Part shown: positions 1 to 64,000 of the stretch, one piece after another
How the letters are laid out: every line of letters starts with the position of its first letter
How positions within the stretch are numbered: position 1 is the stretch's first letter
DNA from: Haloarcula sp. DT43
GTDB taxonomy: Archaea > Halobacteriota > Halobacteria > Halobacteriales > Haloarculaceae
Reading direction: 5' to 3'
DNA length: 64,000 nucleotides
Assembly (NCBI RefSeq): GCF_037078405.1
Contig: NZ_JAYMGZ010000002.1
Coordinates: 248,001-312,000, forward strand
The notes under the pieces: generated by a model
Database searches by the model: none
The model's input: the letters and a program-made list of their open reading frames with translations, nothing else
What the model was told of the DNA's origin: nothing
Program-made: the position numbers and the translations under genes

Positions 1-9
1 TGTGGGTGG

Positions 10-21
10 CCCGGAAACGGG
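10..21. terminator. Small GC hairpin at window start
   Basis: CCCG-GAAA-CGGG forms a four-base stem with a GAAA tetraloop, just beyond the stop of the 71-codon minus-strand gene. It could help end that transcript. There is no long T tract, so this is only a structural guess. Confidence 0.3.
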
Positions 22-27
22 GCCGGG

Positions 28-243
28 CTACTGCTGTTGCAGCGCCAGTTCGAGCGACCAGAAGAAGCCGTAGTACGCGACGACGCCGCCGGCGAGCGTG
101 AGGTAGTAGGCCCACTGTGGAGCCGACAGCAGGTCGAAGATGACGCTCACGGCCGTCACCCAGGCGATGGCGAACACGAGGTCGACGAACATGCCACGCT
201 TGTGGTCGCGCACGTGGTCGCGGATGGTGTCGACGACGCTCAT
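28..243 (-). CDS. Small two-TM membrane protein (71 aa)
   Basis: A charged N-terminus (about residues 1-17, rich in Asp, Arg and His) is followed by two hydrophobic segments, about 18-38 and 44-66, joined by a short SAPQWAYY turn. I do not recognise a named family; similar small bundles occur near haloarchaeal transporters. It lies downstream of the UspA gene on the same strand with a gap of about 45 bp, so it may be the last gene of the usp/acetate-symporter transcript. The ATG is the first in frame. Function unknown. Confidence 0.6.
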   Translation of the reverse strand: MSVVDTIRDHVRDHKRGMFVDLVFAIAWVTAVSVIFDLLSAPQWAYYLTLAGGVVAYYGFFWSLELALQQQ

Positions 244-288
244 CGGTGGCCTCGCGTCGGCCGTGGTCGAGTCAGTTCCATGGTCGTG

Positions 289-762
289 TCAGGCTTCGAC
301 CTCGGTGTCGCCGTGGACGTCGACGACGAGGACGGGCAGGCGGGTCCGGCGCAGCACCTTCTCGGTGACGCTGCCGAGGATGACGCGCTTGAGCCCCGAC
401 CGGCCGTGGGACCCCATCACGACGAGGTCGATGTCGTTGTCCTCGACGAACTTCCGGATGGCGCGGGCCGGCTCGCCGGCGGTGACGTGTTCCTCGACTT
501 CGATGCCGTGTTCGGCGGCGCGGTCCCGGACGTAGCCGGTGGCCTTGTCCGCCGCCTCTTTGACCTCGGTCATCTCGTCGAGGTGGCCCTGCCGGATGCG
601 GTCGACCTGCTCCGTGCCCAGCGAGTAGCTGGTGGCATCGACGTCGACGACGTAGAGCGCGTGGACCGTCGCGCCGTACTTCGAGGCGATGTCTATCGCC
701 TGGTCGACCGCGTTCTCTGCGGTTTCGCTACCGTCCGTCGGAACGAGGATGTGTTCGTACAT
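289..762 (-). CDS. UspA-family universal stress protein
   Basis: A single-domain cytoplasmic UspA fold of 157 aa, the usual length. The N-terminus MYEHILVPTDGS is the family's first strand. The ATP-binding signature G-x2-G-x9-G-S/T is visible near residues 117-131 (GSHGRSG...LGS), followed by the typical closing strand ending LPVLVVDV, so it is probably an ATP-binding type. It sits 5 bp after the symporter gene on the same strand. Haloarchaeal UspA proteins often accompany transporters and are thought to modulate them, so here it probably belongs to the acetate uptake unit. Confidence 0.92.
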   Translation of the reverse strand: MYEHILVPTDGSETAENAVDQAIDIASKYGATVHALYVVDVDATSYSLGTEQVDRIRQGHLDEMTEVKEAADKATGYVRDRAAEHGIEVEEHVTAGEPARAIRKFVEDNDIDLVVMGSHGRSGLKRVILGSVTEKVLRRTRLPVLVVDVHGDTEVEA

Positions 763-766
763 TGGT

Positions 767-2440
767 TTAGTCGTCTGCAGGGGTACCGCCGCTACCGCCG
801 CTTTCGCTCACGATGTCTTCGGCGGACTGTTGCTGGCCCATCGGTTCGGGGCTGTGACACTGTCTGACCATCCGCTTGGTCTCCATCGGTGGCTCCTCGG
901 TCACCAGCGAGACGGCGATGGTGACGAGGAACACCAGCGGCGTCCCGACGAGCGCCGCGCCGATCGGCGGGACGTACTGGGCGTAGATGGGAATCAGCGC
1001 GCCGCTCTCACCCGCCGCCGCACCGAGCGCGCCGATGTAGTTCGGCAGGACGCTGTTGACGACGGAGCCGATCCACAGCAACAGTCCGACCGTCATGCCA
1101 GCGAGCGCGCCCTCTCGGTTGGTGTTCTCCCACCAGAGGCCGAGGAAGAACATCGGGAACAGCACAGTGCCCGCGAGCGAGAACGCGTAGGCGACCAGTT
1201 CGCCGATGAGCGCGGGCGGGTTGAACGCGGTCACGGTCACCAGTGCGCCGATGGCGACGATAGTGGCCCGACCGATGAGCACCTGCTGGCGCTGGGTCGC
1301 GTCGGGATTGATGAGTTCGGTGTAGATGTCGTGTGCGACCGCCGAGGAGGCCGTGATGAACAGCCCGGCGGTGGTCGCGATCGCCGCGGCCATCGCGCCG
1401 GCCGCGACGAGGCCGACGAACCAGGTCGGGAGGTTGGCGAACTGCGCGGCGAGCACGACGATCACGTCGCCTTCAGCGCCGGACATGCCGCCCTGTGCGG
1501 CGTAGGCGTCCGTACCGGTCACTTTGCCGAAGAGGTCGACACCGAAGGCCGCCATCGCGGGCGCGGCCCAGTACAGCAGGAGGATGAAGAACAGCCCCCA
1601 GACGCAGGACCAGCGCGCGGTCCGCTCGTTCTCGACGGTGTAGAACCGAACCAGGACGTGCGGGAGGCCGCAGGTCCCGAAGATGAGCGAGAACGCCGTC
1701 GCGACCCAGATGTAGTAGGAACTGGCTCGGAACGGGGCCGAGAACTGGCGGCCGAGTTCACTGATCAGCGCGCCGTACTCGATCTGTGGCAGGATCGTCG
1801 AGTACCCCTGCGAGAAGCCGACGACGTAGACGCCCGCGAGGAACGCGATGATGAGGATGACGTACTGGACGGCCATGTTCTTCGTCGCGCCCAGCATCCC
1901 CGAGAGCGCGAGGTAACCGACGGTGATGGTCATCATCACGACGATCATCGGGATGATGTCCAGCCCGAAGACGTACTGACCGACCAGGCCCATGCCGCGG
2001 GCCTGTCCGACGGAGTAGACGTACGCGATAAGCAGCGTCGTGAACGCCCCCAGCGCGCGGGCGGTCGGCGAGTTGAACCGGTCGCCGACGAAGTCTGGCG
2101 CAGTGTACTTCCCGAACCGGCGCATCTGCGCCGCGAGGAAGATGAGCAACACGAAGTAGCCGGTGGTCCAGCCGACGATGAACGCCAGGCCGTAGAAGCC
2201 CGAGAGCGCGACGAGCCCGGCCAGTCCGAGATACGAGGCGGCGGACATCCAGTTCGCGCCGATGGCCATCCCGTTCTCGATGTTTCCGATGCCGCGGCCG
2301 GCGACCCACATCCCCTCGGTGTCGGCCACCTTGAACACGTAGCCGATGACGAGGAACGAGGCCATCATCAGGAAGACGAGGATGGCCGGGACGAGCTTGA
2401 ACGAGATGTCGAGCGCCTCGGCCTGCAGGGGGACCGTCAC
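767..2440 (-). CDS. Sodium:solute symporter, large subunit (acetate permease-like)
   Basis: A 557-aa SSS-family transporter with about 13 hydrophobic segments. The segment containing GRGIGNIENGMAIGANWMSA matches the TM1-TM2 region of ActP/VC_2705-type symporters. It should import a carboxylate, most likely acetate, with Na+ across the cytoplasmic membrane. Its GTG start overlaps the stop of the DUF4212 gene (GTGA), a translational-coupling arrangement expected because the two form a large/small subunit pair. The acetyl-CoA synthetase gene upstream on the same strand supports acetate as substrate. The hydrophilic C-terminal tail (about residues 510-557) is not part of the transport core. Confidence 0.9.
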   Translation of the reverse strand: MTVPLQAEALDISFKLVPAILVFLMMASFLVIGYVFKVADTEGMWVAGRGIGNIENGMAIGANWMSAASYLGLAGLVALSGFYGLAFIVGWTTGYFVLLIFLAAQMRRFGKYTAPDFVGDRFNSPTARALGAFTTLLIAYVYSVGQARGMGLVGQYVFGLDIIPMIVVMMTITVGYLALSGMLGATKNMAVQYVILIIAFLAGVYVVGFSQGYSTILPQIEYGALISELGRQFSAPFRASSYYIWVATAFSLIFGTCGLPHVLVRFYTVENERTARWSCVWGLFFILLLYWAAPAMAAFGVDLFGKVTGTDAYAAQGGMSGAEGDVIVVLAAQFANLPTWFVGLVAAGAMAAAIATTAGLFITASSAVAHDIYTELINPDATQRQQVLIGRATIVAIGALVTVTAFNPPALIGELVAYAFSLAGTVLFPMFFLGLWWENTNREGALAGMTVGLLLWIGSVVNSVLPNYIGALGAAAGESGALIPIYAQYVPPIGAALVGTPLVFLVTIAVSLVTEEPPMETKRMVRQCHSPEPMGQQQSAEDIVSESGGSGGTPADD

Positions 2441-2898
2441 TGCTCGACACCCCCGTCCGTGGCCGCGGCGTCGGCCTGATCACCGTTGTCCGACTCGATG
2501 TCGGTCTCGACCACGCTGGGGTCGATACCGTACTTTTCGTCGAGCGCGTCGCGCTTGCGTGCGTACCAGAAGGCGAGTATCAGCGCGCCCGTCGGGCCGC
2601 CGAAGGCCACCGTGAAGTAGTGCAGCGGAAAGCCCGGCGGAACCGTTATCGACGTCATCGTCTCGGGCGCGATAAGGGTCAGCGTCACCGGTCCGAAGAC
2701 GATGAGCGCCCAGACGATGAAGCCGGACCACACGATGCGCAGGTGATCGCGCATGAACGCCGTACTGGGGCTCAGGAGGTTCACCTCCTCTTCGAGGTAG
2801 TTCGTGTTTTGATGCTTCTGTGCCGCGTCCGTCGTCGTCCCGCCGTCGGGAGCGACAGCGCAGCCGCTACTGCTGTCGTGGGTGTCGTTTTCTCTCAT
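2437..2898 (-). CDS. DUF4212 symporter small subunit
   Basis: A 153-aa protein with a hydrophilic N-terminal extension (about 48 residues) and two TM helices (about 60-85 and 98-118), the layout of the small subunit that partners VC_2705-type Na+/solute symporters. FGPVTLTLIAPETM and PLHYFTVAFGGPTGALI lie in the conserved core. It is translated just before the large subunit, with overlapping stop and start codons. The acid-rich C-terminus is typical for a halophile. The role is assigned from family and gene pairing. Confidence 0.85.
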   Translation of the reverse strand: MRENDTHDSSSGCAVAPDGGTTTDAAQKHQNTNYLEEEVNLLSPSTAFMRDHLRIVWSGFIVWALIVFGPVTLTLIAPETMTSITVPPGFPLHYFTVAFGGPTGALILAFWYARKRDALDEKYGIDPSVVETDIESDNGDQADAAATDGGVEQ

Positions 2899-2951
2899 GG
2901 TCGGCGTCGGATTCTGGTGTGTCTAAATCGTAATTCGAGAAGGGTGTGGAG

Positions 2952-4946
<1,995 letters not shown>

Positions 4947-4973
4947 AGTCTATCATCGATATTTCACAGCGGC

Positions 4974-4982
4974 CATATAAAC
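4974..4982 (-). promoter_or_regulatory. TATA-like box of acs1
   Basis: GTTTATATG read on the minus strand, centred about 32 bp upstream of the acs1 ATG. The spacing fits a haloarchaeal leaderless promoter. Confidence 0.5.
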
Positions 4983-5015
4983 GGGGGGTCTAACTACGAT
5001 AACACGAGACAGGGC

Positions 5016-6707
5016 TCACCCGTCCGTCGGTCGCCGCGGCTCCGTCGGCCGGTCGTCGAAAAACGCAGTCAGGACCTTCTGCTGTGCCTTCCTGAGGTGG
5101 TTGTGTAGCGTCGGCGACGACACGTCGAGCGAGTCCGCCAGCTCCTCGGCGGTCGACCCGCGGGGCCACTCGAAGTAGCCGCTGTGGTAGGCCGCCCGGA
5201 GGACGGTCTCCTGGCGGTCAGAGAGGGTGTCTGTCAGCCGGTCGCGGAAGCCGGTGTCGGTCTCGGCCGGCCGCTCCGTCTCCCGCTTCGCCGCCAGCGA
5301 GGTCTCGGGGTAGGCGTCGGTGACGGCGTTGACCGTCGGTCTGATGTCGGCCTCGCTGGGGAGTTCGACGCCGATGGTCGCCACGCCGTCGGTGGCCGTC
5401 ACGGAGCGGATGCGGCCGCCGCTCTCGACCAACCGCAACGCCGGCGTGTCGGTCACGACCACCTCCAGCAACGCGCCGTCGCTGTGCTCTTCCAGGAGTC
5501 TAGCGTCGGCCACGCCGTCGACGTCGGCCGCGTACGACAGTATCGCGTCGGCCGAGGCACCCTCGACCATCAGGTAGTACAGCAGCGACTGGTCCGCGAC
5601 GGGGACGACCCCGGACAGTTCGACTGTACACTGCAACGCCCCGGAAACTCCGGCGGTGAAGGTCCGCTCGTCCCCACAGTGAAACTCCAGTTCGGTCACC
5701 GTGTCGGCAAGCAGGAGCCGTTTGCGCTCGGCGGCGACCTGCGCGTGGCCGGTCTGGACGCCCAGCGCGGCCAGAACGGCCCGTTCCGCGTCGGCGAGTC
5801 CCCCGTCAGTCCCGACGCCGAGCACGCCGGAGACGGCGTTTTCCCTGACGAGCGGGACCAGCGCGACCGGTCCAGTGCTGTCGTCGACGACGCGAACCTC
5901 GCCCACGTCGAGCGGGGCGGCGACCGACTCGACGTGAGCGTCGAGTTGCCGCTCGACGGCCGCCTCGTCGACGTCCGTCGCCGCACGCGGCGTCAGCCCG
6001 TCGCCGGTCCGTTCGGCGAGCCAGGCGAACTCGAAGCCCGCGGCCCCCGTCAGGTGGTCACAGACCGTCGCCGCAATCGCCTCCCCGGTCGCGGCTGCCG
6101 CGAGCGCCTCGCTGACTGCCCCGACCCAGTCCGCGGGGTTTCGGCACTCGCCCGGGGTGACACGCTCGCCGGCCCCGTCGACGGCCGCGACGATGGCCTC
6201 GCGGTCCGGCTCGTCGAGCAAGGGGTCGAGCCGGTCGAGCCGGTCCCAGCCGCCGAGCGCACAGACCACGTCCGGCGGGACCCCGTCGTCGAGCAGCGCC
6301 GCCGCGAACCGCCACCGGAGGTCGCGCGAGGACGCCTCGCGCAGGTGCGGGGCCGCGTCGGCGGCGCGGTCGGCCACCTCGCTGACGAGCATCTGGAGCC
6401 GCCGCGGGGAGACCGAAAACAGCGGCTCGTCGTCGGCTCTCCCGGCCGCGTTCGCGTACTTCCGCATGTCGTGTTCGACCGCGTCCGGAAGGTACGTCTC
6501 GCGTACGACCTCGCCCTCCGCCCGGACGGAAAGCAGGCGGTGCCCCTCGAACTCGGCGACGTCGGCCAGCCGCACGGCCGTCATCTCGGCCGGACGGAGC
6601 CCGACCTCCGCGCCGAGTCGGAGCACGAGGTCCGCGCGGTGCGTCTCGGCTGCGCGCCGGAGCCGTTCGTACCCTCGCTCGCCGATTCGGTCCGCTGGGC
6701 CGTCCAT
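5016..6707 (-). CDS. Bat-type HTH regulator with recombinase-like N-terminal domain
   Basis: A 563-aa four-part protein. Residues about 1-165 resemble a tyrosine-recombinase catalytic fold (GLRPAEMTAV, then SSRDLRWRFAAALLDDGVPP), but the usual His of HxxR reads Ser and no catalytic Tyr is evident, so it is probably a non-catalytic sensor or DNA-binding relic. About 175-330 is GAF-like, about 335-480 a bacterio-opsin-activator sensor domain, and about 500-555 an HTH_10 domain (LSDRQETVLRAAYHSGYFEWPR, ELADSLDVSSPTLHNHLRKAQ). The first in-frame codon upstream is TTG; I chose the ATG seven codons later because a TATA-like AT-rich stretch lies about 28 bp before it. Flanked by two acs genes, it is a good candidate regulator of acetate use. 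Confidence 0.85.
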   Translation of the reverse strand: MDGPADRIGERGYERLRRAAETHRADLVLRLGAEVGLRPAEMTAVRLADVAEFEGHRLLSVRAEGEVVRETYLPDAVEHDMRKYANAAGRADDEPLFSVSPRRLQMLVSEVADRAADAAPHLREASSRDLRWRFAAALLDDGVPPDVVCALGGWDRLDRLDPLLDEPDREAIVAAVDGAGERVTPGECRNPADWVGAVSEALAAAATGEAIAATVCDHLTGAAGFEFAWLAERTGDGLTPRAATDVDEAAVERQLDAHVESVAAPLDVGEVRVVDDSTGPVALVPLVRENAVSGVLGVGTDGGLADAERAVLAALGVQTGHAQVAAERKRLLLADTVTELEFHCGDERTFTAGVSGALQCTVELSGVVPVADQSLLYYLMVEGASADAILSYAADVDGVADARLLEEHSDGALLEVVVTDTPALRLVESGGRIRSVTATDGVATIGVELPSEADIRPTVNAVTDAYPETSLAAKRETERPAETDTGFRDRLTDTLSDRQETVLRAAYHSGYFEWPRGSTAEELADSLDVSSPTLHNHLRKAQQKVLTAFFDDRPTEPRRPTDG

Positions 6708-6710
6708 CTG

Positions 6711-6736
6711 TTTCGGAATATCGAACAATACCGAAA
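6711..6736. promoter_or_regulatory. Inverted repeat at the regulator promoter
   Basis: TTTCGG (6711-6716) and CCGAAA (6731-6736) form a perfect 6-bp inverted repeat with a 14-bp AT-rich spacer. It lies immediately upstream of the chosen ATG and overlaps the TATA-like stretch. It could be an operator, perhaps for autoregulation. Confidence 0.4.
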
Positions 6737-6846
6737 TAAGAATTCCGGTCGAAAAAGCGCTACTGGTGTGCTTGAGAGATACTGTGCGTTGAGCGCGGGA
6801 ATACCTCGGGTTAGAACTTCGAATTTTTCGAGAAAAACGAAACGCG

Positions 6847-8790
6847 TCACTCCCCGCTCGTCGTCGACTGGATTTCGCCGAGGATTTCGGGGTTGCGCAG
6901 CGCGCTGGTGTCGCCCAGGTCCTCGTCGTTTGCCACTGCCGTCAGCAGGCGGCGCATAACCTTGCCCGAGCGCGTCTTCGGGAGGTCGGGCGTGAACACT
7001 ATCTCCTTGGGTCGGGCGATACCGCCGATGGCGTCGACGATGGCCTCCTCGATGGCCGCCCGGAGTTCGCTTTCAGCGTAGCCGTCCTCCGGGGAGGCGA
7101 AGGCGTACACTGCTGTTCCGGTCGTCTCGTCGTCGGCACCGACGACGGCGGCCTCGGCGACGCCGGTGACGCCCGCGACCGTCGACTCCAGTTCCTTGGT
7201 GCTGAACCGCCGGCCGGCGACGTTTATCGCGTCGTCGATGCGCCCGAGGAACGTGATGTAGCCGTCCTCGTCGACCGAGACGCTGTCCTCCGGGTAGTAC
7301 CGCCACTCGTGACTGTCGTCCGGCACGCTGCCCCAGCCAGTCCCCTCCAGCAGCGCCCGGGGCATCCCCGGCCAGGGGCGCGTCACGACGAGTTCGCCGG
7401 CCGCGTTCGGCCCGGCCGCCGCACCCGAGCGGTCGACGACGGACGCCTCGATACCCGGGAGCGGCGTTCCCGCCGCCCCCGGCTTCATTCCGTCGACGCC
7501 CGGCAGCGTCGACACGAGCACCGCGCCGGTTTCGGTCTGCCACCAGGTGTCGACGATGGGGCACTCGCCACCGCCGATGTGCTCGCGGTACCACTCCCAG
7601 GCGCGCGCGTCCATCGGTTCACCGACGGTGCCAAGCAGGCGCAGGCTGGAGAGGTCGTGTTTCTCGGGGTACTCCTTGCCCCACTTCATGAACGCGCGGA
7701 CGGCCGTCGGCGCGGTGTAGAACACGTCGACGGCGTACTTCTCGATGAGTTCCCACAGCCGGTCTTTCTCGGGGTGGTCCGCGGTGCCGTTGTACAGCAC
7801 CGTCGTGGTCCCGAGCGCGAGCGGGCCGTAGACGATGTAGGAGTGGCCGGTAATCCAGCCGATGTCGGCCGAACACCAGTAGGTGTCTTCGGGCTTGATG
7901 TCGAGCACCGACCGGGCGGTCCAGGCGACGTGGGCGAGATACCCGCCGGTCGTGTGGGTGACGGCTTTGGGGCGGCCGGTCGTCCCCGACGTGTAGATAC
8001 GAAAGAGCGGGTCGTCCGCCGCCCGCGAGATGGGTTCGACTTCGGCCCCCTCGTGGGCCGCCAGCAGGTCGTGATAGTCGTCGTAGTCGTCGCCTAAATG
8101 CACGTCGCGGCCGAGTCGGTCCAGCACGACGACCGACACGTCGTGGTCGACGGCGATGCGCGCGTTGTCCGCCTTGTTCTTCTGGGCGACGGCGCTACCG
8201 CGGCGGTAGTAGCCGTCGCAGGTGACGAGATACTCCGACTCGGCCCGCTCCATGCGCGTCGCCAGCGCGTCCGCGGAGAAGCCGGCGAAGACGACGTTGT
8301 GTGGCACGCCGAGCCGCGCGCAGGCGAGCATCGCCACCGGGAGTTCGGGCACCATCGGCAGGTACAGCGTCACCACGTCGTCCGGGCCGACGCCGCGCTC
8401 GCGCAGCGCCGCGGCGAAGGCGTTGACCTCCCGGTACAGCTCCAAGTAGGTGTAGGTGCGGGACTCGCCGAGGTGGCCCTCCCAGACCAGCGCGAGCTGG
8501 TTCTTCCGCTCGGGGAGGTGCCGGTCGAGGCAGTTGTACGCGGCGTTTAACCGGCCACCGGGGAACCACTCGAACGGCGGTCCGTCCGTCCCGCGGAACA
8601 CGGTTTCGTAGGGCATCTCCCAGTCGAGCAACTCGGCGGCCTCGCGCCAGCAATCGGGCCACTCCCGTTCGAAGCGGTCGTAGACAGCCGGGTCCGTCAC
8701 GTTCGCCTGCTCGACGAACCAGTCCGGTGGCTCGACTGTCTCGCGCCCCGCGCGGGACCGGTCCCGACCCGGTTCGTCACCCCGTGTCAT
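6847..8790 (-). CDS. acs: Acetyl-CoA synthetase 2 (AMP-forming)
   Basis: A second full-length acetyl-CoA synthetase (647 aa) with the same order of motifs as acs1: PPDWFVEQANV at the N-terminus, P-loop YTSGTTGRPKAVTHT, WWQTETG, and the C-terminal LPKTRSGKVMRR with the catalytic Lys. The ATG at 8790 is preferred over an upstream TTG in frame; a T-rich TATA-like element lies about 27 bp before it. It is somewhat more diverged from the acs consensus than acs1 and could differ in affinity or acyl specificity (acetate versus propionate), which sequence alone does not settle. The regulator gene lies 140 bp downstream on the same strand. Confidence 0.94.
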   Translation of the reverse strand: MTRGDEPGRDRSRAGRETVEPPDWFVEQANVTDPAVYDRFEREWPDCWREAAELLDWEMPYETVFRGTDGPPFEWFPGGRLNAAYNCLDRHLPERKNQLALVWEGHLGESRTYTYLELYREVNAFAAALRERGVGPDDVVTLYLPMVPELPVAMLACARLGVPHNVVFAGFSADALATRMERAESEYLVTCDGYYRRGSAVAQKNKADNARIAVDHDVSVVVLDRLGRDVHLGDDYDDYHDLLAAHEGAEVEPISRAADDPLFRIYTSGTTGRPKAVTHTTGGYLAHVAWTARSVLDIKPEDTYWCSADIGWITGHSYIVYGPLALGTTTVLYNGTADHPEKDRLWELIEKYAVDVFYTAPTAVRAFMKWGKEYPEKHDLSSLRLLGTVGEPMDARAWEWYREHIGGGECPIVDTWWQTETGAVLVSTLPGVDGMKPGAAGTPLPGIEASVVDRSGAAAGPNAAGELVVTRPWPGMPRALLEGTGWGSVPDDSHEWRYYPEDSVSVDEDGYITFLGRIDDAINVAGRRFSTKELESTVAGVTGVAEAAVVGADDETTGTAVYAFASPEDGYAESELRAAIEEAIVDAIGGIARPKEIVFTPDLPKTRSGKVMRRLLTAVANDEDLGDTSALRNPEILGEIQSTTSGE

Positions 8791-8897
8791 CAATTGACAA
8801 TACGGCCGCGCACTCAAAAACCTCCTCTCTAATTATGTACTATTTTCCGCGAGGTCGGCGCGGTCGGCCGTTCTCACTTTCGACACTGGCGACGGAA

Positions 8898-8906
8898 CTT
8901 ATATTG
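8898..8906 (+). promoter_or_regulatory. TATA-like box of cheF
   Basis: CTTATATTG about 46 bp before the cheF ATG, predicting a short leader of about 20 nt. The rest of the 8791-8947 intergenic region carries the divergent acs2 promoter. Confidence 0.45.
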
Positions 8907-8947
8907 AGTCCTGCGGCCAACTGGTGTACGAGAGGCCGGGACGGGGC

Positions 8948-9808
8948 ATGAGCGACACCGAAAAGAAGATCGCCGACACGAAAGGACAGTTCCTTCAGGC
9001 GGTCTCACAGGGCCAGCGCCTCACCGACGCCGAGTGGCGAAACTGCCGCATCATCCTCACCACCGAGCGGGTCGCCCTGCTGGGCGACGACAAGCGACAG
9101 ATATCGCTGACCGACATCGACCGCATCGCCGACCGGTTCGACGTGAACCAGCAAAGCGCCGGCGTCTCCGAGTACATCGCGCTCTACGTCGGCGAGGACG
9201 TGATCCTCGTGTCGGCGTCGGACCACGAGGCCTTCGAGACCGACTTCTACCGGGCGAGCCTCGACGGCGCAATCGTGCTGGTCCAACATCCCGCACTGAA
9301 AGGCGGCGTCGTCCAGTCCGCCGAGTGGACGAAAGGCCGGCTGAAAGTCGGCGACGAGGCGCTGAAACTCGCGATGGCCGACGGGCAGGCCGTCGTCGTC
9401 GACCGCGCCGACATCGGCGACCTCGCCGTCGAGGAGAAACAGGTCAACGGCGAGGAGCGAACGGTCATCCAGGTCGAACACAGCGAGGACGACATCAGCG
9501 TCGAGACCCACCTCGCGGGCGAGGAGTTCCACGCCACCGTCCTCCGGACGATGCTCGAGGAGAGCGCCGAGCAGAACCGCGCCGACCTGGACCTGAGTTC
9601 GACGGAGAAACGGGTCATCATGGCGCTGCACTCCGGCGTCTCGCCGTTCGACATCCCCAACTTCGTCGGCATCTCCGTCGAGAAGACCGAGGAGATATTC
9701 GACCGCCTCATCGAACTCGACGTGATAAGCGTGCTCCGCGAGCGAACGGAAGTGAACCTGACGACGAAGGGCCGTCGGGTCGCCGGCGAGCGGATGGGCG
9801 AACAGTAG
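8948..9808 (+). CDS. cheF: CheF-family chemotaxis protein
   Basis: A 286-aa protein of the archaeal CheF family (DUF439), which links the chemotaxis proteins (CheY, CheD, CheC) to the archaellum motor. The N-terminal PH-like segment contains RIILTTERVALL and ISLTDIDRIADRFDVNQ. The C-terminal third is winged-helix-like (STEKRVIMALHSGVSPFDIP, then TTKGRRVAGE). The ATG at 8948 is chosen over one eight codons upstream because the conserved start is MSDTEKK. No other chemotaxis or archaellum gene is in the window, so this copy is isolated; haloarchaea often carry several cheF paralogues. Confidence 0.85.
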   Translation: MSDTEKKIADTKGQFLQAVSQGQRLTDAEWRNCRIILTTERVALLGDDKRQISLTDIDRIADRFDVNQQSAGVSEYIALYVGEDVILVSASDHEAFETDFYRASLDGAIVLVQHPALKGGVVQSAEWTKGRLKVGDEALKLAMADGQAVVVDRADIGDLAVEEKQVNGEERTVIQVEHSEDDISVETHLAGEEFHATVLRTMLEESAEQNRADLDLSSTEKRVIMALHSGVSPFDIPNFVGISVEKTEEIFDRLIELDVISVLRERTEVNLTTKGRRVAGERMGEQ

Positions 9809-9926
9809 TGCGGCCCCGCACCGGGACCCGATGCCACGACCGTCTCGCCCCCATCTGCCGTTCGGTTTCCGGCCCCCAATCTGGACATGCGTGGGAGTAG
9901 CCGCCGACCAATCACAGTAGGTGCGC

Positions 9927-9934
9927 CATATTGA
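9927..9934 (+). promoter_or_regulatory. TATA-like box of glmU-like gene
   Basis: CATATTGA centred about 30 bp upstream of the ATG at 9960, fitting a leaderless start. The rest of 9809-9926 shows no gene. Confidence 0.45.
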
Positions 9935-9959
9935 AGCCCCTCCTCCGTCTGCATCAGGT

Positions 9960-11150
9960 ATGCACATCGATACGGCTGTGGTCCTCGCCGCGGGCGAAGG
10001 GACTCGTCTGCGGCCGTTGACGCGAAACCGGCCCAAGCCTATGTTGCCGGCCGCGAACCGGCCGATTCTCGAACACGTGTTCGACGCCCTGGTCGAGGCG
10101 GGTATCGAGGAACTGGTCGTCGTCGTCGGCTACAAGCGCGACCGGGTTCAGGACCACTTCGGCCCGACGTACCGCGGCGTGCCCGTCACGTACGTGAGCC
10201 AGACGAAACAGCTCGGCAGCGGCCACGCGCTGCTGCAGGCCCGCAGCGTGGTCGACGACCCTCTGCTGGTGATGAACGGCGACCGGCTCGTCGACGCGGC
10301 CACCATCGAGGCGGTAGACGCTTCCTACGCGGAGGCCGGGCACACGAGCATCGCCGTACTCGAACGGCAGGACACCAGCCGGTACGGCGCGGTCGAAGTA
10401 CAGGACGGCGACATCGTCGACATCGTCGAAAAGCCCCGGCACGACGACTTCCGCCTCATCAACGGCGGGGTGTACGCCTTCGGCAGCGACGTCTTCGAGG
10501 CTATCGACGACACGACGCGCCACGCCGGGGAACTGGCGCTGACAGACACCATCGAACTCCTGCTGGAGTCCGACCGCGTCCGGGCGGTCGAGGTCGACGG
10601 GATGTGGGTCGACGCGACCTACCCGTGGGACCTGCTGACCGTCGCCCGCGAGGTGCTTGCCAGGGGGCGGGTCGTCGAGTCGGCCCGCGACGAACAGGTC
10701 TGGGTAGACACCTCCGCGCGCGTCCACGACGAGGCCGTCCTCCAGTCACCGGTCGTCATCGGCCCGGACTGCGAGGTCGGCCCCGACGCAGTCATCGGCC
10801 CTGACGTGGCGCTCGGCCGCAACGTCACTGTCGGAGCCAACAGCGTCGTCCAACACACCGTCCTCGACGCGGACACGCGCGTCGACCCGAGTTCGACCCT
10901 CGTCGACACCGTCACCGGTCAGGACGTGAACCTCGGCGTCAACACGGTCGTCCCAGGCGGCCCGGCCGACGTGCAGGTCGGCACGGACGTGTTCGAAGAC
11001 CAGCGGCTCGGCGCTGTCATCGCCGACCGCGCCGCCGCGCTCGGTGACGTGAGCTTCGTCTCAGGGTCGCTCGTGGGACCGAACGCCCGGCTCGCCACCG
11101 GCGTCACAGTCGACGGAACTGTCCCCGAGGGCGCGGAGGTGGTCCGCTGA
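9960..11150 (+). CDS. glmU: GlmU-like bifunctional sugar-1-P nucleotidyltransferase/acetyltransferase
   Basis: A 396-aa protein. Residues 1-230 form a nucleotidyltransferase Rossmann domain with the signature AAGEGTRLRPLTRNRPKPM. Residues about 245-396 are a left-handed beta-helix of hexapeptide repeats (VVIGPDCEVGPDAVIGPDV). The pairing suggests conversion of glucosamine-1-P to UDP-GlcNAc, though glucose-1-P thymidylyl- or uridylyltransferase activity cannot be excluded. The start is the conserved MHIDTAVVLAAG. Its stop overlaps the ATG of glmS (TGATG), so the two are co-translated and the pathway fructose-6-P to UDP-GlcNAc is consistent. The product feeds cell-surface glycosylation. Confidence 0.88.
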   Translation: MHIDTAVVLAAGEGTRLRPLTRNRPKPMLPAANRPILEHVFDALVEAGIEELVVVVGYKRDRVQDHFGPTYRGVPVTYVSQTKQLGSGHALLQARSVVDDPLLVMNGDRLVDAATIEAVDASYAEAGHTSIAVLERQDTSRYGAVEVQDGDIVDIVEKPRHDDFRLINGGVYAFGSDVFEAIDDTTRHAGELALTDTIELLLESDRVRAVEVDGMWVDATYPWDLLTVAREVLARGRVVESARDEQVWVDTSARVHDEAVLQSPVVIGPDCEVGPDAVIGPDVALGRNVTVGANSVVQHTVLDADTRVDPSSTLVDTVTGQDVNLGVNTVVPGGPADVQVGTDVFEDQRLGAVIADRAAALGDVSFVSGSLVGPNARLATGVTVDGTVPEGAEVVR

Positions 11151-12940
11151 TGTGTGGCATCATCGGTTGCGTCGGCCGCGGCGACGAAACTCTGGATACG
11201 CTCGTTCACGGCCTCTCGAAACTGGAGTACCGCGGGTACGACTCCGCCGGTGTCGCGCTGGCGAACAGTCATATCGACATGTGCAAACACTCCGGGAAAA
11301 TCGCCGACCTGCGCGAGGCCCTCTCCGACCGGACGCTATCGGGCTCGGTCGGCATCGGCCACACCCGCTGGAGCACGCACGGGCCGCCGACCGACGAGAA
11401 CGCTCACCCACACCAGGACTGCACCGGTGACGTCGCCGTCGTGCACAACGGCATCATCGAGAACTACCAGTCGCTCCGGGACGAACTCGTCGGAGCCGGC
11501 CACACCTTCACCTCCGACACCGACACGGAGGTCGTCCCCCACCTCATCGAGGATGCGCTGAAGGACGGTGCCGACCCCGAAGACGCCGTTCGCGAGGCCA
11601 TCGGCCGCCTCAACGGGAGCTACGCCGTCGCCGTCGTCGTCGCCGGCTGTGATTCGGTGTTCGCCGCCCGGAACGACTCGCCGCTCGTCTTGGGTATCGA
11701 CGAGGGCGCGACCTACTTGGCGAGTGACGTGCCTGCTTTCCGGGATTTCACCGACAAGGTCGTCTACCTCGCCGACGGGGAGTTCGCCCGCCTCAACGGC
11801 GACGGGTGGACGGTCACCGACACCGACGGCACCGTCGTCGAGAAGGACGTCGACACCGTCCAGTGGGACCCCGAGGAAACCGGCAAGAGCGGCTACGACC
11901 ACTTCATGCTCAAGGAAATCCACGAGCAACCGCGCGCACTCCGGCAGTGCCTGCGGGGTCGCGTGGACGAACTCTCCGGGGCGGTCGACATCGGTGACCT
12001 CGGGGACCTCTCCCCGACCGGCGTCCAGTTCGTCGCCTGCGGGACCTCCTACCACGCCGCCCTGCACGGCGCGCAACTGTTCCGCGAGGCGGGCATCCCT
12101 TCCCAGGCGTTCCTCGCCAGCGAGTACGCGACCACGACGCCGCCCATCGGCGACGCCCTGGTCGTCGGCGTCACACAGAGCGGCGAGACCGCGGACACGC
12201 TCTCGGCACTCCGGGCGGCGCGCCGCCGGGGCGCGCGCACGCTCGCCGTCACGAACGTCGTCGGCTCCACCGCGGCCCGCGAGTGCGACCACGCGCTGTA
12301 CATCCGTGCCGGCCCCGAAATCGGCGTCGCCGCGACCAAGACCTTCGCCTCGCAGCTGGCCGCGCTGAACCTGCTCGCGCTCGGAACGTCCTCGACCGGC
12401 GACGCCCGGCAGGTCATCAGCGCGCTCCGTGACCTCCCCGGCCACGTCCAGGAGGTGCTCGACGAGTCCGCTGCCCAGGAGATCGCCGAACTGTACCAGG
12501 ACGCCAACGCCTACTTCTTCATCGGCCGCGGGTATCAGAAGCCCGTAGCGCTGGAGGGTGCACTGAAGATGAAAGAGATCACCTACAAGCACGCCGAGGG
12601 CTTCGCGTCCGGCGAACTCAAACACGGCCCGCTGGCGCTGGTGACCGAGAACACCCCGGTGTTCGCCATCGTGACCGGCGACGACGAGCGCGCCCGAAAG
12701 ACCATCGGGAACGTCAAGGAGGTCGAAGCCCGCGACGCCCCGGTCGTCGCGATTACCGACGGGCAAAGCGACGTCGAGCGGTACGCCGACCACGTGCTCG
12801 AGATTCCCGAGACCCACCCGCGAGCCGCTGCCGTGCTGGCGAACACGCACCTGCAGCTAGTGTCGTATCACACGGCCGCGCTGCTGGGGCGAAACATCGA
12901 CAAACCCCGGAACCTGGCGAAAAGCGTGACGGTGGAGTGA
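11150..12940 (+). CDS. glmS: Glutamine--fructose-6-phosphate aminotransferase
   Basis: Makes glucosamine-6-phosphate from fructose-6-P and glutamine, the first step to UDP-GlcNAc. At 596 aa it has the expected two parts: an N-terminal glutaminase with nucleophilic Cys2 (MCGIIGCVG) and the HTRWSTHG loop, and two SIS sugar-isomerase domains (residues about 280-430 and 450-590) containing FVACGTSYHAA and the TQSGET motif. The C-terminal DKPRNLAKSVTVE is the conserved family end. It is coupled to the glmU-like gene upstream by a one-base stop/start overlap. Confidence 0.97.
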   Translation: MCGIIGCVGRGDETLDTLVHGLSKLEYRGYDSAGVALANSHIDMCKHSGKIADLREALSDRTLSGSVGIGHTRWSTHGPPTDENAHPHQDCTGDVAVVHNGIIENYQSLRDELVGAGHTFTSDTDTEVVPHLIEDALKDGADPEDAVREAIGRLNGSYAVAVVVAGCDSVFAARNDSPLVLGIDEGATYLASDVPAFRDFTDKVVYLADGEFARLNGDGWTVTDTDGTVVEKDVDTVQWDPEETGKSGYDHFMLKEIHEQPRALRQCLRGRVDELSGAVDIGDLGDLSPTGVQFVACGTSYHAALHGAQLFREAGIPSQAFLASEYATTTPPIGDALVVGVTQSGETADTLSALRAARRRGARTLAVTNVVGSTAARECDHALYIRAGPEIGVAATKTFASQLAALNLLALGTSSTGDARQVISALRDLPGHVQEVLDESAAQEIAELYQDANAYFFIGRGYQKPVALEGALKMKEITYKHAEGFASGELKHGPLALVTENTPVFAIVTGDDERARKTIGNVKEVEARDAPVVAITDGQSDVERYADHVLEIPETHPRAAAVLANTHLQLVSYHTAALLGRNIDKPRNLAKSVTVE

Positions 12941-12966
12941 GCGGCCCCGCCGGGGAACCGCAGCGT

Positions 12967-12995
12967 TTCTGTGGGTGGGGTGTTTCACCACAGAA
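12967..12995. terminator. Hairpin between convergent glmS and glycosyl transferase genes
   Basis: TTCTGTGG (12967-12974) pairs with CCACAGAA (12988-12995), a perfect 8-bp stem around a 13-nt G/T-rich loop. It lies where glmS (+) and the next gene (-) converge, so it may act as a two-way terminator. The remainder of 12941-13066 holds no gene. Confidence 0.4.
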
Positions 12996-13066
12996 CGGGG
13001 CTGGCTTCGTCGGAGAACCTGTCGGGGAACAGCGGTGCGTGGACTTCTAGGTCGTAGACTGGTTTC

Positions 13067-14476
13067 CTATGGAGATATCGCCGTTCGAACAACAGTAAGC
13101 ACATCTCCAACCACTTTCCAGACCTGCCGGATAACCAACTTCAGGTCGAAAGTGAAGGACTGTTCGCGGATGTATTTCAGGTCGAGACGGAGTTTTTCAG
13201 AGGGGTTTGTACTCTTGATGTCGTTCACCTGTGCCAAGCCAGTTAGCCCAGGTTTGACGAACCACCGCTGACGCCAGGACCGCGTATCGGCCTCTAGTAA
13301 GGACTCTTCGGCCGTCCAGACCGCCCGTGGCCCGACCACGCTCATGTCTCCAACGAGAATAGACCAGAGCTGTGGCGTTTCGTCCAGATGCGTTCGGCGG
13401 AGTACCTTCCCGACATCAGTAATACGGTTGTTCTCTTCGTCCGCGACCGGCGTCGCCGACTCCTCGTCCGGGGACATACTTCTGAATTTGTAGATGTTGA
13501 AAGCCTCACCGAACACCGCGGTTCGTTCCTGTGTGTACAGGATCGATCCGCCGTCATCCATTTTGATAGCGACCGCGATCACGATGATAACAGGCGACAA
13601 GAGTAGCAGCCCGACCGTCGCAAACACGACATCAAACGCTCGTTTCAGGATGTAGTCCTGAACGTCCCACGGCTCGATTTCCACATCGACCAGTGTTGCC
13701 AACTCATCGTTGGCGGTCAACACGGAATCCGCGTGGTCCCGATGAACTTTCGCGTGGACGCCGTACTCGTAACAGGCATCGAGCGCGCCGAAGAACTCCG
13801 CCCTGTCGGCGTGTTCGAACGCCAACACGACGGTGTCGACGTCGTATTCCACGAGGATGTCCTCGATCCGTGAGAGCCCGCCCAACCGTTCCAGCCCTCC
13901 GGAGCGGATGCCGCCGTCCGCGATGGCTTCCATTTGCTCTGTCGTCGTAACAACACTTGTCGGACAGAGATACCCCAGGAGCGTCTCGTCGACCTCACTG
14001 GCGACCTCTTCGATCACTTCGAGGTCATCGCCGACGACGACGGTGCGCTCGCCGTTCGGCGACGGCCGCTCCCGGATCCAGACGAACCACGCGGGCAGTG
14101 TGACAAGTAACAGCGGGGTCACCAACACGACGGTCAAGCGCGGGAGTCGGTACGTGTAGTCGAAATAGCCGATTGTCGCCAACACGAGAGCAGCTACGAG
14201 CACCCGCTTTTGCGCCAGCGCAATCGCGTCGAGAATCCGGCGCGGGCGGGGCTTGTACAGCGGGAAGAACACGCTGACGACGACCGCGATTGTGACCAAG
14301 AGCTCGAACGTGAACTCGGACCCCGTCGGGGGGTCGGTTGGGAGCCGACCGAGCACCGGGATGGTGGTCGCTATCGACTGGACGGCCGCGTTGTTGACGA
14401 CCGCGACAGCGGCCGCTGTCAGCACGACGACGCCGGCGACGCTCGCGACCCGGTATCGCCAGCCACTATCCATCAT
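13067..14476 (-). CDS. Polyprenyl glycosylphosphotransferase (initiating sugar transferase)
   Basis: A WbaP/WcaJ-type membrane enzyme that moves a sugar-1-phosphate from a nucleotide sugar onto a polyprenyl phosphate, starting a lipid-linked glycan. In about 469 aa it has four or five N-terminal TM helices, a central CoA-binding-like Rossmann domain (VVGDDLEVIEEVASEVDE), one more TM, and the catalytic C-terminal domain with KRAFDVVFA, YKFRSM, RRTHLDETPQLWSIL and GDMSVVGPR. I chose the ATGATG pair at 14476 because a CTTATCAC-type box lies about 27 bp upstream; an in-frame start 13 codons earlier is possible. The surrounding Agl-type genes support a role in glycan assembly. Confidence 0.9.
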   Translation of the reverse strand: MMDSGWRYRVASVAGVVVLTAAAVAVVNNAAVQSIATTIPVLGRLPTDPPTGSEFTFELLVTIAVVVSVFFPLYKPRPRRILDAIALAQKRVLVAALVLATIGYFDYTYRLPRLTVVLVTPLLLVTLPAWFVWIRERPSPNGERTVVVGDDLEVIEEVASEVDETLLGYLCPTSVVTTTEQMEAIADGGIRSGGLERLGGLSRIEDILVEYDVDTVVLAFEHADRAEFFGALDACYEYGVHAKVHRDHADSVLTANDELATLVDVEIEPWDVQDYILKRAFDVVFATVGLLLLSPVIIVIAVAIKMDDGGSILYTQERTAVFGEAFNIYKFRSMSPDEESATPVADEENNRITDVGKVLRRTHLDETPQLWSILVGDMSVVGPRAVWTAEESLLEADTRSWRQRWFVKPGLTGLAQVNDIKSTNPSEKLRLDLKYIREQSFTFDLKLVIRQVWKVVGDVLTVVRTAISP

Positions 14477-14630
14477 AAGTGTGATTGCGGAGTCACGTGA
14501 TAAGTCCTGCGTCACGGGCCTCAGATGAGTGGACGCGGTGGGGCGGCTACGTCCCGTCTGCTGGTATCGTCAGCAAACCGGAGAGACACTCACGACCCGA
14601 GACGAGGTGCCAGCACGGCCGTCGGCCGGT

Positions 14631-15386
14631 TCACTCGCTCGCGGCGATGTTTTCGGCGGCCATTTCGGGGTCGATTTCGCCCTGTAGCCGCTTTTCGGCC
14701 TGGTCGCGGTCTTCGGGGTAGCCGATGTCGTTGCGCCAGCCGTCCATTCTGATGGCGTCGATCGTTCGGCCGGAGTGCAACAGAAGGTCGATGGCGTCGC
14801 TGATTTCGTACTCGTCGCGGTTCGAGGGCTGGACCAGGTGGCAGGCGTGGAAGATGGCCGGCGTGAACGTGTAGAAGCCGGTCATCACCAGGTTCGACGG
14901 CGGTTCCTCGGGCTTCTCGACGACTTCGGTTATCTCACCGTACTTGTTGGTGTCGCAGACGCCGTACCGCCCCGCCTCGTCCCACGGAACTTCTTCGACG
15001 AGGAAGGCGGCGTCGGCTCGCTCCTCCTGCTGTCGGTTGACGACGTCCTGGAGGTTCGCCTCGAAGATGTTGTCCCCGAGCATCAGCATGAAGTCGTCGT
15101 CGACGTGTTCCTCGACGGTAAGGAGCGCGTGGGCGAGGCCCTTCTGCTCGCGCTGGTGCGTGTAGGTTATCGGGACGCCCTCGAACTCGTCCTCGTAGTG
15201 GTTAATGATGGCCTGCTTCTTGTAGCCGACGACTACCAGGAGTTCGTCGGCGCCCAGCTCGATCAGCTGCTCGAAGCAGTGGGTCAGAATCGGTTTCCCC
15301 GCGACCTCTACCATCCCCTTGGGCTTGTCCTCGGTCAGCGGGCGGAGACGGGTTCCCTCACCGGCGGCGAGTACGACAGCTTTCAT
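14631..15386 (-). CDS. aglF: Glucose-1-phosphate nucleotidyltransferase (AglF-like)
   Basis: A single-domain 251-aa nucleotidyltransferase with AAGEGTRLRPLTEDKPKGMVEV and the KPILTHCFEQL segment; no beta-helix follows. In Haloferax, AglF makes UDP-glucose from glucose-1-P for N-glycosylation, and here the divergent neighbour is UDP-glucose 6-dehydrogenase, which would use that product. A purine-rich GAGGAGGT sits directly against the ATG. The C-terminal acidic tail resembles haloarchaeal homologues. UTP is the likeliest nucleotide, but dTTP cannot be ruled out from sequence. Confidence 0.88.
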   Translation of the reverse strand: MKAVVLAAGEGTRLRPLTEDKPKGMVEVAGKPILTHCFEQLIELGADELLVVVGYKKQAIINHYEDEFEGVPITYTHQREQKGLAHALLTVEEHVDDDFMLMLGDNIFEANLQDVVNRQQEERADAAFLVEEVPWDEAGRYGVCDTNKYGEITEVVEKPEEPPSNLVMTGFYTFTPAIFHACHLVQPSNRDEYEISDAIDLLLHSGRTIDAIRMDGWRNDIGYPEDRDQAEKRLQGEIDPEMAAENIAASE

Positions 15387-15474
15387 ACCTCCTCATTGGT
15401 CGGGCGTCCGATAAAACTCTTGTCGAACTGTAAGACCCGAATTATAATACCCGCTGCTCGACTACCCTGGCTCG

Positions 15475-16779
15475 ATGAACGTCAGTATTGTCGGGAGCGG
15501 GTACGTCGGGACGACGGTCGCGGCGTGTCTCGCGGACCTCGGGCACGAAGTCGTAACGATAGACATCGACGAGGACATCGTCGACGCGGTAAACGACGGC
15601 GAGTCGCCGATACACGAGCCTGGACTCGACGAACTCGTGGCCGAACACGGCGGCGGTCGGCTCCGTGCGAGCACCGACTATGACGAGATTCTCGACACCG
15701 AACTGACGATGCTCGCGCTCCCGACGCCCTCGAACGACGACGGAAGTATCGACCTCCAGTTCATGGAGGCCGGTGCGGCGTCCATCGGCGAGGCGCTGGC
15801 CGGCGGCGAGTCGACCGACGACCCGCACCTCGTCGTCACGAAGTCCACCGTCGTCCCGAACACGACCGAGGACCGGCTCGCGTCCCGCATTGCGGACGCC
15901 GGACTCGAACGGGGGACCGACTTCCTCGTCGCCTCCAACCCCGAGTTCCAGCGGGAGGGGACGGCCGTCGCGGACTTCCTGAACCCCGACAAGCTCGTGT
16001 TCGGAACGGACGACGACCGCGCGACGGCGCTGCTCCATGACCTCTATGCACCACTTCGAGAGGCCGCCGACGGCGACGTGCCGGTCGTCGAGACCGGTAT
16101 CGCCGAGGCCGAGATGATAAAGTACGCCAACAACACGTTCCTGGCGACGAAGATAAGCCTCATCAACGACATCGGGAACATCTGCAAGGAGTTCGGCGTC
16201 GACGCCTACGAGGTGGCCGACGCAATCGGGCTCGACGACCGCATCGGCGAGCAGTTCCTCCGTAGCGGCGTCGGCTGGGGCGGCAGTTGCTTCCCGAAGG
16301 ATACCGACGCCATCATCGCCGCGGCGCGGGAGCAGGGCTACGACCCCGCGGTCCTTTCGGCGGCCGTGGAACTGAACGACGCCCAGCCCGGACGGCTCCT
16401 CGACCTCCTCGACGGCCACGTCGACGTGTCCGGCAAACGCGTCGCCGTCCTCGGACTGGCGTTCAAACCCGGGACCGACGACATCCGGAACACGCGGGCG
16501 GTACCGGTCATCGAGGGACTGCAGGAGCGGGGTGCCGACGTCGTCGCCTACGACCCCGTGGCGGCAGAGAACATGCGCGAGCGCTATCCCGACATCGAGT
16601 ACGCCGACTCGGCGGCGGCCGCTCTCGACGGCGCGTCCGGCGCTGTTGTCGTCACCGACTGGGACGAGTTCGCGGCACTCGACGCCGAGTTCGACGAGAT
16701 GGTTGACCCCGTCGTCGTCGACGGCCGCCGCATCATCGAGCGCCGGGACGGCATCACCTACGAGGGGTTGACCTGGTAG
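15475..16779 (+). CDS. aglM: UDP-glucose/UDP-sugar 6-dehydrogenase (AglM-like)
   Basis: Oxidises UDP-glucose to UDP-glucuronate with two NAD+. The 434-aa protein has the N-terminal NAD-binding motif [20 protein letters not shown], a central dimerisation region ([17 protein letters not shown]), and the catalytic Cys in [12 protein letters not shown] near residue 270, followed by the C-terminal UDP-binding domain with [14 protein letters not shown]. An ATTATAATA box lies about 40 bp upstream. It is divergent from the AglF-like gene, matching the order of reactions in uronic-acid supply for N-glycans. UDP-N-acetyl sugar dehydrogenases belong to the same superfamily. Confidence 0.93.
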
Positions 16780-16784
16780 CCAGG

Positions 16785-17279
16785 TCAGCCACGCGCCCGT
16801 ACCCGCCTGTCGAGGACGGCGACCGTACCGGCTGCAAGGAGCGCCACGACGAGTACGGTCGGGTCCGAGGACACGTACAGGCTCGGCGTCGGCGGCCGCC
16901 AGCTCGTGAACGGGTACAGCCAGGCGCTCGCCCGCCCGTCGGCGTACACCCGCAGCCCATCGAGCACCAGCGAGGTGAGGCCGCCGAACGTCACGAGGCC
17001 GAACACCCGTCTCCAGTAGCGTCGCTCGAACGCGACGGCGATAGCTCCGGCGAGCAACAGGACGCCCCCGAGCGTCGAGAGCGGGCCGTAGGTGAACGGA
17101 ACGCCGAGGAGAGCCGCGACCGTCCCATCGTCCAGCACGATTTCGATCTTGACTAAGTCGGGAACCGCTGCGCCGCCCATTCCGACGACCACCCAGCGCC
17201 GGTCAAGCCACGCGACTATCCAGTTCGCCACCGTCAGGAGGATATACGGGACCAGCAGGTGGGTCAGCAGGTCAGCCAT
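16785..17279 (-). CDS. Four-TM membrane protein, DUF457/YdjM-like
   Basis: A 164-aa polytopic protein with hydrophobic stretches at about 8-25, 48-80, 90-108 and 138-158. THLLVPYILL near the N-terminus with a later His/Asp-poor core resembles the YdjM-like metal-dependent membrane hydrolase family, but few of its metal ligands are obvious, so activity is doubtful. It is the last gene of the minus-strand glycosylation operon and overlaps the preceding gene by 8 bp. The role in the operon is unknown. Confidence 0.6.
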   Translation of the reverse strand: MADLLTHLLVPYILLTVANWIVAWLDRRWVVVGMGGAAVPDLVKIEIVLDDGTVAALLGVPFTYGPLSTLGGVLLLAGAIAVAFERRYWRRVFGLVTFGGLTSLVLDGLRVYADGRASAWLYPFTSWRPPTPSLYVSSDPTVLVVALLAAGTVAVLDRRVRARG

Positions 17280-17772
17280 CGCGCGCCTCCAGCGTCCACG
17301 TGTCCCGGTCGAGACGCCAGTGCCGGCCGAACAGCAGCAGGAACCCGACTGCGCCGACGGCCGAGGCCCCGTACTTGTAGAACTCCGCCCACCGGCTGCT
17401 GTTGACGACTTCGACGCGCTCGGCCGTTATCGTCCGACGGGGTTCGAGCGTCCCGTAGACCTGGACGACGCCACCGGGCTCGACGGCCGTCCTCGCTCCG
17501 ATGACCGTGAGGTTGATAGACCTCCCGTCGCTCTCGGCCCTGAGTTCCAGTCCATTTTCGCCGGTCTCTGTGACGGTTCCGATAATCAGGAGTTGCTGCC
17601 CGACGTGCGAGTCGTAGCCGGTAGAGAGGTCCGCGGCGTCCGGGTAGGGTGACCATTCGTCCTCGGTGACCTCCGCGTGGACGAACAGCCCTCCGAGCGT
17701 CAGACACAGGCCGAGTACGACGGCGAGACGAATCCAGACGCGCACACGCTGTCTTCTTTCGGTCGGTGGCAT
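17272..17772 (-). CDS. Membrane-anchored OB-fold-like protein
   Basis: A 166-aa protein with an N-terminal signal anchor (about 13-29), an exterior domain of short beta strands (about 50-125: GQQLLIIGTVTETGENGLEL, VVQVYGTLEPRRTITAERVEV) that reads like an OB-fold of the tOB/NfeD type, and a C-terminal TM helix (about 132-150). It sits between the STT3-like gene and the four-TM protein and overlaps the latter, so it is likely an accessory membrane component of the glycosylation operon. No named family recognised. Confidence 0.6.
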   Translation of the reverse strand: MPPTERRQRVRVWIRLAVVLGLCLTLGGLFVHAEVTEDEWSPYPDAADLSTGYDSHVGQQLLIIGTVTETGENGLELRAESDGRSINLTVIGARTAVEPGGVVQVYGTLEPRRTITAERVEVVNSSRWAEFYKYGASAVGAVGFLLLFGRHWRLDRDTWTLEARDG

Positions 17773-17810
17773 GGTCGTTTCGCTTCGGAATCACGGCGGC
17801 GCGCCCAATC

Positions 17811-20150
17811 TCACTCGACAGTGACGTTCCCGCCGCCGTACACGGTCTGTTCCGGGACTTCGACGGTCGTCTCCTCGCCGTCGGCCGTCGTCACAGTGTA
17901 CGTTCCGGGGTTCGGGACGGTAACGGAGAACTCCCCGTTCCGGGTGGCCGACGTCCGGCGCTCGTAGGCCACTTCCCTGTCCCCGAGGGCGACCGTCGTC
18001 GTGACCGAGACGGTCGAATTCGGGGCCGCAGTACCCTGTATCGTCCCGCCGGGGACGACTGCGAACGCCTTGTGGCTGCCGTCCTCGCTGGCGAAGAGCG
18101 GCCGGTAGTGGGCCAGTCCGTCCACGTCGCCGTTCCGGCTTCCGAACTGTTGGTGGAGCCGGACGTACATCGTGGTCGGCTCCTCGATTTCGGTCCCCGT
18201 CGTCACAACGTAGCCGACGCGTCCCGAAATCTGGCTGTAGGCCGCACCGGGGTCCGTCGTCCCGACGAACGGGCCGTATGTACTGCGAGCGTAGCTGTAG
18301 CTCCGCGACTCGCCGCTGACGAAGTAGTTGTACACGCGGTTCTGCCCCCAGCGGCTGAGGACGTAGTTCTCGGGGTGGTTGATTTCCCGGTCGGCCGCGT
18401 CTGCTTCGATTGTGGTCGCCGCGCCGTACGTCCCGTCCTCGACGAGCACCTGGCTCGTCTTCACCGGGACCTGCACCATCCCGAGGGAACCGAACAACAG
18501 GAACAACACGAGAAGCGACACGACCGCGCGCCTGTCCGGGACGAGCACGTCCCGTAGCCCCTCGTCTTCAGCCGCCAGCACCGGCCGAGCGACGTCGACC
18601 CACGAGGCGACCCAGACGAACGCGAGGCCGGCAAACAGCGCGAGAAACGGGGCGAGTTCGCCGACGAAGCGGACCTGAATCGCGGCGAGGCCCAGCAGCA
18701 CCCAGGCGTAGCTCCCGGCGACGAGCCAGCCGCTCCGGTCCCTGCGCGCGAGGTCGACACCCCACACCATCGCCGGAAGCGCTACGAACAGGGTCAGGCC
18801 GAGCAAAAGCAGGAAGCCGAAGGCGTCGGTGTTGAACAGCCCGTACGTCTCGGCAATCGCGTCGGACCGAAACAGCGTGTCGAGCCGGTTCCTGAACGTT
18901 CCCCACTGTTCTGTGAAGCCAAAGCGGAAGACGACGATTGCCACGATTCCCAGCACGCCGTCGACCGCAGCCAGTTGCCTGACGGTGCCGCCGACGCGTC
19001 TGGCCGCCTCCGCCGTCGCGATGACGACGAGGGTCCCACCAGTCAGCAGCCCCGGCGCGCTGGCCACGAGCGCGGTCTGCCAGCCGACGACTGTGTGGAC
19101 CGCGCCGGCGAGCACAGCACCCAGCCCGACCCCGGCGAGGACCGGTGTCGTCCTGACCAGCGACGACCGGTCGTTCGCCACGTCCAGAAGCGTCTGCCCC
19201 AGGACGACCAGCCCGGCCGGCAGGAGGAGTAACGGTCCCGCCTCCCACGCGAGCACCTGGCCGGCAGTCCCGACCCCGATGCCGACCGCGGCGACCCACG
19301 GCTGTGGTCGGCGAAGCGACGCCCGGTCCGTGACCGTCGTCAGCGCGACCACGAGCGCCAGCGCGGTCAGCGCCAGCCAGGGGTAGTCGAAGGCGTGGTG
19401 GTCTGCGAACCCGAGGCTCGTCCGGAAGGCGTGGCCGGGAACGAACGCCAGAAAGAGGACCGACGCGAGCCCGACGCGCCGGTCGCTGGTGACCCGGACC
19501 GCGAGCAGATAGAGCAGGGCGGCCGTGACGAGCGCCGACACGACGGGGTACCAGGCGAGGACGTGGCCGATGACTTCCTCGCTCCCGCCGAAGAGGCTGG
19601 CCACCCACCAGAGCGTCGCGACCATCAGCGGCTCTCCCTTCGTCACTGCGCTGGGTAGCACGGAGAGCGCCCCGACGTCGGCCGCGCCGCCGGCGTTCGC
19701 CGCGACCTGCTCGACGTAATACCTGTAGTAGTAGGGGTCGTTGCTCGACAGGACGATGTCGCCGCCGCGGTATATCGACCCGACGGCGTACGTTCGGGCG
19801 ACGACCACGACGGCGAGCGCGGCGGCGAGCAGGCCGGTCGCCCGCGCGTCGAGGTCGACGTTCAGGTCGACGTCCAGGGCGTCCCCGACGGCCACGTCGC
19901 GTCCGCTGTCGGTTGCGACGGCGGCGTCGCCGTCGAGCGCGGCCCGTACCGCGTCGGGGTCGGCGACGCGGTACTCGCCGCCGTCTTTCTCGACGATGCC
20001 CGCCGAGACGAGTTCGCCGAACTGGCCCGAATCGACGGGGATGTCGTCGAACGACCACCCGTCCCGTTCGTCGTCGACGGCCAGTGCCGCCGCCGCCGCG
20101 TCCCGTAGCTCGGGCCGGTCGTCGAGCACCGCCCCGGGCGTGTCGCTCAT
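17811..20150 (-). CDS. aglB: STT3/AglB-like oligosaccharyl transferase, atypical
   Basis: A 779-aa protein. Residues about 1-75 look like a small winged-helix-type domain (WSFDDIP...GELVSAGIVEKDGGEYRV). About 13 TM helices follow, with the luminal motifs NDPYYYRYYVEQ (first external loop) and FADHHAFDY (the DHH metal site), then a soluble C-terminal region ending in an Ig-like strand set (about 690-779). These are STT3 features: transfer of a lipid-linked glycan to Asn. However, where WWDYG is expected the sequence reads SRWGQNRVYN, so the acceptor-binding motif is missing. The ATG at 20150 is chosen; the 60 in-frame codons upstream overlap the next gene and look non-coding. It could be a divergent AglB or a paralogue with another acceptor. 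Confidence 0.8.
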   Translation of the reverse strand: MSDTPGAVLDDRPELRDAAAAALAVDDERDGWSFDDIPVDSGQFGELVSAGIVEKDGGEYRVADPDAVRAALDGDAAVATDSGRDVAVGDALDVDLNVDLDARATGLLAAALAVVVVARTYAVGSIYRGGDIVLSSNDPYYYRYYVEQVAANAGGAADVGALSVLPSAVTKGEPLMVATLWWVASLFGGSEEVIGHVLAWYPVVSALVTAALLYLLAVRVTSDRRVGLASVLFLAFVPGHAFRTSLGFADHHAFDYPWLALTALALVVALTTVTDRASLRRPQPWVAAVGIGVGTAGQVLAWEAGPLLLLPAGLVVLGQTLLDVANDRSSLVRTTPVLAGVGLGAVLAGAVHTVVGWQTALVASAPGLLTGGTLVVIATAEAARRVGGTVRQLAAVDGVLGIVAIVVFRFGFTEQWGTFRNRLDTLFRSDAIAETYGLFNTDAFGFLLLLGLTLFVALPAMVWGVDLARRDRSGWLVAGSYAWVLLGLAAIQVRFVGELAPFLALFAGLAFVWVASWVDVARPVLAAEDEGLRDVLVPDRRAVVSLLVLFLLFGSLGMVQVPVKTSQVLVEDGTYGAATTIEADAADREINHPENYVLSRWGQNRVYNYFVSGESRSYSYARSTYGPFVGTTDPGAAYSQISGRVGYVVTTGTEIEEPTTMYVRLHQQFGSRNGDVDGLAHYRPLFASEDGSHKAFAVVPGGTIQGTAAPNSTVSVTTTVALGDREVAYERRTSATRNGEFSVTVPNPGTYTVTTADGEETTVEVPEQTVYGGGNVTVE

Positions 20151-20199
20151 GTGTCCTCTCTTTCCGGTCTGGCGAATAAATCCATCGGGACTCGACGCC

Positions 20200-21195
20200 C
20201 TACTCGTCGGCCGATTCCAGCGCCGCCCGGACGGCCGACTCCACGTCGTGGTCCGGCGTCCACCCCAGCGCGTCGGTCGTTCGGCTGGTGTCGACGGGGA
20301 ACGAGTCGACCAGCGTCTCGTCGTCGCCACGGGGATTCTCGACCAGTTCCACGTCGGCGTCGATGCCGGCGACCTCGGCGGCGACGTCTCGGACCAGTTC
20401 GGCGACGGCGTGGACGCTCGGGTCCTCGTCGCTGGCGATTTCGTACTTCTCGACGCCGGTCTCGCCCGCGTCCAGTTGCGCCAGCAGACGCTCGCAGCTG
20501 TCGACGTAGGCGCGGGCCACGTCCTTGACGTGGATGAAGTTCCGCGACTGCGTGCCCGGTTCGTAGACCGTCAGCGTCTCGCCGGCGAGCGCGCGGTTCA
20601 CGAAGAAGTTGATGACGGTCCCCTTCGAGACCGTCTGTCCGCCGACCTCGTGGCCGCCGTAGAGGTTCGAAATCATGAACTGGTGGGCCGGGAACGCGCC
20701 GTCGGCGTAGTCCTCGATGGCGCGCTCGTTGAGCAGTTTCGTCCGCCCGTACCAGTTCAGCGGGTCCCGCGGGTGCTTAACCGTGATGGGGAACTCCTGC
20801 GGGTCGCCGATGACAGCCATCGAGAACGGGAATATCAGCCCCGCGCCGGTCTTGCGGCAGAACCAGGCGACGTTGTCGGTCCCCTGGACGTTCACCTCGT
20901 AGGCCAGATCCTGGTTCTCCTCGCAGTCGTCGACGCCGGAAATCGCGGCCAGATGCATCACGACGTCAGCGCCGTCTAGCGCCGCTTCCAGGCGGTCCCG
21001 GTTCCGGATGTCGACGTGTTCGACGTCGACATCGCCGACGGACTGCACGGTACCGAGATAGAAGTTGTCGAGGGCGGTCAGCTCCCAGTCGGGGTGGGCC
21101 TGCTGTAGCTCGTGGACGACGCGACTGCCGATGTAGCCCGCAGCGCCGGTGACGGCGACGTGGGGCCGTTCGCTCGTGGTCTCTGTGTCAGTCAT
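20200..21195 (-). CDS. NAD-dependent sugar epimerase/dehydratase A
   Basis: A 331-aa extended short-chain dehydrogenase acting on a nucleotide sugar. It has GAAGYIGSRV (GxxGxxG) near residue 17, the [18 protein letters not shown]-like region, and the catalytic YGRTK near residue 150. The C-terminal half carries the substrate domain (VYEPGTQSRNFIHVKDVARAYVD). It overlaps the preceding epimerase gene by 8 bp and is followed by the STT3-like gene 49 bp on. Whether it is a 4-epimerase or a dehydratase cannot be told from motifs. Confidence 0.87.
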   Translation of the reverse strand: MTDTETTSERPHVAVTGAAGYIGSRVVHELQQAHPDWELTALDNFYLGTVQSVGDVDVEHVDIRNRDRLEAALDGADVVMHLAAISGVDDCEENQDLAYEVNVQGTDNVAWFCRKTGAGLIFPFSMAVIGDPQEFPITVKHPRDPLNWYGRTKLLNERAIEDYADGAFPAHQFMISNLYGGHEVGGQTVSKGTVINFFVNRALAGETLTVYEPGTQSRNFIHVKDVARAYVDSCERLLAQLDAGETGVEKYEIASDEDPSVHAVAELVRDVAAEVAGIDADVELVENPRGDDETLVDSFPVDTSRTTDALGWTPDHDVESAVRAALESADE

Positions 21196-22120
21196 TGGTG
21201 GTGAATCGCTCCGCGAGGTCGCGGACGCCCTCGCGGAGCGTCCACGATGGTTCGAAGCCGGTCCCGCCCAGCCGGTCGAAGTTGACGTGGTAGGACGGGC
21301 CGGGGTGTTCGTCTTCGAGGTAGGTCACGTCGACCGGCGCGACCTCGTCGGCGACGACTTCGGCGACATCCTCTATCTGGTAGTTCCCGGCCGCGGAGCC
21401 GACGTTGTAGACGGGTTCGTCCCACGAGTCGGGGTCGCAGACCGCCTCGGCGTAGGCCCGTGCGGCGTCGCGGACGTGGATGAACGGTCGCCAGTTCGAG
21501 CCGTCGCCGTAGACGGTGAGCGGTCGGTCGGTCAGCGCGCGGAAGACGAAGTAGTTCACGACGAGGTTGAACCGGATGCCCGGCGAGTGGCCGAAATTGG
21601 TGGCCATCCGCAGGGCGGTCCCGGTCATGTCGAACTCCTCGCAGTACTCCCGCAGCAGCGTCTCGGACTCCAGTTTCGTCTCCGCGTAGGGGTTGATGGG
21701 GTCCGGGTCGACCGTCTCGTCGATGTCTGTGCTGGTCGCGCGGCCGTAGACGTTACACGAGGAGGCGAAGACGACGTGTTCGACGCCGAGTTTGCCCGCC
21801 GCGGTCAGGACGTTCTCGGTCCCGTCGTAGTTGATGGCGAACGTCTCCTCGCGGCGGTCGTGGGTGCTCGACGCGCCCGTGATGGCGGCGAGGTGGACGA
21901 CGCGGTCGACGCCCCGCATGGCGCTCTCCACGTCGCCGTACTCGCGCACGTCGCCCCGCCGGAACTCGAGGCCGTCGCCGAGCGTCCCGAGCAGCGCCCG
22001 GGGCGATCCGGTCGAGAGGTCGTCGAAGACCACGACGCTGTCGACGCGGTCGTCCGCGCGCAACAGCGGGACCAGCGCGCTGCCGATGTAGCCACAGGCC
22101 CCGGTGACCAGGATGTCCAC
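21188..22120 (-). CDS. NAD-dependent sugar epimerase/dehydratase B
   Basis: A 310-aa extended SDR protein with GACGYIGSAL at the N-terminus, VVHLAAITGASS, and the catalytic YAETK in NPYAETKLESE near residue 152. The segment VYGDGSNWRPFIHVRDAARAYAEAV is typical of nucleotide-sugar epimerases of the GalE/AglB-locus type. It starts 3 bp after the stop of the sulfoquinovose-synthase-like gene and overlaps the next epimerase, so the three are one translational unit. The substrate is unknown; the neighbours suggest a UDP-hexose or UDP-sulfosugar. Confidence 0.87.
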   Translation of the reverse strand: MDILVTGACGYIGSALVPLLRADDRVDSVVVFDDLSTGSPRALLGTLGDGLEFRRGDVREYGDVESAMRGVDRVVHLAAITGASSTHDRREETFAINYDGTENVLTAAGKLGVEHVVFASSCNVYGRATSTDIDETVDPDPINPYAETKLESETLLREYCEEFDMTGTALRMATNFGHSPGIRFNLVVNYFVFRALTDRPLTVYGDGSNWRPFIHVRDAARAYAEAVCDPDSWDEPVYNVGSAAGNYQIEDVAEVVADEVAPVDVTYLEDEHPGPSYHVNFDRLGGTGFEPSWTLREGVRDLAERFTTND

Positions 22121-22123
22121 GGG

Positions 22124-23296
22124 TCAGTCCTCGCTGAGAACGCCCGGCAGGAAGCGGTCCTCGTGGGCCTCGATGGTGTCGGCGTAGCGCGTCAGCGTCT
22201 CGAAGATGTCGTGGACGCCGTCCTCGAAGGACTGGGACTGCCCGCCGATGAGGTCGGCGTAGCGGTCGTTCTCGATCTCCATCTTGTGGGTCTCGTCCTC
22301 GTCGCGGGGGTTCTCGAAGTGCTCGACGGCCACGTCGAGGTCGAACTCGCTGCCAACGTCTGCGATGGTCTCGGCGATCTCGACGATGCTGATGGCCCGC
22401 GTGACCTGGTTGTAGACCGTCAGCCCGTCAGGCCGGTCGTCGGGGTCGGCGAGCGCGACTTCGGCCAGCCCCTCGACGGCGTCTTCCAGCGAGACGAACG
22501 GCTTGCGCTGCTCGCCCTTGCCGTAGACGGTGACGGGGTAGCCTGCGACCGCCTGCGCACAGAAGCGGTGCGTGACGGTCCCGAAGTAGTAGTCGAAGTC
22601 GAAGCGGGTCTTGAGCCGGTCGTCCGCGCGGGTCTCCTCGGTCTCGGTCCCGTAGACGATGGCCGTGCGCACGTCCGAAATCGGGATGTCGAACTGCGTG
22701 TGGGCCAGCCGCATGTTCTGTGCGTCGAAGCCCTTCGTCGCGTGGTACCAGCTCCCGCCCATGTTGGGGAAGGGCACGTCGTCGCGCTCGCCCTGGTTCT
22801 CCATCACCGCGCCGCCCTCGGGGATGGGGAACTCCGGCGCGCCGTAGACGCCCGTCGTTGTCGTCTCGACGAAGTGGGTGTCGGTGAGGTCGTGTGCTTC
22901 GAGGCCCCACAGGAGGTTCCGGGTCGCCTGGAGGTTGTTGTGCTGGGTGTAGTTGGCCCGCTCGCCGTTTATCTGGGAGTACGGCGCGGAGGGTTGGGCG
23001 GCGGTGTGGACGACCACGTCGGGTTCGTGGACCGCGAGCAGTTCGTCGACGAAGGACTTCTCGGCGAGGTCGCCCTCGACGAACGAGAGGTTCGTCAGGC
23101 CGTGGACCTCCCGGGCCGCGTCGAGGCGTTCGTCGATGCTGGCGACCGGTGTCGCGCTCGTCGCGCCGACGTCCTCGACCCACTCCCGTCGGCCGAAGTT
23201 GTCCACGAGCAGCACTCTGTCGTCCGTCCGGTCGGCGATGCGCAGGGCGGTCGGCCATCCGACGTAGCCGTCGCCGCCAGTGATGAGGATAGTCAT
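22124..23296 (-). CDS. UDP-sulfoquinovose synthase-like (SqdB/Agl3 family)
   Basis: A 390-aa SDR enzyme that closely follows SqdB/SQD1 and archaeal Agl3, which make UDP-sulfoquinovose from UDP-glucose and sulfite. Matches: GGDGYVGWPTAL at the N-terminus, the substrate-side block SAPYSQI...YTQHNNLQATRNLLW near residues 115-140, TTGVYGAPEFPIPEG, the catalytic SWYHATKGFDAQN near 190, and VTVYGKGEQRKPFVSLEDAV. Ordinary epimerases lack the SAPYS/YTQHNN block, so the family call is firm; the exact product is inferred. First gene of the minus-strand glycosylation operon, directly preceded by a perfect palindrome. Confidence 0.87.
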   Translation of the reverse strand: MTILITGGDGYVGWPTALRIADRTDDRVLLVDNFGRREWVEDVGATSATPVASIDERLDAAREVHGLTNLSFVEGDLAEKSFVDELLAVHEPDVVVHTAAQPSAPYSQINGERANYTQHNNLQATRNLLWGLEAHDLTDTHFVETTTTGVYGAPEFPIPEGGAVMENQGERDDVPFPNMGGSWYHATKGFDAQNMRLAHTQFDIPISDVRTAIVYGTETEETRADDRLKTRFDFDYYFGTVTHRFCAQAVAGYPVTVYGKGEQRKPFVSLEDAVEGLAEVALADPDDRPDGLTVYNQVTRAISIVEIAETIADVGSEFDLDVAVEHFENPRDEDETHKMEIENDRYADLIGGQSQSFEDGVHDIFETLTRYADTIEAHEDRFLPGVLSED

Positions 23297-23319
23297 AGTT
23301 ACTCAGATGGTGAGTAACT
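23297..23319. promoter_or_regulatory. Perfect palindrome matching the TrmB motif, upstream of the SqdB-like gene
   Basis: AGTTACTCA (23297-23305) and TGAGTAACT (23311-23319) are exact inverted repeats with a 5-bp spacer. Within it, TACT-N8-GAGTA fits the motif reported for the Halobacterium sugar regulator TrmB (TACT-N7/8-GAGTA). It occupies the 23 bp just before the ATG, between the start and a GATTGATTA TATA-like element further upstream, a position where binding would block or gate a leaderless promoter. Confidence 0.6.
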
Positions 23320-23571
23320 CCGGCGCGTAATCAATCTTCTGTTCAGTTGCGCGGTAGTCCTGTGCCACGTGGGTACCACCGCGTCAGTTCTCGCACCCGA
23401 AATAGTAGCCACGGGGGTATCGTGGCTGATATCTCTCTGATGTATGGCTGTCGGTCAGGCCTGGAGATTCCGCACAGCCTCACCGACCCGCCGGTGCATC
23501 AGCCGGCTCCGGTTCTCGTCGTTTCGCAACCGTTAAAACCGACCCTGTCCTCTACCCTATTGCTATCGCAC
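23320..23571. other. Non-coding stretch before tRNA-Pro
   Basis: No convincing gene on either strand. It holds the TATA-like element of the minus-strand glycosylation operon at its left end, and an AACCGTTAAAACC stretch near 23530 that may be the tRNA promoter region. The stretch from 23297 to 23745 contains only the palindrome, this region and the tRNA. Confidence 0.5.
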
Positions 23572-23644
23572 GGGCCGGTGGGGTAGCCTGGTATCCTTCG
23601 GCCTTCGGGTGGCCGTAACCGCGATTCGAATTCGCGCCGGCCCA
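23572..23644 (+). tRNA. tRNA-Pro (anticodon CGG)
   Basis: A full 73-nt cloverleaf. Acceptor GGGCCGG pairs with CCGGCCC, discriminator A. The D-arm contains GGGT...TCCT. The anticodon stem CGGCC/GGCCG is perfect around loop TTCGGGT, giving anticodon CGG (Pro, codon CCG). The variable loop is TAAC and the T-arm CGCGA-TTCGAAT-TCGCG is perfect. The 3' CCA is not encoded. No intron is seen. It marks the left edge of a stretch of accessory-looking genes. Confidence 0.93.
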
Positions 23645-23745
23645 TTTCTCCCGCACGCTACCTCGGGCAGTCTACTGTCCCTCAACCACAGCGTCTGGGC
23701 GTGGGTACGCTACTGCGTGTCTGCAACTGACGTATGTTGGATGAC

Positions 23746-24603
23746 TCAGCGCGTGTTGTCGACGATTTGCTCGACTTCGGCACCGGTGAGGCCAGTCTGG
23801 TATATCCGAAGGTCGGCTAGCTTCCCGACCATCAGGTTGTACCAGTCCGGATTCCCGGTCCCGTACCAACTCCCAACGGTTTCGTGTGACCAGTAGTCCG
23901 AGACGTTGGGGCTGTAGCCGGGCATCGTTTCGTCGACGAACCGTTGCTCGCCGTCGAGGTAGAACCTCACTGACGACTGCGGAGTCACGACGTACATGAA
24001 ATGGTGCCACTCGTTCGTCGGGATAACCATCTCACCGTTGGTGTGGTCCGCTGTCGCGTAACTAACACCGCCACTCTGTGACCTGATGCTCAGTTCCAGT
24101 CGCACTTGACCGTCCACGGGGACACCCTGAACGACGTACTCTGCGTCGTTTCTGAAGATGTGGTGTCTCGGCTGGTCGCCGTTTTGGTGTCGCATCCCGG
24201 ACGGCTGGTCAAAATACACCCAGCCGCCGAGACTCGCGGCCCCGCTATCAGGAGCCATGATGCTCAGCTCCTCGTTCGCGCCGCGAGATATCATCATTCC
24301 AACGGACCTGTCCAGCGCAACCGATTCCCGGCCCTGATAGGTTCCAAGTTCGGGGTCGCCTCGCTCGATTGAGATGTCGTTTTCGCCGGCGACATCACCG
24401 AAGCCGGACTGGAACGGCCACCGGCTCACCCGCGCTGGTCTGGCTTCCGTCAGGACGCGCGCCACTTGGAGCCGCACTCGACGTAGGTGAACAGCCGACC
24501 CTCGTAGGAGCCGCCCGGCTTCGGACGCCTGCTCGTGCGGACTGCACTGGCCTGAGACAATTCCGGCACTCGGAGTGTGACGTGTTGCTACCCGCTTGCA
24601 CAC
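23746..24603 (-). CDS. LamG/concanavalin A-like domain protein, probably N-terminally truncated
   Basis: Residues about 60-285 form a LamG-type jelly-roll lectin domain: SRWPFQSGFGDVAG start, LGGWVYFDQP, NEWHHFMYVV, VRFYLDGEQRFV, and the end GKLADLRIYQTGLTGAEVEQIV. Such domains are extracytoplasmic and bind glycans or proteins. The first 58 or so residues are Arg-rich, lack any signal peptide and do not look homologous to anything; the reading frame there overlaps the end of the upstream PH-domain gene. I infer that the true 5' part (signal peptide and other domains) has been lost, so this is likely a remnant or pseudogene. Confidence 0.6.
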   Translation of the reverse strand: MCKRVATRHTPSAGIVSGQCSPHEQASEAGRLLRGSAVHLRRVRLQVARVLTEARPARVSRWPFQSGFGDVAGENDISIERGDPELGTYQGRESVALDRSVGMMISRGANEELSIMAPDSGAASLGGWVYFDQPSGMRHQNGDQPRHHIFRNDAEYVVQGVPVDGQVRLELSIRSQSGGVSYATADHTNGEMVIPTNEWHHFMYVVTPQSSVRFYLDGEQRFVDETMPGYSPNVSDYWSHETVGSWYGTGNPDWYNLMVGKLADLRIYQTGLTGAEVEQIVDNTR

Positions 24604-25115
24604 GTTCTGATGGTCTCGTAGACCGCTTCCGGCTCGTCGACGTTCTCCAGGCGGAGCGGACCGAGGCCGCGGTTCATCGATATCGTCCCGTACCCCAGGA
24701 CCGACTGAATCCGATTCTGGCTCAGCTCGTGGCTCCGGAGTTTATCGAACCGGACCCCTTTCGAGTGGGTCCGAAACAGGAGTTCGTACTCCTGCTCGAC
24801 GCGGCTGTCTGTCACAGTGTAGGTCGTCCTGACGAGGATGATAGTCCGGACCAGAAACCGGACGGTCAACACGAGTCCGAGCAGCAAGACGACGAGTGCC
24901 GCTGTGTTCGTGATGTCCGGCGACCCCAGCGCTTCTGGGGTGGCTTGGAGATACCCGACCACGCCCAGACTGAAGAGCAAGACGACCGCCAGTCGAATCA
25001 GCGTCGGCTTGGTCGTCGGATTCGTTTCGAGAATGACGTCGTCGTGGCCACTCGCTCGGTCTGTCGTAGTCGACTCTTTCGCTCCGTTCGAAGTCTGTTG
25101 GTCTTGCTGTGACAT
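24588..25115 (-). CDS. PH-domain membrane protein (bPH2-like)
   Basis: A 175-aa protein: hydrophilic N-terminus (about 1-38), two TM helices (about 40-58 and 70-95), then a bacterial-PH-like domain (TTYTVTDSRVEQEYELLF...FDKLRSHELSQNRIQSVLGYGTI, ending LENVDEPEAVYETIR). The pattern is that of YdbS/YdbT-type bPH2 proteins, which sit in the membrane with an intracellular PH fold of unknown ligand. It follows a Yip1-like gene by one base, so they are co-transcribed. The final five codons overlap the LamG remnant. Confidence 0.75.
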   Translation of the reverse strand: MSQQDQQTSNGAKESTTTDRASGHDDVILETNPTTKPTLIRLAVVLLFSLGVVGYLQATPEALGSPDITNTAALVVLLLGLVLTVRFLVRTIILVRTTYTVTDSRVEQEYELLFRTHSKGVRFDKLRSHELSQNRIQSVLGYGTISMNRGLGPLRLENVDEPEAVYETIRTCASG

Positions 25116-25116
25116 A

Positions 25117-25908
25117 TCAGGTGACGATGTATGCGACGATGGACCCGGTGACGTACACGATTGGGGAGAGGGCGACAGCGACGACGGCGATAGCCGCGTT
25201 ACTCCGCGTTGCCCGGTGATTGATTCGAGCGCCGAGGTACAGCGAGAAGAGGTAATACAGCAGCGTCAGCGTGAGTATCGCCAGTATCCACTGGCCTTCG
25301 GTGGAAATAGTGGTGACGCCCAGAGTGTCTGGCCGACCACCGGGGAGCTGGACGCCCGCTCCGAGAGCGTCGATGATAGCGTACACGAACGCGGCTTGGA
25401 GGTTCCTGATGAGTTGGCGTGCACCGCTGACGCCGGCCTGATTGGTCAGATACCAGACCGCGGAGAACGTCGCGACGAGATACGCGCTTGTCGTGTACAC
25501 GACTGTGTGCATGCTCTGAACGATGCCCTGCGAGTCCCGAACGATGAGAACGCCCACGTGAAACGTCACGAGCGTGATTGCAGTTGCTATCGAGATGAAC
25601 AGGGAGTTCTGAACGAACGCCGCGAGCAACTGCCAACTGGCCGCCGGGTCGATACCGTACGACCCGGCGACGCTGGCGAAGTTCTCCGGGGCCGGCTGTG
25701 AGGACTGGACACCGATGCCAGCGAGAGTGAGCGGGGCTGCGTACGCGGCAAGGTTCACGAAGTAGACCCCCAAAAGTGAGCCTAACTGTCGGACTACACC
25801 GAGTCGGGACGCCCCGTACGAGTCTGTCTGAAACTCTACGAACTTGTGTGGGCGGAAGACGGCATCGAACCCGCCACGGAGTATTGCCCCCACACCTCTC
25901 ACAGGCAT
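25117..25908 (-). CDS. Yip1-like multi-TM membrane protein
   Basis: A 263-aa polytopic protein with about five or six hydrophobic segments (about 45-65, 95-120, 128-155, 165-185, 205-228, 235-260). The N-terminal RPHKFVEFQTD...SRLGVV followed by alternating TM helices and short loops resembles the Yip1/DUF1282 family. An AGGAGG Shine-Dalgarno sequence lies about 5 nt before the ATG, and an AT-rich promoter region (25919-25997) separates it from the divergent membrane gene. The function of archaeal Yip1 proteins is not established. Confidence 0.65.
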   Translation of the reverse strand: MPVRGVGAILRGGFDAVFRPHKFVEFQTDSYGASRLGVVRQLGSLLGVYFVNLAAYAAPLTLAGIGVQSSQPAPENFASVAGSYGIDPAASWQLLAAFVQNSLFISIATAITLVTFHVGVLIVRDSQGIVQSMHTVVYTTSAYLVATFSAVWYLTNQAGVSGARQLIRNLQAAFVYAIIDALGAGVQLPGGRPDTLGVTTISTEGQWILAILTLTLLYYLFSLYLGARINHRATRSNAAIAVVAVALSPIVYVTGSIVAYIVT

Positions 25909-26003
25909 ATACTCCTCCTATTTTATCAAGGATACTTAGCTTTTGGTCCAAGAATACTCTCTGAATAGTCTATTTTTAGTATCGACGATTATATTGGGTG
26001 AAT

Positions 26004-26522
26004 ATGACTCGTCGGGCCGGGAGACTTCCCCTGACAATTACTGTGACCGTGTCGCTCTGGACTGCTGGACTCGTGCTCGGGTACTTGCTCACCCTCGGTT
26101 CCGCCCGAGACCTCCTCTGGGCCTGCTGGGGTGCCTCAGTCGTCTTGCTGCCGCTCGTCGCTGTCGACGGTCGGCAGGCCGGGTCATTCTCGTGGCCCGT
26201 CCTCGGTGGACTCCTCGTGCCGGGACTCAATCTGCTCGTAGGTGCCGCCTACGCCCTGTCACAGTTCCGGCAGCGACACGGGAAGCCGAGCAACCGTCAC
26301 GGCTTGCTCTTTTTCTCCGGTGTCGCCGCCGCCACACTCGCTGTCGTCGTTGCCCCGTACGTGCTCGGGCCAGTCGCTCTCGTCTGTGGCTACGTGGTCC
26401 GGCGACGGTACAGCGCCCGGGAAGGGGCGCTCCTGCTGACAACCGGGAGCGCCACCATGCTGTTCGGGTTAGCACTGAACGCGGTCGTGTTCCTGTTCCT
26501 TCGCCCCGGGCCACTTCTCTGA
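26004..26522 (+). CDS. Multi-TM membrane protein, unrecognised
   Basis: A 172-aa protein with four to five TM helices (about 10-30, 38-55, 65-85, 105-135, 145-168) and short basic loops. No motif identifies a family. The ATG at 26004 is preferred over the GTG two codons earlier, because a CTATTTTTAG box lies about 27-30 bp upstream and gives a near-leaderless start. It is divergent from the Yip1/PH gene pair and may share the AT-rich intergenic promoter region. Confidence 0.6.
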   Translation: MTRRAGRLPLTITVTVSLWTAGLVLGYLLTLGSARDLLWACWGASVVLLPLVAVDGRQAGSFSWPVLGGLLVPGLNLLVGAAYALSQFRQRHGKPSNRHGLLFFSGVAAATLAVVVAPYVLGPVALVCGYVVRRRYSAREGALLLTTGSATMLFGLALNAVVFLFLRPGPLL

Positions 26523-26621
26523 CGATTAGAGCGGGTCGCTGCCGGACTCGCAATAGCCGGTCTCCGCTCGCTCCGCCACGTCACAACCCCAGTCTACCCC
26601 GGATATTACCCATTTGAAAAC

Positions 26622-26631
26622 CATTTTATTA
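26622..26631 (+). promoter_or_regulatory. TATA-like box before the PQQ lipoprotein operon
   Basis: CATTTTATTA is centred about 26 bp before the second ATG (26652) of the short ORF, as expected for a leaderless transcript. The surrounding 26523-26645 contains no other gene. Confidence 0.45.
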
Positions 26632-26645
26632 CAGATATTCTTGGC

Positions 26646-26771
26646 ATGACTATGTCACGCTCTCAGAAACCACGCCAGGCTCGCTCGAGCGCAGACACAG
26701 ATTTCGAGCAGTTCTCCGCAGGCGACGCGGTGAGAACCCGCGGTCCCTCGATGTCTTGGTGTGCCTCATGA
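26646..26771 (+). CDS. Short leader ORF coupled to a PQQ-propeller lipoprotein (41 aa)
   Basis: A 41-codon ORF rich in Arg, Ser and Gln (MTMSRSQKPRQARSS...) whose TGA overlaps the ATG of the next gene as ATGA. A TATA-like box is correctly placed for a start at 26646 or the second ATG at 26652. It shows no membrane segment or known domain. The position and overlap argue for a translated leader that couples to the downstream gene, but it could instead be an untranslated 5' region. Confidence 0.4.
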   Translation: MTMSRSQKPRQARSSADTDFEQFSAGDAVRTRGPSMSWCAS

Positions 26772-27988
26772 CCGATTCCGGTCTGCCGAACTATAGCCGA
26801 CGGACGCTCCTGGCGACGCTTGGGAGCGGACTCCTCACCGGGTGTCTCAGAACGGGAACCGGACCACCTGCGACAGCGACTCCGGCCGGGACGCAGTCGG
26901 ACGCCGAACTTTCGACGGGCGAGGTGACGGCGTCGCCGACGGTAACGAGTACGCCCGAACCGCCGGTGTCACTGACCCGAGAGTGGAACGCATTCTTTCA
27001 CCCGACAGGCGAGGCCGTGGTAGACGACGGCACGGTCTATTCCGGGTCCCGGGAGGGCGTTCGGGCGCTCTCTGTAACGGATGGCACAGAGCGCTGGCGG
27101 ACGGAACAAGACCGTATCTCACTGCTCGGCACAGTCGAGGGTGACTCTCTCTACTACACGTCGTTTCTGGAGCCCGGGCTGTACAGTGCGAGCACGGAAA
27201 CCGGGGCAATCGCCGCGACAGCGGATATCGGCCCCGCCGGCGGCTCGCCTGTCGTCACGAGCGACCACGTCGTGGTTGGGACCGACCACAACGCCAACGA
27301 CGGCACGACAAACGAGGTCGTCGGACTGTCGAAACGCGATCTCAGCCGCGTTTGGTCGGTTTCCGAAACGGGACGGTCATACACGGGCGGCGTCGCGTTC
27401 GGCGGGCAGGCTATCGTCGGATTCGGGACCGGCGACCAGAACCGAATCGAGGCTCGGAATCCGGCCACGGGGACCGTCGACTGGGCTGTCGACGGCTACG
27501 TGATCGCGCCGCTTCGACAGTACGACGGGGCCCTGTACGCGCCAGTTGCCGGTGGGGCCGGCGTGGAACTGGTGAAAATCGACCCCGACGGCTCGGTTGC
27601 CTGGCGACATCTACTCGAGGAGCGGACCGACTCGATGTACGTCTACACCGCGGCACCGACCTTCTACCGTAATCGCGCGTATTTCGCGTCCTACTCGCAG
27701 GTACACGCCGTTGACCTCGACACGGGCGAGACAGTGTGGCAGACGACCACTGACCGGCCGATGGAGTCGTCACCGGCCGTCGTCGGCGACTACGTGTGGG
27801 TGACACCGACCGAGCTGCCCGACGAAGAGCGCAATCGCGTGTTGTACGGGTTCGATATCGAGACGGGAGACAAAGTGGTCCACACTCGCTTCGCTGCCTC
27901 GACGCATGCCGCGCTCGCGCTGGGGAACACGCTGGCAGTCGTGATGGAGAACCAGATTGCCGCTTTCTCACTGGAGACCTCAACATGA
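26768..27988 (+). CDS. Tat lipoprotein with PQQ-like beta-propeller, copy 1
   Basis: A 406-aa secreted protein. The N-terminus has a twin-arginine and lipobox leader (SRRTLLATLGSGLLTGC), predicting Tat export and lipid anchoring at Cys near residue 27. A Thr/Pro-rich linker follows (about 30-70), then PQQ-like propeller repeats (GTVYSGSREGVRALSVTDGTERW, LDTGETVWQTTTD). Such propellers act in protein or redox-cofactor binding outside the cell; PQQ-enzyme residues are not evident. The gene is coupled through ATGA at both ends: to the 41-codon ORF before and to a second propeller lipoprotein after. Confidence 0.85.
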   Translation: MTDSGLPNYSRRTLLATLGSGLLTGCLRTGTGPPATATPAGTQSDAELSTGEVTASPTVTSTPEPPVSLTREWNAFFHPTGEAVVDDGTVYSGSREGVRALSVTDGTERWRTEQDRISLLGTVEGDSLYYTSFLEPGLYSASTETGAIAATADIGPAGGSPVVTSDHVVVGTDHNANDGTTNEVVGLSKRDLSRVWSVSETGRSYTGGVAFGGQAIVGFGTGDQNRIEARNPATGTVDWAVDGYVIAPLRQYDGALYAPVAGGAGVELVKIDPDGSVAWRHLLEERTDSMYVYTAAPTFYRNRAYFASYSQVHAVDLDTGETVWQTTTDRPMESSPAVVGDYVWVTPTELPDEERNRVLYGFDIETGDKVVHTRFAASTHAALALGNTLAVVMENQIAAFSLETST

Positions 27989-29127
27989 ACCGACGGCAGT
28001 TACTCACGCTACTGGCAACGGCTGGAACCGGCGGGTGCCTGAGCTTTCGAGAGGCCGGTGAGGCGGAACCGGCAACACAGACGGGGTTCGACACGACGGT
28101 CGATTCTCAAGACCCACAGAGAGCGACCAGCACACCGTCGGGCTACGCGTCGACGGCCGCGTCTGTCGAGACGGTACAAACGCTCTCGATGGATATCACC
28201 GCACTCTCGGCTGCCGGCCCGTCGTACCTGGTCGCCACTCTCGACGAGATTCAGCTCCGAGATTTTGGCTCGGCATCCCCTCGAAATACGCTCGAAGCCC
28301 CTGTCAACAGTTCCGTCGTCGAACTGACCGACTCGGACTGCTATGTCGGCAGTCAGATAGCCGGCGGGGACCGCTCGACGATATACCGCTTCGACACGGA
28401 GGGCGGGACCCTCCAGGCACGAACCGAGATTCGAGGGAGCGTCTCGAAGCTCACCACGGCCGGCGACCTGCTCGTGTGTGGCACGAACCGGGAGTCGACC
28501 GAGGGTGCGACACAGCCCGGGACCCACATCACCGTCTTCGACCGGGCGAGTCTCGACCGACAGTGGACGACGGCGGTCGGGAACGGCGCAATCACCGGCG
28601 ACGTCTGCCGGTTAGACGACGCGCTTCACGTCGGCTTTACGAATTTCCTCGTCGGTTTCGCGGTGACAGACGGAACGATTCGGTACCGCGCACCGCTGAA
28701 CGTCGGATACCCAGTGGCCTACCAGGGCGACCTGGTCGCCGATGTGGACCGGAAACTGCGCCGGTTCGACCCGGAGACGTTAGCGTACGACTGGAGTGTC
28801 GGGAGCGAGGTCGCTGGGCGACCGGTGGTCGTGGGAGAACACGTCGCCGTCCCGACAACAGATGGCCTCCTTTGTGCGACCGTCGCAGACGGGCAGCAGC
28901 GCTGGTCGCGGACGCTAGAGTCCGTGAGTGGCTTCACTCCAGAACTGCTGGTGTACCAGGGCGGCCTCCTGTGGTACGGGACTGCTGCCGAGGAGCTTTA
29001 CGGCCTCGTTCCGCCGTCGGGCGAAACCGCGTTTTCACTGTCGGCCGACCTCTCGGTCATCGCTGCGACGACCGGCGGAGTCGTCATCGACTCGGGGTAC
29101 GAAACGCTCGAGCTTCGAGTGAGCTAA
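27985..29127 (+). CDS. Tat lipoprotein with PQQ-like beta-propeller, copy 2
   Basis: A 380-aa protein with the leader MNRRQLLTLLATAGTGGC: twin Arg and a lipobox with Cys18. The rest folds as repeated propeller blades (GTIRYRAPLNVGYPVAYQG, DPETLAYDWSVGSEVAGRPV, TVADGQQRWSRTLE). Its ATG overlaps the stop of copy 1 (ATGA), so the two are translated together and probably form a surface pair. They are related in layout but well diverged, so the duplication is not recent. No substrate can be named. Confidence 0.85.
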   Translation: MNRRQLLTLLATAGTGGCLSFREAGEAEPATQTGFDTTVDSQDPQRATSTPSGYASTAASVETVQTLSMDITALSAAGPSYLVATLDEIQLRDFGSASPRNTLEAPVNSSVVELTDSDCYVGSQIAGGDRSTIYRFDTEGGTLQARTEIRGSVSKLTTAGDLLVCGTNRESTEGATQPGTHITVFDRASLDRQWTTAVGNGAITGDVCRLDDALHVGFTNFLVGFAVTDGTIRYRAPLNVGYPVAYQGDLVADVDRKLRRFDPETLAYDWSVGSEVAGRPVVVGEHVAVPTTDGLLCATVADGQQRWSRTLESVSGFTPELLVYQGGLLWYGTAAEELYGLVPPSGETAFSLSADLSVIAATTGGVVIDSGYETLELRVS

Positions 29128-29232
29128 TCGCGTCACGTGGCGGTCTGACCTTGTCCGGAAGCTGCTTCGAAACCACGCGCCTCGGCTTGTCCCGCCGTCG
29201 CCTTCAGGTAGCGAAACCGGTCGCCGGTGGCG

Positions 29233-29940
29233 TCACGTTGCCCCGTCCTCTGGTGCTGGTCGGCTCCGAGCCGCGACGACATCCAGCCCGGGACTGTAGT
29301 AGTACACTGGGTCCGCGTCGGGGCGCGCGAAGCCGTCGGCCCGCGACAGCGTGTCGGTTTCGACGGTCGCTTCGGCCGGGTACAGCGTCCACGTGTCGTG
29401 GTCGACATCGGTGTAGTGGAGGGTGCCGTCGGGCGCTTCGGTGTAGAAGCGATACCGCTCGACGAGAAACGCCGCCAACGGGTTCGCTGGCGCGGCGAAC
29501 GGTTCTCCGGTCGGCCAGTAGGTGGCCGCGTAGTGGCCGGGGCGGGCACCCGGATGCCGCCGCTGGCTCTCGAACTGGACGCGCCCGTCGCTCAGTTCCA
29601 GCGCGATTCGAGCGTAGTAGTACGGCAAATGATGGAACAGGCGGGCACCGACGACGCTCGCGAGTCCCTGCGCGTCCAGGCTGAAAAAGTAGACGCTCGG
29701 GACGCCGTCGCGGGTGACGTACGTCCGGACGTTGACTTCCGGAAGCCGGACCCCGAGTGGTCGGGGGAGGCCTTTCGGACGGACGGCGACGTTCGTAAAC
29801 GGCACCACGGAGAGCCACGCACGCCCGTCGTGACGGTCTGCGCTGAGCGACTCTGGGAGATGGGCGTCCATCACTTCCGGGTCGACCGGCCAGTTCTCAA
29901 AGAGCAGGTGTCGCCAGCCCATCTCCAGCGGGACGACCAT
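29233..29940 (-). CDS. YqjF/DUF2071 family protein
   Basis: A 235-aa cytoplasmic protein of the YqjF-like family (DUF2071), recognised from the start MGWRHLLFENWPVDPEVMDAHLP, the block RPKGLPRPLGVRLPEVNVRTYV and the YYYARIAL segment. The fold resembles acetoacetate decarboxylase-like proteins; no activity is established. The gene stands alone between the propeller lipoprotein operon and a CBS protein. Length is normal for the family. Confidence 0.82.
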   Translation of the reverse strand: MVVPLEMGWRHLLFENWPVDPEVMDAHLPESLSADRHDGRAWLSVVPFTNVAVRPKGLPRPLGVRLPEVNVRTYVTRDGVPSVYFFSLDAQGLASVVGARLFHHLPYYYARIALELSDGRVQFESQRRHPGARPGHYAATYWPTGEPFAAPANPLAAFLVERYRFYTEAPDGTLHYTDVDHDTWTLYPAEATVETDTLSRADGFARPDADPVYYYSPGLDVVAARSRPAPEDGAT

Positions 29941-30064
29941 ACCGGTGCTACACAGACACCGGGCAAAAAGCCACCCGCCGTCCGCCTCGTGTGACGGGTC
30001 TCGCAGAACGGCCCGTCGCGGTCGGACGACGACCGACCGCGTCCGTTCGCGTCGCCGCGCGGGC

Positions 30065-30481
30065 TCACCCCTCCGCGAACTTCTCGACCACGCGGTCCAG
30101 GTCGGGCGACAGTTCCCGCATCACGTCCGTCGTCGTGAGAACGCCGACGCAGGTGGTCTGTCCGTCGACCACGAGCCGCTTGATGCCGTGCTCGACCATC
30201 GTATCGACGGCCTCCTCCAGCGAGGCGTTGCGACCGATGGTCTTGACGGGGGTCGTCATCAGGTCGCCGACCGGGGTCGTGTCCGGGTCGATGCCGTCCC
30301 GGAGGCCGCCGATGACGTCCGTCTTCGTGAGTATGCCCCGCCCGTACTCGGTTTCGACGACGACCGAACCGACCGCCTCCCCCGCGAGGAGCTTCGACAC
30401 GTCCCGGACGGTGAGTTCCCTGTCGACGGTTTTCACCGGTTTGGTCATCACCTGCTCGACGGGTGTGTCAAGTGCATTCAT
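30065..30481 (-). CDS. CBS-domain pair protein
   Basis: A 138-aa protein made of two CBS motifs. The first is about residues 10-68 (VMTKPVKTVDRELTVRDVSK...GILTKTDVIGG), the second about 73-135 (LMTTPVKTIGRNASLEEAVD...GVLTTTDVM). Such pairs bind adenosyl nucleotides and act as energy or nucleotide sensors in the cytosol. I use the ATG at 30481 (MNALDTPVEQVM); an in-frame start 11 codons upstream adds a non-conserved Cys-containing stretch. No obvious partner enzyme is next to it. Confidence 0.88.
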   Translation of the reverse strand: MNALDTPVEQVMTKPVKTVDRELTVRDVSKLLAGEAVGSVVVETEYGRGILTKTDVIGGLRDGIDPDTTPVGDLMTTPVKTIGRNASLEEAVDTMVEHGIKRLVVDGQTTCVGVLTTTDVMRELSPDLDRVVEKFAEG

Positions 30482-30657
30482 GCCACAAGTTGGGAAACAC
30501 ACATGATAAGTCATTTGACTCCCGCAATCGCTTCACTGACGCCCACAATGGCCGAAAGGGCCGTGTCTCGGCACTCTCTCGGCCTGACATACCAGATCAC
30601 GAAGTCCCGTCGGCCTGCTGTCGACGCACGTAAGTCCTCGACCGGCTTCGAACCGGT

Positions 30658-31254
30658 ATGCGCCAGTTCGTCATCATCGGTCACGACGCCCCGACGACGC
30701 CGGAGTTCTCCCTCGACGACCTGGCCGGCGCTGCCGGCCGGCTCGACGTGCTCTGTCGGTGTGTCACGAGCGCGTTCTTCCTGAGCCACGCCATCCGCGA
30801 GGACGTGCGGGTCCACCTGACGTTATCGGACGAGTACACCGTCACGTTCGACGGGGCCGACCTCCGTCGGCTGAACCCGGACGAGCGGTCCACGGCGGCG
30901 CTGATACGCAAGGCCCTGGAAGAGCGCGAGGAGGCTATCGGCCACGTCCCGGTCGAGACTTCGCCCGGCGTGTCGCTCACGCGACGGGGATTCGAGGCGA
31001 CGCTCGACGACGTGGCACGCCGGGGGACCGTCGTGCAACTGCACGAGGACGGCGACCCCGTCGTCGACGTCGAACCGCCGTCGGACCCGGTGTTCGTCCT
31101 CTCGGACCACCACGACTTCCGGGACGCGGAGGCGGTGCTGCTGGCCGACCGGGCGGACGAGCGCGTCTCGCTCGGGCCACGGGCCCTCCACGCCGACCAC
31201 TCGATTACGGTCGCACACAACTACCTTGACACAGCGGGGTTCCAGCAGTACTGA
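30658..31254 (+). CDS. trmY: tRNA pseudouridine(54)-N1-methyltransferase
   Basis: A SPOUT-class methyltransferase using S-adenosylmethionine to make m1-pseudouridine at position 54 of archaeal tRNAs. At 198 aa it is the family's usual length. Diagnostic features are [22 protein letters not shown] at the N-terminus, the [16 protein letters not shown] helix, and the knotted C-terminal region FVLSDHHDF...[13 protein letters not shown]...[12 protein letters not shown]. It starts within the conserved ATG and appears monocistronic. The following lipoprotein gene starts about 130 bp later. Confidence 0.94.
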
Positions 31255-31381
31255 CGGCGCGCTCGGGCGGTTGCCAGAAGGGTTTTCCTCCGCGATTCGT
31301 TGGATGGTGTATGGGACTACTGGGTTCGGAAACGGGGCCGGGTCGCGCCGTCCGCCGACGTATCGAAGCGGTGAGGGACCG

Positions 31382-33466
31382 ATGACCGACCGGGAACACC
31401 CGTCCCGTCGTGCGGTCCTCCGGGCGGCCGCCGGGGCCGGCCTCGCGTCCGTCGCCGGCTGTTCGGCGCTGGAGGGCGAACCCGACGACGCGGCCTCGAC
31501 GGTCGAGGGCGAGCAGGCCGCGGCCCTCGCGCGCCGGTTCGCGCCGACGCTGTACTTCGACCGGGCGGAACCGTGGTTCCCGACGGACCCGCGGCCCTAC
31601 ACCAGCGAGCAGGACGGGGAGACCGTCGTCGACGGGTTCGACGCCTTCGACGGGTACCACGAGCGGATGACCGACGGCGAGCCGCCGGACCCGACGGTGT
31701 TCTACCACGTCGTCGAGTACGAGCAGTCGCCGCTGGCCGCCGTCCAGTTCTGGTTCTACTCGGCGTTCGACCAGTTCACGACGAACTTCCACTGGCACGA
31801 CTGGGAGGTCCTGCACGTGTTCGTCGATACGGAGTCGGGCGACCCGCAGCTGTACGTCGCCAGCTCACACTCCCGGAAGGTGCCCAACAACGAGTTCCTG
31901 GACCCGGACCCGGAGATGGTGCCGCGCATCCTCTCTGAGCTGGGGTCACACTCCAGTGCGTTGTCGGTCAACGACGTCCGCGACCGGTTCACCCGGCTGC
32001 CGGAGGGCGACCGGTTCGCGGACATCACGAACAGCGCCGTCGAGACCATCGAGGACCTCGCGGAGATTCCGGTCGCCTACGGGCTCCCGCGGGACGAGGG
32101 CTCGCGGCTCCCCTACCTCGTGCCGGAGTACGAGGGCGCGCCGCTGTACGAACACGAGCGGCTGCCGTCGGTCAGCCGCGCGGACCTCGTTCCCGAGCGG
32201 CTGACGCTCCGCTCGTTCGACAGCCTCTCGGCACCGCCGACGGACCTGCCGACGCGGGAGACCGGGCTCGTCTTCCAGCACACCGACCGCGGCGAGGCCG
32301 ACCCCGACGTCGAGTACGACCTCGTGGCGAGCAGCGAACTGGAGCACATCGCCGACTTCACCGGCCCGCAACTGAGCTTCGAGTTCGCCGTGCCCCAGTT
32401 CGCCGAGGACGCCGTCGCGGGCCACATCACGACGACCGGCGCGCCCTGGGACCAGCCCCGGTACGACAACCCCGCCGCGGACATCTCCGAGCCGAACCAC
32501 CGGGCGGCGCTGGCCGAGCGCTACGACGCCATCGGCGCGCCGGCGGAGATACGGACCGTCGTCGCCAGCCTCTCGGCGGCCGTCTCGAACGACGACGCAC
32601 CGGAAAACGAGGGACTGACGACCGAGGACACCGCCGTCGAGTCCGTCGCCCTGCTGGAGAGCGACCCCGAAGCCGTCCCGACGTTCGGGGGCCTGGCCGT
32701 GGTCCAGGACGTGCCCGCGGGCGAGCACCGGTTCACCGTCAACGGGGCCGGCGTCGCGCCACACAGCGAACCGGTGTCGGTCCCCGAAACGAACGAGACC
32801 GATGGACCGACCCGGGCCGGCGTCGACGGCGAGGTCCCGCTCGTCGCTCGGGAGAACGCCACGCGCCTCGAAGTCGACCCGTCGGGGGCCGACAGCGACC
32901 TCACCGACCTCGCCGTCGAGGACGACTTCGCCGGCCGACTGTACGACGCCCCGCTGTCGGAACCCGACGCCGTCTACGTCCACGGCGGCGGCGCGTACAC
33001 GACCGAGGTCCGGGACAGCGACGACGAGGTCGGCGCGTTCCGCGTGAACCCCGACCCCGCCGCGGATGTCGCCGCCCGAATCGCGGAGCCCCGAACCGGA
33101 AAGGCCTCGTTGGCGTCGTTTCTCGCCGACATCGCCGAGGAGACGCGCCAGTCGGTCGCCGAACAGGTCGACGGCGACGCGGACCTCTTCGAGGACGGCG
33201 GCTCGGTCAACGCCGTCCGGGGCCTCGAACGGGCGCTGGCCGCCGTCGTCGAGGCGGCCGAGCGGGCGACGGAACGCGCCGAGGCCGGCGACCGCGGGAA
33301 CGCGGACAAGCAACTCCAGGCCGTCGCCGACCGACTCCAGCGGGTCGCAACGGGCATCGAGGGAGCCAGCGACGCCCTCTCGGACCCGCTGTCGAACGCG
33401 GCCCGGAAGCGCCTCGAACAGGCCCAGCGTCGGGTCGAGCAGGCCCAGGCGGCCGACAAACTGTAG
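31382..33466 (+). CDS. Tat lipoprotein with VPS62-like domain and helical C-terminus
   Basis: A 694-aa protein. The leader SRRAVLRAAAGAGLASVAGC gives Tat export and a lipid-anchored Cys near residue 28. Residues about 45-230 resemble the Vps62/DUF946 family (RRFAPTLYFDRAEPWFPTD, VQFWFYSAFDQFTTNFHWHDWEVLHVFVD, YVASSHSRKVP), in which the HDWE segment is typical. The middle (about 390-530) is beta-rich. The last 130 residues are an Ala/Glu/Arg coiled coil. The function of archaeal members is unknown. The ATG at 31382 is chosen; earlier in-frame codons overlap trmY and lack a leader. Confidence 0.75.
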   Translation: MTDREHPSRRAVLRAAAGAGLASVAGCSALEGEPDDAASTVEGEQAAALARRFAPTLYFDRAEPWFPTDPRPYTSEQDGETVVDGFDAFDGYHERMTDGEPPDPTVFYHVVEYEQSPLAAVQFWFYSAFDQFTTNFHWHDWEVLHVFVDTESGDPQLYVASSHSRKVPNNEFLDPDPEMVPRILSELGSHSSALSVNDVRDRFTRLPEGDRFADITNSAVETIEDLAEIPVAYGLPRDEGSRLPYLVPEYEGAPLYEHERLPSVSRADLVPERLTLRSFDSLSAPPTDLPTRETGLVFQHTDRGEADPDVEYDLVASSELEHIADFTGPQLSFEFAVPQFAEDAVAGHITTTGAPWDQPRYDNPAADISEPNHRAALAERYDAIGAPAEIRTVVASLSAAVSNDDAPENEGLTTEDTAVESVALLESDPEAVPTFGGLAVVQDVPAGEHRFTVNGAGVAPHSEPVSVPETNETDGPTRAGVDGEVPLVARENATRLEVDPSGADSDLTDLAVEDDFAGRLYDAPLSEPDAVYVHGGGAYTTEVRDSDDEVGAFRVNPDPAADVAARIAEPRTGKASLASFLADIAEETRQSVAEQVDGDADLFEDGGSVNAVRGLERALAAVVEAAERATERAEAGDRGNADKQLQAVADRLQRVATGIEGASDALSDPLSNAARKRLEQAQRRVEQAQAADKL

Positions 33467-33475
33467 CTGCCCCTC

Positions 33476-33610
33476 TCAGAGGCCGAACCACCGAGCCAGT
33501 GCGCCGACCACGAGCACCAGTCCCCCGCCGATGAACGTACCGGGGACCGGGAGGACGAACAACACGACGCCGAGCAGGAGCACGAGATTCGATATTCTCA
33601 TTTCAGTCAT
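33476..33610 (-). CDS. Small hydrophobic protein (44 aa)
   Basis: A short protein, MTEMRIS followed by a long hydrophobic stretch (about 8-40) with a central Pro/Gly break (VLPVPGTFIGGG), so one or two TM helices. The start is the ATG at 33610; upstream codons overlap a different context and are not hydrophobic. It is convergent with the Tat lipoprotein gene. No family is recognised, and it could be a transporter helper or a spurious ORF, though the amino-acid pattern looks real. Confidence 0.5.
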   Translation of the reverse strand: MTEMRISNLVLLLGVVLFVLPVPGTFIGGGLVLVVGALARWFGL

Positions 33611-33695
33611 AGGTAGCGCGGCCCGCCGTATCCGTCCGGTGCCTGCATTTGCGTGGACCCGTGTGGATTTTGCCCGTCGGAGCCCCACTGCCGGT

Positions 33696-34241
33696 ATGGA
33701 CGAGGAACTCGCCTGGGAGACGCTCGGTGCCGAGACCGCCTACACCTGTCCGGGGTTCGAGGTCGTCCGCGAGGACGTTCGCCTCCCCGATGGGACCGAA
33801 GGAGCCTTCGACTACGTGCGAAACGGCGACAGCGTCGTCGTTCTCCCCTTCACTACCGACGGCGACGTGGTCGTCATCGAGGAGTGGCGGCAGTCGGTCC
33901 GGCGGGTCAACCGCGGCCTCCCCGCCGGGACGATGGAGGCCGGGGACGACGACCCGCGGGCCGCGGCGGCCCGCGAACTCCGCGAGGAGACGGGGTACGA
34001 GGCCGACGCGCTCGAGCACCTCTACACGGGTGAACCGGCCAACGGCAACACCGACTACGTGTTCCACTACTACGTCGCACACGGGTGTGAGGCGACGGCC
34101 GACCAGGACCTCGACCACAACGAGTCGATTCGGGTCGACACCGCCGACTTCGACTCGCTGGTCGGGTCGGTCCGCGACGGCACGCTCCGGGACGGCCGCA
34201 CCGCCTTGGGTATCATGCACTACGCGCTGTTCGAGTCGTGA
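33696..34241 (+). CDS. NUDIX hydrolase (ADP-ribose/NDP-sugar pyrophosphatase-like)
   Basis: A 181-aa Nudix protein that should hydrolyse a nucleoside diphosphate derivative such as ADP-ribose. The box is present at about residues 80-105: GTMEAGDDDPRA followed by RELREETGY. Compared with the standard G-x5-E-x7-REuxEExGu, it has one extra residue and Asp in place of the first Glu. The region before it, VLPFTTDGDVVVIEEWRQSV, matches ADP-ribose pyrophosphatases. The ATG at 33696 is the first sensible start. Confidence 0.9.
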   Translation: MDEELAWETLGAETAYTCPGFEVVREDVRLPDGTEGAFDYVRNGDSVVVLPFTTDGDVVVIEEWRQSVRRVNRGLPAGTMEAGDDDPRAAAARELREETGYEADALEHLYTGEPANGNTDYVFHYYVAHGCEATADQDLDHNESIRVDTADFDSLVGSVRDGTLRDGRTALGIMHYALFES

Positions 34242-34249
34242 GCCGACGA

Positions 34250-34261
34250 CAGTTTGAACTG
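34250..34261. promoter_or_regulatory. Short inverted repeat before the RHH gene
   Basis: CAGTT-TG-AACTG, a perfect 5-bp repeat about 25 bp upstream of the ATG and next to an AT-rich TGATAATATTTAACAT stretch. It may be an operator for the ribbon-helix-helix protein that follows. Confidence 0.35.
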
Positions 34262-34285
34262 TTATTGTGTGATAATATTTAACAT

Positions 34286-34540
34286 ATGGGCTCGATTGCA
34301 CTCGACGAGCGGACGGAACGCCGACTCGACAAGCTCAGGGCCGCTGTCCGCCGCCGGACCGGGCAGCCGGTGTCGCGGGCCGAACTGCTCGAACGCCTCG
34401 TCGACGACGCCTACGAGTCCCGTGGCGAGGTGGGCGACATGTTCCGGACCGCACAGACGTACGTGGCCGACGAGGACTCCGGGACGGTCCGCCGACCCGA
34501 CCGCCTAGTTCCCGGCGGGGCGGAGCGAGCCGACGAGTAG
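34286..34540 (+). CDS. Ribbon-helix-helix-like small protein (orphan)
   Basis: An 84-aa acidic protein. The first 45 residues (SIALDERTERRLDKLRAAV, then GQPVSRAELLERLVDDAYES) have the strand plus two-helix pattern of CopG/VapB-type DNA-binding proteins. The tail (about 48-84) is disordered-looking. No toxin-like gene sits beside it: the next gene is tgtA. It may be a free-standing regulator, with the AT-rich promoter and the 12-bp inverted repeat as a candidate binding site. Confidence 0.6.
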   Translation: MGSIALDERTERRLDKLRAAVRRRTGQPVSRAELLERLVDDAYESRGEVGDMFRTAQTYVADEDSGTVRRPDRLVPGGAERADE

Positions 34541-34642
34541 TCCGGTCTGACTGCTGCGTCCCGGCCACTGTCGCCCCGGCCGCGAACGGTCGGGCCACGG
34601 GGGAACACAACCCTTAGGCGCGCCGGCCGACGACGACGTGTA

Positions 34643-36115
34643 ATGACGAATTTCGAGGTCCGCCAGTACGACGCCGCGGGTCGGCTGGGCGAACTCACGG
34701 TGCCGCGGGCCGGCGTCACCGTCGAGACGCCGACCATTCTGCCGGTGGTCAACCCCCACGTCCAGACGGTCGCGCCGGCGACGCTGGCGTCGGAGTTCGG
34801 GGCGGAGATACTCATCACGAACAGCTACATCCTGCACGGGTCCGAGGACCTCCGCGAGCCGGTGCTGGAGCGGGGTCTGCACGACCTGCTCGGGTTCGAC
34901 GGGGCCATCATGACCGACTCCGGGTCGTTCCAGTTGGCGGAGTACGGCGACATCGACGTGACGACCGAGGAGATACTGCAGTTCCAGCGCGAAATCGGCT
35001 CGGACATCGGGACACCGGTGGACATCCCGACGCCGCCGGACGTGGACCGCGAGCGGGCGACCGCGGAACTCAAAACGACCCAGGAGCGGCTCGAACGCGC
35101 CGCGACCGTCGACACCGGGGAGATGCTCGTCAGCGCGCCGGTCCAGGGGGCGACCTATCCGGACCTGCGGGAGCGCGCGGCCGCCGACGCCGTCTCGACC
35201 GGGCTGGACGTGTTCCCGCTCGGGGCCGTCGTCCCGCTGATGAACGAGTACCGTTACGCCGACCTCGCCGACGTCGTCGCGGCCTGCAAGCGCGGACTGG
35301 GCGAAGTCGGCCCGGTCCACCTGTTCGGCGCGGGCCATCCGATGATGTTCGCGATGGCGGCGGCGCTGGGCTGTGACCTGTTCGACTCCGCGGCCTACGC
35401 GCTGTACGCCCGCGACGACCGCTATCTGACGGTCCAGGGGACGGAACTGCTCGACGAACTGACCTACTTCCCGTGTCACTGCCCGGTCTGTACCGACCAC
35501 ACGCCGGCGGAACTCGACGCGATGGACGCCGACACGCGCGAGGAACTGCTCGCGCGGCACAACCTCCACGTCACCTACGGCGAAATCCGGACGGTCAAAC
35601 AGGCGATTCGCTCGGGCAACCTCATGGAACTGGTCGACAGCCGCGCCCGCGGCCACCCGGCGATGCTCGACGGCTACCGCGCGCTGCTCGACCACGCCGA
35701 GCAACTCGAACGGACCGACCCCGTCTCGAAGGACGCCTTCTTCTACACCTCGACCGAGAGCGCTCGCCGGCCGGAGGTCCGGCGGCATCAGGACCGACTG
35801 GAGCGGCTTCCCGTCGAGGGCGACGACGTGTTGCTGACAGAGGGCAGTTCCAGCGCACAGTACGACGAGACCTGGGGCGTTCTGCCGCCCTTCGGCCCGT
35901 ATCCCCGCGAACTCGCCGACACCTATCCGCTGACCGCGGAAACGCCGGACCGGACCGACCGGGCGGCCTACGAGGCCGCGGCGGCGGGCGTCCGGCGGCT
36001 GGTCGACCTCCACCCCGACGTGTCCTTCACGCTGGTCCACGACGACTGGCCGGCGACGGCGCTCGACCGCGTGCCCGAGCGCGTCCGCCTGCGTGACCTG
36101 CACGCCCGCGACTGA
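34643..36115 (+). CDS. tgtA: Archaeosine tRNA-guanine transglycosylase
   Basis: Swaps G15 in archaeal tRNAs for preQ0, the first tRNA-bound step of archaeosine synthesis. At 490 aa it is the haloarchaeal type. The catalytic core shows [13 protein letters not shown] with the nucleophile/acid Asp near residue 95, [15 protein letters not shown], and the zinc site [11 protein letters not shown] near residue 280 (with a later His). A C-terminal region (about 350-490) resembles the pre-PUA part. arcS and raSEA, which complete the modification, lie 2.4 and 4.8 kb downstream on the same strand. Confidence 0.95.
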
Positions 36116-36132
36116 CCGCGTTCCAGCCGCCG

Positions 36133-37008
36133 TCAGACCACTGGGACGGCCACGTCCTCGTCGGCAGCCTCGCGCCAGGAGCGGGTCGGCTCCCAGCCCA
36201 GCAGCTCCGTGGCCTTGGCCGTCGCGTACGCCGCGGCGTCCCCGTCGACCGTGCAGTCGTCCGGGACGCGACCGTAGTGGTCGCGCATCAGGTCGACCAG
36301 CGGCCGGCCCAAGGCGTTGTCGGGGCCGACGCAGTTGAACACCTCGTGCCCCTCGACCTCGCCCGTGAGCGCGGCCTCGACGAGATCGACCACGTCCCGC
36401 ACGTCGACGTACGACCAGTAGTTGCCCGCCCCGGCCGCCAGGTCGTCGACGTACTCCGCGGCCCGACAGGGGTACTCGCCGGGAATCTGTATCCACGAGG
36501 GGCGAATCGAGGCTACCGAGATGCCGTCCCGGCGGGCAATCGTCTTCCCGATTTCCTCGGTGACGACCTTCGAGAGGCCGTAGTCGTCCTCGGGCCTGCG
36601 CGCGTGGGCTTCGGTAATCGGTAGCTCGTCCGGCACGGGAGTCTCCTCGGCGAAGAAGAAGCCGTACGCGCCGTCGGAGGAGCCCTGGACCACGTCAGCG
36701 CCGACGCGGCCGGCCGCCGAGAGGACGGTGTGCGCCGCGAGCGCGTTGTTCCGGAACAGGTCGACACCGGGGTGGGTCCCGGCCACCGGAATCGCCGCCC
36801 AGTGGATCACCGCGTCGGGGTCGATGGCGGTGAGCGAGTCGAAGACGCTCCCGGCGTCGGTGAGGTCGAGCGCCCGGTAGTCGACGGCCGGGTGGCCCCC
36901 GTCGTCCGGGAGTCGGCGGTCGAGTACTGTCACGTCGTGCGGTTCGGCGAGCCGGTCGACGACCCAGCGCCCGGAACTGCCCCGGCCGCCGGTCACGACA
37001 ACGTCCAT
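36133..37008 (-). CDS. NAD-dependent epimerase/dehydratase
   Basis: A 291-aa extended SDR protein: GGRGSSGRWVVDRLAEPHDV at the start (GxxGxxG), AVIHWAAIPVAGTHPG, the Ser near VVQGSSDGAYGFF, and the catalytic YGLSK in EDDYGLSKVVTEE near residue 150. It probably acts on a nucleotide sugar or a sugar acid. The ATG at 37008 is the conserved MDVVVTGG. It lies between tgtA and arcS on the opposite strand, next to an alginate-lyase-like gene, suggesting a uronate-related role, which is an inference. Confidence 0.82.
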   Translation of the reverse strand: MDVVVTGGRGSSGRWVVDRLAEPHDVTVLDRRLPDDGGHPAVDYRALDLTDAGSVFDSLTAIDPDAVIHWAAIPVAGTHPGVDLFRNNALAAHTVLSAAGRVGADVVQGSSDGAYGFFFAEETPVPDELPITEAHARRPEDDYGLSKVVTEEIGKTIARRDGISVASIRPSWIQIPGEYPCRAAEYVDDLAAGAGNYWSYVDVRDVVDLVEAALTGEVEGHEVFNCVGPDNALGRPLVDLMRDHYGRVPDDCTVDGDAAAYATAKATELLGWEPTRSWREAADEDVAVPVV

Positions 37009-37062
37009 GTCCTCGCTGGGACCGCCAGCACCCAAAGCGTGGTGGTGTGGGTGGGTCGACGG

Positions 37063-38385
37063 CTATAGGTCGAGCCGGAACCGCTCGCCGTGCGTGAACG
37101 TCGTCCAGCCGAGGATGCGCTCGTCCCGGTGTGGCCGGCCCGGGTCGTCAATCGCCGCCTGCTGGGCCGAGACGTACGTCGGGACGTTCTTGACCGGCTG
37201 GCCGCGCTGTTTGAGCGTCTCCAGGTACGTGTCCTTCTCGTAGTAGGAGTAGGCGACCTCGTACAGCGACGACGCGGCCTCCTGCTTTCTGGCCGGGAAG
37301 CCGTCGCTGTTGACGAACCGGTCGGGGTCGCCCTCGCCCATCGCTTCCCAGGCCTGGGGGTCGGCGACGTAGGGGGCGTGGGCGTCGAGAATCCGCTCGA
37401 TAGCGCCCCTGTCACCGTCGAATTTCTTGTACTCGTACAGCGTGGGGCCGTCGAGCCTGTCGGCGTAGAGCCGACTGAGTTCCGCCGCGGTGACCAGCGC
37501 CTTCGCCGCGTATAGCGAGTACGCGAGGCTCGACGCGCGGACGATTTCGTTTTCCAGAAGTCCGTCCTCCCGGAGCTGGGTGAAGCCGTCTTCCCGGTTC
37601 CGCTGCATCGCGTCCCGAAACCGGTCCCAGTCCCGGAGGTACACCGACCCCGCGGCGTGGGTCATCTCCTTCCAGTTGAATATGTTCTGCTGGCCCATCG
37701 ACGTCGGGATGCCGTGGCCGACGTCGTCGAGGAACGTCCGGACCCACTCCTGGAGGGCGGCCTCCGACCCGACGCTGTCGTCGTCCCACGCCTCGTGGCC
37801 GCGGATGAGTTCCGCGCCCCACCACATCTTCGGGAGCGTGATGAACTGCTCGATGCTGTTTGTCTTCACCGGGGCCATGTAGGTCTCGGCGTTCAGGAAC
37901 CAGTGGTCCAGTAGCTCGACGGCCTTCTCGGCGTACCGGTCCTCGCCGCTGTACTGGTAGGCGAGCCCGAGGTCCCGGATGCGGTCCCCGGTCCTGATGG
38001 CGGCGACGTAGTCCTTGCGCGCCGAGGGGTTCTCGGGCCCCTTCGTCTTGAACTCGTGGCCGTCACCGTTGTCCGTGACGCTCTCCGGGGGCGCTGCCAA
38101 CGCGGTGCGGACGTCTTCCATGAACGCCTCGTAGGCCGCCGTCCACGGGCTGTAGCCGTCCTCGACGCGGGACCGTATCGCGGTCAGTGTGTCGAGGTGG
38201 ACGAACATCGCGGGCCTGCTGGCTTCCGCCGGCTCGGTTACCTGTTCGGTCGGCGTCGAGTCCGTCTCCTGCGGGGCGGCTCTGGCGTCCGGGTCTCCCG
38301 ACGAAAGGTCGGTCGAACAGCCACCCAGCGCCGCGGCTGTCCCCGAGAGGGCGAACAACACGTCTCGTCGTGTCTGTCGCTGCAC
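37063..38385 (-). CDS. Alginate-lyase-like Tat lipoprotein
   Basis: A 440-aa secreted protein starting at a GTG. The leader TRRDVLFALSGTAAALGGC carries a twin Arg and lipobox. After an Asp/Thr-rich linker the protein is all-helical and matches the alginate lyase family (PF05426): RDLGLAYQYSGEDRYAEKAVELLDHWF, PKMWWGAELIRGHE, and SMGQQNIFNWKEMT at the place of the NNH-containing active-site segment. It likely degrades or binds uronic-acid polymers at the cell surface. The catalytic residues are not fully clear, so activity is uncertain. The 175 bp to arcS hold the divergent promoters. Confidence 0.75.
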   Translation of the reverse strand: MQRQTRRDVLFALSGTAAALGGCSTDLSSGDPDARAAPQETDSTPTEQVTEPAEASRPAMFVHLDTLTAIRSRVEDGYSPWTAAYEAFMEDVRTALAAPPESVTDNGDGHEFKTKGPENPSARKDYVAAIRTGDRIRDLGLAYQYSGEDRYAEKAVELLDHWFLNAETYMAPVKTNSIEQFITLPKMWWGAELIRGHEAWDDDSVGSEAALQEWVRTFLDDVGHGIPTSMGQQNIFNWKEMTHAAGSVYLRDWDRFRDAMQRNREDGFTQLREDGLLENEIVRASSLAYSLYAAKALVTAAELSRLYADRLDGPTLYEYKKFDGDRGAIERILDAHAPYVADPQAWEAMGEGDPDRFVNSDGFPARKQEAASSLYEVAYSYYEKDTYLETLKQRGQPVKNVPTYVSAQQAAIDDPGRPHRDERILGWTTFTHGERFRLDL

Positions 38386-38560
38386 GGATGACCCACCGTC
38401 CTCCACAGGGTTAGTTAGGATGTAGTTAATCGACGGATGGCGACACTTTCGAGGGACGTCTCCCGGCCGGGCTGACACGGTCGACAGCAGAGCTACGGGT
38501 CCTATCGGCGGCGCTGGTCCAAAGGCAAGATAGTTGGTTGCGCGTGGCCGACGCCATTGC

Positions 38561-40348
38561 ATGACCGACTATTTCGAGGTCCACGAGCGCGACAGCGCCG
38601 CGCGAGTGGGTGCGTTGCGCCTCGCCGACCCCGTGACGACGCCGGCGCTGGTCGACGACGTGGACACGGCGACGCCGGGCGACTGTCGACACGTCCTCGA
38701 CGACGCCGGCAGCCGCTGGCCGACGCCACAGGACGACCCGGAGGGCGACGAGTCGCTGCTCACCGTCCTCCCCCACCGCGGCCTGCCAGCCGGAACGCCG
38801 GACGAGGTCGAATCGGCCTTCGCGGTCGACTATCCCGACGTCGAGTTCCCGAGCGCGGCCGTCGTCTCGCCCGACACCGCGACCGACCACGGCAGCGATG
38901 CCTACGTGCTGGCCGGCGCACCCGGCTACGTCGGGCACGCCTCGGCGTTCGTCGACGCCGTCACGACCGTCCGCGAGGCCGTCCCCGCCGACACCGCGCT
39001 CTATCTCCCGGGCGTCGCCACGCCGCGAAACGTCGCCACGCTCGTCTATGCCGGGGTCGATCTCGTGGACCCGCACCGCGTCGTCGTTCGCGGGACCGAG
39101 GGCCGGTATCTCACGACCGACGAGGCGTACTTCCTCGAAGACCTCGACGAACTCCCCTGTTCGTGTCCGGCCTGCCAGCAGCCGCGCGAGGCCTTCGACC
39201 GCGAGGACTGCGTCGAGCACAACGTCAACGCGCTGGCCGCGGAACTCCGGCGCGTCCGCCGCCGCATCCGGGACGGCCGCCTCCGCGATTACGTCGAGGG
39301 CCAGGCCAGACAGGACAACTGGCTCACCGCGACGTTCCGACGGCTGGACCAGGAGTACGGCTACCTCGAAGAGCGCACGCCGCTCATCCGCCGGGCCGAC
39401 CTGTCGGCGGCCAGCGACGACTCGCTCCGCCGGGTCGAAATCCAGCGCTTCGCCGAGCGGGTCACCGACCGCTACGTCCCCCGCTTCGACGACCGACCGC
39501 TCGTCCTCGTCCCCTGTTCGGCGCGCAAGCCCTACAGCGACTCCCAGAGCCACAAGCAGTACCACGACGCCATCAAGTGGCGCGCCCACGTCGTCTCGAT
39601 GACCTCGCCCATCGGCGTCGTCCCGCAGGAACTCGAACTCACCTACCCCGCCCAGCACTACGACTCCGTCGTGACGGGCAACTGGACCGCCACCGAAATC
39701 GAGTTCGTCAGCAGCGTGCTGGAACGCTACTTAGAAGGCACCGACTACCCCGAGGTTATCGCCCACGTACCCGGTGAGGGGTACCGCGACATCTGCGAGC
39801 GCGTGGCCGATTCGCTCGGCCGCGAGTTCACCTACACGGTCACGGACCACCCGACGACGGCGGACTCGCTCGGGAATCTCGCGGCCGAACTGGAGGGGTG
39901 GGACCGGTATCCCAAGCGGGAGCGCGAACACAACACCATCCGCGCCGTCGCGGACTACCAGTTCGGCGCAGGCGCGGGCGACGAACTGTTCGACGACCTC
40001 TCGACGCAGGGCCGGTATCCGCAGCTTCGGGCCGACGACGCCGACGGCGAGCAACTGGCGGCCCTGGCCCAGCAGTACGGCGTCCTCTCGCTGACCACTG
40101 CCGGGGCGCGCCGCTGGGTCGAGAGCGACGTGCCGACCAAGACGGTCGACATCGAACCGTTCGTGCCCCACGGCTCGGTGCTCGCGCCGGGGATCACGGA
40201 CGCCAGCGACGACATCCGCGTCGGCGACGACGTGGTCGTCCGGGGCGAAGCGGCCTTCGGCGTCGGCCGCGCCGAGATGAGCGGGCCGGAGATGCGCTCC
40301 TCGACGCGGGGCATCGCCGTCCAGATGCGCCACGTCGAAGAGCAGTAG
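38561..40348 (+). CDS. arcS: Archaeosine synthase
   Basis: Works with RaSEA to convert preQ0-tRNA, through a lysine adduct, to archaeosine at position 15. The 595-aa protein has an N-terminal TGT-like half (to about 270, with CSCPACQQ zinc-like Cys), the ArcS-specific motif PCSARKPYSDSQSH near residue 320, and a C-terminal PUA domain (KTVDIEPFVPHGSVLAPGI, DDVVVRGEAAFGVGRAEMSG). The PCSxxKPY...H motif distinguishes it from tgtA. The ATG at 38561 starts MTDYFEVHERD, the conserved N-terminus. Confidence 0.94.
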   Translation: MTDYFEVHERDSAARVGALRLADPVTTPALVDDVDTATPGDCRHVLDDAGSRWPTPQDDPEGDESLLTVLPHRGLPAGTPDEVESAFAVDYPDVEFPSAAVVSPDTATDHGSDAYVLAGAPGYVGHASAFVDAVTTVREAVPADTALYLPGVATPRNVATLVYAGVDLVDPHRVVVRGTEGRYLTTDEAYFLEDLDELPCSCPACQQPREAFDREDCVEHNVNALAAELRRVRRRIRDGRLRDYVEGQARQDNWLTATFRRLDQEYGYLEERTPLIRRADLSAASDDSLRRVEIQRFAERVTDRYVPRFDDRPLVLVPCSARKPYSDSQSHKQYHDAIKWRAHVVSMTSPIGVVPQELELTYPAQHYDSVVTGNWTATEIEFVSSVLERYLEGTDYPEVIAHVPGEGYRDICERVADSLGREFTYTVTDHPTTADSLGNLAAELEGWDRYPKREREHNTIRAVADYQFGAGAGDELFDDLSTQGRYPQLRADDADGEQLAALAQQYGVLSLTTAGARRWVESDVPTKTVDIEPFVPHGSVLAPGITDASDDIRVGDDVVVRGEAAFGVGRAEMSGPEMRSSTRGIAVQMRHVEEQ

Positions 40349-40433
40349 CGCCGTTTTCGCCGGCTACCGACGGAATCGGCTCGCGGTTCCGCCTGACCGC
40401 GCGACTTATCCGGAGTGCGGGGTAACCGCCGGT

Positions 40434-40841
40434 ATGGACTGGTCGGGACGCCGGCGGTATCTGCCCGCAGTCGGGTTCGCGCTGCTGTTGCTCGGCACCT
40501 CGCTGCTCCCGGTTCCCGAGGGGGCGAGCGAGCAGGTCCCCGCGCTGTTCGGAATCGCCCTCGACAAGTGGGTCCACGCGCTGAGTTACGGGGTCCTGAC
40601 GGCGCTGCTCGCGTGGGCTCGACGCGCCCGCTCGGTGCCGCTCGTCGCGGCGCTCGCGGCGGTCGCCGTCTGCTACGGGGCGGGCATCGAACTGCTTCAG
40701 GGGCTCGTTCCGTCTCGCGGACTGAGCGGTGCCGATTTGCTCGCCAACGGCATCGGAGCGGTGCTCGCCGGCGTGCTGTGGCTGGCGCTCGCGCACGCCG
40801 ACACCGCGTGGGGCGGGACGGAATCCTTCTCCCGGCGGTAA
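40434..40841 (+). CDS. VanZ-like membrane protein
   Basis: A 135-aa protein with about four TM helices. The KWVHALSYGVLTALLAWARRAR segment, followed by the GIELLQGLVPSRGLSGADLLANGIGAVLAGVL block with its conserved E-x-x-Q and D-x-x-x-N, defines the VanZ family. Function in archaea is unknown; family members elsewhere relate to antibiotic or membrane stress. It is located 38 bp before raSEA and on the same strand, so they may be co-transcribed. Confidence 0.85.
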   Translation: MDWSGRRRYLPAVGFALLLLGTSLLPVPEGASEQVPALFGIALDKWVHALSYGVLTALLAWARRARSVPLVAALAAVAVCYGAGIELLQGLVPSRGLSGADLLANGIGAVLAGVLWLALAHADTAWGGTESFSRR

Positions 40842-40879
40842 CGAAGCGGCTTTACGCACACATCAGTTACCCGGCTCTA

Positions 40880-41956
40880 ATGAGCAAGCCCAGTCCCGAC
40901 GTGTACGAGCAGGGCAAGGGCATGGACGCCCACAACGCCGTGATGCGCGACATCCGGTCGCGGAACGACTCGACGTACGACCCTCGTGAGCCGACCCGCG
41001 TGTGGCTCGACGAGGACAACACGCCCGACGGCGTCTACCAGAGCCTGACCATCATCTTGAACACCGGCGGCTGCCGGTGGGCCCGCGCCGGCGGCTGTAC
41101 GATGTGTGGCTACGTCGCCGAGAGCGTCGAGGGCGGCAGCGTCGCCCACGAGGACCTGATGGCCCAGATTCAGCACTGCCTCGACCACGAGGCCGAGAAC
41201 GCCGACGAGCCGTCGGGGCTCATCAAGATCTACACCTCCGGGAGCTTCCTCGACGAGCGCGAGGTGCCGGCGGAGACGCGGCAGGCCATCGCCGAGACGT
41301 TCGCCGACCGCGAGCGCATCGTCGTCGAGTCCCTGCCCGACTTCGTCGACCGGGAGACCGTCGGCGACTTCGTCGATGCCGGCCTGGAGACGGACGTGGC
41401 GGTCGGCCTCGAGACCGCGACCGACCGCGTGCGCCACGACTGCGTGAACAAGTACTTCGACTTCGCTGACTTCGAGGCCGCCTGCGAGGCCGCGCGAGAC
41501 GCCGGCGCGGGCGTCAAGGCCTACCTGCTGATGAAGCCGCCCTTCCTCTCTGAATCGGAGGCCGTCGAGGACATGAAGCGGTCGGTGCGCCGCTGTGCCG
41601 CCGTCGACGGCTGTCACACCGTCTCGATGAACCCCTGTAACGTCCAGCGCTACACCATGGTCGAGGAGCTGTACCACGACGGCGGCTACCGCCCGCCGTG
41701 GCTCTGGTCGGTCGCCGACGTGCTCGAATCGACCGCCGAGGAGGACGTCATCGTCGTCTCCGATCCCGTCGGCCACGGCAGCGACCGCGGCCCACACAAC
41801 TGCGGCGAGTGCGACGACAAGGTCCAGCGAGCCATCAAGGACTTCGACCTGCGCCAGGACCCGTCGGTGTTCGAGCAGGTGTCCTGCGAGTGCGAGGCGA
41901 CGTGGGACGCCGTCGTCGAGCGCGAGCGCAGCTACTCGCTCCCGCTCGCTCGGTAA
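40880..41956 (+). CDS. raSEA: Archaeosine biosynthesis radical SAM enzyme
   Basis: The radical-SAM partner of ArcS, which cleaves the q0kN15 lysine adduct to give archaeosine. The 358-aa protein has its Fe-S site in GGCRWARAGGCTMCGY (C-x7-C-x2-C), IKIYTSGSFLDERE, VVESLPDFVD and KAYLLMKPPFLSESEA. The C-terminal block NPCNVQRYTMVEELYHDGGYRPPW is family-specific, with more Cys (CGECD, CECEA) near the end. The ATG at 40880 is chosen as MSKPSPDVYEQGKGMDAHN. With tgtA and arcS nearby, the window holds the late tRNA-bound steps of the pathway. Confidence 0.94.
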   Translation: MSKPSPDVYEQGKGMDAHNAVMRDIRSRNDSTYDPREPTRVWLDEDNTPDGVYQSLTIILNTGGCRWARAGGCTMCGYVAESVEGGSVAHEDLMAQIQHCLDHEAENADEPSGLIKIYTSGSFLDEREVPAETRQAIAETFADRERIVVESLPDFVDRETVGDFVDAGLETDVAVGLETATDRVRHDCVNKYFDFADFEAACEAARDAGAGVKAYLLMKPPFLSESEAVEDMKRSVRRCAAVDGCHTVSMNPCNVQRYTMVEELYHDGGYRPPWLWSVADVLESTAEEDVIVVSDPVGHGSDRGPHNCGECDDKVQRAIKDFDLRQDPSVFEQVSCECEATWDAVVERERSYSLPLAR

Positions 41957-42023
41957 GACCCGGAAACGGTATTATTGCCTGTCGACCAACGCTTATCCGT
42001 CTTTCCCGCATAAGACCCTTCGA

Positions 42024-42185
42024 ATGACCCCCAACGGCAACCAGGACCGGCGCAGTTTCAACACGCGCGGCACGGTCACGGAGTGTGACCTGTGTGGCGA
42101 ACGGCGGCAGTGCATCGACGGCGACGGGATGGTCGCGTGCACAGCCTGCCAGTCCGACCTGCTGCCGTCCGGCTGGGGCCTCTAG
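42024..42185 (+). CDS. Small zinc-finger protein with two CxxC-type motifs
   Basis: A 53-aa ORF starting at an ATG and ending in TAG, with ECDLCGE and, 15 residues later, ACTACQS, plus another Cys between. This is a zinc-ribbon layout of the small CPxCG-type proteins common in haloarchaea. It ends WGL. The preceding intergenic region has CTTATCC and CATAAGA boxes. No partner can be named; it follows raSEA on the same strand with a 67-bp gap. Confidence 0.7.
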   Translation: MTPNGNQDRRSFNTRGTVTECDLCGERRQCIDGDGMVACTACQSDLLPSGWGL

Positions 42186-42199
42186 GTTCTTTCGCTCGC

Positions 42200-42925
42200 T
42201 CAGGACTGTTCGTCGGAGACGGGCTCGATAGCGGGGATGACGCCGACGGTAGCGGTCGCCTTGAACGAGGCGACGAGCTCCGAGCCCTCGCTGATGCCGA
42301 GTTTGTCGAGGCTCGTGTCGGTCACGAGTGCCGACAGCGTCGTGGTCGGGTCGATTGCCAGCGCGACCAGCGCGATAGCGGTTCCCTTGTCGATACGCTC
42401 GACGGTTCCCGAAAACTGGTTGCGCGCGCTCGTCCCCGCCGGTTCCGGGGCTTCGGTCGGCGCGTTTAGCGTCACCGTGTCGGCGCGGATACCGACCTCC
42501 ACCGGGTCGCCGGGGCTGGCCTCGGTGTCGACGATGGCCCGAACCGTCCCCGGCGGCGTCTCGACGGTCGCCAGTTCACCGTCGCGGTCCACGACCGTCC
42601 CGCTGAGGACCGTCTCCTCCGCCGTCGCCACCCCGTCGAACTCGGCCTGGAGCCGCTGAAACCGGGCCAGCAGTTGCTCGGCCGTCGCCGTGAGTTCGCT
42701 GCCGCCGCCGCCGCTCCCGCCCCGACTCCGGTCGACCAGCGGGCCGAAGGCCTCTTCGAGTTCGACGATGCGCCGCTGGGCGTGGGCGTAGGACCGGCCC
42801 AGCGCGTCGGCGGCGCTGTTCAGCGACCCGTGCGCGGCGACCGCCTGCAGGAGCTGTCGGTCACGCGCGGTCAGCGCGATGTCGCCCTGCCCGAGTTGCA
42901 CTTCCACGTCCGCAGTCGCGTCCAT
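42200..42925 (-). CDS. ModE-type regulator with TOBE domains
   Basis: A 241-aa molybdate/tungstate-responsive regulator. The N-terminal HTH (about 15-95: LTARDRQLLQAVAAHGSLNS, ADALGRSYAHAQRRIVELEEAFGPLV, then a Gly-rich RGGSGGGGSELT stretch) is the LysR-like HTH of ModE. The C-terminal half has two TOBE/MOP oxyanion-binding repeats (TVVDRDGELATVETPPGTV; NQFSGTVERIDKGTAIALVAL). It lies beside the tungstate ABC genes on the same strand, 49 bp downstream of the ATPase gene, and is the obvious candidate to control them. Which oxyanion it senses is not evident. Confidence 0.88.
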   Translation of the reverse strand: MDATADVEVQLGQGDIALTARDRQLLQAVAAHGSLNSAADALGRSYAHAQRRIVELEEAFGPLVDRSRGGSGGGGSELTATAEQLLARFQRLQAEFDGVATAEETVLSGTVVDRDGELATVETPPGTVRAIVDTEASPGDPVEVGIRADTVTLNAPTEAPEPAGTSARNQFSGTVERIDKGTAIALVALAIDPTTTLSALVTDTSLDKLGISEGSELVASFKATATVGVIPAIEPVSDEQS

Positions 42926-42974
42926 ACCGTCGCATCGGCGGGCGGTTACAAAGAGAGTATCGCCGGGTACTCGG

Positions 42975-43739
42975 TCAGTACACCAACTCGCCCGAGATGA
43001 ACTGCCGGGTTCGGTCGTCCGACGGGTTCTCGAAAATCACCTCTGTCGGGGCGATCTCCGTAATGCTCTCGTCGAGTAACACTGCGACCCGGTCCGCGAC
43101 GCGCTCCGCCTGGTGCATGTCGTGTGTCGCAACGACGACGCCGATGCCCCGGTCCCGCGCCTCGGAAATCGCGTCCTCGATGACCGCCGTATTTCGCGGG
43201 TCCAGGTCTGATGTCGGCTCGTCGAGGAGCAACACGTCGGGGTCGTAAGCCAAGGCCCGGGCGAACGACACCCGCTGGGCCTCGCCACCCGAGAGGGATT
43301 CCGCGCGTTGCTCCATCTTGTCCGTTAGCCCGACGACGTCGAGGGCCTCACGAACGGCGTCCGCGGTACCGTTCGACCGCAGGACCGAGCGGAGTTCGCT
43401 CTGGAGCCGCTTCGTCCAGGACCTACGGATGCGAAGCCCGTATTCGACGTTGCGAGCGACCGGAGCGTCGAAGAGGCTCGCCTCCTGGAACACCATCCCG
43501 ACCCGTCGTCGAAGCGAGAGCCGTTCGGCCTCGTCGGCGGCCCACACGTCTGTATCGTCGAAGGTGACCGTTCCGTCGTCAGGTTCGAGCGAGAGTGCGA
43601 GCATCCGGAGCAGCGTCGTCTTGCCGACGCCCGACGGACCGATGACGGCGACGACCTCTCCCGTTTCGACGTCCATCGAGAGATTGCGAAACACGCAGTC
43701 CACTCCGTACCACTTTGACACGTCAGACACCTGTAACAT
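42975..43739 (-). CDS. tupC: Tungstate ABC transporter ATPase (TupC-like)
   Basis: A 254-aa ABC ATPase with Walker A GPSGVGKTTLLR, Q-loop region FQEASLFDAPV, signature LSGGEAQRVSFARA and Walker B VLLLDEPTSDLDP. It powers uptake through the membrane subunit encoded just upstream, with which its ATG shares one base (TAATG-type overlap). No TOBE domain follows, as is usual for TupC/PstB-like subunits, in keeping with the separate ModE-type regulator. Minus strand, third gene of the tup-like operon. Confidence 0.9.
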   Translation of the reverse strand: MLQVSDVSKWYGVDCVFRNLSMDVETGEVVAVIGPSGVGKTTLLRMLALSLEPDDGTVTFDDTDVWAADEAERLSLRRRVGMVFQEASLFDAPVARNVEYGLRIRRSWTKRLQSELRSVLRSNGTADAVREALDVVGLTDKMEQRAESLSGGEAQRVSFARALAYDPDVLLLDEPTSDLDPRNTAVIEDAISEARDRGIGVVVATHDMHQAERVADRVAVLLDESITEIAPTEVIFENPSDDRTRQFISGELVY

Positions 43740-44455
43740 TAGCGTTGCACCTCCTGGTCGCCCAACCGGACGACCACGGCGTTGACCGTCAACACGAGCG
43801 CGACCAGAACCGCTCCGAGTATCATCGCCGTCTCGTACTGCCCCTGCCGGGCCTCGAGCTGAATCGCGGTCGTCAGCGTGCGCGTCTTCGAAATTCCCCC
43901 CGCGCTCGTGATGTTTCCCCCGACGATGAGGACGGAGCCGACTTCGCTGATAGCGCGCCCAAAGCCCGCAAGCACCGCAGTCGCAATCCCGTACCGCGCT
44001 TCCTTGAGTACGACCAGCGCAACGTCGACGCGCGTCCCGCCGAGGACGTGGGCGGCGTCCCGGACGTTCTCGTCGACGCCGCTGATGGCCGCGAGACTGA
44101 TGGCCGTAATCGGCGGCGTCGCGAGGACGAACTGAGACATAATCATCGCCTCCTTGGTGAATATCAGCTCCAGCGTCCCCAGCGGTCCCTGATTGGAGAC
44201 GGTAAACAGCACGAGGAGGCCGACGACCACGCTGGGAAACCCCATCCCAGTGTTGATGACCGACTTCACGAACTGCTTGCCGGGAAAGTCGCCAAAGCCC
44301 ATCACGATGGCCACCGGGATGCTGAACAGCGTGCTCAGCGTCACGGCGATGACGCTCACGTACAGCGAGACGTAGATGATACTCGAGACATACCCGTCTC
44401 TGAAAGGCAAGTCGACGACAGTCTGCAGCAGGTGTCCGACTGAATCGAGCGGCAC
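43739..44455 (-). CDS. tupB: Tungstate ABC transporter permease (TupB-like)
   Basis: A 238-aa inner-membrane permease with about five or six TM helices and the ABC permease EAA-like loop ([42 protein letters not shown]). The [20 protein letters not shown] part is typical of TupB. The start is GTG, two bases after the stop of the binding-protein gene. With the binding protein and ATPase, it forms a single high-affinity oxyanion importer. Tungstate serves the tungsten enzymes of haloarchaea. Confidence 0.9.
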
Positions 44456-44457
44456 GC

Positions 44458-45405
44458 TTACCCGTCGGAGTCGCTACTCCACCCTTCGGGAACGTACTGC
44501 TGGAAGTTCGGGTTCTCGGAGACGGCTTCGGGGAAGAACAGCTGTTCCCCGTTGACCTGGTAGCTCGAAATGGCGTCCTGTGCGCCGGGGCTGGTAATCC
44601 ACCCGATGTAGGCCATCGCGAGGTCGTAGTTGGCGTTGTCGTGGACGCCGGGGTTGACCGCCATAATCCCGTAGGGGTTCGCGAGGATTTCCGGCCCGTC
44701 CTCGATGGGTCCCTGTACCAGAATGACGAGGTCGATTTCCGAGCGCTGGGAGATGTACGTCCCGCGGTCCGAGAGCGTGTACGCCCCCTGCTGATTGGCG
44801 ACGTTCAACGCCTCTCCCATTCCGGTCCCGGTCTCCTGATACCAGTCACCGCCCGGCTCGGTACCCGCTGCCTCCCAGAGGTTGAGTTCCTTGGTGTGGG
44901 TGCCGGAGTTGTCCCCGCGCGAGACGAACTGGGCCTCCGACTCGGCGATGGCGGTGAGCGCCTCCGTCGCCGAGCCCATCCCCTGGATGCCTGCCGGGTC
45001 GCTCTCCGGGCCGACGATGACGAAGTCGTTGAACATCAGGTCCCGGCGGTTGATGCCGTATCCGTTGCGCATGAACTCGTCTTCAAGGCCGCGGGCGTGG
45101 ACCATCACCACGTCGGAGTCGCCGTTGCGGGCCGATTCGAGGGCCGCCCCGGTCCCCTGTGCGACCGCGTCGACGGACACCCCGTACATGTCCTCGAAAG
45201 CGGGGTGGATTTCGTCGAGCAAGCCCGTGTCGTACGTGCTCGTCGTCGTCGTGAGTGTGAGCGTCTCGCCGGCCACTCCCGCCTGACTGCCGCCGCTTTC
45301 CCCGTCGGACTGGCTGTTGCTCTGCCCTGGCTGGGTGCAGCCAGCGGTACTGGCCACGACCCCTGTGCCTATCGCTGCGATGAACTCTCGGCGTTGTATC
45401 GGCAT
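44458..45405 (-). CDS. tupA: Tungstate-binding lipoprotein (TupA-like)
   Basis: A 315-aa substrate-binding protein. The N-terminus has a leader with a lipobox ([12 protein letters not shown]) anchoring it at the cell surface, then the TupA signature [64 protein letters not shown]. These match tungstate-specific TupA better than molybdate-type ModA/WtpA. A TATA-like AAATTATATC lies about 28 bp before the ATG, suggesting a leaderless transcript that reads through tupB, tupC and perhaps the regulator gene. Confidence 0.92.
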
Positions 45406-45715
45406 GGATACAGCGTCGGACTAATAATAGATATAATTTGTGATGGTTGCGGTGTCGTCCGTCCGGTCGTGGCTGCGGTTCGCTGCTGAGAGATGGTCAC
45501 TCGAAACGCTCCCCGACGGCCGCGACAAAGCGGTCGCTGTCCTGCGTTTATACTTACACTCCGGTAAGCGTGTACTTATACGGCTTGACGGATAAACCGC
45601 ACGTAGGGACCGCCGGACGATGTCACACGCTCCGCTGGTCCCTTCCCCTTTGAAACGAACTCGGTAGCGGTGAGTACGGCGCTTCTCGATACCGCTGCAG
45701 TAACACCCGCCGGCG
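45406..45715. other. Intergenic region upstream of the tungstate operon
   Basis: No gene. It holds the AAATTATATC TATA-like box of tupA (about 45430-45438) and an imperfect palindrome at 45549-45580: TATACTTACAC and GTGTACTTATA, with two mismatches between arms and a 10-bp spacer. The purQ gene ends at its right side. Confidence 0.5.
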
Positions 45716-46393
45716 TTACTCGGCGAACCCTTCGAGGACGCCCCGACCGTCAGTCCGACCCAGGTCAGACAGCGTCGCCCGCTCGGGATGGGGCATCATG
45801 ACGGCGACGTGTTCGTCCTCGCCGGTGACGCCGGCGACGTTGTGTTTCGAGCCGTTCGGGTTCGCTTCGGGCGTGACCTCGCCGTCTTCGTCGCAGTACT
45901 TGAACAGCACCCGGTCCTGGGCTTCGAGTTCGTCCAGGCGGTCGTCGGGAATCTCGTAGCGGCCCTCGCCGTGAGCGATGGGGAGTTCGACGACCTCGCC
46001 CTCGTCGTACTGGCTGGTCCAGGGCGTGTCGGCGTTCTCGACGCGCAGGTGGACGTGTTCACACTGGAACCGGGCGCTCTCGTTGGTCGTGAACGCGCCG
46101 GGGGTCAGCGACGACTCACAGCCTATCTGTGCGCCGTTGCAGACGCCGAGCACCGGCGTCCCCTCGCTCGCGGCCTCGCGGACGTCGGCCATGATGGGCG
46201 AGCGGGCGGCCATCGCGCCAGCGCGGAGGTAGTCGCCGTAGGAGAAGCCCCCGGGGAGGACGACGCCGTCGATGTCTTCCGGAAGACCGTCCTCGTGCCA
46301 GACGAGGTCGGCGTCCAGCCCCACCGATTCGAGGGCCTGGACAGCGTCGCGGTCGCAGTTCGAGCCGCCGAACTGGATGACGGAGATAGTCAC
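45716..46393 (-). CDS. purQ: Phosphoribosylformylglycinamidine synthase subunit I
   Basis: The glutaminase subunit of FGAM synthase, supplying ammonia to PurL in purine synthesis. The 225-aa protein starts at GTG in the conserved TISVIQFGGSNCDRDAVQ. A class-I glutamine amidotransferase triad is visible: Cys in GVCNGAQIGCE near residue 85 and the His/Glu pair in MMPHPERATLSD near the C-terminus. PGGFSYGDYLRAGA is the oxyanion region. The GTG three codons upstream is an alternative. purS lies 50 bp upstream on the same strand, so purS-purQ are an operon. Confidence 0.95.
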   Translation of the reverse strand: MTISVIQFGGSNCDRDAVQALESVGLDADLVWHEDGLPEDIDGVVLPGGFSYGDYLRAGAMAARSPIMADVREAASEGTPVLGVCNGAQIGCESSLTPGAFTTNESARFQCEHVHLRVENADTPWTSQYDEGEVVELPIAHGEGRYEIPDDRLDELEAQDRVLFKYCDEDGEVTPEANPNGSKHNVAGVTGEDEHVAVMMPHPERATLSDLGRTDGRGVLEGFAE

Positions 46394-46442
46394 AGCGACC
46401 ACCCCGTGGAACCGGCTTGCGGCGTCAGTCGGGCGGCGACGG

Positions 46443-46697
46443 TCATTCTGCCTCGGCCACCTCGACGTCGTAGTCGTGGATGGTGGGGTTCGCCAGGAGC
46501 CGCTCGGCCATCTCGCCGGCCCGGTCGGCCGCGTCGTCGGCGCTGTCGGCGTCGAGGTCGAGTTCGAACACGTCCGCCGACCGGAGGTCGTTCAGGTCGA
46601 AGCCGAGCCGTTCCAGTGAGCGCTGTGTCGTCTCGGCCTCGGGGTCGAGGACCCCTCGCTTGAGCCGGACGGTGACGGTCGCGGTAAAGGCAGTCAT
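46443..46697 (-). CDS. purS: Phosphoribosylformylglycinamidine synthase subunit PurS
   Basis: An 84-aa subunit that holds PurQ and PurL together in the FGAM synthase complex. The family signature is complete: VTVRLKRGVLDPEAETTQRSLERLGF at the start, then VFELDLDAD and the helix MAERLLANPTIHDYDVE. The ATG at 46697 (MTAFTATVTVRLKRGV) is the conserved start, and three extra upstream codons in frame are not needed. It is followed immediately by purQ. Confidence 0.94.
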   Translation of the reverse strand: MTAFTATVTVRLKRGVLDPEAETTQRSLERLGFDLNDLRSADVFELDLDADSADDAADRAGEMAERLLANPTIHDYDVEVAEAE

Positions 46698-46748
46698 TAC
46701 TGGCAAGCGTGCGGGCAGCGGAGAAAACGCTTGTGTTCTCCCGGCAGT

Positions 46749-47408
46749 TCAGGTGCCGACCGGGGTCCAGTCGCTGGGCTGGTCACGCAGGCCGGCCACT
46801 TGGAGTTCGAGGTCGCCGGCGTCGGCCCGCACGTCGACTCGGCCGTCGAAGAACTGCGCCACGCTCTCGACGACCTGCGTCTCGTGTGCGTCGGGGTCGA
46901 GCACGCAGATGCCGAGCCCGTCCGCGGTCCCGATGCGGCCGGTGACGGTGTTGAGAAACCGGTACACCGCCCGGACGTCGTCGCTGTAGACCAGCAGCGG
47001 CGTCAGTGTGACGATGCCGGTCCGAACCCGCGTGTAGCCGCTGGCGTACGTCGACTCGTAGTGACCGGAGTACTCGATGCCGATGCCCGTCAGGTCAGCC
47101 GGCGTACTCACCGCGGAGACGCTCTCCTCGGGCAGGTCGTCGCTCTCCTGTGCGCAGTCGACGACGCGGACCCGCTCCCGTTCGAGCACGCCGCCGTGGC
47201 TCCCGAACTCCTCAAGCATCGTCGCGGCGTCGCTGTCCGTCGCGATGAAGACGGTGCCGCCGTCGGCGTCGGAACTGCAGAGCAGTCGCAGTCCCACCTC
47301 CCGCGCGCCGCTCAGAACGGGCCCCGTCACGAGCAGGCTCGTCCCCGGCTCGACCGGGTTCAGGGGCAGGTCGTCGAACGCGTAGCGGTCGTCCCGGCGC
47401 TGTGACAT
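46749..47408 (-). CDS. KaiC/RecA-like ATPase-fold protein with degenerate P-loop
   Basis: A 219-aa protein reading as a RecA-superfamily domain of the haloarchaeal DUF7504 or HTR-like type: GTSLLVTGPVLSGAREVGLRLL near residues 22-43, VFIATDSDAATMLEEFG, VRVVDCAQE and a later LTPLLVYSDDVRAVYRFLNTV. The P-loop position has SGARE instead of GKT, so nucleotide hydrolysis is unlikely. Its ATG overlaps the stop of the receiver/GAF gene (ATGA), so the two are a co-translated signalling pair. Confidence 0.7.
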   Translation of the reverse strand: MSQRRDDRYAFDDLPLNPVEPGTSLLVTGPVLSGAREVGLRLLCSSDADGGTVFIATDSDAATMLEEFGSHGGVLERERVRVVDCAQESDDLPEESVSAVSTPADLTGIGIEYSGHYESTYASGYTRVRTGIVTLTPLLVYSDDVRAVYRFLNTVTGRIGTADGLGICVLDPDAHETQVVESVAQFFDGRVDVRADAGDLELQVAGLRDQPSDWTPVGT

Positions 47409-48286
47409 CAGGTATCCCTCTGGAGCCGCCGTCGCAACAGCAGTTGTTCCTCGACCTCGTCGGCGAACCGCCGGAGGTCGTCCAGTTCCGTCCGCGTGTA
47501 GCGACGCGGCTCGCTGTCGATACAACAGACCGCGCCGACTGCGTTCCCCGCCTCGTCCGTGATTCGCACGCCCGCGTAGGACCTGATGTCGAGCCGGTCC
47601 AGTGCGTCGATGTCTGCGAAACGGGGGTCCTCGTGGGTGTCTTCGACGACCATCGTCTCGTCGGAGAGAATCGTGTGCGTGCAGATGGTATCCTCGCGGG
47701 AGAGGGTCCGCCAGTTGGCCCCCTCACACGCCAGGAACCGCTCCTCGTGTTCGTCCACGAGGCCGACGAAGGCCACGTCGATGTCGAAGTGGCTGGTCAT
47801 CAGCGCCGTCAGCCGGTCGAACGTCTTGGCCGCCGCCAGCTGGTCGATGTCGTACTCCCGGACGGCGGCCAGCCGCTCCGGCTCGGTCTCCGGCACGGGG
47901 TAAGCCGCCTGCGTCACCTCGGCGGCGGCCATCGCGGCGACGTCCGCCAGCCGCTCCCGGGACTCCGGGACCGTCCGTGGCACGTACTCGACGACCTGTT
48001 CGGGGCCGCCCCGCGGGAGGTCCGCCGGCGCGCGCTCCGTGTAGAGGACCACCACGCAGTCCGGGTTCACCTCGCGGACCGCGTCGACCACGTCGAACCC
48101 GTCCCCGTCCTCGAAGTCGAAGGCCGTCACGACGCAGTCAATCGACCCGTCGAGCGCCGTCGCAAGCGACCCGACGGACCCGACCTCGTCGACGGCGAGT
48201 CCGGCCTCGGCAAGCGCGTCGACCGTCTCCGCGCGCTCGCCGGCGTCCGGCTGGGCACAGAGAACGGTCGGCGAATCACTCGTCAC
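47408..48286 (-). CDS. Receiver-like plus GAF domain sensor protein
   Basis: A 292-aa two-domain protein starting at GTG. Residues about 1-120 fold like a response-regulator receiver (TVLCAQPDAGERAETVDALAEAG...DCVVTAFDFEDGDGFDVV), but where the phospho-accepting Asp is expected there seems to be Ala. Residues about 140-285 are a GAF domain (DIDQLAAAKTFDRLTALMTSHFDIDVAFVGLVDEHEERFLACEG, then ...AGVRITDEAGNAVGAVCCIDSEPR), likely a small-ligand or light/redox sensor. It overlaps the KaiC-like gene downstream. No histidine kinase domain is present. Confidence 0.75.
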   Translation of the reverse strand: MTSDSPTVLCAQPDAGERAETVDALAEAGLAVDEVGSVGSLATALDGSIDCVVTAFDFEDGDGFDVVDAVREVNPDCVVVLYTERAPADLPRGGPEQVVEYVPRTVPESRERLADVAAMAAAEVTQAAYPVPETEPERLAAVREYDIDQLAAAKTFDRLTALMTSHFDIDVAFVGLVDEHEERFLACEGANWRTLSREDTICTHTILSDETMVVEDTHEDPRFADIDALDRLDIRSYAGVRITDEAGNAVGAVCCIDSEPRRYTRTELDDLRRFADEVEEQLLLRRRLQRDT

Positions 48287-48398
48287 GGGCGTACGTACGC
48301 GGGCCGACACACAAAGCGTTGGCGTCACATCGGGTGGAAAACGAAGGCTTTTGCCCGGGGACTGCCGACTCTGGGGCAAATGAATCACGACGCTGTCC

Positions 48399-48405
48399 GG
48401 AGGTG
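48399..48405 (+). promoter_or_regulatory. Shine-Dalgarno of purU inside an 11-codon leader ORF
   Basis: GGAGGTG sits 6 bases before the purU GTG. A short ORF from ATG 48380 (11 codons) runs over it and ends at TGA 48413-48415, overlapping the GTG as GTGA. Confidence 0.5.
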
Positions 48406-48411
48406 TGTACC

Positions 48412-49380
48412 GTGACGCGCGGCCTGACCGAGATTACCGTCGTCGGTGAGGACGACACCGGCCTCATCGCCGAGGTGACCTCGCTGCTGTTCGAGCGGGG
48501 CATCAACATCGAGGACCTGGACCAGGCCGTCCGGGAGGGCGTGTTCCGGATGACCATGCGCGTCGACACCGCCGAGATGGTGACCACAGAGGAGAAACTC
48601 CGCGAGGACCTCACCGAACTCGGCGACGAACTCGGCGTCGACGTGCAGGTCCGGTTCCCCGCCGACCGCGAGACACAGACCATCGCCGTCCTCGTCACGA
48701 AGGAGTCACACTGCCTCGAAGCCCTGTTCGAGGCGTGGGCCAACGGCGACCTCGGGGCCGACATCGAGGTGGTCATCGGCAACCACGACGACCTCGAACC
48801 GCTGGCCGCGAAGTACGACGTGCCCTTCCACGACATCGGCGACGAGAAGGGGACGCCCGACGAGGACCAGCTGCTCGACCTGCTGGCGGAGTACGACGCC
48901 GACCTCATCGCGCTGGCCCGCTACATGCGCATCCTCTCGCCGGACGTGGTCTTCCGCTACGAGAGCCGCATCATCAACGTCCACCCGAGCCTGCTGCCCG
49001 CGTTCCCCGGCGCGTCGGCGTACATGCAGGCCATCGAGGAGGGCGTCCGCATCGCCGGCGTCACCGCCCACTACGTGACGACCGACCTCGACCAGGGCCC
49101 CATCATCACCCAGCGGGCGTTCAACGTCCCCGACGACGCCACCGAGGAGGAACTCCAGCGGATAGGCCAGCCCCTGGAGGCCGAGGCGCTCATCGAGGCC
49201 ATCAAGCTGCACCTCAACGACGAGGTGACCGTCCACCGCGGCCGGACGAAGCTCCGCGACCCCGAGGAGACGTCCGTCCAGCTGGGCGCGCCCGAGGAAC
49301 TCGACCGCAACAACCCCGACCGCCCCATCGACGGGCTCGGGGAGTTCGTCGCCGAGGACGAGTTCGAAGCGGACGACTGA
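48412..49380 (+). CDS. purU: Formyltetrahydrofolate deformylase
   Basis: Hydrolyses 10-formyl-tetrahydrofolate to formate and THF, providing formate or balancing one-carbon pools for purine synthesis. The 322-aa protein has an N-terminal ACT domain (about 1-85: TEITVVGEDDTGLIAEVTSLLFERGINI) and a C-terminal formyltransferase-like catalytic domain (KESHCLEALFEAW, LARYMRILSP, IINVHPSLLPAFPGA with the active His, GVTAHYVTTDLDQGPIITQ). GTG start chosen because GGAGGTG precedes it by 6 nt. The 40-residue acidic tail is unusual but common in haloarchaea. Confidence 0.9.
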   Translation: MTRGLTEITVVGEDDTGLIAEVTSLLFERGINIEDLDQAVREGVFRMTMRVDTAEMVTTEEKLREDLTELGDELGVDVQVRFPADRETQTIAVLVTKESHCLEALFEAWANGDLGADIEVVIGNHDDLEPLAAKYDVPFHDIGDEKGTPDEDQLLDLLAEYDADLIALARYMRILSPDVVFRYESRIINVHPSLLPAFPGASAYMQAIEEGVRIAGVTAHYVTTDLDQGPIITQRAFNVPDDATEEELQRIGQPLEAEALIEAIKLHLNDEVTVHRGRTKLRDPEETSVQLGAPEELDRNNPDRPIDGLGEFVAEDEFEADD

Positions 49381-49484
49381 GCGGTCGCGTTGCCTGCTGT
49401 CGGCGTCGTTTCGCGAGACAGGTTCGTGGCGTCGCTGTCCGCTCCGACCAGCAGCGACGGGTCCGTCGCGACGGCCCCGACCGC

Positions 49485-50519
49485 TTAGAGGTCGCCGGCG
49501 GCCGCGACAGCGTCGTCGAGCGACGGCGCGTCGAACACGCTCCCCTCGACGTAGGCGTTCGTCCCGGCGCAGTAGAGGTCCCGTGCGACCCGAATCACGC
49601 TCTCGTCGAGCGGCTGTGGCGACTCCGCACAGAGGGACTTCCAGTCGGCGACGCCCTCCGCGTCGGCCTGCTGTTTGGCATCGCTTACAGCCGCGACCCA
49701 CTCGGGCTGGGTGCGCTTGTGGTACTGGCGGATGACCTCCTTGCTGACCTGCTGGCCCCGGTAGGAGAAGCGGTTCTCGTCGAACGTCCCGACCACGTCG
49801 GCGACGCGTATCTCCCCGTCGTAGTACAGGCACTCGATTTTCCCGTCCTCGTGGACGAGGTCGGCCTCGGCGGCCTGCTGGGTGACGATGTGGTTGACCG
49901 CACGGGCCAGTTCCTCCAGGCGGTCGACGCTGGCCGTCCCGGCGATGCGGTCGGCCGCCTCGCGGTCGAGATACCGGTCCTGTTCCTCGTATTTCGTCGA
50001 GAACTCGACGATTGGCTCCTCGAGGTCGACGACTTCCTCGGGCCAGTCGTCGTAGTCGAGGCCGTGGTCGGCGGGCTCGGTTCGGGACCGTAGCGACGAC
50101 CCGACGCCGACGCGGTTCCGGAAGACGATTTCCAGCGGAATCAGGTAGTTCTCGTCGGCCCCCGCGTGGTAGGCGTCGTAGTCGTAGCGCCCGTCCTCGA
50201 ACGGGAGGTCCGGGACCTGCGTGAGTTCGATGACCATCTCCTCGGGGGCGGCGTCGGCCGACAGCGCCTCGCCGAGGTCGAGCACCTCGTCGCTGTCCGG
50301 GAGCCTGACGCCCTCGTAGTGTGTCGGGACGTGGTTCTCCTCCAGCAGCTGGAAGTTGTACGCGCCCATCGTACACAGCGACGCGCCCTTGTCGGGAATC
50401 CGGTCCGGCATCTTGCCCCAGTCGAACACGGAGTAGTCGTCCGTGAATACGAACGCGCCGCGGCCCAGTTCCTCGGCCGTCGCCGGTTCGTCCACGCGGA
50501 ACTCCTTGACGCTCGTCAT
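49485..50519 (-). CDS. purC: SAICAR synthetase
   Basis: Joins aspartate to CAIR in purine synthesis. The 344-aa form is longer than bacterial PurC (about 240 aa), as usual in haloarchaea. Signatures are [28 protein letters not shown] at the N-terminus, the nucleotide-binding [17 protein letters not shown], and [15 protein letters not shown] followed by [24 protein letters not shown]. The ATG at 50519 follows the loss of nine non-conserved codons. It runs convergent with purU, with about 100 bp between. Confidence 0.93.
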
Positions 50520-50608
50520 TGTGCCCGCCTTTCGGGCCGGGGACAAAGACGTTTCTCACTCGCCTTCGGAGGGCACTGTTTTCCGTCGCGGCCCCGACCG
50601 ACCGTCTG

Positions 50609-51625
50609 ATGGCCCTCAGTCTGTCGGTCGAGGTCGCGATAATCGTCGCCGCGACGGTTGCGATATGGAAGGGCAGCGACTGGCTCGAATCGTCGAGCGA
50701 ACGGCTCGCGACGTACTACGGCCTCCCCGAGGTCGTCCAGGGGGCGATAATCGTCGCCGTCGGGTCGAGCTTCCCGGAGGTCGCCACCGTCGTCGTCGCG
50801 GCGCTCGAAGGCTCGATGCCGCTCGGCGTCGGTGCAATCGTCGGCTCGGCCATCTTCAACATCCTGGTCATCCCCGCGGTCGCGGGCGTCGCCACCGACG
50901 ACCCCGTGGAGTCGAACCGGACGCTGGTGTACAAGGAGGCGCAGTTCTACATGCTGGCCGTCTCCGTGTTGCTCATCACGTTCGCCTTCGCGGTCATCTA
51001 CTACCCCGGCGAAGCGACGCTGACCGGCGTCGTCACGCGGCCGCTGGCGGCGATTCCGCTCGCGCTCTATGGCCTGTACGTCTTCATCCAGTACCAGGAC
51101 ACGGCCGACCACGACCCGGCCGAGGACTGGACCGCCGACGTCGCCGTCGGGCGGCAGTGGCTCTTCCTCCTGCTCGGCCTCGCCGTCATCCTCGTGGCCG
51201 TTGAGAACCTCGTCCACGCCGTCGGCGTCGTCGGCCGGGCCGCCGGCGTCCAGGAGTTCCTGCTTGGCGTGACGATTCTCGCGGCGGCGACGAGCCTCCC
51301 CGACACGCTCGTCAGCGTCCGGGCGGCCCGCGACGACCGCGGGGTCACGTCGCTCGCGAACGTCCTCGGCTCGAACACGTTCGACCTGCTCGTCGCCATC
51401 CCGCTGGGCGTCCTCATCGTCGGCGCGTGGACCGTCGACTTCGCCATGGCCGTGCCGATGTTCGGCGTCCTGACCGGGGCGACGATTCTTCTGTTTACCG
51501 TGCTCCGGACCGACCTCGTGTTGAGCGAGCCCGAATCGTACGTCCTGCTCGGTGCCTACGCGGCCTTCGTCATCTGGGTCGTCGCCGAGACCGCGGGGTG
51601 GGTCGGCGGCGTCTTGCCGACCTGA
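50609..51625 (+). CDS. CaCA-family Ca2+/Na+ antiporter
   Basis: A 338-aa cation exchanger with 10-11 TM helices. It shows the two alpha repeats of the CaCA family: GSSFPEVATVVVAALEGSMPLGVGAIVGSAIFN near residue 50 and AATSLPDTLVSVRAARDDRGVTSLANVLGSNTFD near residue 225, each with the acidic residue central to ion binding. The central loop (about 165-185) is hydrophilic. It exports Ca2+ in exchange for Na+ or takes part in Na+ balance; direction and exact ion are not shown. The ATG at 50609 follows a non-conserved extension. Confidence 0.9.
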   Translation: MALSLSVEVAIIVAATVAIWKGSDWLESSSERLATYYGLPEVVQGAIIVAVGSSFPEVATVVVAALEGSMPLGVGAIVGSAIFNILVIPAVAGVATDDPVESNRTLVYKEAQFYMLAVSVLLITFAFAVIYYPGEATLTGVVTRPLAAIPLALYGLYVFIQYQDTADHDPAEDWTADVAVGRQWLFLLLGLAVILVAVENLVHAVGVVGRAAGVQEFLLGVTILAAATSLPDTLVSVRAARDDRGVTSLANVLGSNTFDLLVAIPLGVLIVGAWTVDFAMAVPMFGVLTGATILLFTVLRTDLVLSEPESYVLLGAYAAFVIWVVAETAGWVGGVLPT

Positions 51626-51714
51626 CGCTCGCGGCACGCCGGACGGCCACACCGCGTGTGTGGGCCGTGTGCGGACCCATACGCTTTTGACCGTTCTTTC
51701 CCTCCTGTTCAGCA

Positions 51715-53067
51715 ATGCCGGATGTCCCAGACGCCGTCGGTACTCCGGACGGCTCCCTCGAGTTCGAGCACCGTCCGACGACTGACCAGTCGTTCGAGAA
51801 CGCCCTGGCAAAGGCGAGAGACGGGACACGACTGACGGTCGCCGACGCGGTCGAACTGTTCACCACGGGCACCGACCGGGACGGCATCGACAACCGCCGG
51901 AAAGAGCAGGTCCTCGAAGCGGCCGACCGACGCCGGGCCGAGGTCGTCGGCGACGAGGTCACGTTCGTCGCCAACCTCAACAACAACGTCACGACGGCCT
52001 GTAACACGGGCTGTCTGTTCTGTAACTTCAAGGACCGCTCCGAGCAGTTCCGCAGCGACTACCAGGAGGCCCACGGCGGCTTCACGAAGACGCCGAGCGA
52101 GTCCCGCGACATCGTCCGTGACGCCCTCGACCGCGGCATCTACGAGGTCTGTTCCGTCTCCGGACTCCACCCCGCGCTCGCGCTGGACGACGAACACCGC
52201 GAGATACTGGAGTCGAGCGACCGCGGCGACCTGAACTACCGCTCGCCCGACGAGTACGAGAAAGACCCAGCTACCTACTGCGAACAACTCAGCGCGATGA
52301 ACGTCGGCGATGTCCACCTCCACTCGATGACGCCCGAGGAGGCGTACCACGCCCGCCGTGGCACCGACTGGTCCTACGAGGCGGTGTTCCGACGGCTCAA
52401 GGACGCCGGCCTCGACAGCGTTCCGGGGACGGCCGCGGAAATCCTCGTCGACGAGGTCCGGGACGTCATCTGCCCGGGGAAGATACGCACCGACGAGTGG
52501 CTGGAGGCGATGGAGGCGGCCGCGTCGGTCGGCCTCGACATGACCTCGACGATGATGTACGGCCACGTCGAGAACGAGCGCCACCGAGCGTTGCACCTGA
52601 AACGCATCCGCGACCTGCAGGACCGGACCGGCGCGATTACGGAGTTCGTCCCGCTCTCGTTCGTTCACGAGGAGACGCCGCTGTACGAGCGCGGCATGGT
52701 CGAGTCGGGCGCGACGGTCGCCGAGGACGAACTGCTCATCGCCGTCTCGCGGCTCTTCCTGGACAACGTCGACCACATCCAGTCCTCGTGGGTGAAATAC
52801 GGCGACACGCAGGGGCTGAAGATGCTCACCTGCGGCGCGGACGACTTCATGGGGACCATCCTCTCGGAGGAGATAACCAAGCGCGCCGGCGGCGACTACG
52901 GCGAGTTCCGGTCGTTCCAGGAGTACGCCGACATGATTACCGCCATCGGCCGGACGCCGGTCGAGCGGTCGACGGACTACGAACAGCGCCGCGTCATCGA
53001 CCCCGACGCCGACGTGCTCGGGCCGGAACTCGGGCCACGAGCCGACGGGACGCCGCTGCTCGACTGA
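51715..53067 (+). CDS. cofH: FO synthase subunit CofH
   Basis: Radical SAM half of the 7,8-didemethyl-8-hydroxy-5-deazariboflavin (FO) synthase pair that builds the F420 chromophore. The 450-aa protein has its cluster site in ACNTGCLFC (C-x3-C-x2-C) near residue 97, HLHSMTPEEAYHA, GTAAEILVDEVRDVICPGKIR, TSTMMYGHVEN and a late KYGDTQGLKMLTCGADDFMGT. The N-terminal region (about 20-90) is a haloarchaeal extension. cofG and cofC lie downstream on the opposite strand. Confidence 0.93.
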   Translation: MPDVPDAVGTPDGSLEFEHRPTTDQSFENALAKARDGTRLTVADAVELFTTGTDRDGIDNRRKEQVLEAADRRRAEVVGDEVTFVANLNNNVTTACNTGCLFCNFKDRSEQFRSDYQEAHGGFTKTPSESRDIVRDALDRGIYEVCSVSGLHPALALDDEHREILESSDRGDLNYRSPDEYEKDPATYCEQLSAMNVGDVHLHSMTPEEAYHARRGTDWSYEAVFRRLKDAGLDSVPGTAAEILVDEVRDVICPGKIRTDEWLEAMEAAASVGLDMTSTMMYGHVENERHRALHLKRIRDLQDRTGAITEFVPLSFVHEETPLYERGMVESGATVAEDELLIAVSRLFLDNVDHIQSSWVKYGDTQGLKMLTCGADDFMGTILSEEITKRAGGDYGEFRSFQEYADMITAIGRTPVERSTDYEQRRVIDPDADVLGPELGPRADGTPLLD

Positions 53068-53211
53068 CCCGTCGAGCGAGCCGACGCCCGCCGCGCGGGC
53101 ACGGACGGCTCGCCTCTCGCCACGGCACAACCGCTCACGTGTTCACGGTGTGACACTGAGAGAGTGGGCCACGGTTGGGCACCGACCGCGGCCGACGTGG
53201 TAGAGTATCTC

Positions 53212-53243
53212 GCCTGGACCTGCTGTCAGAGGCACGTCCAGGC
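53212..53243. repeat. Inverted repeat (8-bp stem)
   Basis: GCCTGGAC (53212-53219) and GTCCAGGC (53236-53243) pair perfectly around a 16-nt loop. It lies just before the AT-rich orphan promoter at 53246-53255 and could be the terminator of cofH or a regulatory hairpin. Confidence 0.4.
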
Positions 53244-53245
53244 AT

Positions 53246-53255
53246 GAAATATATT
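53246..53255 (+). promoter_or_regulatory. Orphan TATA-like promoter next to cofG
   Basis: GAAATATATT is the strongest TATA-like element in this 280-bp gap. A start at 53277 (26 bp on) would begin with ATG and read a 16-codon ORF, followed by transcription antisense to cofG. CCTAG-ACAA-CTAGG (53283-53296) forms a small hairpin right after the start. It may drive a small RNA. Confidence 0.4.
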
Positions 53256-53351
53256 GGTGCCCCAGCGTACGTGTAGATGAAGCCTAGACAACTAGGTGTT
53301 TGTTACCGAGAACTCGCTCGACCGTGACGACTGTCCACGAACAGCCGAGAG

Positions 53352-54458
53352 TCACAGGGTTACCGGATTCACGCCGCGGTCCAGTATCGACCGGAACCGC
53401 TCGCCGGCGTCGTCCTCGGCTCCGATGGCGGCCTCGATGGGGGCCGAGAGCCAGCCGTCGTCCACGAACCGCTCGTAGACGGGCAGTCGCTCCGTGAGGG
53501 GCACGTCGGCGGCGTCGGCGACGGCCGTCAACTCCCTGAGGGCGGGCCACTCGTACTCGGGGTTGATGTGGTCGACCGTGACCGGCGAGACGCCGCCCAG
53601 GTCGTCGATGCCGCAGTCGGTCAGGTCACGGGCGGGCGCGAGGTTCGGCGGGACCTGCACGGACACCGCCTCGGGCAGTGCCGCGCGGGCCATCGCCGTC
53701 ACCCGGCGCATCGTCGCCAGGTCCGGGGAGCCGCCCTGCCAGCGCTCGTTCTCGACGACCGGCTGGACGATGACCTCCTGGACGTGGCCGTACCGCTCGT
53801 GCATCTCGCGGATGGCCAGCAGGCTCTCGGCCCGGTGGTGCCAGTCCTCGCCGATGCCGACGAGGATGCCCGTCGTGAACGGGACGCCGAGTTCGCCGGC
53901 CACGCGGAGCGTGTCGAGCCGCTGGCCCGGCGTCTTCGACCGCGGGCCCCCGTGGGCCTGAACCTCGGTGGTGGTCTCCAGCATCACGCCCATCGAGGCG
54001 TTCAGGTCGGCGACGTGCGCCATCTGCTCGCGCGTCTGGTCGCCGGGATTCGCGTGGGGGAGCAGCCCCTCCTCCAGTGCGATTTCACAGGCCTCCCGGA
54101 GGTACTCGTGGATGGAGTCGTGGCCCCACTCGGCCAGCTGGTCGTGGATAGCGGTGTACCGGTCGTCGGGGTCGTCGCCGAACGTGAACAGCGCCTCCGT
54201 ACAGCCGGCGTCGGCCCCGCGGCGACAGGTCTCCCGGATTTCCCCGGGGGCCATCAGCTCCGCCTGTCCCGGCGGGTCGTAGTACGTGCAGTACGTGCAG
54301 GTGTACCGACAGGCAGTCGTCAGCGGCAGGAACACGTTCCGGCAGTAGGACAGCGCCGACGCCGACTCGACATCCTCGGGCATCACGGACAGGACCCTCT
54401 CGATGTCGGCGTCGGACACCTCGATGTCGACGTCGTACTCGTCCGTGCCGGGTATCAC
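53352..54458 (-). CDS. cofG: FO synthase subunit CofG
   Basis: The second radical SAM half of FO synthase. The 368-aa protein has the cluster site TACRYTCTYCTYYDPPG (C-x3-C-x2-C) near residue 55, ALFTFGDDPD, HANPGDQTREQM, the MGVMLETTTEVQAHGGP loop and a C-terminal VPPNLAPARDLTDCGIDDLGGVSP. The GTG at 54458 is preferred over an upstream TTG. cofC follows upstream on the same strand with a 33-bp gap, so cofC-cofG form the F420 operon. Confidence 0.93.
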   Translation of the reverse strand: MIPGTDEYDVDIEVSDADIERVLSVMPEDVESASALSYCRNVFLPLTTACRYTCTYCTYYDPPGQAELMAPGEIRETCRRGADAGCTEALFTFGDDPDDRYTAIHDQLAEWGHDSIHEYLREACEIALEEGLLPHANPGDQTREQMAHVADLNASMGVMLETTTEVQAHGGPRSKTPGQRLDTLRVAGELGVPFTTGILVGIGEDWHHRAESLLAIREMHERYGHVQEVIVQPVVENERWQGGSPDLATMRRVTAMARAALPEAVSVQVPPNLAPARDLTDCGIDDLGGVSPVTVDHINPEYEWPALRELTAVADAADVPLTERLPVYERFVDDGWLSAPIEAAIGAEDDAGERFRSILDRGVNPVTL

Positions 54459-54491
54459 GTCACGGGGTCTGCACCCCAGGGACAAAAACCT

Positions 54492-55115
54492 TCACTCGCG
54501 GCTCACGGCCACACGGCCGTCTGTGAGCGACAGACTGAAACCGGCGGCCGCGAGCCAGTCGGCGGCCGCGCCGTCGCTGTGGAGCAGCACTTCCGCGAGG
54601 TCCCCGGGTTCGTCGATGTCGGTCGCCAGCCGCCGGGAGTCGACCTCGGCGACGCTCGCGCCCACGTCCCGGGCAATCCGTCGGTGGTCGCGTATCGACG
54701 CGCCGTGGTAGTCGACCCCGAACTCGGGGTGGCGACAGACAAAGGCGTTCGTCCCGCCGCCCAGTCCCGGAGCCAGCACCACCGCCGCGTCCGGGGCGAG
54801 GAGCCGCTCGATGCTCTCTGGAGTCACGAGCGGCAGGTCCGCCATCACGACCGCGAGCGTGCCGCCGCCGTCGGTCACCGTCGACGCGAGCAGGTCGTTG
54901 ACGAGGTCGTCCAGGCCGCGGTCGTCGACGGTGACCGGCGCGGCACAGTCGAGCGGTGCCGTCGAGACGACCTCCGGCTCGTGGCCCGCCGCCGTCGCCG
55001 CCGCGACGACGTCCGCGAGCATCGCCTCGGTGAACTCGCGGCGCTCGGTGGGCGAGAGAACGGCGGCAAGCCGCGTTTTGGGGTCAGACCCCGAGACGGG
55101 GACGACGAGACGCAT
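54492..55115 (-). CDS. cofC: 2-phospho-L-lactate guanylyltransferase
   Basis: Activates 2-phospho-L-lactate (or phosphoenolpyruvate) with GTP for the F420 tail. The 207-aa protein is the usual length, with PVSGSDPKTRLAAVLSPTERREF near the N-terminus, VVMADLPLVTPESIERLL near the middle (the DLP metal-binding motif) and ALPGLGGGTNAF as APGLGGGTNAFVCRHPEF. Its ATG overlaps the stop of the membrane-anchored gene by one base (TAATG), linking it to the cetZ transcript. Confidence 0.93.
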   Translation of the reverse strand: MRLVVPVSGSDPKTRLAAVLSPTERREFTEAMLADVVAAATAAGHEPEVVSTAPLDCAAPVTVDDRGLDDLVNDLLASTVTDGGGTLAVVMADLPLVTPESIERLLAPDAAVVLAPGLGGGTNAFVCRHPEFGVDYHGASIRDHRRIARDVGASVAEVDSRRLATDIDEPGDLAEVLLHSDGAAADWLAAAGFSLSLTDGRVAVSRE

Positions 55116-55891
55116 TACAGCTTGGAGTAGTCGTCACCGCTCATCTGGGTGTACGCGTAGTAGCCGCCACCGGCCAGCAACAGGAGGACCACGATTCCGC
55201 CACCGACCATGAGCAGCGTCCGCTGGGTCTGGGCGCTCTGCTGGGCCTGCTGGGCCTGGCTCTCGGCCTGTCCGGCGAGATCCTGGGCGTTCTGGAAGTT
55301 CCCGTTCTCGTAGGAGGAGATGGCGCTCCCGACCAGTTCCTCGGCGTTATCGTTCCCGCCGGCCGCGTCGATTGCGGCCTGTGCGTCGTCGATTGCCTGC
55401 CTGGCCGCCTGGCTCTCCTCGGTGTAGTGGTGGGCGGTGTCGTTGCGGAACTCGTCCTCGTTGTTCCCGCTAATGCGACTGAGGGCGGCGACCTGGTAGT
55501 TCTGTGCCGGCTCGTAGGTGTAGTTCGAGACGGCCGGGGTCGTCCCGACGAGTTCGATGCGGACCTGGTCCCCGTTGTCGTCGATGTCGAGGTCCTGCTC
55601 AAAGGACTGGTCGCCGTAGGTCTCCTGGTCCACCTGGTCGCCCGCGCGCAACACGGTGACCGTCCAGCCCACGTTCTCGAGTTCGGTCGACCCGGAGAGC
55701 GTCCACTCGTTGGGGGCGTCGGTGAACGGGTCGTCTATCGTGTACGTCACTGAAACCTCTTCGTCGACGGCCGACTCGGTGGGGACTCCGTCGGCAGAGA
55801 CAGAGAACGCGCTCGCTGTGCCGGCGGTCGCGAGCAGCGCGACAACACAGAGGAGTGCGGCGGTCTTGTTAGAACAGCGGATCAAGTTCAT
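55115..55891 (-). CDS. Signal-anchored surface protein with coiled coil, overlapping cetZ
   Basis: A 258-aa protein: signal peptide (about 1-28, ending ATAGTASAF), an extracytoplasmic beta-rich domain (about 30-135), an Ala/Gln/Glu helical coiled coil (about 140-225), and a C-terminal TM (about 228-248) with a short acidic/Lys tail. It would be oriented with the bulk outside. The coding start overlaps the end of cetZ by 23 bp and its stop is shared with the ATG of cofC, so it is translated between them. No family recognised; the tight coupling with cetZ hints at a membrane partner of the cytoskeleton. Confidence 0.7.
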   Translation of the reverse strand: MNLIRCSNKTAALLCVVALLATAGTASAFSVSADGVPTESAVDEEVSVTYTIDDPFTDAPNEWTLSGSTELENVGWTVTVLRAGDQVDQETYGDQSFEQDLDIDDNGDQVRIELVGTTPAVSNYTYEPAQNYQVAALSRISGNNEDEFRNDTAHHYTEESQAARQAIDDAQAAIDAAGGNDNAEELVGSAISSYENGNFQNAQDLAGQAESQAQQAQQSAQTQRTLLMVGGGIVVLLLLAGGGYYAYTQMSGDDYSKL

Positions 55892-57050
55892 CTTCGTCGT
55901 CTTCGACCAAGTTCTCTAAGTTATCTTCGCTTTGGTTACGGATGTCGTCGATGTTGTCCTGTGCCTCGATGGCGACCTGCTGGAGTTCCTTGATGCGTGG
56001 AACGTTGTGGACACCGGCGAGCAGGATGGACGCGGCCACTTTCGGGGCGTTGGTCGGGTAGTCGCCCCCGCGGACCTCCATCGAGCCGGTCTGCTCCTCG
56101 AGCCACTTCCGGCCGCGCTCGATTCCCTTCCGGTTCAGGTGCTCCGGCGGCCCGGCCATCACGAGCAGGGCGCGTTCAGCGCCCTCGATTTCACAGGGCA
56201 GGGTGAGCCGACCCAGCGCGGCCTTCCGGACCAGTGACGTGATGCGGTTCGTCGTGTTCGCCGTGTCCATCCCGTCGTCGGTACCGCTGTCGCCGCCCTT
56301 GAACCGCGAGAGGAGGCCGCCGCCAGAGGAGACCTCGACCTCCTCGGAGGCGTAGCCGACGGTGGAGACGCCGCCGCCGTCGAGCGTGTTGATAATCTCG
56401 GAGGAGTCGACGACACTCTCGGCGACGTTGTCGCCGGCCTCGATTTCGCCGGCCCCGAACAGCACGCCGAAGCGGCGGACGATTTCCTCGTTGATGTGGT
56501 CGTAGCCGCCCTCGACGGACTCGCCGGTCTGTCGCCAGGCGTCGTTGTCGAACACCATGAGGTTGTCCACCTCGCGCACGAACGTCTGGAAGGAACGGGC
56601 GGCGTTCAGCGTGTAGATGCCCCCCTCGTCGCTGCCCGGCAGGACGCCCAGCCCGTACACCGGTTCGGTGTAGATACGCTTGAGGTGTTTCGCGACGACC
56701 GGCGACCCGCCCGACCCCGTCCCGCCGCCGAGGCCGGCGACGATGAGGAAGGCGTCGACTTCGTGGACAGGGATGTTGTCGATAGCGCCCTGTACCTCGT
56801 CGATGTCCTCCTCGGCGATTTCCGCGCCGAGTTCGTTGTCCGCGCCCACGCCGTGGCCCTTGACGCGGGCCTGGCCGATGAGCACTCGATTCTCCTCCGG
56901 AATGTGTTCTAGCCCAAGCAGGTCTGCCTTCGCTGTGTTCACAGCGACCGCAGAGCGGACGATTCCCGAGCCGGTCTCCTTGTCGTACTCGAGGAACTTG
57001 TCCACGATTTTGCCACCGGCCTGCCCGAAGCCGATCATCGCCAGTTTCAT
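55869..57050 (-). CDS. cetZ: CetZ-type tubulin/FtsZ-superfamily protein
   Basis: A GTP-binding cytoskeletal protein of 393 aa. The GTPase fold is clear: MKLAMIGFGQAGGKIVDKFLEYD at the start, GLGGGTGSGGSPVVA at residues about 108-122 (the tubulin signature), and a C-terminal domain about 270-365. The absence of an FtsZ-type C-terminal motif and the GFGQAGGK start place it in CetZ, which controls cell shape and motility in haloarchaea. The tail is acidic (DDEDELDPLF). The promoter region 57051-57187 contains a CTTATACT box; the gene leads a four-gene minus-strand unit with the F420 genes. Confidence 0.92.
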   Translation of the reverse strand: MKLAMIGFGQAGGKIVDKFLEYDKETGSGIVRSAVAVNTAKADLLGLEHIPEENRVLIGQARVKGHGVGADNELGAEIAEEDIDEVQGAIDNIPVHEVDAFLIVAGLGGGTGSGGSPVVAKHLKRIYTEPVYGLGVLPGSDEGGIYTLNAARSFQTFVREVDNLMVFDNDAWRQTGESVEGGYDHINEEIVRRFGVLFGAGEIEAGDNVAESVVDSSEIINTLDGGGVSTVGYASEEVEVSSGGGLLSRFKGGDSGTDDGMDTANTTNRITSLVRKAALGRLTLPCEIEGAERALLVMAGPPEHLNRKGIERGRKWLEEQTGSMEVRGGDYPTNAPKVAASILLAGVHNVPRIKELQQVAIEAQDNIDDIRNQSEDNLENLVEDDEDELDPLF

Positions 57051-57187
57051 TATATGGTTCTCCGCTTAAACGGTCAAAGAGCGATAGCGAGTATAAGTGT
57101 TTTGCCCGGCTCTCAGCCCTGAAACTTAGACTCAAAAACTAATCCTCCCCAATACGACGCCCTGTAGGAGGTGGCTACTACCGGCGC

Positions 57188-58087
57188 TTACCCGCGGAGA
57201 TATCCGCTGAGTGTCGTTAGAGAGCTACTACTGACGCCGAACGCGTCGATGTCGTTCGTGGCCGGACTGTTATCGAATTTGAGCGAGCGGTACTGGTCGG
57301 CCCCCATCGGGAACCCGACGCTGCCCAGAACCGAAAGTCCGACTTTGGCCAGCGGCATCGGGAGCGGCACGACGCTCACCGACGACCCCTCGGCGTCGTA
57401 CACCTGGTTGGTCACCTCCCTGAGCGTCAGCACCTCCGGCCCGCCGATTTCGTACGTCTCGCCGACGTGGGTCTCGGACTCGATACTGTCGACGAGCATC
57501 GGCACGAGGTCGCCGACCCAGATGGGCTGGAACTTCGTCCGCTTGCCGCCGCCCGGGAGCGGGTACAGCGGGACGCCGGGCGCGAACATCCCCTTGAGAC
57601 GCTTCGTGAAGGAGACGAACTCCCCGCCGTCGCCGAAGACGACCGACGGCCGGAAGACAGTCCAGTCCAGCGAGGACTCCGTGACGACGTCCTCGGCCCG
57701 GCCCTTCGCCCGGATGTAGTGCGTGTCGCCGCCGGGGTCCGCCCCCAGCGCGCTCAGCTGGACGAACCGGTCGACGCCGTGTTCCTCGGCGGCTCGCACG
57801 CTGTTTTCGGTCCCGCCGAGGTGGATGCGCTCGTGCATCCTGTCGCCGCCGTCGGGCTTGAACAGGGGCGACAGGGCCACGAGGTAGTACACCGCGTCCT
57901 GGCCCTCGAACGCCCCCTCGATGCTGTCGTACTCCGTGACGTCCCCGGCGACGGTTTCGACGCTATCGGGGAGCGTCGCGTCCTCCGGTGACCGGGACAG
58001 CGCGGTCACGGCGTGGCCCCGGTCGTCGAGTTCACGGCACAGGTGCTGCCCGATGAATCCAGTCCCGCCAACGACAAGTACGTCCAT
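57188..58087 (-). CDS. NDUFA9-like NAD(P)-binding protein
   Basis: A 299-aa atypical SDR resembling the complex I NDUFA9/HSD3B group: GGTGFIGQHLCRELDDRGH (GxxGxxG), YLVALSPLFKPDGGDRM, QLSALGADPGGDTHY, and FRPSVVFGDGGEF. The YxxxK-like position reads YIRAK. Homologues bind NADPH and are implicated in quinone or respiratory-complex assembly; here no nuo genes are nearby, so the role is open. The ATG at 58087 is the first and conserved. Confidence 0.83.
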   Translation of the reverse strand: MDVLVVGGTGFIGQHLCRELDDRGHAVTALSRSPEDATLPDSVETVAGDVTEYDSIEGAFEGQDAVYYLVALSPLFKPDGGDRMHERIHLGGTENSVRAAEEHGVDRFVQLSALGADPGGDTHYIRAKGRAEDVVTESSLDWTVFRPSVVFGDGGEFVSFTKRLKGMFAPGVPLYPLPGGGKRTKFQPIWVGDLVPMLVDSIESETHVGETYEIGGPEVLTLREVTNQVYDAEGSSVSVVPLPMPLAKVGLSVLGSVGFPMGADQYRSLKFDNSPATNDIDAFGVSSSSLTTLSGYLRG

Positions 58088-58205
58088 GTCGACCCGTACG
58101 GCGGGTACGCCCGTAAAAGTGCGTATCCGACCGGGCCGCTGTCTGTCCCTCTCGACGAGTTCCGTCGGTCGGGGCGCTTACGTCCCCCCACACGGATTGT
58201 GAGGT

Positions 58206-58790
58206 ATGCTCGTCACGCTCGAAGGACTGGACGGGAGTGGGAAGACGACCGTGTGGGAACGGCTCCGAAGCGACGACGCGGTCCCCGACGGGGCCGTGTT
58301 CACGCGCGAACCGACCGACTCCTGGTACGGGGACGCCGTCCAGCGCTCCATCGACGACGACGGCGCGGACTCGCTGGCCGAACTGTTCCTCTACACGGCC
58401 GACCACGCCGCCCATCTCTCGGAGACAGTCCGACCGGCGCTTGAGGAGGGCCGACTCGTCGTCTCCGACCGCTACAGCGATTCGCGGTACGCCTACCAGG
58501 GTGCCACGCTCGCAGCGAGCGAGACGTTCGACGACCCGCTGGGGTTCGTCCGGGAGGTCCACGCGCCCTGGACCCGGCCGCCGGACCGGACCGTGTACCT
58601 CGACCTCGACCCCGAGACTGCCGCACGGCGAAGCGGCGCGACGAACAAGTTCGAGACCGCCGACTATCTGGCACGGGTTCGTGACAACTACGAGCGCCTC
58701 ATCGACGCCGACCCCGAGCGGTTCGTCCGCGTCGACGCGACTGCCGACCCGGACACCGTGTACGAGCAGGTCCGGGACGCGATAGTTTAG
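58206..58790 (+). CDS. tmk: Thymidylate kinase
   Basis: Phosphorylates dTMP to dTDP in the cytosol. The 194-aa protein has P-loop [16 protein letters not shown] near residues 4-19, the [14 protein letters not shown] loop (with DRY-like [13 protein letters not shown] later) and a LID with [14 protein letters not shown]. It is the only tmk seen here. It runs towards and overlaps by four bases the stop of the convergent three-TM protein. Confidence 0.92.
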
Positions 58791-59107
58791 TCCATCGACG
58801 CCGGCAGTTCGACCTCGTCGGGGGCGGGCATCCAGAAGTAGTCGAACGTCATCCCGACGGCGAGGGGGATGACGACGGTCACGAGGATGACGGCCGTCTG
58901 GCTCCCGAGGTCCGCGCCGAGGCTGAACACGCCGCTCAACACCAGGAGGAGGACGACCATGACTACCGGACAGAGGAGCAGCGAGTAGACGATACTCCCC
59001 CATTGCGTGTGCAAGCGAACGCGGAAAAAGCGCGTCATGAGCGCCGTCACGGCACTGTTGACCAGTACGATGACGAGCAGGCCGACGATACCGGCGACAC
59101 TGACCAT
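58787..59107 (-). CDS. Three-TM membrane protein
   Basis: A 106-aa protein with hydrophobic segments at about 4-24, 38-58 and 65-90, ending in a hydrophilic EVELPASMD. The ATG at 59107 opens directly into the first TM; upstream in-frame codons are charged and non-conserved. No named family is recognised. It is convergent with tmk, sharing four bases. Function unknown. Confidence 0.6.
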
Positions 59108-59163
59108 ACCGCTCGTAGGACGGCGAGTCCCTTTGCCGTGTCGAAACGGGTCGGTCGCCCCAG

Positions 59164-59394
59164 TCACTCAAGGCACATGTACGTGCGCGTGTCGGCGACG
59201 CCGTCGAGGTCCCGGACGTGGGTCGCCACGGACTGCATGATGTCGTACACTTCCGTGCCCGTCGCCTCGGCGATGATGTCGTACTGGCCGGCGACGATGT
59301 GTGCCTCGGTGATGCCTTCGGCCGCACGGACCGCCGCGAGCAGTTCCTCGGATTTGCCGGCAGCCGTCTTTATCATGATAAACGCACTGACCAT
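59164..59394 (-). CDS. Stand-alone Lrp/AsnC ligand-binding (RAM) domain protein A
   Basis: A 76-aa protein consisting only of the RAM domain: MVSAFIMIKTAAGKSEELLAAV, then ITEAHIVAGQYDIIAEA and VRDLDGVADTRTYM. It lacks the DNA-binding HTH of Lrp proteins, so it likely oligomerises and binds an amino acid or another effector. The ATG at 59394 is chosen. It is divergent from the TrkA-N gene, with a related protein on TrkA's other side. Confidence 0.85.
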   Translation of the reverse strand: MVSAFIMIKTAAGKSEELLAAVRAAEGITEAHIVAGQYDIIAEATGTEVYDIMQSVATHVRDLDGVADTRTYMCLE

Positions 59395-59501
59395 GTCGTG
59401 GTATGTAGTGTCATGGCGCGAAAAAGGTTCCGTCACTGGAACGAACGCGTCTGTCCGCCGGTGGCGGCCTCCAGGTGTCCGGCGGTTCCGCTGCGTGGGT
59501 A

Positions 59502-59509
59502 CTTTTATT
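59502..59509 (+). promoter_or_regulatory. TATA-like box of the trkA gene
   Basis: CTTTTATT centred about 28 bp before the trkA ATG at 59534, so the transcript is probably near-leaderless. Confidence 0.5.
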
Positions 59510-59533
59510 CACCCCCGTGCCATAGGGGTGTGT

Positions 59534-60220
59534 ATGCGATTCGTTATCGTGGGTGCAGGTCGTGTCGGACTGCGGACGGCTCGCGTCCTGCAGGAGAGTG
59601 GCCACGAAGTCGTCCTCATCGAGCGCGACGAGAGCGCGGTCGAACGCGCACGGACGGCCGGCTTCGAGGTGATTGCGGGCGACGGGGCCATCGAGGAGAC
59701 GCTCGGCGAGGCCGACCTCGACGCCGCCGACGCGCTGGGCGCGCTCACCGGCGACCTGAACGACAACTTCGTCGCCTGCATGATAGCCAAGGAACACGGC
59801 TGTCGCACCGTCATGCGCATCGACGAGGACTACCGCGAGGAGATTTACCGGCGCTACGCCTCTGACGTGGACGAGATTATCTACCCCGAACGGCTGGGGG
59901 CCATCGCCGCGAAGAACGCGCTACTGGGCGGGAACATCCGTGCAGTCGCCGACATCGCACAGAACCTCCAGCTCGTGGAGTTCACGATTCAGGCCCAGTC
60001 GCCGATGGAGGGGTACTCGCTGTCGGAGCTGGAACTGCCCTCGGACTCCCGGTTGATGGCCCACGGGAAAGGCGAGGCCCCGCTCGCCATCCCGGACCCG
60101 GACGAGACGCTAGAGGCCGGCGACCGGGTCGTGATACTCGCGGACTTCGGGACGCTCTCGGACGTCCGGAGCATCGTCGTCGGCGAATCGGGTCGCGCGA
60201 CCGCGCTCGGAGGTGCCTGA
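59534..60220 (+). CDS. trkA: TrkA-family K+ transport regulator (KTN/RCK)
   Basis: A 228-aa cytoplasmic subunit that gates K+ transporters. The N-terminal Rossmann domain binds NAD(H): FVIVGAGRVGLRTARVLQESGHEVVLIERD. It continues with GDGAIEETL, the YP-E-RLGAIAAKNAL region, and a C-terminal TrkA-C domain (about 140-225: EFTIQAQSPMEGYSLSEL, VILADFGTLSDVR). No membrane subunit is encoded nearby. The stand-alone RAM protein B follows after one base, so the two form an operon. Confidence 0.92.
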   Translation: MRFVIVGAGRVGLRTARVLQESGHEVVLIERDESAVERARTAGFEVIAGDGAIEETLGEADLDAADALGALTGDLNDNFVACMIAKEHGCRTVMRIDEDYREEIYRRYASDVDEIIYPERLGAIAAKNALLGGNIRAVADIAQNLQLVEFTIQAQSPMEGYSLSELELPSDSRLMAHGKGEAPLAIPDPDETLEAGDRVVILADFGTLSDVRSIVVGESGRATALGGA

Positions 60221-60221
60221 G

Positions 60222-60452
60222 ATGGTCATCGCCTACGTGATGGTCAAGGCTCACACCGGCGACGCGGACCGCCTGAAAGCCGAAATCGAAGCTGTCGACG
60301 GCGTCGTCGAGGCCCACATCGTCGCCGGCGACGTCGACTTCATCGCCAAGGTCGAGGTGGAGACGCCCGCCGAAGTCAAAGACGTCGCGGCGACGCACAT
60401 CCAGGACATCCAGGGCGTCGAAACCACACAGACCTACATCGCGATGGACTGA
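60222..60452 (+). CDS. Stand-alone Lrp/AsnC ligand-binding (RAM) domain protein B
   Basis: A 76-aa RAM-only protein (MVIAYVMVKAHTGDADRLKAEI, VEAHIVAGDVDFIAKVEVE, ATHIQDIQGVETTQTYI). It starts at ATG 60222, one base after the trkA stop, with GGAGG nearby as a Shine-Dalgarno. It is about half identical by eye to RAM protein A, which sits on the other side of trkA, so the pair probably arose by duplication. It may regulate TrkA or a transporter allosterically. Confidence 0.87.
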   Translation: MVIAYVMVKAHTGDADRLKAEIEAVDGVVEAHIVAGDVDFIAKVEVETPAEVKDVAATHIQDIQGVETTQTYIAMD

Positions 60453-60490
60453 GCGGCGCGGCCGCGGTTTTTCGTCCACAGACGAGATAG

Positions 60491-61003
60491 CTACAGCGGC
60501 GTGCCGCCGCGGGTCCCCTCGCTCCCGCCGGTGCTCGCCGAGTCGAGCAGGTCCGCCACGACGCCGACGTAGTCGTAGCCGGGAACGACCCCCTCGACGT
60601 ACGTCCCCTCGACGTACTCGACGAACGTCTTTGCGATGTCGGCGGCCTCCCGCTCCCCGCCCATCGTGTACTCGAAGGTCACGACGACCTGTTCGCCGTC
60701 AGCGACGACGCTGTAGTCGTCCAGTTCGACGGCGATGCGGGTCGCCTTCGGCGCGTCCTCCAGCCGCCGTTCGAGCGTCTCGAACCAGCCGTCGACGACG
60801 GCGTCGCCGACTTCGTCGCTCGTCGCGGCCTGTAACGACGGCACCGTGACCGTGACCTCGTAGTTCGTCCGCCAGTCCTCGCCCTCGCTGGCGGTCACTC
60901 GCCCGTCGAAGTTCGTCGTCTCGACGGCGTAGCCGTCCCCCGCTGGGACCAGCGCGTCGTGTCGGTCGAACGCCTCGGCGACGTCGTCTGGCACGTCAGT
61001 CAT
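60491..61003 (-). CDS. DUF5813 family protein
   Basis: A 170-aa acidic protein conserved in haloarchaea (DUF5813), recognised from the start DVPDDVAEAFDRHDALVPAGDGYAVETTNFDGRV, TNYEVTVTVPSLQAAT and the end YVEGVVPGYDYVGVVADLL. It is probably cytoplasmic, with alternating strands and helices; the role is unknown. It is convergent with RAM protein B. The first ATG is used. Confidence 0.83.
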   Translation of the reverse strand: MTDVPDDVAEAFDRHDALVPAGDGYAVETTNFDGRVTASEGEDWRTNYEVTVTVPSLQAATSDEVGDAVVDGWFETLERRLEDAPKATRIAVELDDYSVVADGEQVVVTFEYTMGGEREAADIAKTFVEYVEGTYVEGVVPGYDYVGVVADLLDSASTGGSEGTRGGTPL

Positions 61004-61167
61004 TAGGCTGGGATAGGCCGCAGGCGTCCAAAAGCGCGTCGTGTCCGGGCGGGTCCCGGTCTCGATGGGCCGGCCTCCCGCCGGCTGTCACCCAAGTGTG
61101 CCAAGCCGGTGTGTGTCGGGCCACAGACTGTGGCACGGACGAGTGCACGCCGCTCTCCCGTCCACTC

Positions 61168-61193
61168 CAGATGCGAGAAATGGGATTCGAACC
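61168..61193 (-). repeat. Partial copy of the tRNA-Leu 3' end (att-like)
   Basis: These 26 bases match 61271-61296 (the T-arm and acceptor 3' half of tRNA-Leu plus three flanking bases) with only two mismatches, 103 bp downstream of the tRNA's 3' end. This is the pattern left when an element integrates at a tRNA 3' end. No integrase gene lies nearby. Confidence 0.6.
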
Positions 61194-61274
61194 GAAATCA
61201 GACGTACTCCGTTGCGTGCGACTGATAGGCCTCGAACCCCGCACGAATCGCTCCTCACGTCCGTTCGTCGCAGA

Positions 61275-61359
61275 TGCGAGGGATGGGATTCGAACCCACG
61301 GACCCCTACGGGAGCGGGTCTTAAGCCCACCGCCTTTGGCCAAGCTCGGCTACCCTCGC
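61275..61359 (-). tRNA. tRNA-Leu (anticodon TAA)
   Basis: An 85-nt tRNA. The acceptor GCGAGGG pairs with CCCTCGC; discriminator A at 61275. The anticodon stem GTGGG/CCCGC carries loop CTTAAGA, so the anticodon is TAA (Leu, codon UUA). A long variable arm (TCCCGTAGGGGT, a class II feature) precedes the T-arm GTGGGTTCGAATCCCAT. CCA is not encoded. A GCAGA/TCTGC inverted repeat abuts its 5' end at 61360-61375. Confidence 0.93.
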
Positions 61360-61585
61360 GCAGATTGAACTCTGCGGGGGCTAGTGAATGGTCCTTTCGA
61401 TATCCCTGTGGCAAATGTGCCACGCCGGCGCTACACGTTGAAAACACCGACCCGGACGAATCATACGCTTCTGCATCACGAAACCGTTCCGCGAACGTGC
61501 TGTGCGGGGTTCGACCGGGGCGAGTGAGAGCGCGTGCGTCGGTCGGGGCGGACGGGGCTGACTCCACCCCGACGCCGGACGGCGG
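61360..61585. other. Intergenic region upstream of tRNA-Leu
   Basis: No gene is seen. It holds a 5-bp inverted repeat (61360-61375) against the tRNA and GTGGCA-AATG-TGCCAC (61408-61423), a perfect 6-bp hairpin. The ferredoxin gene ends at its right side. Confidence 0.4.
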
Positions 61586-61927
61586 CTACCAGTCGACCGA
61601 GAGGGTGCCGTCGCCGTTGGGGTCGGGGGCGATTTCCTCGTTGGTTCGGCGGTCGACGACGTGGATGATGCCTCGGTCCTTCTTCGCCGGGCAGGCCTCG
61701 GCGGCTGCGACGTTGTGCTCCAGTTCCTCCTCGCCGAAGAAGTACGCCTCGGGCTTGGCGATACCGGTGTCTATGTCGAGGGTCCAGTTGCGCGACTTCT
61801 CGGCGCACTTGCCCGCGCCGAAGCACTTGTTGGCCTCGAAGATTATCTTGTAGGGCTTCTCCTCGACCGGGGGGCCGTCCTGTTCGCCGATTTCGCTCGG
61901 GTCGACGTGGTCGTCCGCGTCTGCCAT
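61586..61927 (-). CDS. Ferredoxin with three visible cluster cysteines
   Basis: A 113-aa acidic electron carrier. The cluster segment is NKCFGAGKCAEKSRNW near residues 33-48 and a distant ACPAKKD near 80. Only three Cys are present, with Ala where the second Cys of a [4Fe-4S] loop usually falls (CxxAxxC), suggesting a [3Fe-4S] site or a fourth ligand that is not Cys. DTGIAKPEAYFFGEEELEHNV is conserved in haloarchaeal relatives. The ATG at 61927 is the first. Physiological partner unknown. Confidence 0.82.
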   Translation of the reverse strand: MADADDHVDPSEIGEQDGPPVEEKPYKIIFEANKCFGAGKCAEKSRNWTLDIDTGIAKPEAYFFGEEELEHNVAAAEACPAKKDRGIIHVVDRRTNEEIAPDPNGDGTLSVDW

Positions 61928-61984
61928 TACCCACCGTTGGTGGCGGACTGTCTTTCGATTGTCGGTCTCGCCGTCGGGGACTCG

Positions 61985-62776
61985 CTACGTCTCGGCCGCC
62001 GGCACGACGTCGACGGGGTCCCCGACGGCCAGTTCCGCGCCGCGGTCGGCCTCGGGGACGCGGGCGATGAGCATCAGTGTGTAGCAGTGGTCGAAGGCGT
62101 CCCGGTCGGCCCACTCCGGAAACGTCTCCCGCCGGCGTTCGACGAACCGCTCCCGGAACCCCGGCGTTTCCTCGCCGGTGTCGGGGTCCCGCTGGGGGAC
62201 CACGCAGCGACCGCAGGGAGTCACGCCCTCGAACCGGACGCCGCCGGCCCGGAAAGCGGGGGCGTCCGCGCCGACGAAGCGGTCCTCCCAGAACGCCGGG
62301 ACGCCGCCGACCTCAACGTTCGCCCGGAGTCGCCGTCGCAGGCCGTCGACGGTCACGGCGTCGAACCACGACGCCACGGTTTCCAGCGTCGCAGTGCTGA
62401 TAACCGACGGCCCCATCTCGCGGCGGTCGACGTAGCCCAGCGTCTCGTCGCGCTCGACGGTCAGGGTCACGTCGAAGAACGCACCGAGCCACTCTGCCGC
62501 TTCCGAACGGGCGCGCTCGTCCCGGAGGTCGAACACTGCGCTGTCGCCGTCGGTCGTGACCGAGAGCGTTCCCGTGTCGGGGTCGTAGTCGGCGTCGACG
62601 TCGTGGACGCGGTCGGTCCGCTTGCCGTTGACCACGTCGCCGCCGTCGTCGAACATGGCGAACTCGCGGTCGTGTGCTAGCGTGCCGCCCGGCCGTATCG
62701 ATACCGATTCGCAGTCCATGCCGTCCAGCGCCTTGACGGGGTAGACGGTGAGTCGCTCGACGTGTGCCACTGTCAC
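61985..62776 (-). CDS. MOSC-domain protein
   Basis: A 263-aa protein of the MOSC/mARC type. The N-terminal beta-barrel MOSC_N segment (RLTVYPVKALDGMDCESVSI, GTLAHDREFAMFD) is followed by the MOSC core with the conserved Cys in FEGVTPCGRCVVPQRDPDTGEETPGF near residue 195. This family binds molybdenum cofactor and reduces or sulfurates substrates. Start is GTG at 62776 (or two codons later). It lies near a ferredoxin gene, which may donate electrons, though that is only a suggestion. Confidence 0.88.
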   Translation of the reverse strand: MTVAHVERLTVYPVKALDGMDCESVSIRPGGTLAHDREFAMFDDGGDVVNGKRTDRVHDVDADYDPDTGTLSVTTDGDSAVFDLRDERARSEAAEWLGAFFDVTLTVERDETLGYVDRREMGPSVISTATLETVASWFDAVTVDGLRRRLRANVEVGGVPAFWEDRFVGADAPAFRAGGVRFEGVTPCGRCVVPQRDPDTGEETPGFRERFVERRRETFPEWADRDAFDHCYTLMLIARVPEADRGAELAVGDPVDVVPAAET

Positions 62777-62894
62777 CGGGTTCGGCGGCCGGGCCTATAG
62801 CAGTGTTCCGTTCCCGCCCGCAAGCGAAATCGACACGACGGCGTCGCCCCGTCGGAACCCGGAACGACAGCGGGTGTTCGGCCAATCCTCTGAA

Positions 62895-62912
62895 CGATAC
62901 TATTACGTATCG
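62895..62912. promoter_or_regulatory. Palindrome in the permease promoter
   Basis: CGATAC-TATTAC-GTATCG: perfect 6-bp arms around a TA-rich spacer that looks like the TATA element. It ends 25 bp before the permease ATG. A protein bound here would block the promoter. Confidence 0.5.
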
Positions 62913-62937
62913 ACTGGAGCAATCAGTTGCCAGACGA

Positions 62938-64000
62938 ATGGTTGAGCACACCCGAACGCTAGATTTCAAGATCGCGTTCGCAATCGGGCTGGGGACGATG
63001 ATCGCCGCCGGGATCTTCTCCCTGTCGGGTACCGCCGTCGCAGCGATTGGTTCGAGCGCCGTCATCGCGTTCGTCATCGCCGCCGTCATCGCGGGCGTCA
63101 CCGCCGCCGCCTACTCCGAGTTCGCGTCGGTCTACTCCGAGAACGGCGGCGGCTACCTCTTCTGCTCGCGGACTTTCGAGGACCGGGACCTGCTGACCTA
63201 CAGCATCGGGATGTCGCTGTTTCTCGGCTACACCGGCACGACGGCGTTCTACCTCGCGACGATGGACGAGTGGGTCGTCCGGTTCATCCTCCCCGAAGCG
63301 CTTCACTTCCTGCCCCACGGCACCGCCGGCGTGACGACCGCGGTCCTGCTCGGCGTCCTCAACGCCCGCGGGACCGAGGAGAGCGGGAGCTTCCAGCTCA
63401 TCGTCACGGGCGCGAAGGTCGCCGTCCTGCTCGCGTTCATCGGCGGCGCGTTCGCCTTCCGTGGGCCCTCGGCGGCCGTCGGTACGTTCGCCGGAAACTT
63501 CGGCGGCGGCCCGGTCGACATCCTCGCGATATCCGCACTGGCCTTTATCACCTTCTTCGGCTTCTCGGCCATCGCGGCCAGCGCCGGCGAGATAATCAAG
63601 CCCAAGCGGACCGTCCCGCGCGCCATCGCCGCGAGCATCATCACGGTCACCGTCCTCTACGCGTTCGTCATCGTCGCGATGGTGAACTCCCCGATTCCCG
63701 CGGAGGTCATCGCACAGGAGGGCGAGACGGCGATGGGTCGGGTCGCCGCCTCGTTCCTCGGGAGCATCGGCGAGAGCCTCATCGTCGCCGGGGCCATCTT
63801 CTCGATGGTCTCGGCCTCGAACGCGTCGATACTCGCCGCCAGCAGCATCGGCTCGCTGATGGGGACCCGCGGGCAGGCTCCCCGGCGGTTCTCGCGCATC
63901 CACCCCGACTACGGGACTCCCTCCTGGAGCGTGGCGACCGCGACGGCGACCATCGTCGCGCTCATCGTGTTCTTCATCGCGCTGTTCCCCGCCGAGGGCG
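62938..64000 (+). CDS. APC-family amino-acid permease (cut by window end)
   Basis: At least 354 codons from ATG 62938, open to the window edge without a stop. The first segment (FKIAFAIGLGTMIAAGIFSLSG) is the APC TM1 with its Gly-rich break; about ten TM helices are visible, and TFFGFSAIAASAGEIIKPKRTVPRAI is the family's TM6-TM7 block. It likely imports an amino acid or similar amine with a cation. Members of this group in haloarchaea often carry a C-terminal UspA domain, which would lie outside the window. A palindrome overlaps the promoter. Confidence 0.9.
   Translation, partial: MVEHTRTLDFKIAFAIGLGTMIAAGIFSLSGTAVAAIGSSAVIAFVIAAVIAGVTAAAYSEFASVYSENGGGYLFCSRTFEDRDLLTYSIGMSLFLGYTGTTAFYLATMDEWVVRFILPEALHFLPHGTAGVTTAVLLGVLNARGTEESGSFQLIVTGAKVAVLLAFIGGAFAFRGPSAAVGTFAGNFGGGPVDILAISALAFITFFGFSAIAASAGEIIKPKRTVPRAIAASIITVTVLYAFVIVAMVNSPIPAEVIAQEGETAMGRVAASFLGSIGESLIVAGAIFSMVSASNASILAASSIGSLMGTRGQAPRRFSRIHPDYGTPSWSVATATATIVALIVFFIALFPAEG

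Follow-up and report, generated by a model that had tools for sequence, protein, structure and literature searches.

An acetate-operon protein of Halobacteria joins a recombinase-like domain, predicted to be catalytically inactive, to a Bat-type regulator

Results

The IntBat gene and its neighbours

The window analysed here is a 64,000-nucleotide stretch of the genome of Haloarcula sp. DT43 (contig NZ_JAYMGZ010000002.1, positions 248,001 to 312,000). Its reverse strand encodes a 563-residue protein, termed IntBat below, whose gene lies between two acetate-CoA ligase genes and upstream of a symporter. The features are as follows, in window coordinates.

767..2440, minus strand: SSF symporter large subunit (VC_2705 family), probable acetate transporter (Pfam/NCBIfam)
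2437..2898, minus strand: DUF4212, sodium/solute symporter small subunit (Pfam/NCBIfam)
2952..4946, minus strand: acsA, acetate-CoA ligase downstream of IntBat (TIGR02188, above cut-off)
4978..4996, minus strand: TAGTTAG-N8-TTTA, upstream of acsA
5016..6707, minus strand: IntBat gene, ATG at 6707, 563 aa; the range includes the stop codon, ending at 5016
5070..5225, minus strand: HTH_10 domain PF04967, residues 495-546 (Pfam)
5241..5705, minus strand: BAT domain PF15915, residues 335-489 (Pfam)
5745..6083, minus strand: GAF domain, residues 209-321 (GAF_3 just below the Pfam cut-off; GAF structures among the model matches)
6213..6683, minus strand: tyrosine-recombinase catalytic fold, N-terminal, residues 9-165 (Pfam, NCBIfam, profile and AlphaFold2 model)
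6711..6736, no strand: proximal palindrome TTTCG-N16-CGAAA, perfect, at -29 to -4 relative to the ATG; overlaps the TATA-like CTTATTTC
6817..6842, no strand: distal palindrome with one mismatch, between the acsB stop codon and IntBat
6847..8790, minus strand: acsB, acetate-CoA ligase upstream of IntBat, ATG at 8790 (TTG 8817 in the ORF list; TIGR02188, above cut-off)
8817..8835, minus strand: TAATTAG-N8-TTTT, upstream of acsB

An earlier note, made from the sequence alone, had placed this gene between two acetyl-CoA synthetase genes and had described GAF, Bat and HTH_10 domains joined to an N-terminal recombinase-like domain; the TIGR02188 matches of both neighbours confirm the position, and Pfam together with the structure model confirms the domain order. 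In the window protein BAT (3e-45, 154.1 bits) and HTH_10 (4e-21, 75.0 bits) score above the Pfam cut-offs, and GAF_3 (3.2e-5, 24.8 bits) scores below its cut-off of 27. Among 24 relatives scanned, BAT and HTH_10 were each found at E ≤ 0.001 in all 24, Phage_integrase in 20 and an additional PAS domain in seven. The closest named matches to the N-terminal domain come from Haloarcula species (80-87%). The BAT family itself is large and mostly unstudied, with 18 matches in the Haloarcula sp. DT43 genome, 16 of them above cut-off. Two loci, L090 (Haloferax denitrificans) and L117, have a broken IntBat frame with a stop after 220 and 208 aa, respectively, reflecting either a frameshift or a sequencing error.

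Conserved linkage to acetate genes

A single scan of the GTDB genome collection returned 151 relatives, and the best 80, picked by a pattern containing the RRxQM motif described below, were taken as named loci; as these are related by descent, they should not be counted as independent events. In 79 of these 80 loci across Halobacteria, IntBat is preceded on the same strand by an acs gene. In 75 an acs gene lies downstream, mostly followed by DUF4212 and SSF, so that acs-IntBat-acs-DUF4212-SSF is the commonest order. The sole locus without an upstream acs (L124) has 3.7 kb of upstream sequence present. Of the five without a downstream acs, three (L091, L124 and L145) run into the end of a contig, and in the other two (L102 and L113) DUF4212 follows directly. 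A second collection, the family set, which partly shares genomes with the 80 loci, gave acs upstream in 36/36 and downstream in 33/36 fused loci, and at none of its four loci that encode a solo integrase. The order was likewise unchanged in putatively Halorubrum-like and other loci fetched via DUF4212 (L181, L182, L191, L192), and a Haloferax alexandrinus plasmid shows the gene order directly. In Haloarcula, a CheF-arch gene (window 8924-9808, plus strand) is divergent from acsB, the two sharing a short promoter region; several related loci have a second CheF farther away.

In H. volcanii, the orthologous acs7-HVO_A0155-ssf-uspA28 cluster is described as an acetate operon whose 4.6-kb acs7 transcript was present in acetate-grown cells only and undetected on glucose or casamino acids (PMC7746861). 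That operon resembles the window in its acs-DUF4212-SSF order, and the account of it there names no regulator, a role for which IntBat is a candidate. As acs7 is HVO_A0156 and acs8 is HVO_A0158 (PMC7746861), the gene between them, HVO_A0157, is by position the presumed IntBat ortholog. For H. mediterranei, increases of 3.47- and 3.06-fold on acetate are reported for the acs pair HFX_5129 and HFX_5131 (PMC11784441). A search of the open-licence literature for papers naming HVO_A0157 or HFX_5130 found none.

A tyrosine-recombinase fold lacking three catalytic residues

Phage_integrase (PF00589) matches the window protein at 2.9e-5 and 24.3 bits, just short of the cut-off of 27.1. The integrase assignment does not depend on this score alone, since the NCBIfam XerA model matches the N-terminal domain at 5e-9 and a 28-row profile retrieves the XerC-like 4a8e at 4e-14 and XerA 5hxy at 4e-7. 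Structure prediction, proposed earlier as a check, upheld the recombinase fold: in the AlphaFold2 model the pLDDT of the domain is mostly >90, a Foldseek search with the model gave Cre and XerA as top matches, and XerA 5hxy superimposes with a Z score of 18.6 and an rmsd of 3.6 over 167 aligned residues. The core-binding domain is absent, and the catalytic fold begins within ~10 residues of the N-terminus.

The residue reading of the earlier note, in which the GLRPAEM and R...R pattern is kept and the His and the Tyr nucleophile are lost, also holds. R38 (in GLRPAEM) and R131 are retained, the box-II His position is R128 and the Tyr nucleophile position is L163; to these we add that the H/W position is retained as W154 and that the β-hairpin Lys is missing too. 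In a census of 118 distinct fused proteins, the box-II His was present in one and lost in 117, the second Arg was Arg in 115, the H/W position was Trp in 107 and the Tyr was retained in 46. The box-I Arg was kept in 99 and lost in 19, suggesting that part of the phosphate pocket is decaying as well. The hairpin Lys was found in 2/108 fused proteins versus 23/23 solo integrases. One fused protein from Halalkalicoccus paucihalophilus (L128:6941-8575) has R-H-R-W-Y all present and lacks the hairpin Lys; it may represent an intermediate stage on the way to an inactive site. On these residues, the recombinase domain of IntBat is predicted to have lost catalytic activity; an active recombinase was considered and rejected on the basis of the census.

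A second set of residues distinguishes the fused proteins. The motif RRxQM lies at residues 102-106 of the window protein, and R102, R103, Q105 and M106 are invariant in 108/108 fused proteins, but not in solo integrases. Part of this 108-sequence set was fetched with a pattern containing RRxQM; the same residues are also invariant in 28 sequences fetched by tblastn without that pattern. In the model they start a helix (residues 101-115) ~25 residues ahead of box II, which we take to be where the major-groove helix of Cre lies.

Selection on the domain and origin of the fusion

Across 105 pairs among 15 genes from the genus Haloarcula, the median dN/dS of the N-terminal domain was 0.146, compared with 0.224 for GAF, 0.080 for BAT and 0.014 for HTH_10. 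Despite the lost box-II His, the recombinase-like domain is thus under purifying selection, as judged from codon substitutions, and this value together with near-universal retention of the domain led us to reject drift of a useless domain.

In a midpoint-rooted FastTree phylogeny, 23 solo and 108 fused domains were separated by one split with a support of 0.985, which is compatible with a single origin of the fusion. The catalytic domain of a solo plasmid or chromosomal integrase may have been fused to a GAF-BAT-HTH_10 activator to give IntBat, and the integrase part would have lost cleavage (Lys, His and often Tyr) and retained sequence-specific DNA binding. The idea that the fused gene came from a phage or another mobile element was rejected on searches of phage, viral-contig and plasmid records. 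No match to the fused gene was found in the phage records searched, and the viral contigs gave one weak match. Among plasmid records, 37 had a match, of which those labelled bacterio-opsin activator are ten haloarchaeal replicons of about 285-816 kb, the remainder being solo integrases or unlabelled.

Paired palindromes at the IntBat promoter

The palindromes and the acs element described below were both spotted by inspection first and counted afterwards. Among the best 80 of 151 loci, the exact core TTTCG-N15/16-CGAAA occurs at least once in 79 of the 80 IntBat promoters, L152 being the only exception, and at least twice in 68; one copy usually lies at the start codon (-25 to -32) and the second about 95-110 bp upstream. 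In same-sized control windows, the core was found in 2/75 regions upstream of acsA, 2/76 upstream of acsB and 68/1461 random windows. The family set has the palindrome in 55/55 loci and two copies in 52/55. With up to one mismatch allowed, palindromes with a gap of 15 or 16 have densities of 1.8 and 4.5 per kb at the IntBat promoter versus 0.03 and 0.06 elsewhere; only these two gaps stand far above the rest, and the gap classes 6-9 and 20-21 rise less (0.5-1.0 per kb). In the window alone, three palindromes with up to one mismatch versus 1.48 expected are not significant, and the argument therefore depends on conservation. Genome-wide, the perfect form is found twice, once at the IntBat promoter and once in sequence that looks coding by eye. 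A Rayleigh test for helical phasing of the paired palindromes, over 26 distinct distances, gave p ~0.057 for a period of 10.5 bp and 0.008 for one of 11.0 bp; with shared descent among the loci and several periods tried, this is weak evidence.

The solo integrases carry a related feature. All four in the first census keep R-H-R-W-Y, and further solo sequences show those motifs. Aligned upstream regions of 23 solo integrases contain an inverted repeat resembling a core site (in L177, for instance, 10-bp arms around a 6-bp spacer), and TTnCG-N15/16-CGnAA with one mismatch allowed occurs upstream of 18 of the 23 (mean 4.0 and maximum 10 in 200 shuffles), mostly at about -108 to -131. Its symmetry extends farther inward, unlike that of the IntBat palindromes, in which the inner arms are asymmetric. 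The presence of a similar palindrome at a similar place before intact solo integrases ties it to the integrase domain. The paired palindromes at the IntBat promoter, which the earlier note had not anticipated, suggest autoregulation through the recombinase-like domain.

An element before the acs genes

A different element marks the acs promoters, of which 75 for acsA and 76 for acsB were drawn from the best 80 of 151 loci. In 71/75 acsA promoters (mean 1.84 and maximum 6 in shuffles), YTAG is found at -42 to -47 relative to the ATG, with a TATA-like box after exactly eight further nucleotides. This count is partly post hoc, because the alignment itself later suggested the 8-nt spacing; an earlier, looser regular expression had found 22/75 only. 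The four misses include L106, with a misassigned start, and L126, with visibly similar sequence. The element occurs in 9/76 acsB promoters (shuffle mean 0.47, maximum 3), so control of the upstream acs gene through it would not be class-wide, and in 3/80 IntBat promoters (shuffle mean 1.05, maximum 5). A genome-wide search with a fixed pattern is less exposed to post hoc bias: TARTTAG-N8-TTTW occurs exactly twice in the 3.75-Mb genome, at the acsA and acsB promoters, with none in the reversed control. With the variant ANARYTAG-N8-YTTA neither acs site was recovered, and its one match in the genome lies elsewhere (five in the reversed control). By inspection, the element was not seen in seven acsA promoters whose genomes have no fused IntBat (L183, L184, L186, L187, L190, L194, L195), and it is present in L198, which lies at a contig edge in a genome that has IntBat elsewhere. 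Given class-wide synteny and the confinement of TARTTAG-N8-TTTW to the two acs promoters, the earlier proposal that IntBat controls both acs genes is well supported but not proved.

Discussion

Proposed mechanism and alternatives

We consider it somewhat probable that IntBat is a dedicated regulator of the acetate operon in which HTH_10 activates acs and the catalytically lost recombinase domain binds the palindromes and represses the IntBat gene itself. This division of labour is read from the placement of the motifs, since the palindrome covers the TATA box to the start and the acs element stands at a fixed spacing next to the TATA box, as for an activator site. The recombinase-like domain would bind TTTCG-N15/16-CGAAA, usually in two copies, at the IntBat promoter; because the proximal copy covers the region from the TATA-like box to the start codon, its occupancy should block transcription initiation, giving negative autoregulation. 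HTH_10 would bind the YTAG element 8 bp ahead of the TATA box at acsA, and also at acsB in Haloarcula, and growth on acetate would induce the acs genes by way of a signal that GAF, or GAF plus PAS, detects. The domains, synteny, catalytic residue loss, selection and both DNA motifs with their places are observed; the pairing of motifs with domains, the direction of the regulation and the ligand are what we infer. Points against this reading are the asymmetric inner arms of the IntBat palindromes, the box-I Arg lost in 19/118 fused proteins, the missing core-binding domain and the scarcity of the acs element at acsB.

As a tentative extension, which we hold to be possible but on balance rather unlikely, IntBat might keep recombinase-style synapsis, with two dimers on two palindromes forming a tetramer that loops the DNA and shuts the promoter without cutting. 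On that view, the palindrome pair would be domesticated integrase core sites brought in with the integrase gene, and site-specific recombination, halted at its first step, would serve as a metabolic switch throughout an archaeal class.

The repressor role of the recombinase-like domain has to be weighed against the view that HTH_10 does all the DNA binding, perhaps with HTH_10 dimers reading both motifs, and that the recombinase remnant is a scaffold for oligomerisation or signal coupling; control of acs and of the gene itself would stand. HTH_10 is by far the most constrained domain (dN/dS 0.014), half-sites 21 bp apart would also suit a dimer, and the lack of the TAG element in the seven IntBat-less acsA promoters makes this element at least fit HTH_10. 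However, solo integrases that have no HTH_10 carry a comparably placed palindrome whose outer half-site and spacing match, and among seven other Bat loci of the window's own genome the palindrome is found in none of six, with two scattered matches in L003, so we regard this view as unlikely. A further point against the main reading is that several acetate symporter clusters without IntBat (L183, L184, L194, L195, L188, L189) have another BAT-domain gene nearby; a Bat-type regulator thus recurs at such clusters, and HTH_10 alone can apparently do that job.

It is improbable, in our judgement, that the motifs belong to another transcription factor and that IntBat is a bystander in the cluster. 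The link of IntBat to either motif is indirect and haloarchaeal regulators are many (18 BAT matches in this genome), but the palindrome pair lies at IntBat itself in nearly every locus rather than at its neighbours, and the acs element was unseen in the seven acsA promoters whose genomes lack IntBat. We judge it very improbable that IntBat is still an active recombinase and uses the two palindromes to rearrange its promoter: two core-type sites usually about 95-110 bp apart, the Tyr kept in 46/118 proteins and the complete R-H-R-W-Y of Halalkalicoccus L128 would suit such activity, yet the window protein has neither Lys, His nor Tyr, and even L128 is without the hairpin Lys.

Relation to known proteins

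The domain combination is already published. Family fam30-04 of archaeal tyrosine recombinases comprises Phage_integrase, BAT and HTH_10, in some members with GAF_2 (Badel 2021, PMC8371274), a domain set shared with IntBat, in which the integrase match of the window protein falls below cut-off. The part of that report describing the family lists it among recombinases and gives no function, inactivation, acs linkage or operators (PMC8371274). In the open-licence literature we found no account of an acs link, of inactivation of a fam30-04-type fusion, of the paired palindromes or of the acs element, which are what is new here, and a literature search for a functional study of an integrase-BAT-HTH_10 fusion found none.

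MrpR, the master repressor of the Bacillus prophage SPβ, offers a precedent for a non-catalytic recombinase acting as a repressor. Like IntBat, MrpR has a tyrosine-recombinase fold with the catalytic residues largely lost; it is a DNA-binding transcriptional repressor, and the recruitment of recombinases as repressors may be widespread (PMC10516654). Unlike IntBat, it is described as a phage protein with a core-binding domain, with Tyr and Lys kept and with no sensor or HTH (PMC10516654), whereas IntBat is cellular and mostly chromosomal, is without the core-binding domain and carries GAF-BAT-HTH_10. The bacterio-opsin activator Bat of Halobacterium shares with IntBat a GAF sensor and a C-terminal HTH, but has a PAS/PAC domain, is described there with no recombinase domain and controls bop rather than acs (PMC2253796); the upstream activating sequence for Bat is located 5' to bop (PMC1447603).

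On the preferred reading, the haloarchaeal acetate operon gains a candidate dedicated regulator plus candidate operators, fam30-04 would be reclassified from recombinases to non-catalytic regulators, and IntBat would show, in a cellular protein found across a class, an integrase domain that has become a DNA-binding domain coupled to a sensor. These hypotheses are testable in H. volcanii. Both states are alive for a comparison of candidate DNA sites, in the form of intact solo integrases, one fused protein with R-H-R-W-Y and fused proteins without the catalytic set. The intact solo integrases of ~200 aa (L161-L179, L075-L078) have a conserved core-like palindrome about -105 to -131 from the start, and some have a degenerate copy by the start codon; the upstream palindrome is a candidate attachment or autoregulatory site of that family.

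Follow-up and report, generated by a model that had tools for sequence, protein, structure and literature searches.

The palindrome at positions 23297–23319 of the DNA analysed here, a stretch of 64 000 nucleotides from Haloarcula sp. DT43 (the window), serves, with a probability of about 0.82, as the operator of a surface-protein glycosylation regulon, the likely binding protein being REG, a regulator of the TrmB family. The best reading of the data is an undescribed N-glycosylation/S-layer regulon; REG, which is related to TrmB but has no sugar-binding domain, is its probable repressor.

The operator upstream of the SQD operon

Read from the sequence, the arms of the palindrome are exact inverted repeats of 9 bp with a spacer of 5 bases. 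On the minus strand, the ATG of the SQD gene (23296) starts at the base right after the palindrome. The core reads TACT-N8-GAGTA, or TACTC-N7-GAGTA in its symmetric form. An earlier note on this DNA had given the letters and coordinates of the repeats correctly; it had also rightly placed the TACT-N8-GAGTA core between a TATA-like region and the SQD start codon, in front of a six-gene surface-glycosylation operon led by a UDP-sulfoquinovose-synthase-like gene. The operon probably spans positions 16785–23296 of the minus strand. The features of the region are as follows.

23297–23319, no strand assigned: operator palindrome, AGTTACTCA (23297–23305), GATGG, TGAGTAACT (23311–23319)
23298–23318, within the palindrome: full operator core, GTTACTC-N7-GAGTAAC
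23328–23334, minus strand: weak TATA-like sequence TTGATTA, 10–16 bp upstream of the operator core
23335–23339, minus strand: BRE-like purine run GAAGA, directly upstream of the TATA-like sequence
22124–23296, minus strand: SQD, UDP-sulfoquinovose-synthase-like SDR enzyme, 390 aa, heading the six-gene operon
21188–22120, minus strand: EPI1, NAD-dependent sugar-nucleotide epimerase/dehydratase, 310 aa (PF01370, E=2e-51)
20200–21195, minus strand: EPI2, NAD-dependent sugar-nucleotide epimerase/dehydratase, 331 aa (PF01370, E=9e-42)
17811–20150, minus strand: STT3b, second, divergent AglB/STT3-type oligosaccharyltransferase (PF02516 and PF18079)
17272–17772, minus strand: ORF166, probably in the operon
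16785–17279, minus strand: YdjM-like membrane protein, probably the last gene of the operon (PF04307, 25.4 bits, under the cut-off of 29)

The promoter architecture is conserved. When 58 orthologous SQD promoters were aligned, an A/T-rich box was found 8–16 bp upstream of the operator, the columns at the BRE-like position (−22 to −18) were rich in A and G, and the end of the palindrome lay 1–4 bp from the SQD ATG. Given the usual distance of about 26 bp between the TATA box and the transcription start (PMC4158304), the position of the box in these promoters places the predicted start inside the palindrome. A tRNA-Pro gene (CGG) is present on the plus strand at 23572–23644, about 250 bp upstream of the SQD operator. 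In two other genomes (loci L031 of G041 and L032 of G130), SQD is preceded by a pair of perfect operators separated by about 250 bp.

The full core GTTACTC-N7-GAGTAAC is rare. The 3.75 Mb Haloarcula genome has two exact sites, one at SQD and one between REG and a microprotein–aglJ unit; tolerating two mismatches adds just two imperfect sites, and a wider operator regulon in this genome was therefore rejected. The reversed control pattern has no match in the genome, even with two mismatches. The earlier note had proposed a genome scan for the shorter pattern TACT-N7/8-GAGTA, which turned out to be uninformative: it has 25 matches versus 20 for its reversed control, i.e. the level expected by chance, and was discarded as a genome-wide marker. 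The consensus from 153 distinct operator sites is roughly TAGTTACTCR-N5-YGAGTAACTA, in which the flanking columns alone are informative because the search pattern itself dictated the core.

The genes of the SQD operon

The nearest solved structures to SQD are those of the plant enzyme SQD1 (1qrr, E=3e-72). Residues 3–362 of 390 align with SQD1, and the catalytic YxxxK motif is kept (YHATK over YHLSK). SQD has the SDR fold and YxxxK in common with the UDP-sulfoquinovose synthases Agl3 and SQD1, but the haloarchaeal branch of these enzymes is divergent (PMC4388408), and SQD scores 352 bits against the NF041015 equivalog, under the cut-off of 575; we therefore call it only SQD-like, and its activity is putative. 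In the alignment made through SQD1, a Val-Tyr pair stands where Agl3 has Glu147-Tyr148, the residues proposed for dehydration, so the chemistry of SQD may differ.

EPI1 lies behind SQD in nearly all of the relatives examined, and EPI2 follows EPI1 in most of them, in some with intervening genes. STT3b scores 119.6 bits against TIGR04154 (cut-off 450), and only some Haloarcula have it downstream of the sulfosugar genes; the canonical AglB is encoded apart from it, at C4:11060–13678. ORF166 has no match to Pfam or to curated families. It is kept, like the YdjM-like gene, in one Haloarcula (G131, locus L274), and is missing behind the operon in the other relatives checked. The complete six-gene operon occurs in that one other Haloarcula; the others checked have only SQD-EPI1-EPI2.

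The second operator and the regulator REG

The second exact operator lies between the gene for REG and a gene for a microprotein of 37 aa, which is followed by aglJ.

C4:28995–29015 (L030): second operator, exact GTTACTC-N7-GAGTAAC
G000:C4:28072–28920, divergent: REG, TrmB-family regulator, 282 aa, adjoining the second operator
L030:1514–1627 (G000:C4): microprotein at the second operator, with the family motif DGCGCxE(I/V)WEHxSE

The product of aglJ belongs to the TIGR04182 equivalog (459.6 bits; cut-off 325). aglJ encodes the first glycosyltransferase of S-layer N-glycosylation, and the canonical AglB gene is located about 15 kb from the second operator. Since the same operator stands at SQD and at aglJ, two separate glycosylation loci share it.

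Here the start codon of the microprotein lies within the palindrome, and in 53 distinct loci the operator directly adjoins the start of the microprotein, with an ATG after it or a GTG or ATG within it. Control by the operator can be assigned to aglJ with less certainty than to the microprotein, because a TATA-like box of its own stands in front of aglJ, behind the microprotein, and aglJ may have its own promoter. The microproteins with this motif (34–59 aa) have no Pfam or NCBIfam match; further copies are present at G000:C1:472108–472136 and C2:62607–62635, making three in this genome. A role for the microprotein as a partner specific to REG was rejected: the pattern also occurs in genomes that lack REG and three times here, and the microprotein thus represents a wider family. 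In three REG-less genomes (L283 of G031, L286 of G090 and L300 of G190), a microprotein gene of this family ends directly before the SQD ATG, which suggests that in some genomes without REG the microprotein and SQD form an operon and are functionally linked independently of the regulator.

REG contains the winged-helix domain PF01978 (71.8 bits; cut-off 25.6). No match to the C-terminal sugar-binding domain PF11495 was found, and the predicted model (mean pLDDT 85), composed of a winged helix, a long helix and a PLD-like domain, stops after the latter; REG is therefore TrmBL2-like and not a sugar-sensing TrmB. Its nearest solved relatives by sequence are TrmBL2 and TrmB, across the DNA-binding and middle parts (TrmBL2, E=2e-20). 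The fold search also ranks TrmBL2 first (5box, E=4.4e-15), followed by phospholipase-D-type proteins. The overall TM values of 0.41–0.44 leave the domain arrangement uncertain. The HxK catalytic motif was not seen in the REG alignment, and the PLD-like domain is thus probably a sensor.

TrmBL2 of Thermococcales (PDB 5box, 5bpd, 5bqt), the closest solved relative in both sequence and fold, likewise combines a DNA-binding domain with a PLD-like domain and has no sugar domain. However, it is described as an abundant, broadly binding chromatin protein, whereas REG is predicted to recognise a strict operator, present at only one to three promoters. Another TrmB-family regulator, the single-domain OxsR of Haloferax volcanii, resembles REG in being haloarchaeal and without a sugar domain, but has a CG-rich motif and a role in oxidative stress (PMC9426492).

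Distribution of the operator and REG in the order

The exact operator, GTTACTC-N7-GAGTAAC, was searched in 392 genomes of the order and was found in 115 of them, representing 31 genera and including named Haloarcula species (L183, L185–L189); the reversed control pattern was found in none of the genomes listed. Orthologues of REG are present in 137 genomes and those of SQD in 162. All 115 genomes with the operator encode REG, and none of the 255 genomes without REG has an exact copy. This association has a Fisher p of about 1e-77, uncorrected for shared ancestry, a value that overstates independence because the surveyed genomes are related. In addition, gains and losses of REG and SQD tend to coincide, and shared descent therefore accounts for part of the co-occurrence of operator and REG.

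The genomes that have SQD without REG break this link, and the comparison within SQD-positive genomes is a stronger test than overall co-occurrence: the exact operator is present in 114 of the 135 with REG and in 0 of the 27 without it. Among 20 examined REG-positive genomes without an exact copy, 19 have one with one or two mismatches at the locus. Where REG is encoded, each of the 98 SQD promoters has an operator with at most two mismatches, usually just downstream of the TATA box, and in 90 of them it ends within 6 bp of the ATG. Where it is not, 2 of 20 SQD promoters retain a copy near the ATG at up to three mismatches, one intact-looking and one decayed; in the remainder the best match has at least four mismatches, the usual level in shuffled sequence. 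Eight REG-less genomes were rechecked and contain only distant paralogues: their best E is about 1e-14, whereas nearly all orthologues reach about 1e-72 or better. The absence of REG from these genomes is therefore genuine. What the sequences establish is thus the existence of the operator, where it is placed and that it is conserved, together with its strict co-occurrence with REG and its disappearance from nearly all of the REG-less genomes examined.

Two genomes appear to have lost the regulator recently. G150 (L288) encodes no REG but keeps an intact-looking operator with a single mismatch, and the Haloarcula-like G345 (L042) has a REG pseudogene beside one intact remaining operator.

The gene order varies. 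In many other families the REG gene adjoins SQD-EPI1-EPI2. In several genomes (loci L080, L083, L154 and L155) it is flanked on both sides by an operator, beyond which lie SQD in one direction and the microprotein and aglJ in the other. Three Halomarina-type genomes (L121, L126 and L129) have a third operator about 260–330 bp upstream of a gene with an S-layer glycoprotein domain (PGF-CTERM), positioned between this gene and a TATA box.

Alternative readings of the palindrome

Another regulator might bind the operator, REG being a mere neighbour under its control. Binding by REG is predicted, and the REG gene, divergently placed behind one operator, could be only a target. We nevertheless consider this improbable, given that the operator vanishes from REG-less genomes even where SQD is retained, and that REG has the DNA-binding domain of a family that reads TACT-type half-sites.

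The earlier note had assigned the site to the sugar-sensing TrmB (the orthologue of VNG1451C), which would couple glycosylation to central-carbon status. The operator core does match the motif TACT-N7-8-GAGTA of the TrmB regulon of Halobacterium salinarum (PMC4158304, PMC3794607). The orthologue is present in this genome, together with further PF11495 proteins. The recognition-helix region of REG, IPKARVYGVLESL, resembles IPQPRVYDTVRSL of this TrmB, which accounts for the likeness of the operator to a TrmB motif and makes some cross-binding possible. The H. salinarum system and the one described here share the TACTC/GAGTA half-site, its spacing, the winged-helix family and the two-way positional logic relative to the TATA box; they differ in the longer operator arms (GTTACTC/GAGTAAC), the targets and the regulator, REG having no PF11495.

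The distribution argues against TrmB. At a presence threshold of E<=1e-80, TrmB (NF047392) was found in 330 of the 392 genomes; when the genome lists were compared by hand, 18 of the 115 operator-bearing genomes lacked it and 233 genomes had it without the operator. Nor is an sqd or aglJ promoter named among the 15 ChIP-seq peaks published for TrmB of Haloarcula hispanica (PMC10817205), a species in which the operator is presumed, and across the genome the short motif occurs at the frequency expected by chance. TrmB was rejected as the regulator on its distribution and the published list, and we regard it as a very unlikely binder. What stands of the original proposal is a true operator with half-sites of the TrmB family, whose distribution follows REG and not TrmB; for control by central-carbon status, no supporting evidence was found.

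Perfect 9-bp arms around a 5-base loop immediately before a start codon would suggest an RNA hairpin at the 5′ end of the transcript. This reading is highly improbable and was rejected: in imperfect operators all 39 arm changes are one-sided and none is compensatory, as fits a DNA site read by a protein; moreover, the arm sequence itself is fixed, and a start inside the palindrome would leave most of it untranscribed. Short inverted repeats are not rare within 64 kb, but a chance palindrome is refuted by the conservation of an identical sequence at an identical place in 31 genera, with no reversed control among the genomes listed.

Proposed mechanism

We infer that REG itself is the protein bound to the operator, that it acts as a repressor, and that a signal reaches it through its PLD-like domain. 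REG would bind as a dimer, with one winged helix per GTTACTC half-site. In this genome the regulon would comprise the SQD-EPI1-EPI2-STT3b operon and the microprotein–aglJ unit. TrmB-family proteins can activate as well as repress. Judged by the position of the operator alone, REG probably represses: the operator comes after the TATA box, at the predicted transcription start, where bound REG would block initiation, and TrmB-family regulators with a site on this side of the TATA box act as repressors (PMC10817205). More speculatively, one dedicated factor and operator may control the sulfosugar genes, aglJ as the initiator of the dolichol-linked glycan, the DGCGC microprotein and, in some genera, the gene for the S-layer protein, with the non-catalytic PLD-like domain sensing a glycan intermediate; we offer this wider scheme only as a tentative possibility.

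Significance for the S-layer

The S-layer N-glycan of Haloarcula is known to carry a sugar of the sulfoquinovose type: in Haloarcula hispanica, whose AglJ is HAH_1214, the S-layer proteins bear an N-linked trisaccharide with 6-sulfoquinovosamine, termed 6-sulfo-QuiN (PMC9943897). SQD is the obvious candidate for the enzyme that makes the sulfosugar, and, with 6-sulfoquinovosamine in these glycans and AglJ, SQD and aglJ would belong to one pathway. No described regulator of archaeal surface-glycosylation genes was found in the literature searched; the adjustment of surface-protein sugars in Archaea is known only by its outcome, for example the salinity-dependent surface glycans of Haloferax (PMC3871713). 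The regulon proposed here would be a case in which a relative of TrmB has moved from carbon metabolism to the control of the cell surface, and it provides a predicted regulator, an operator and targets that are precise enough for testing in tractable Haloarcula.
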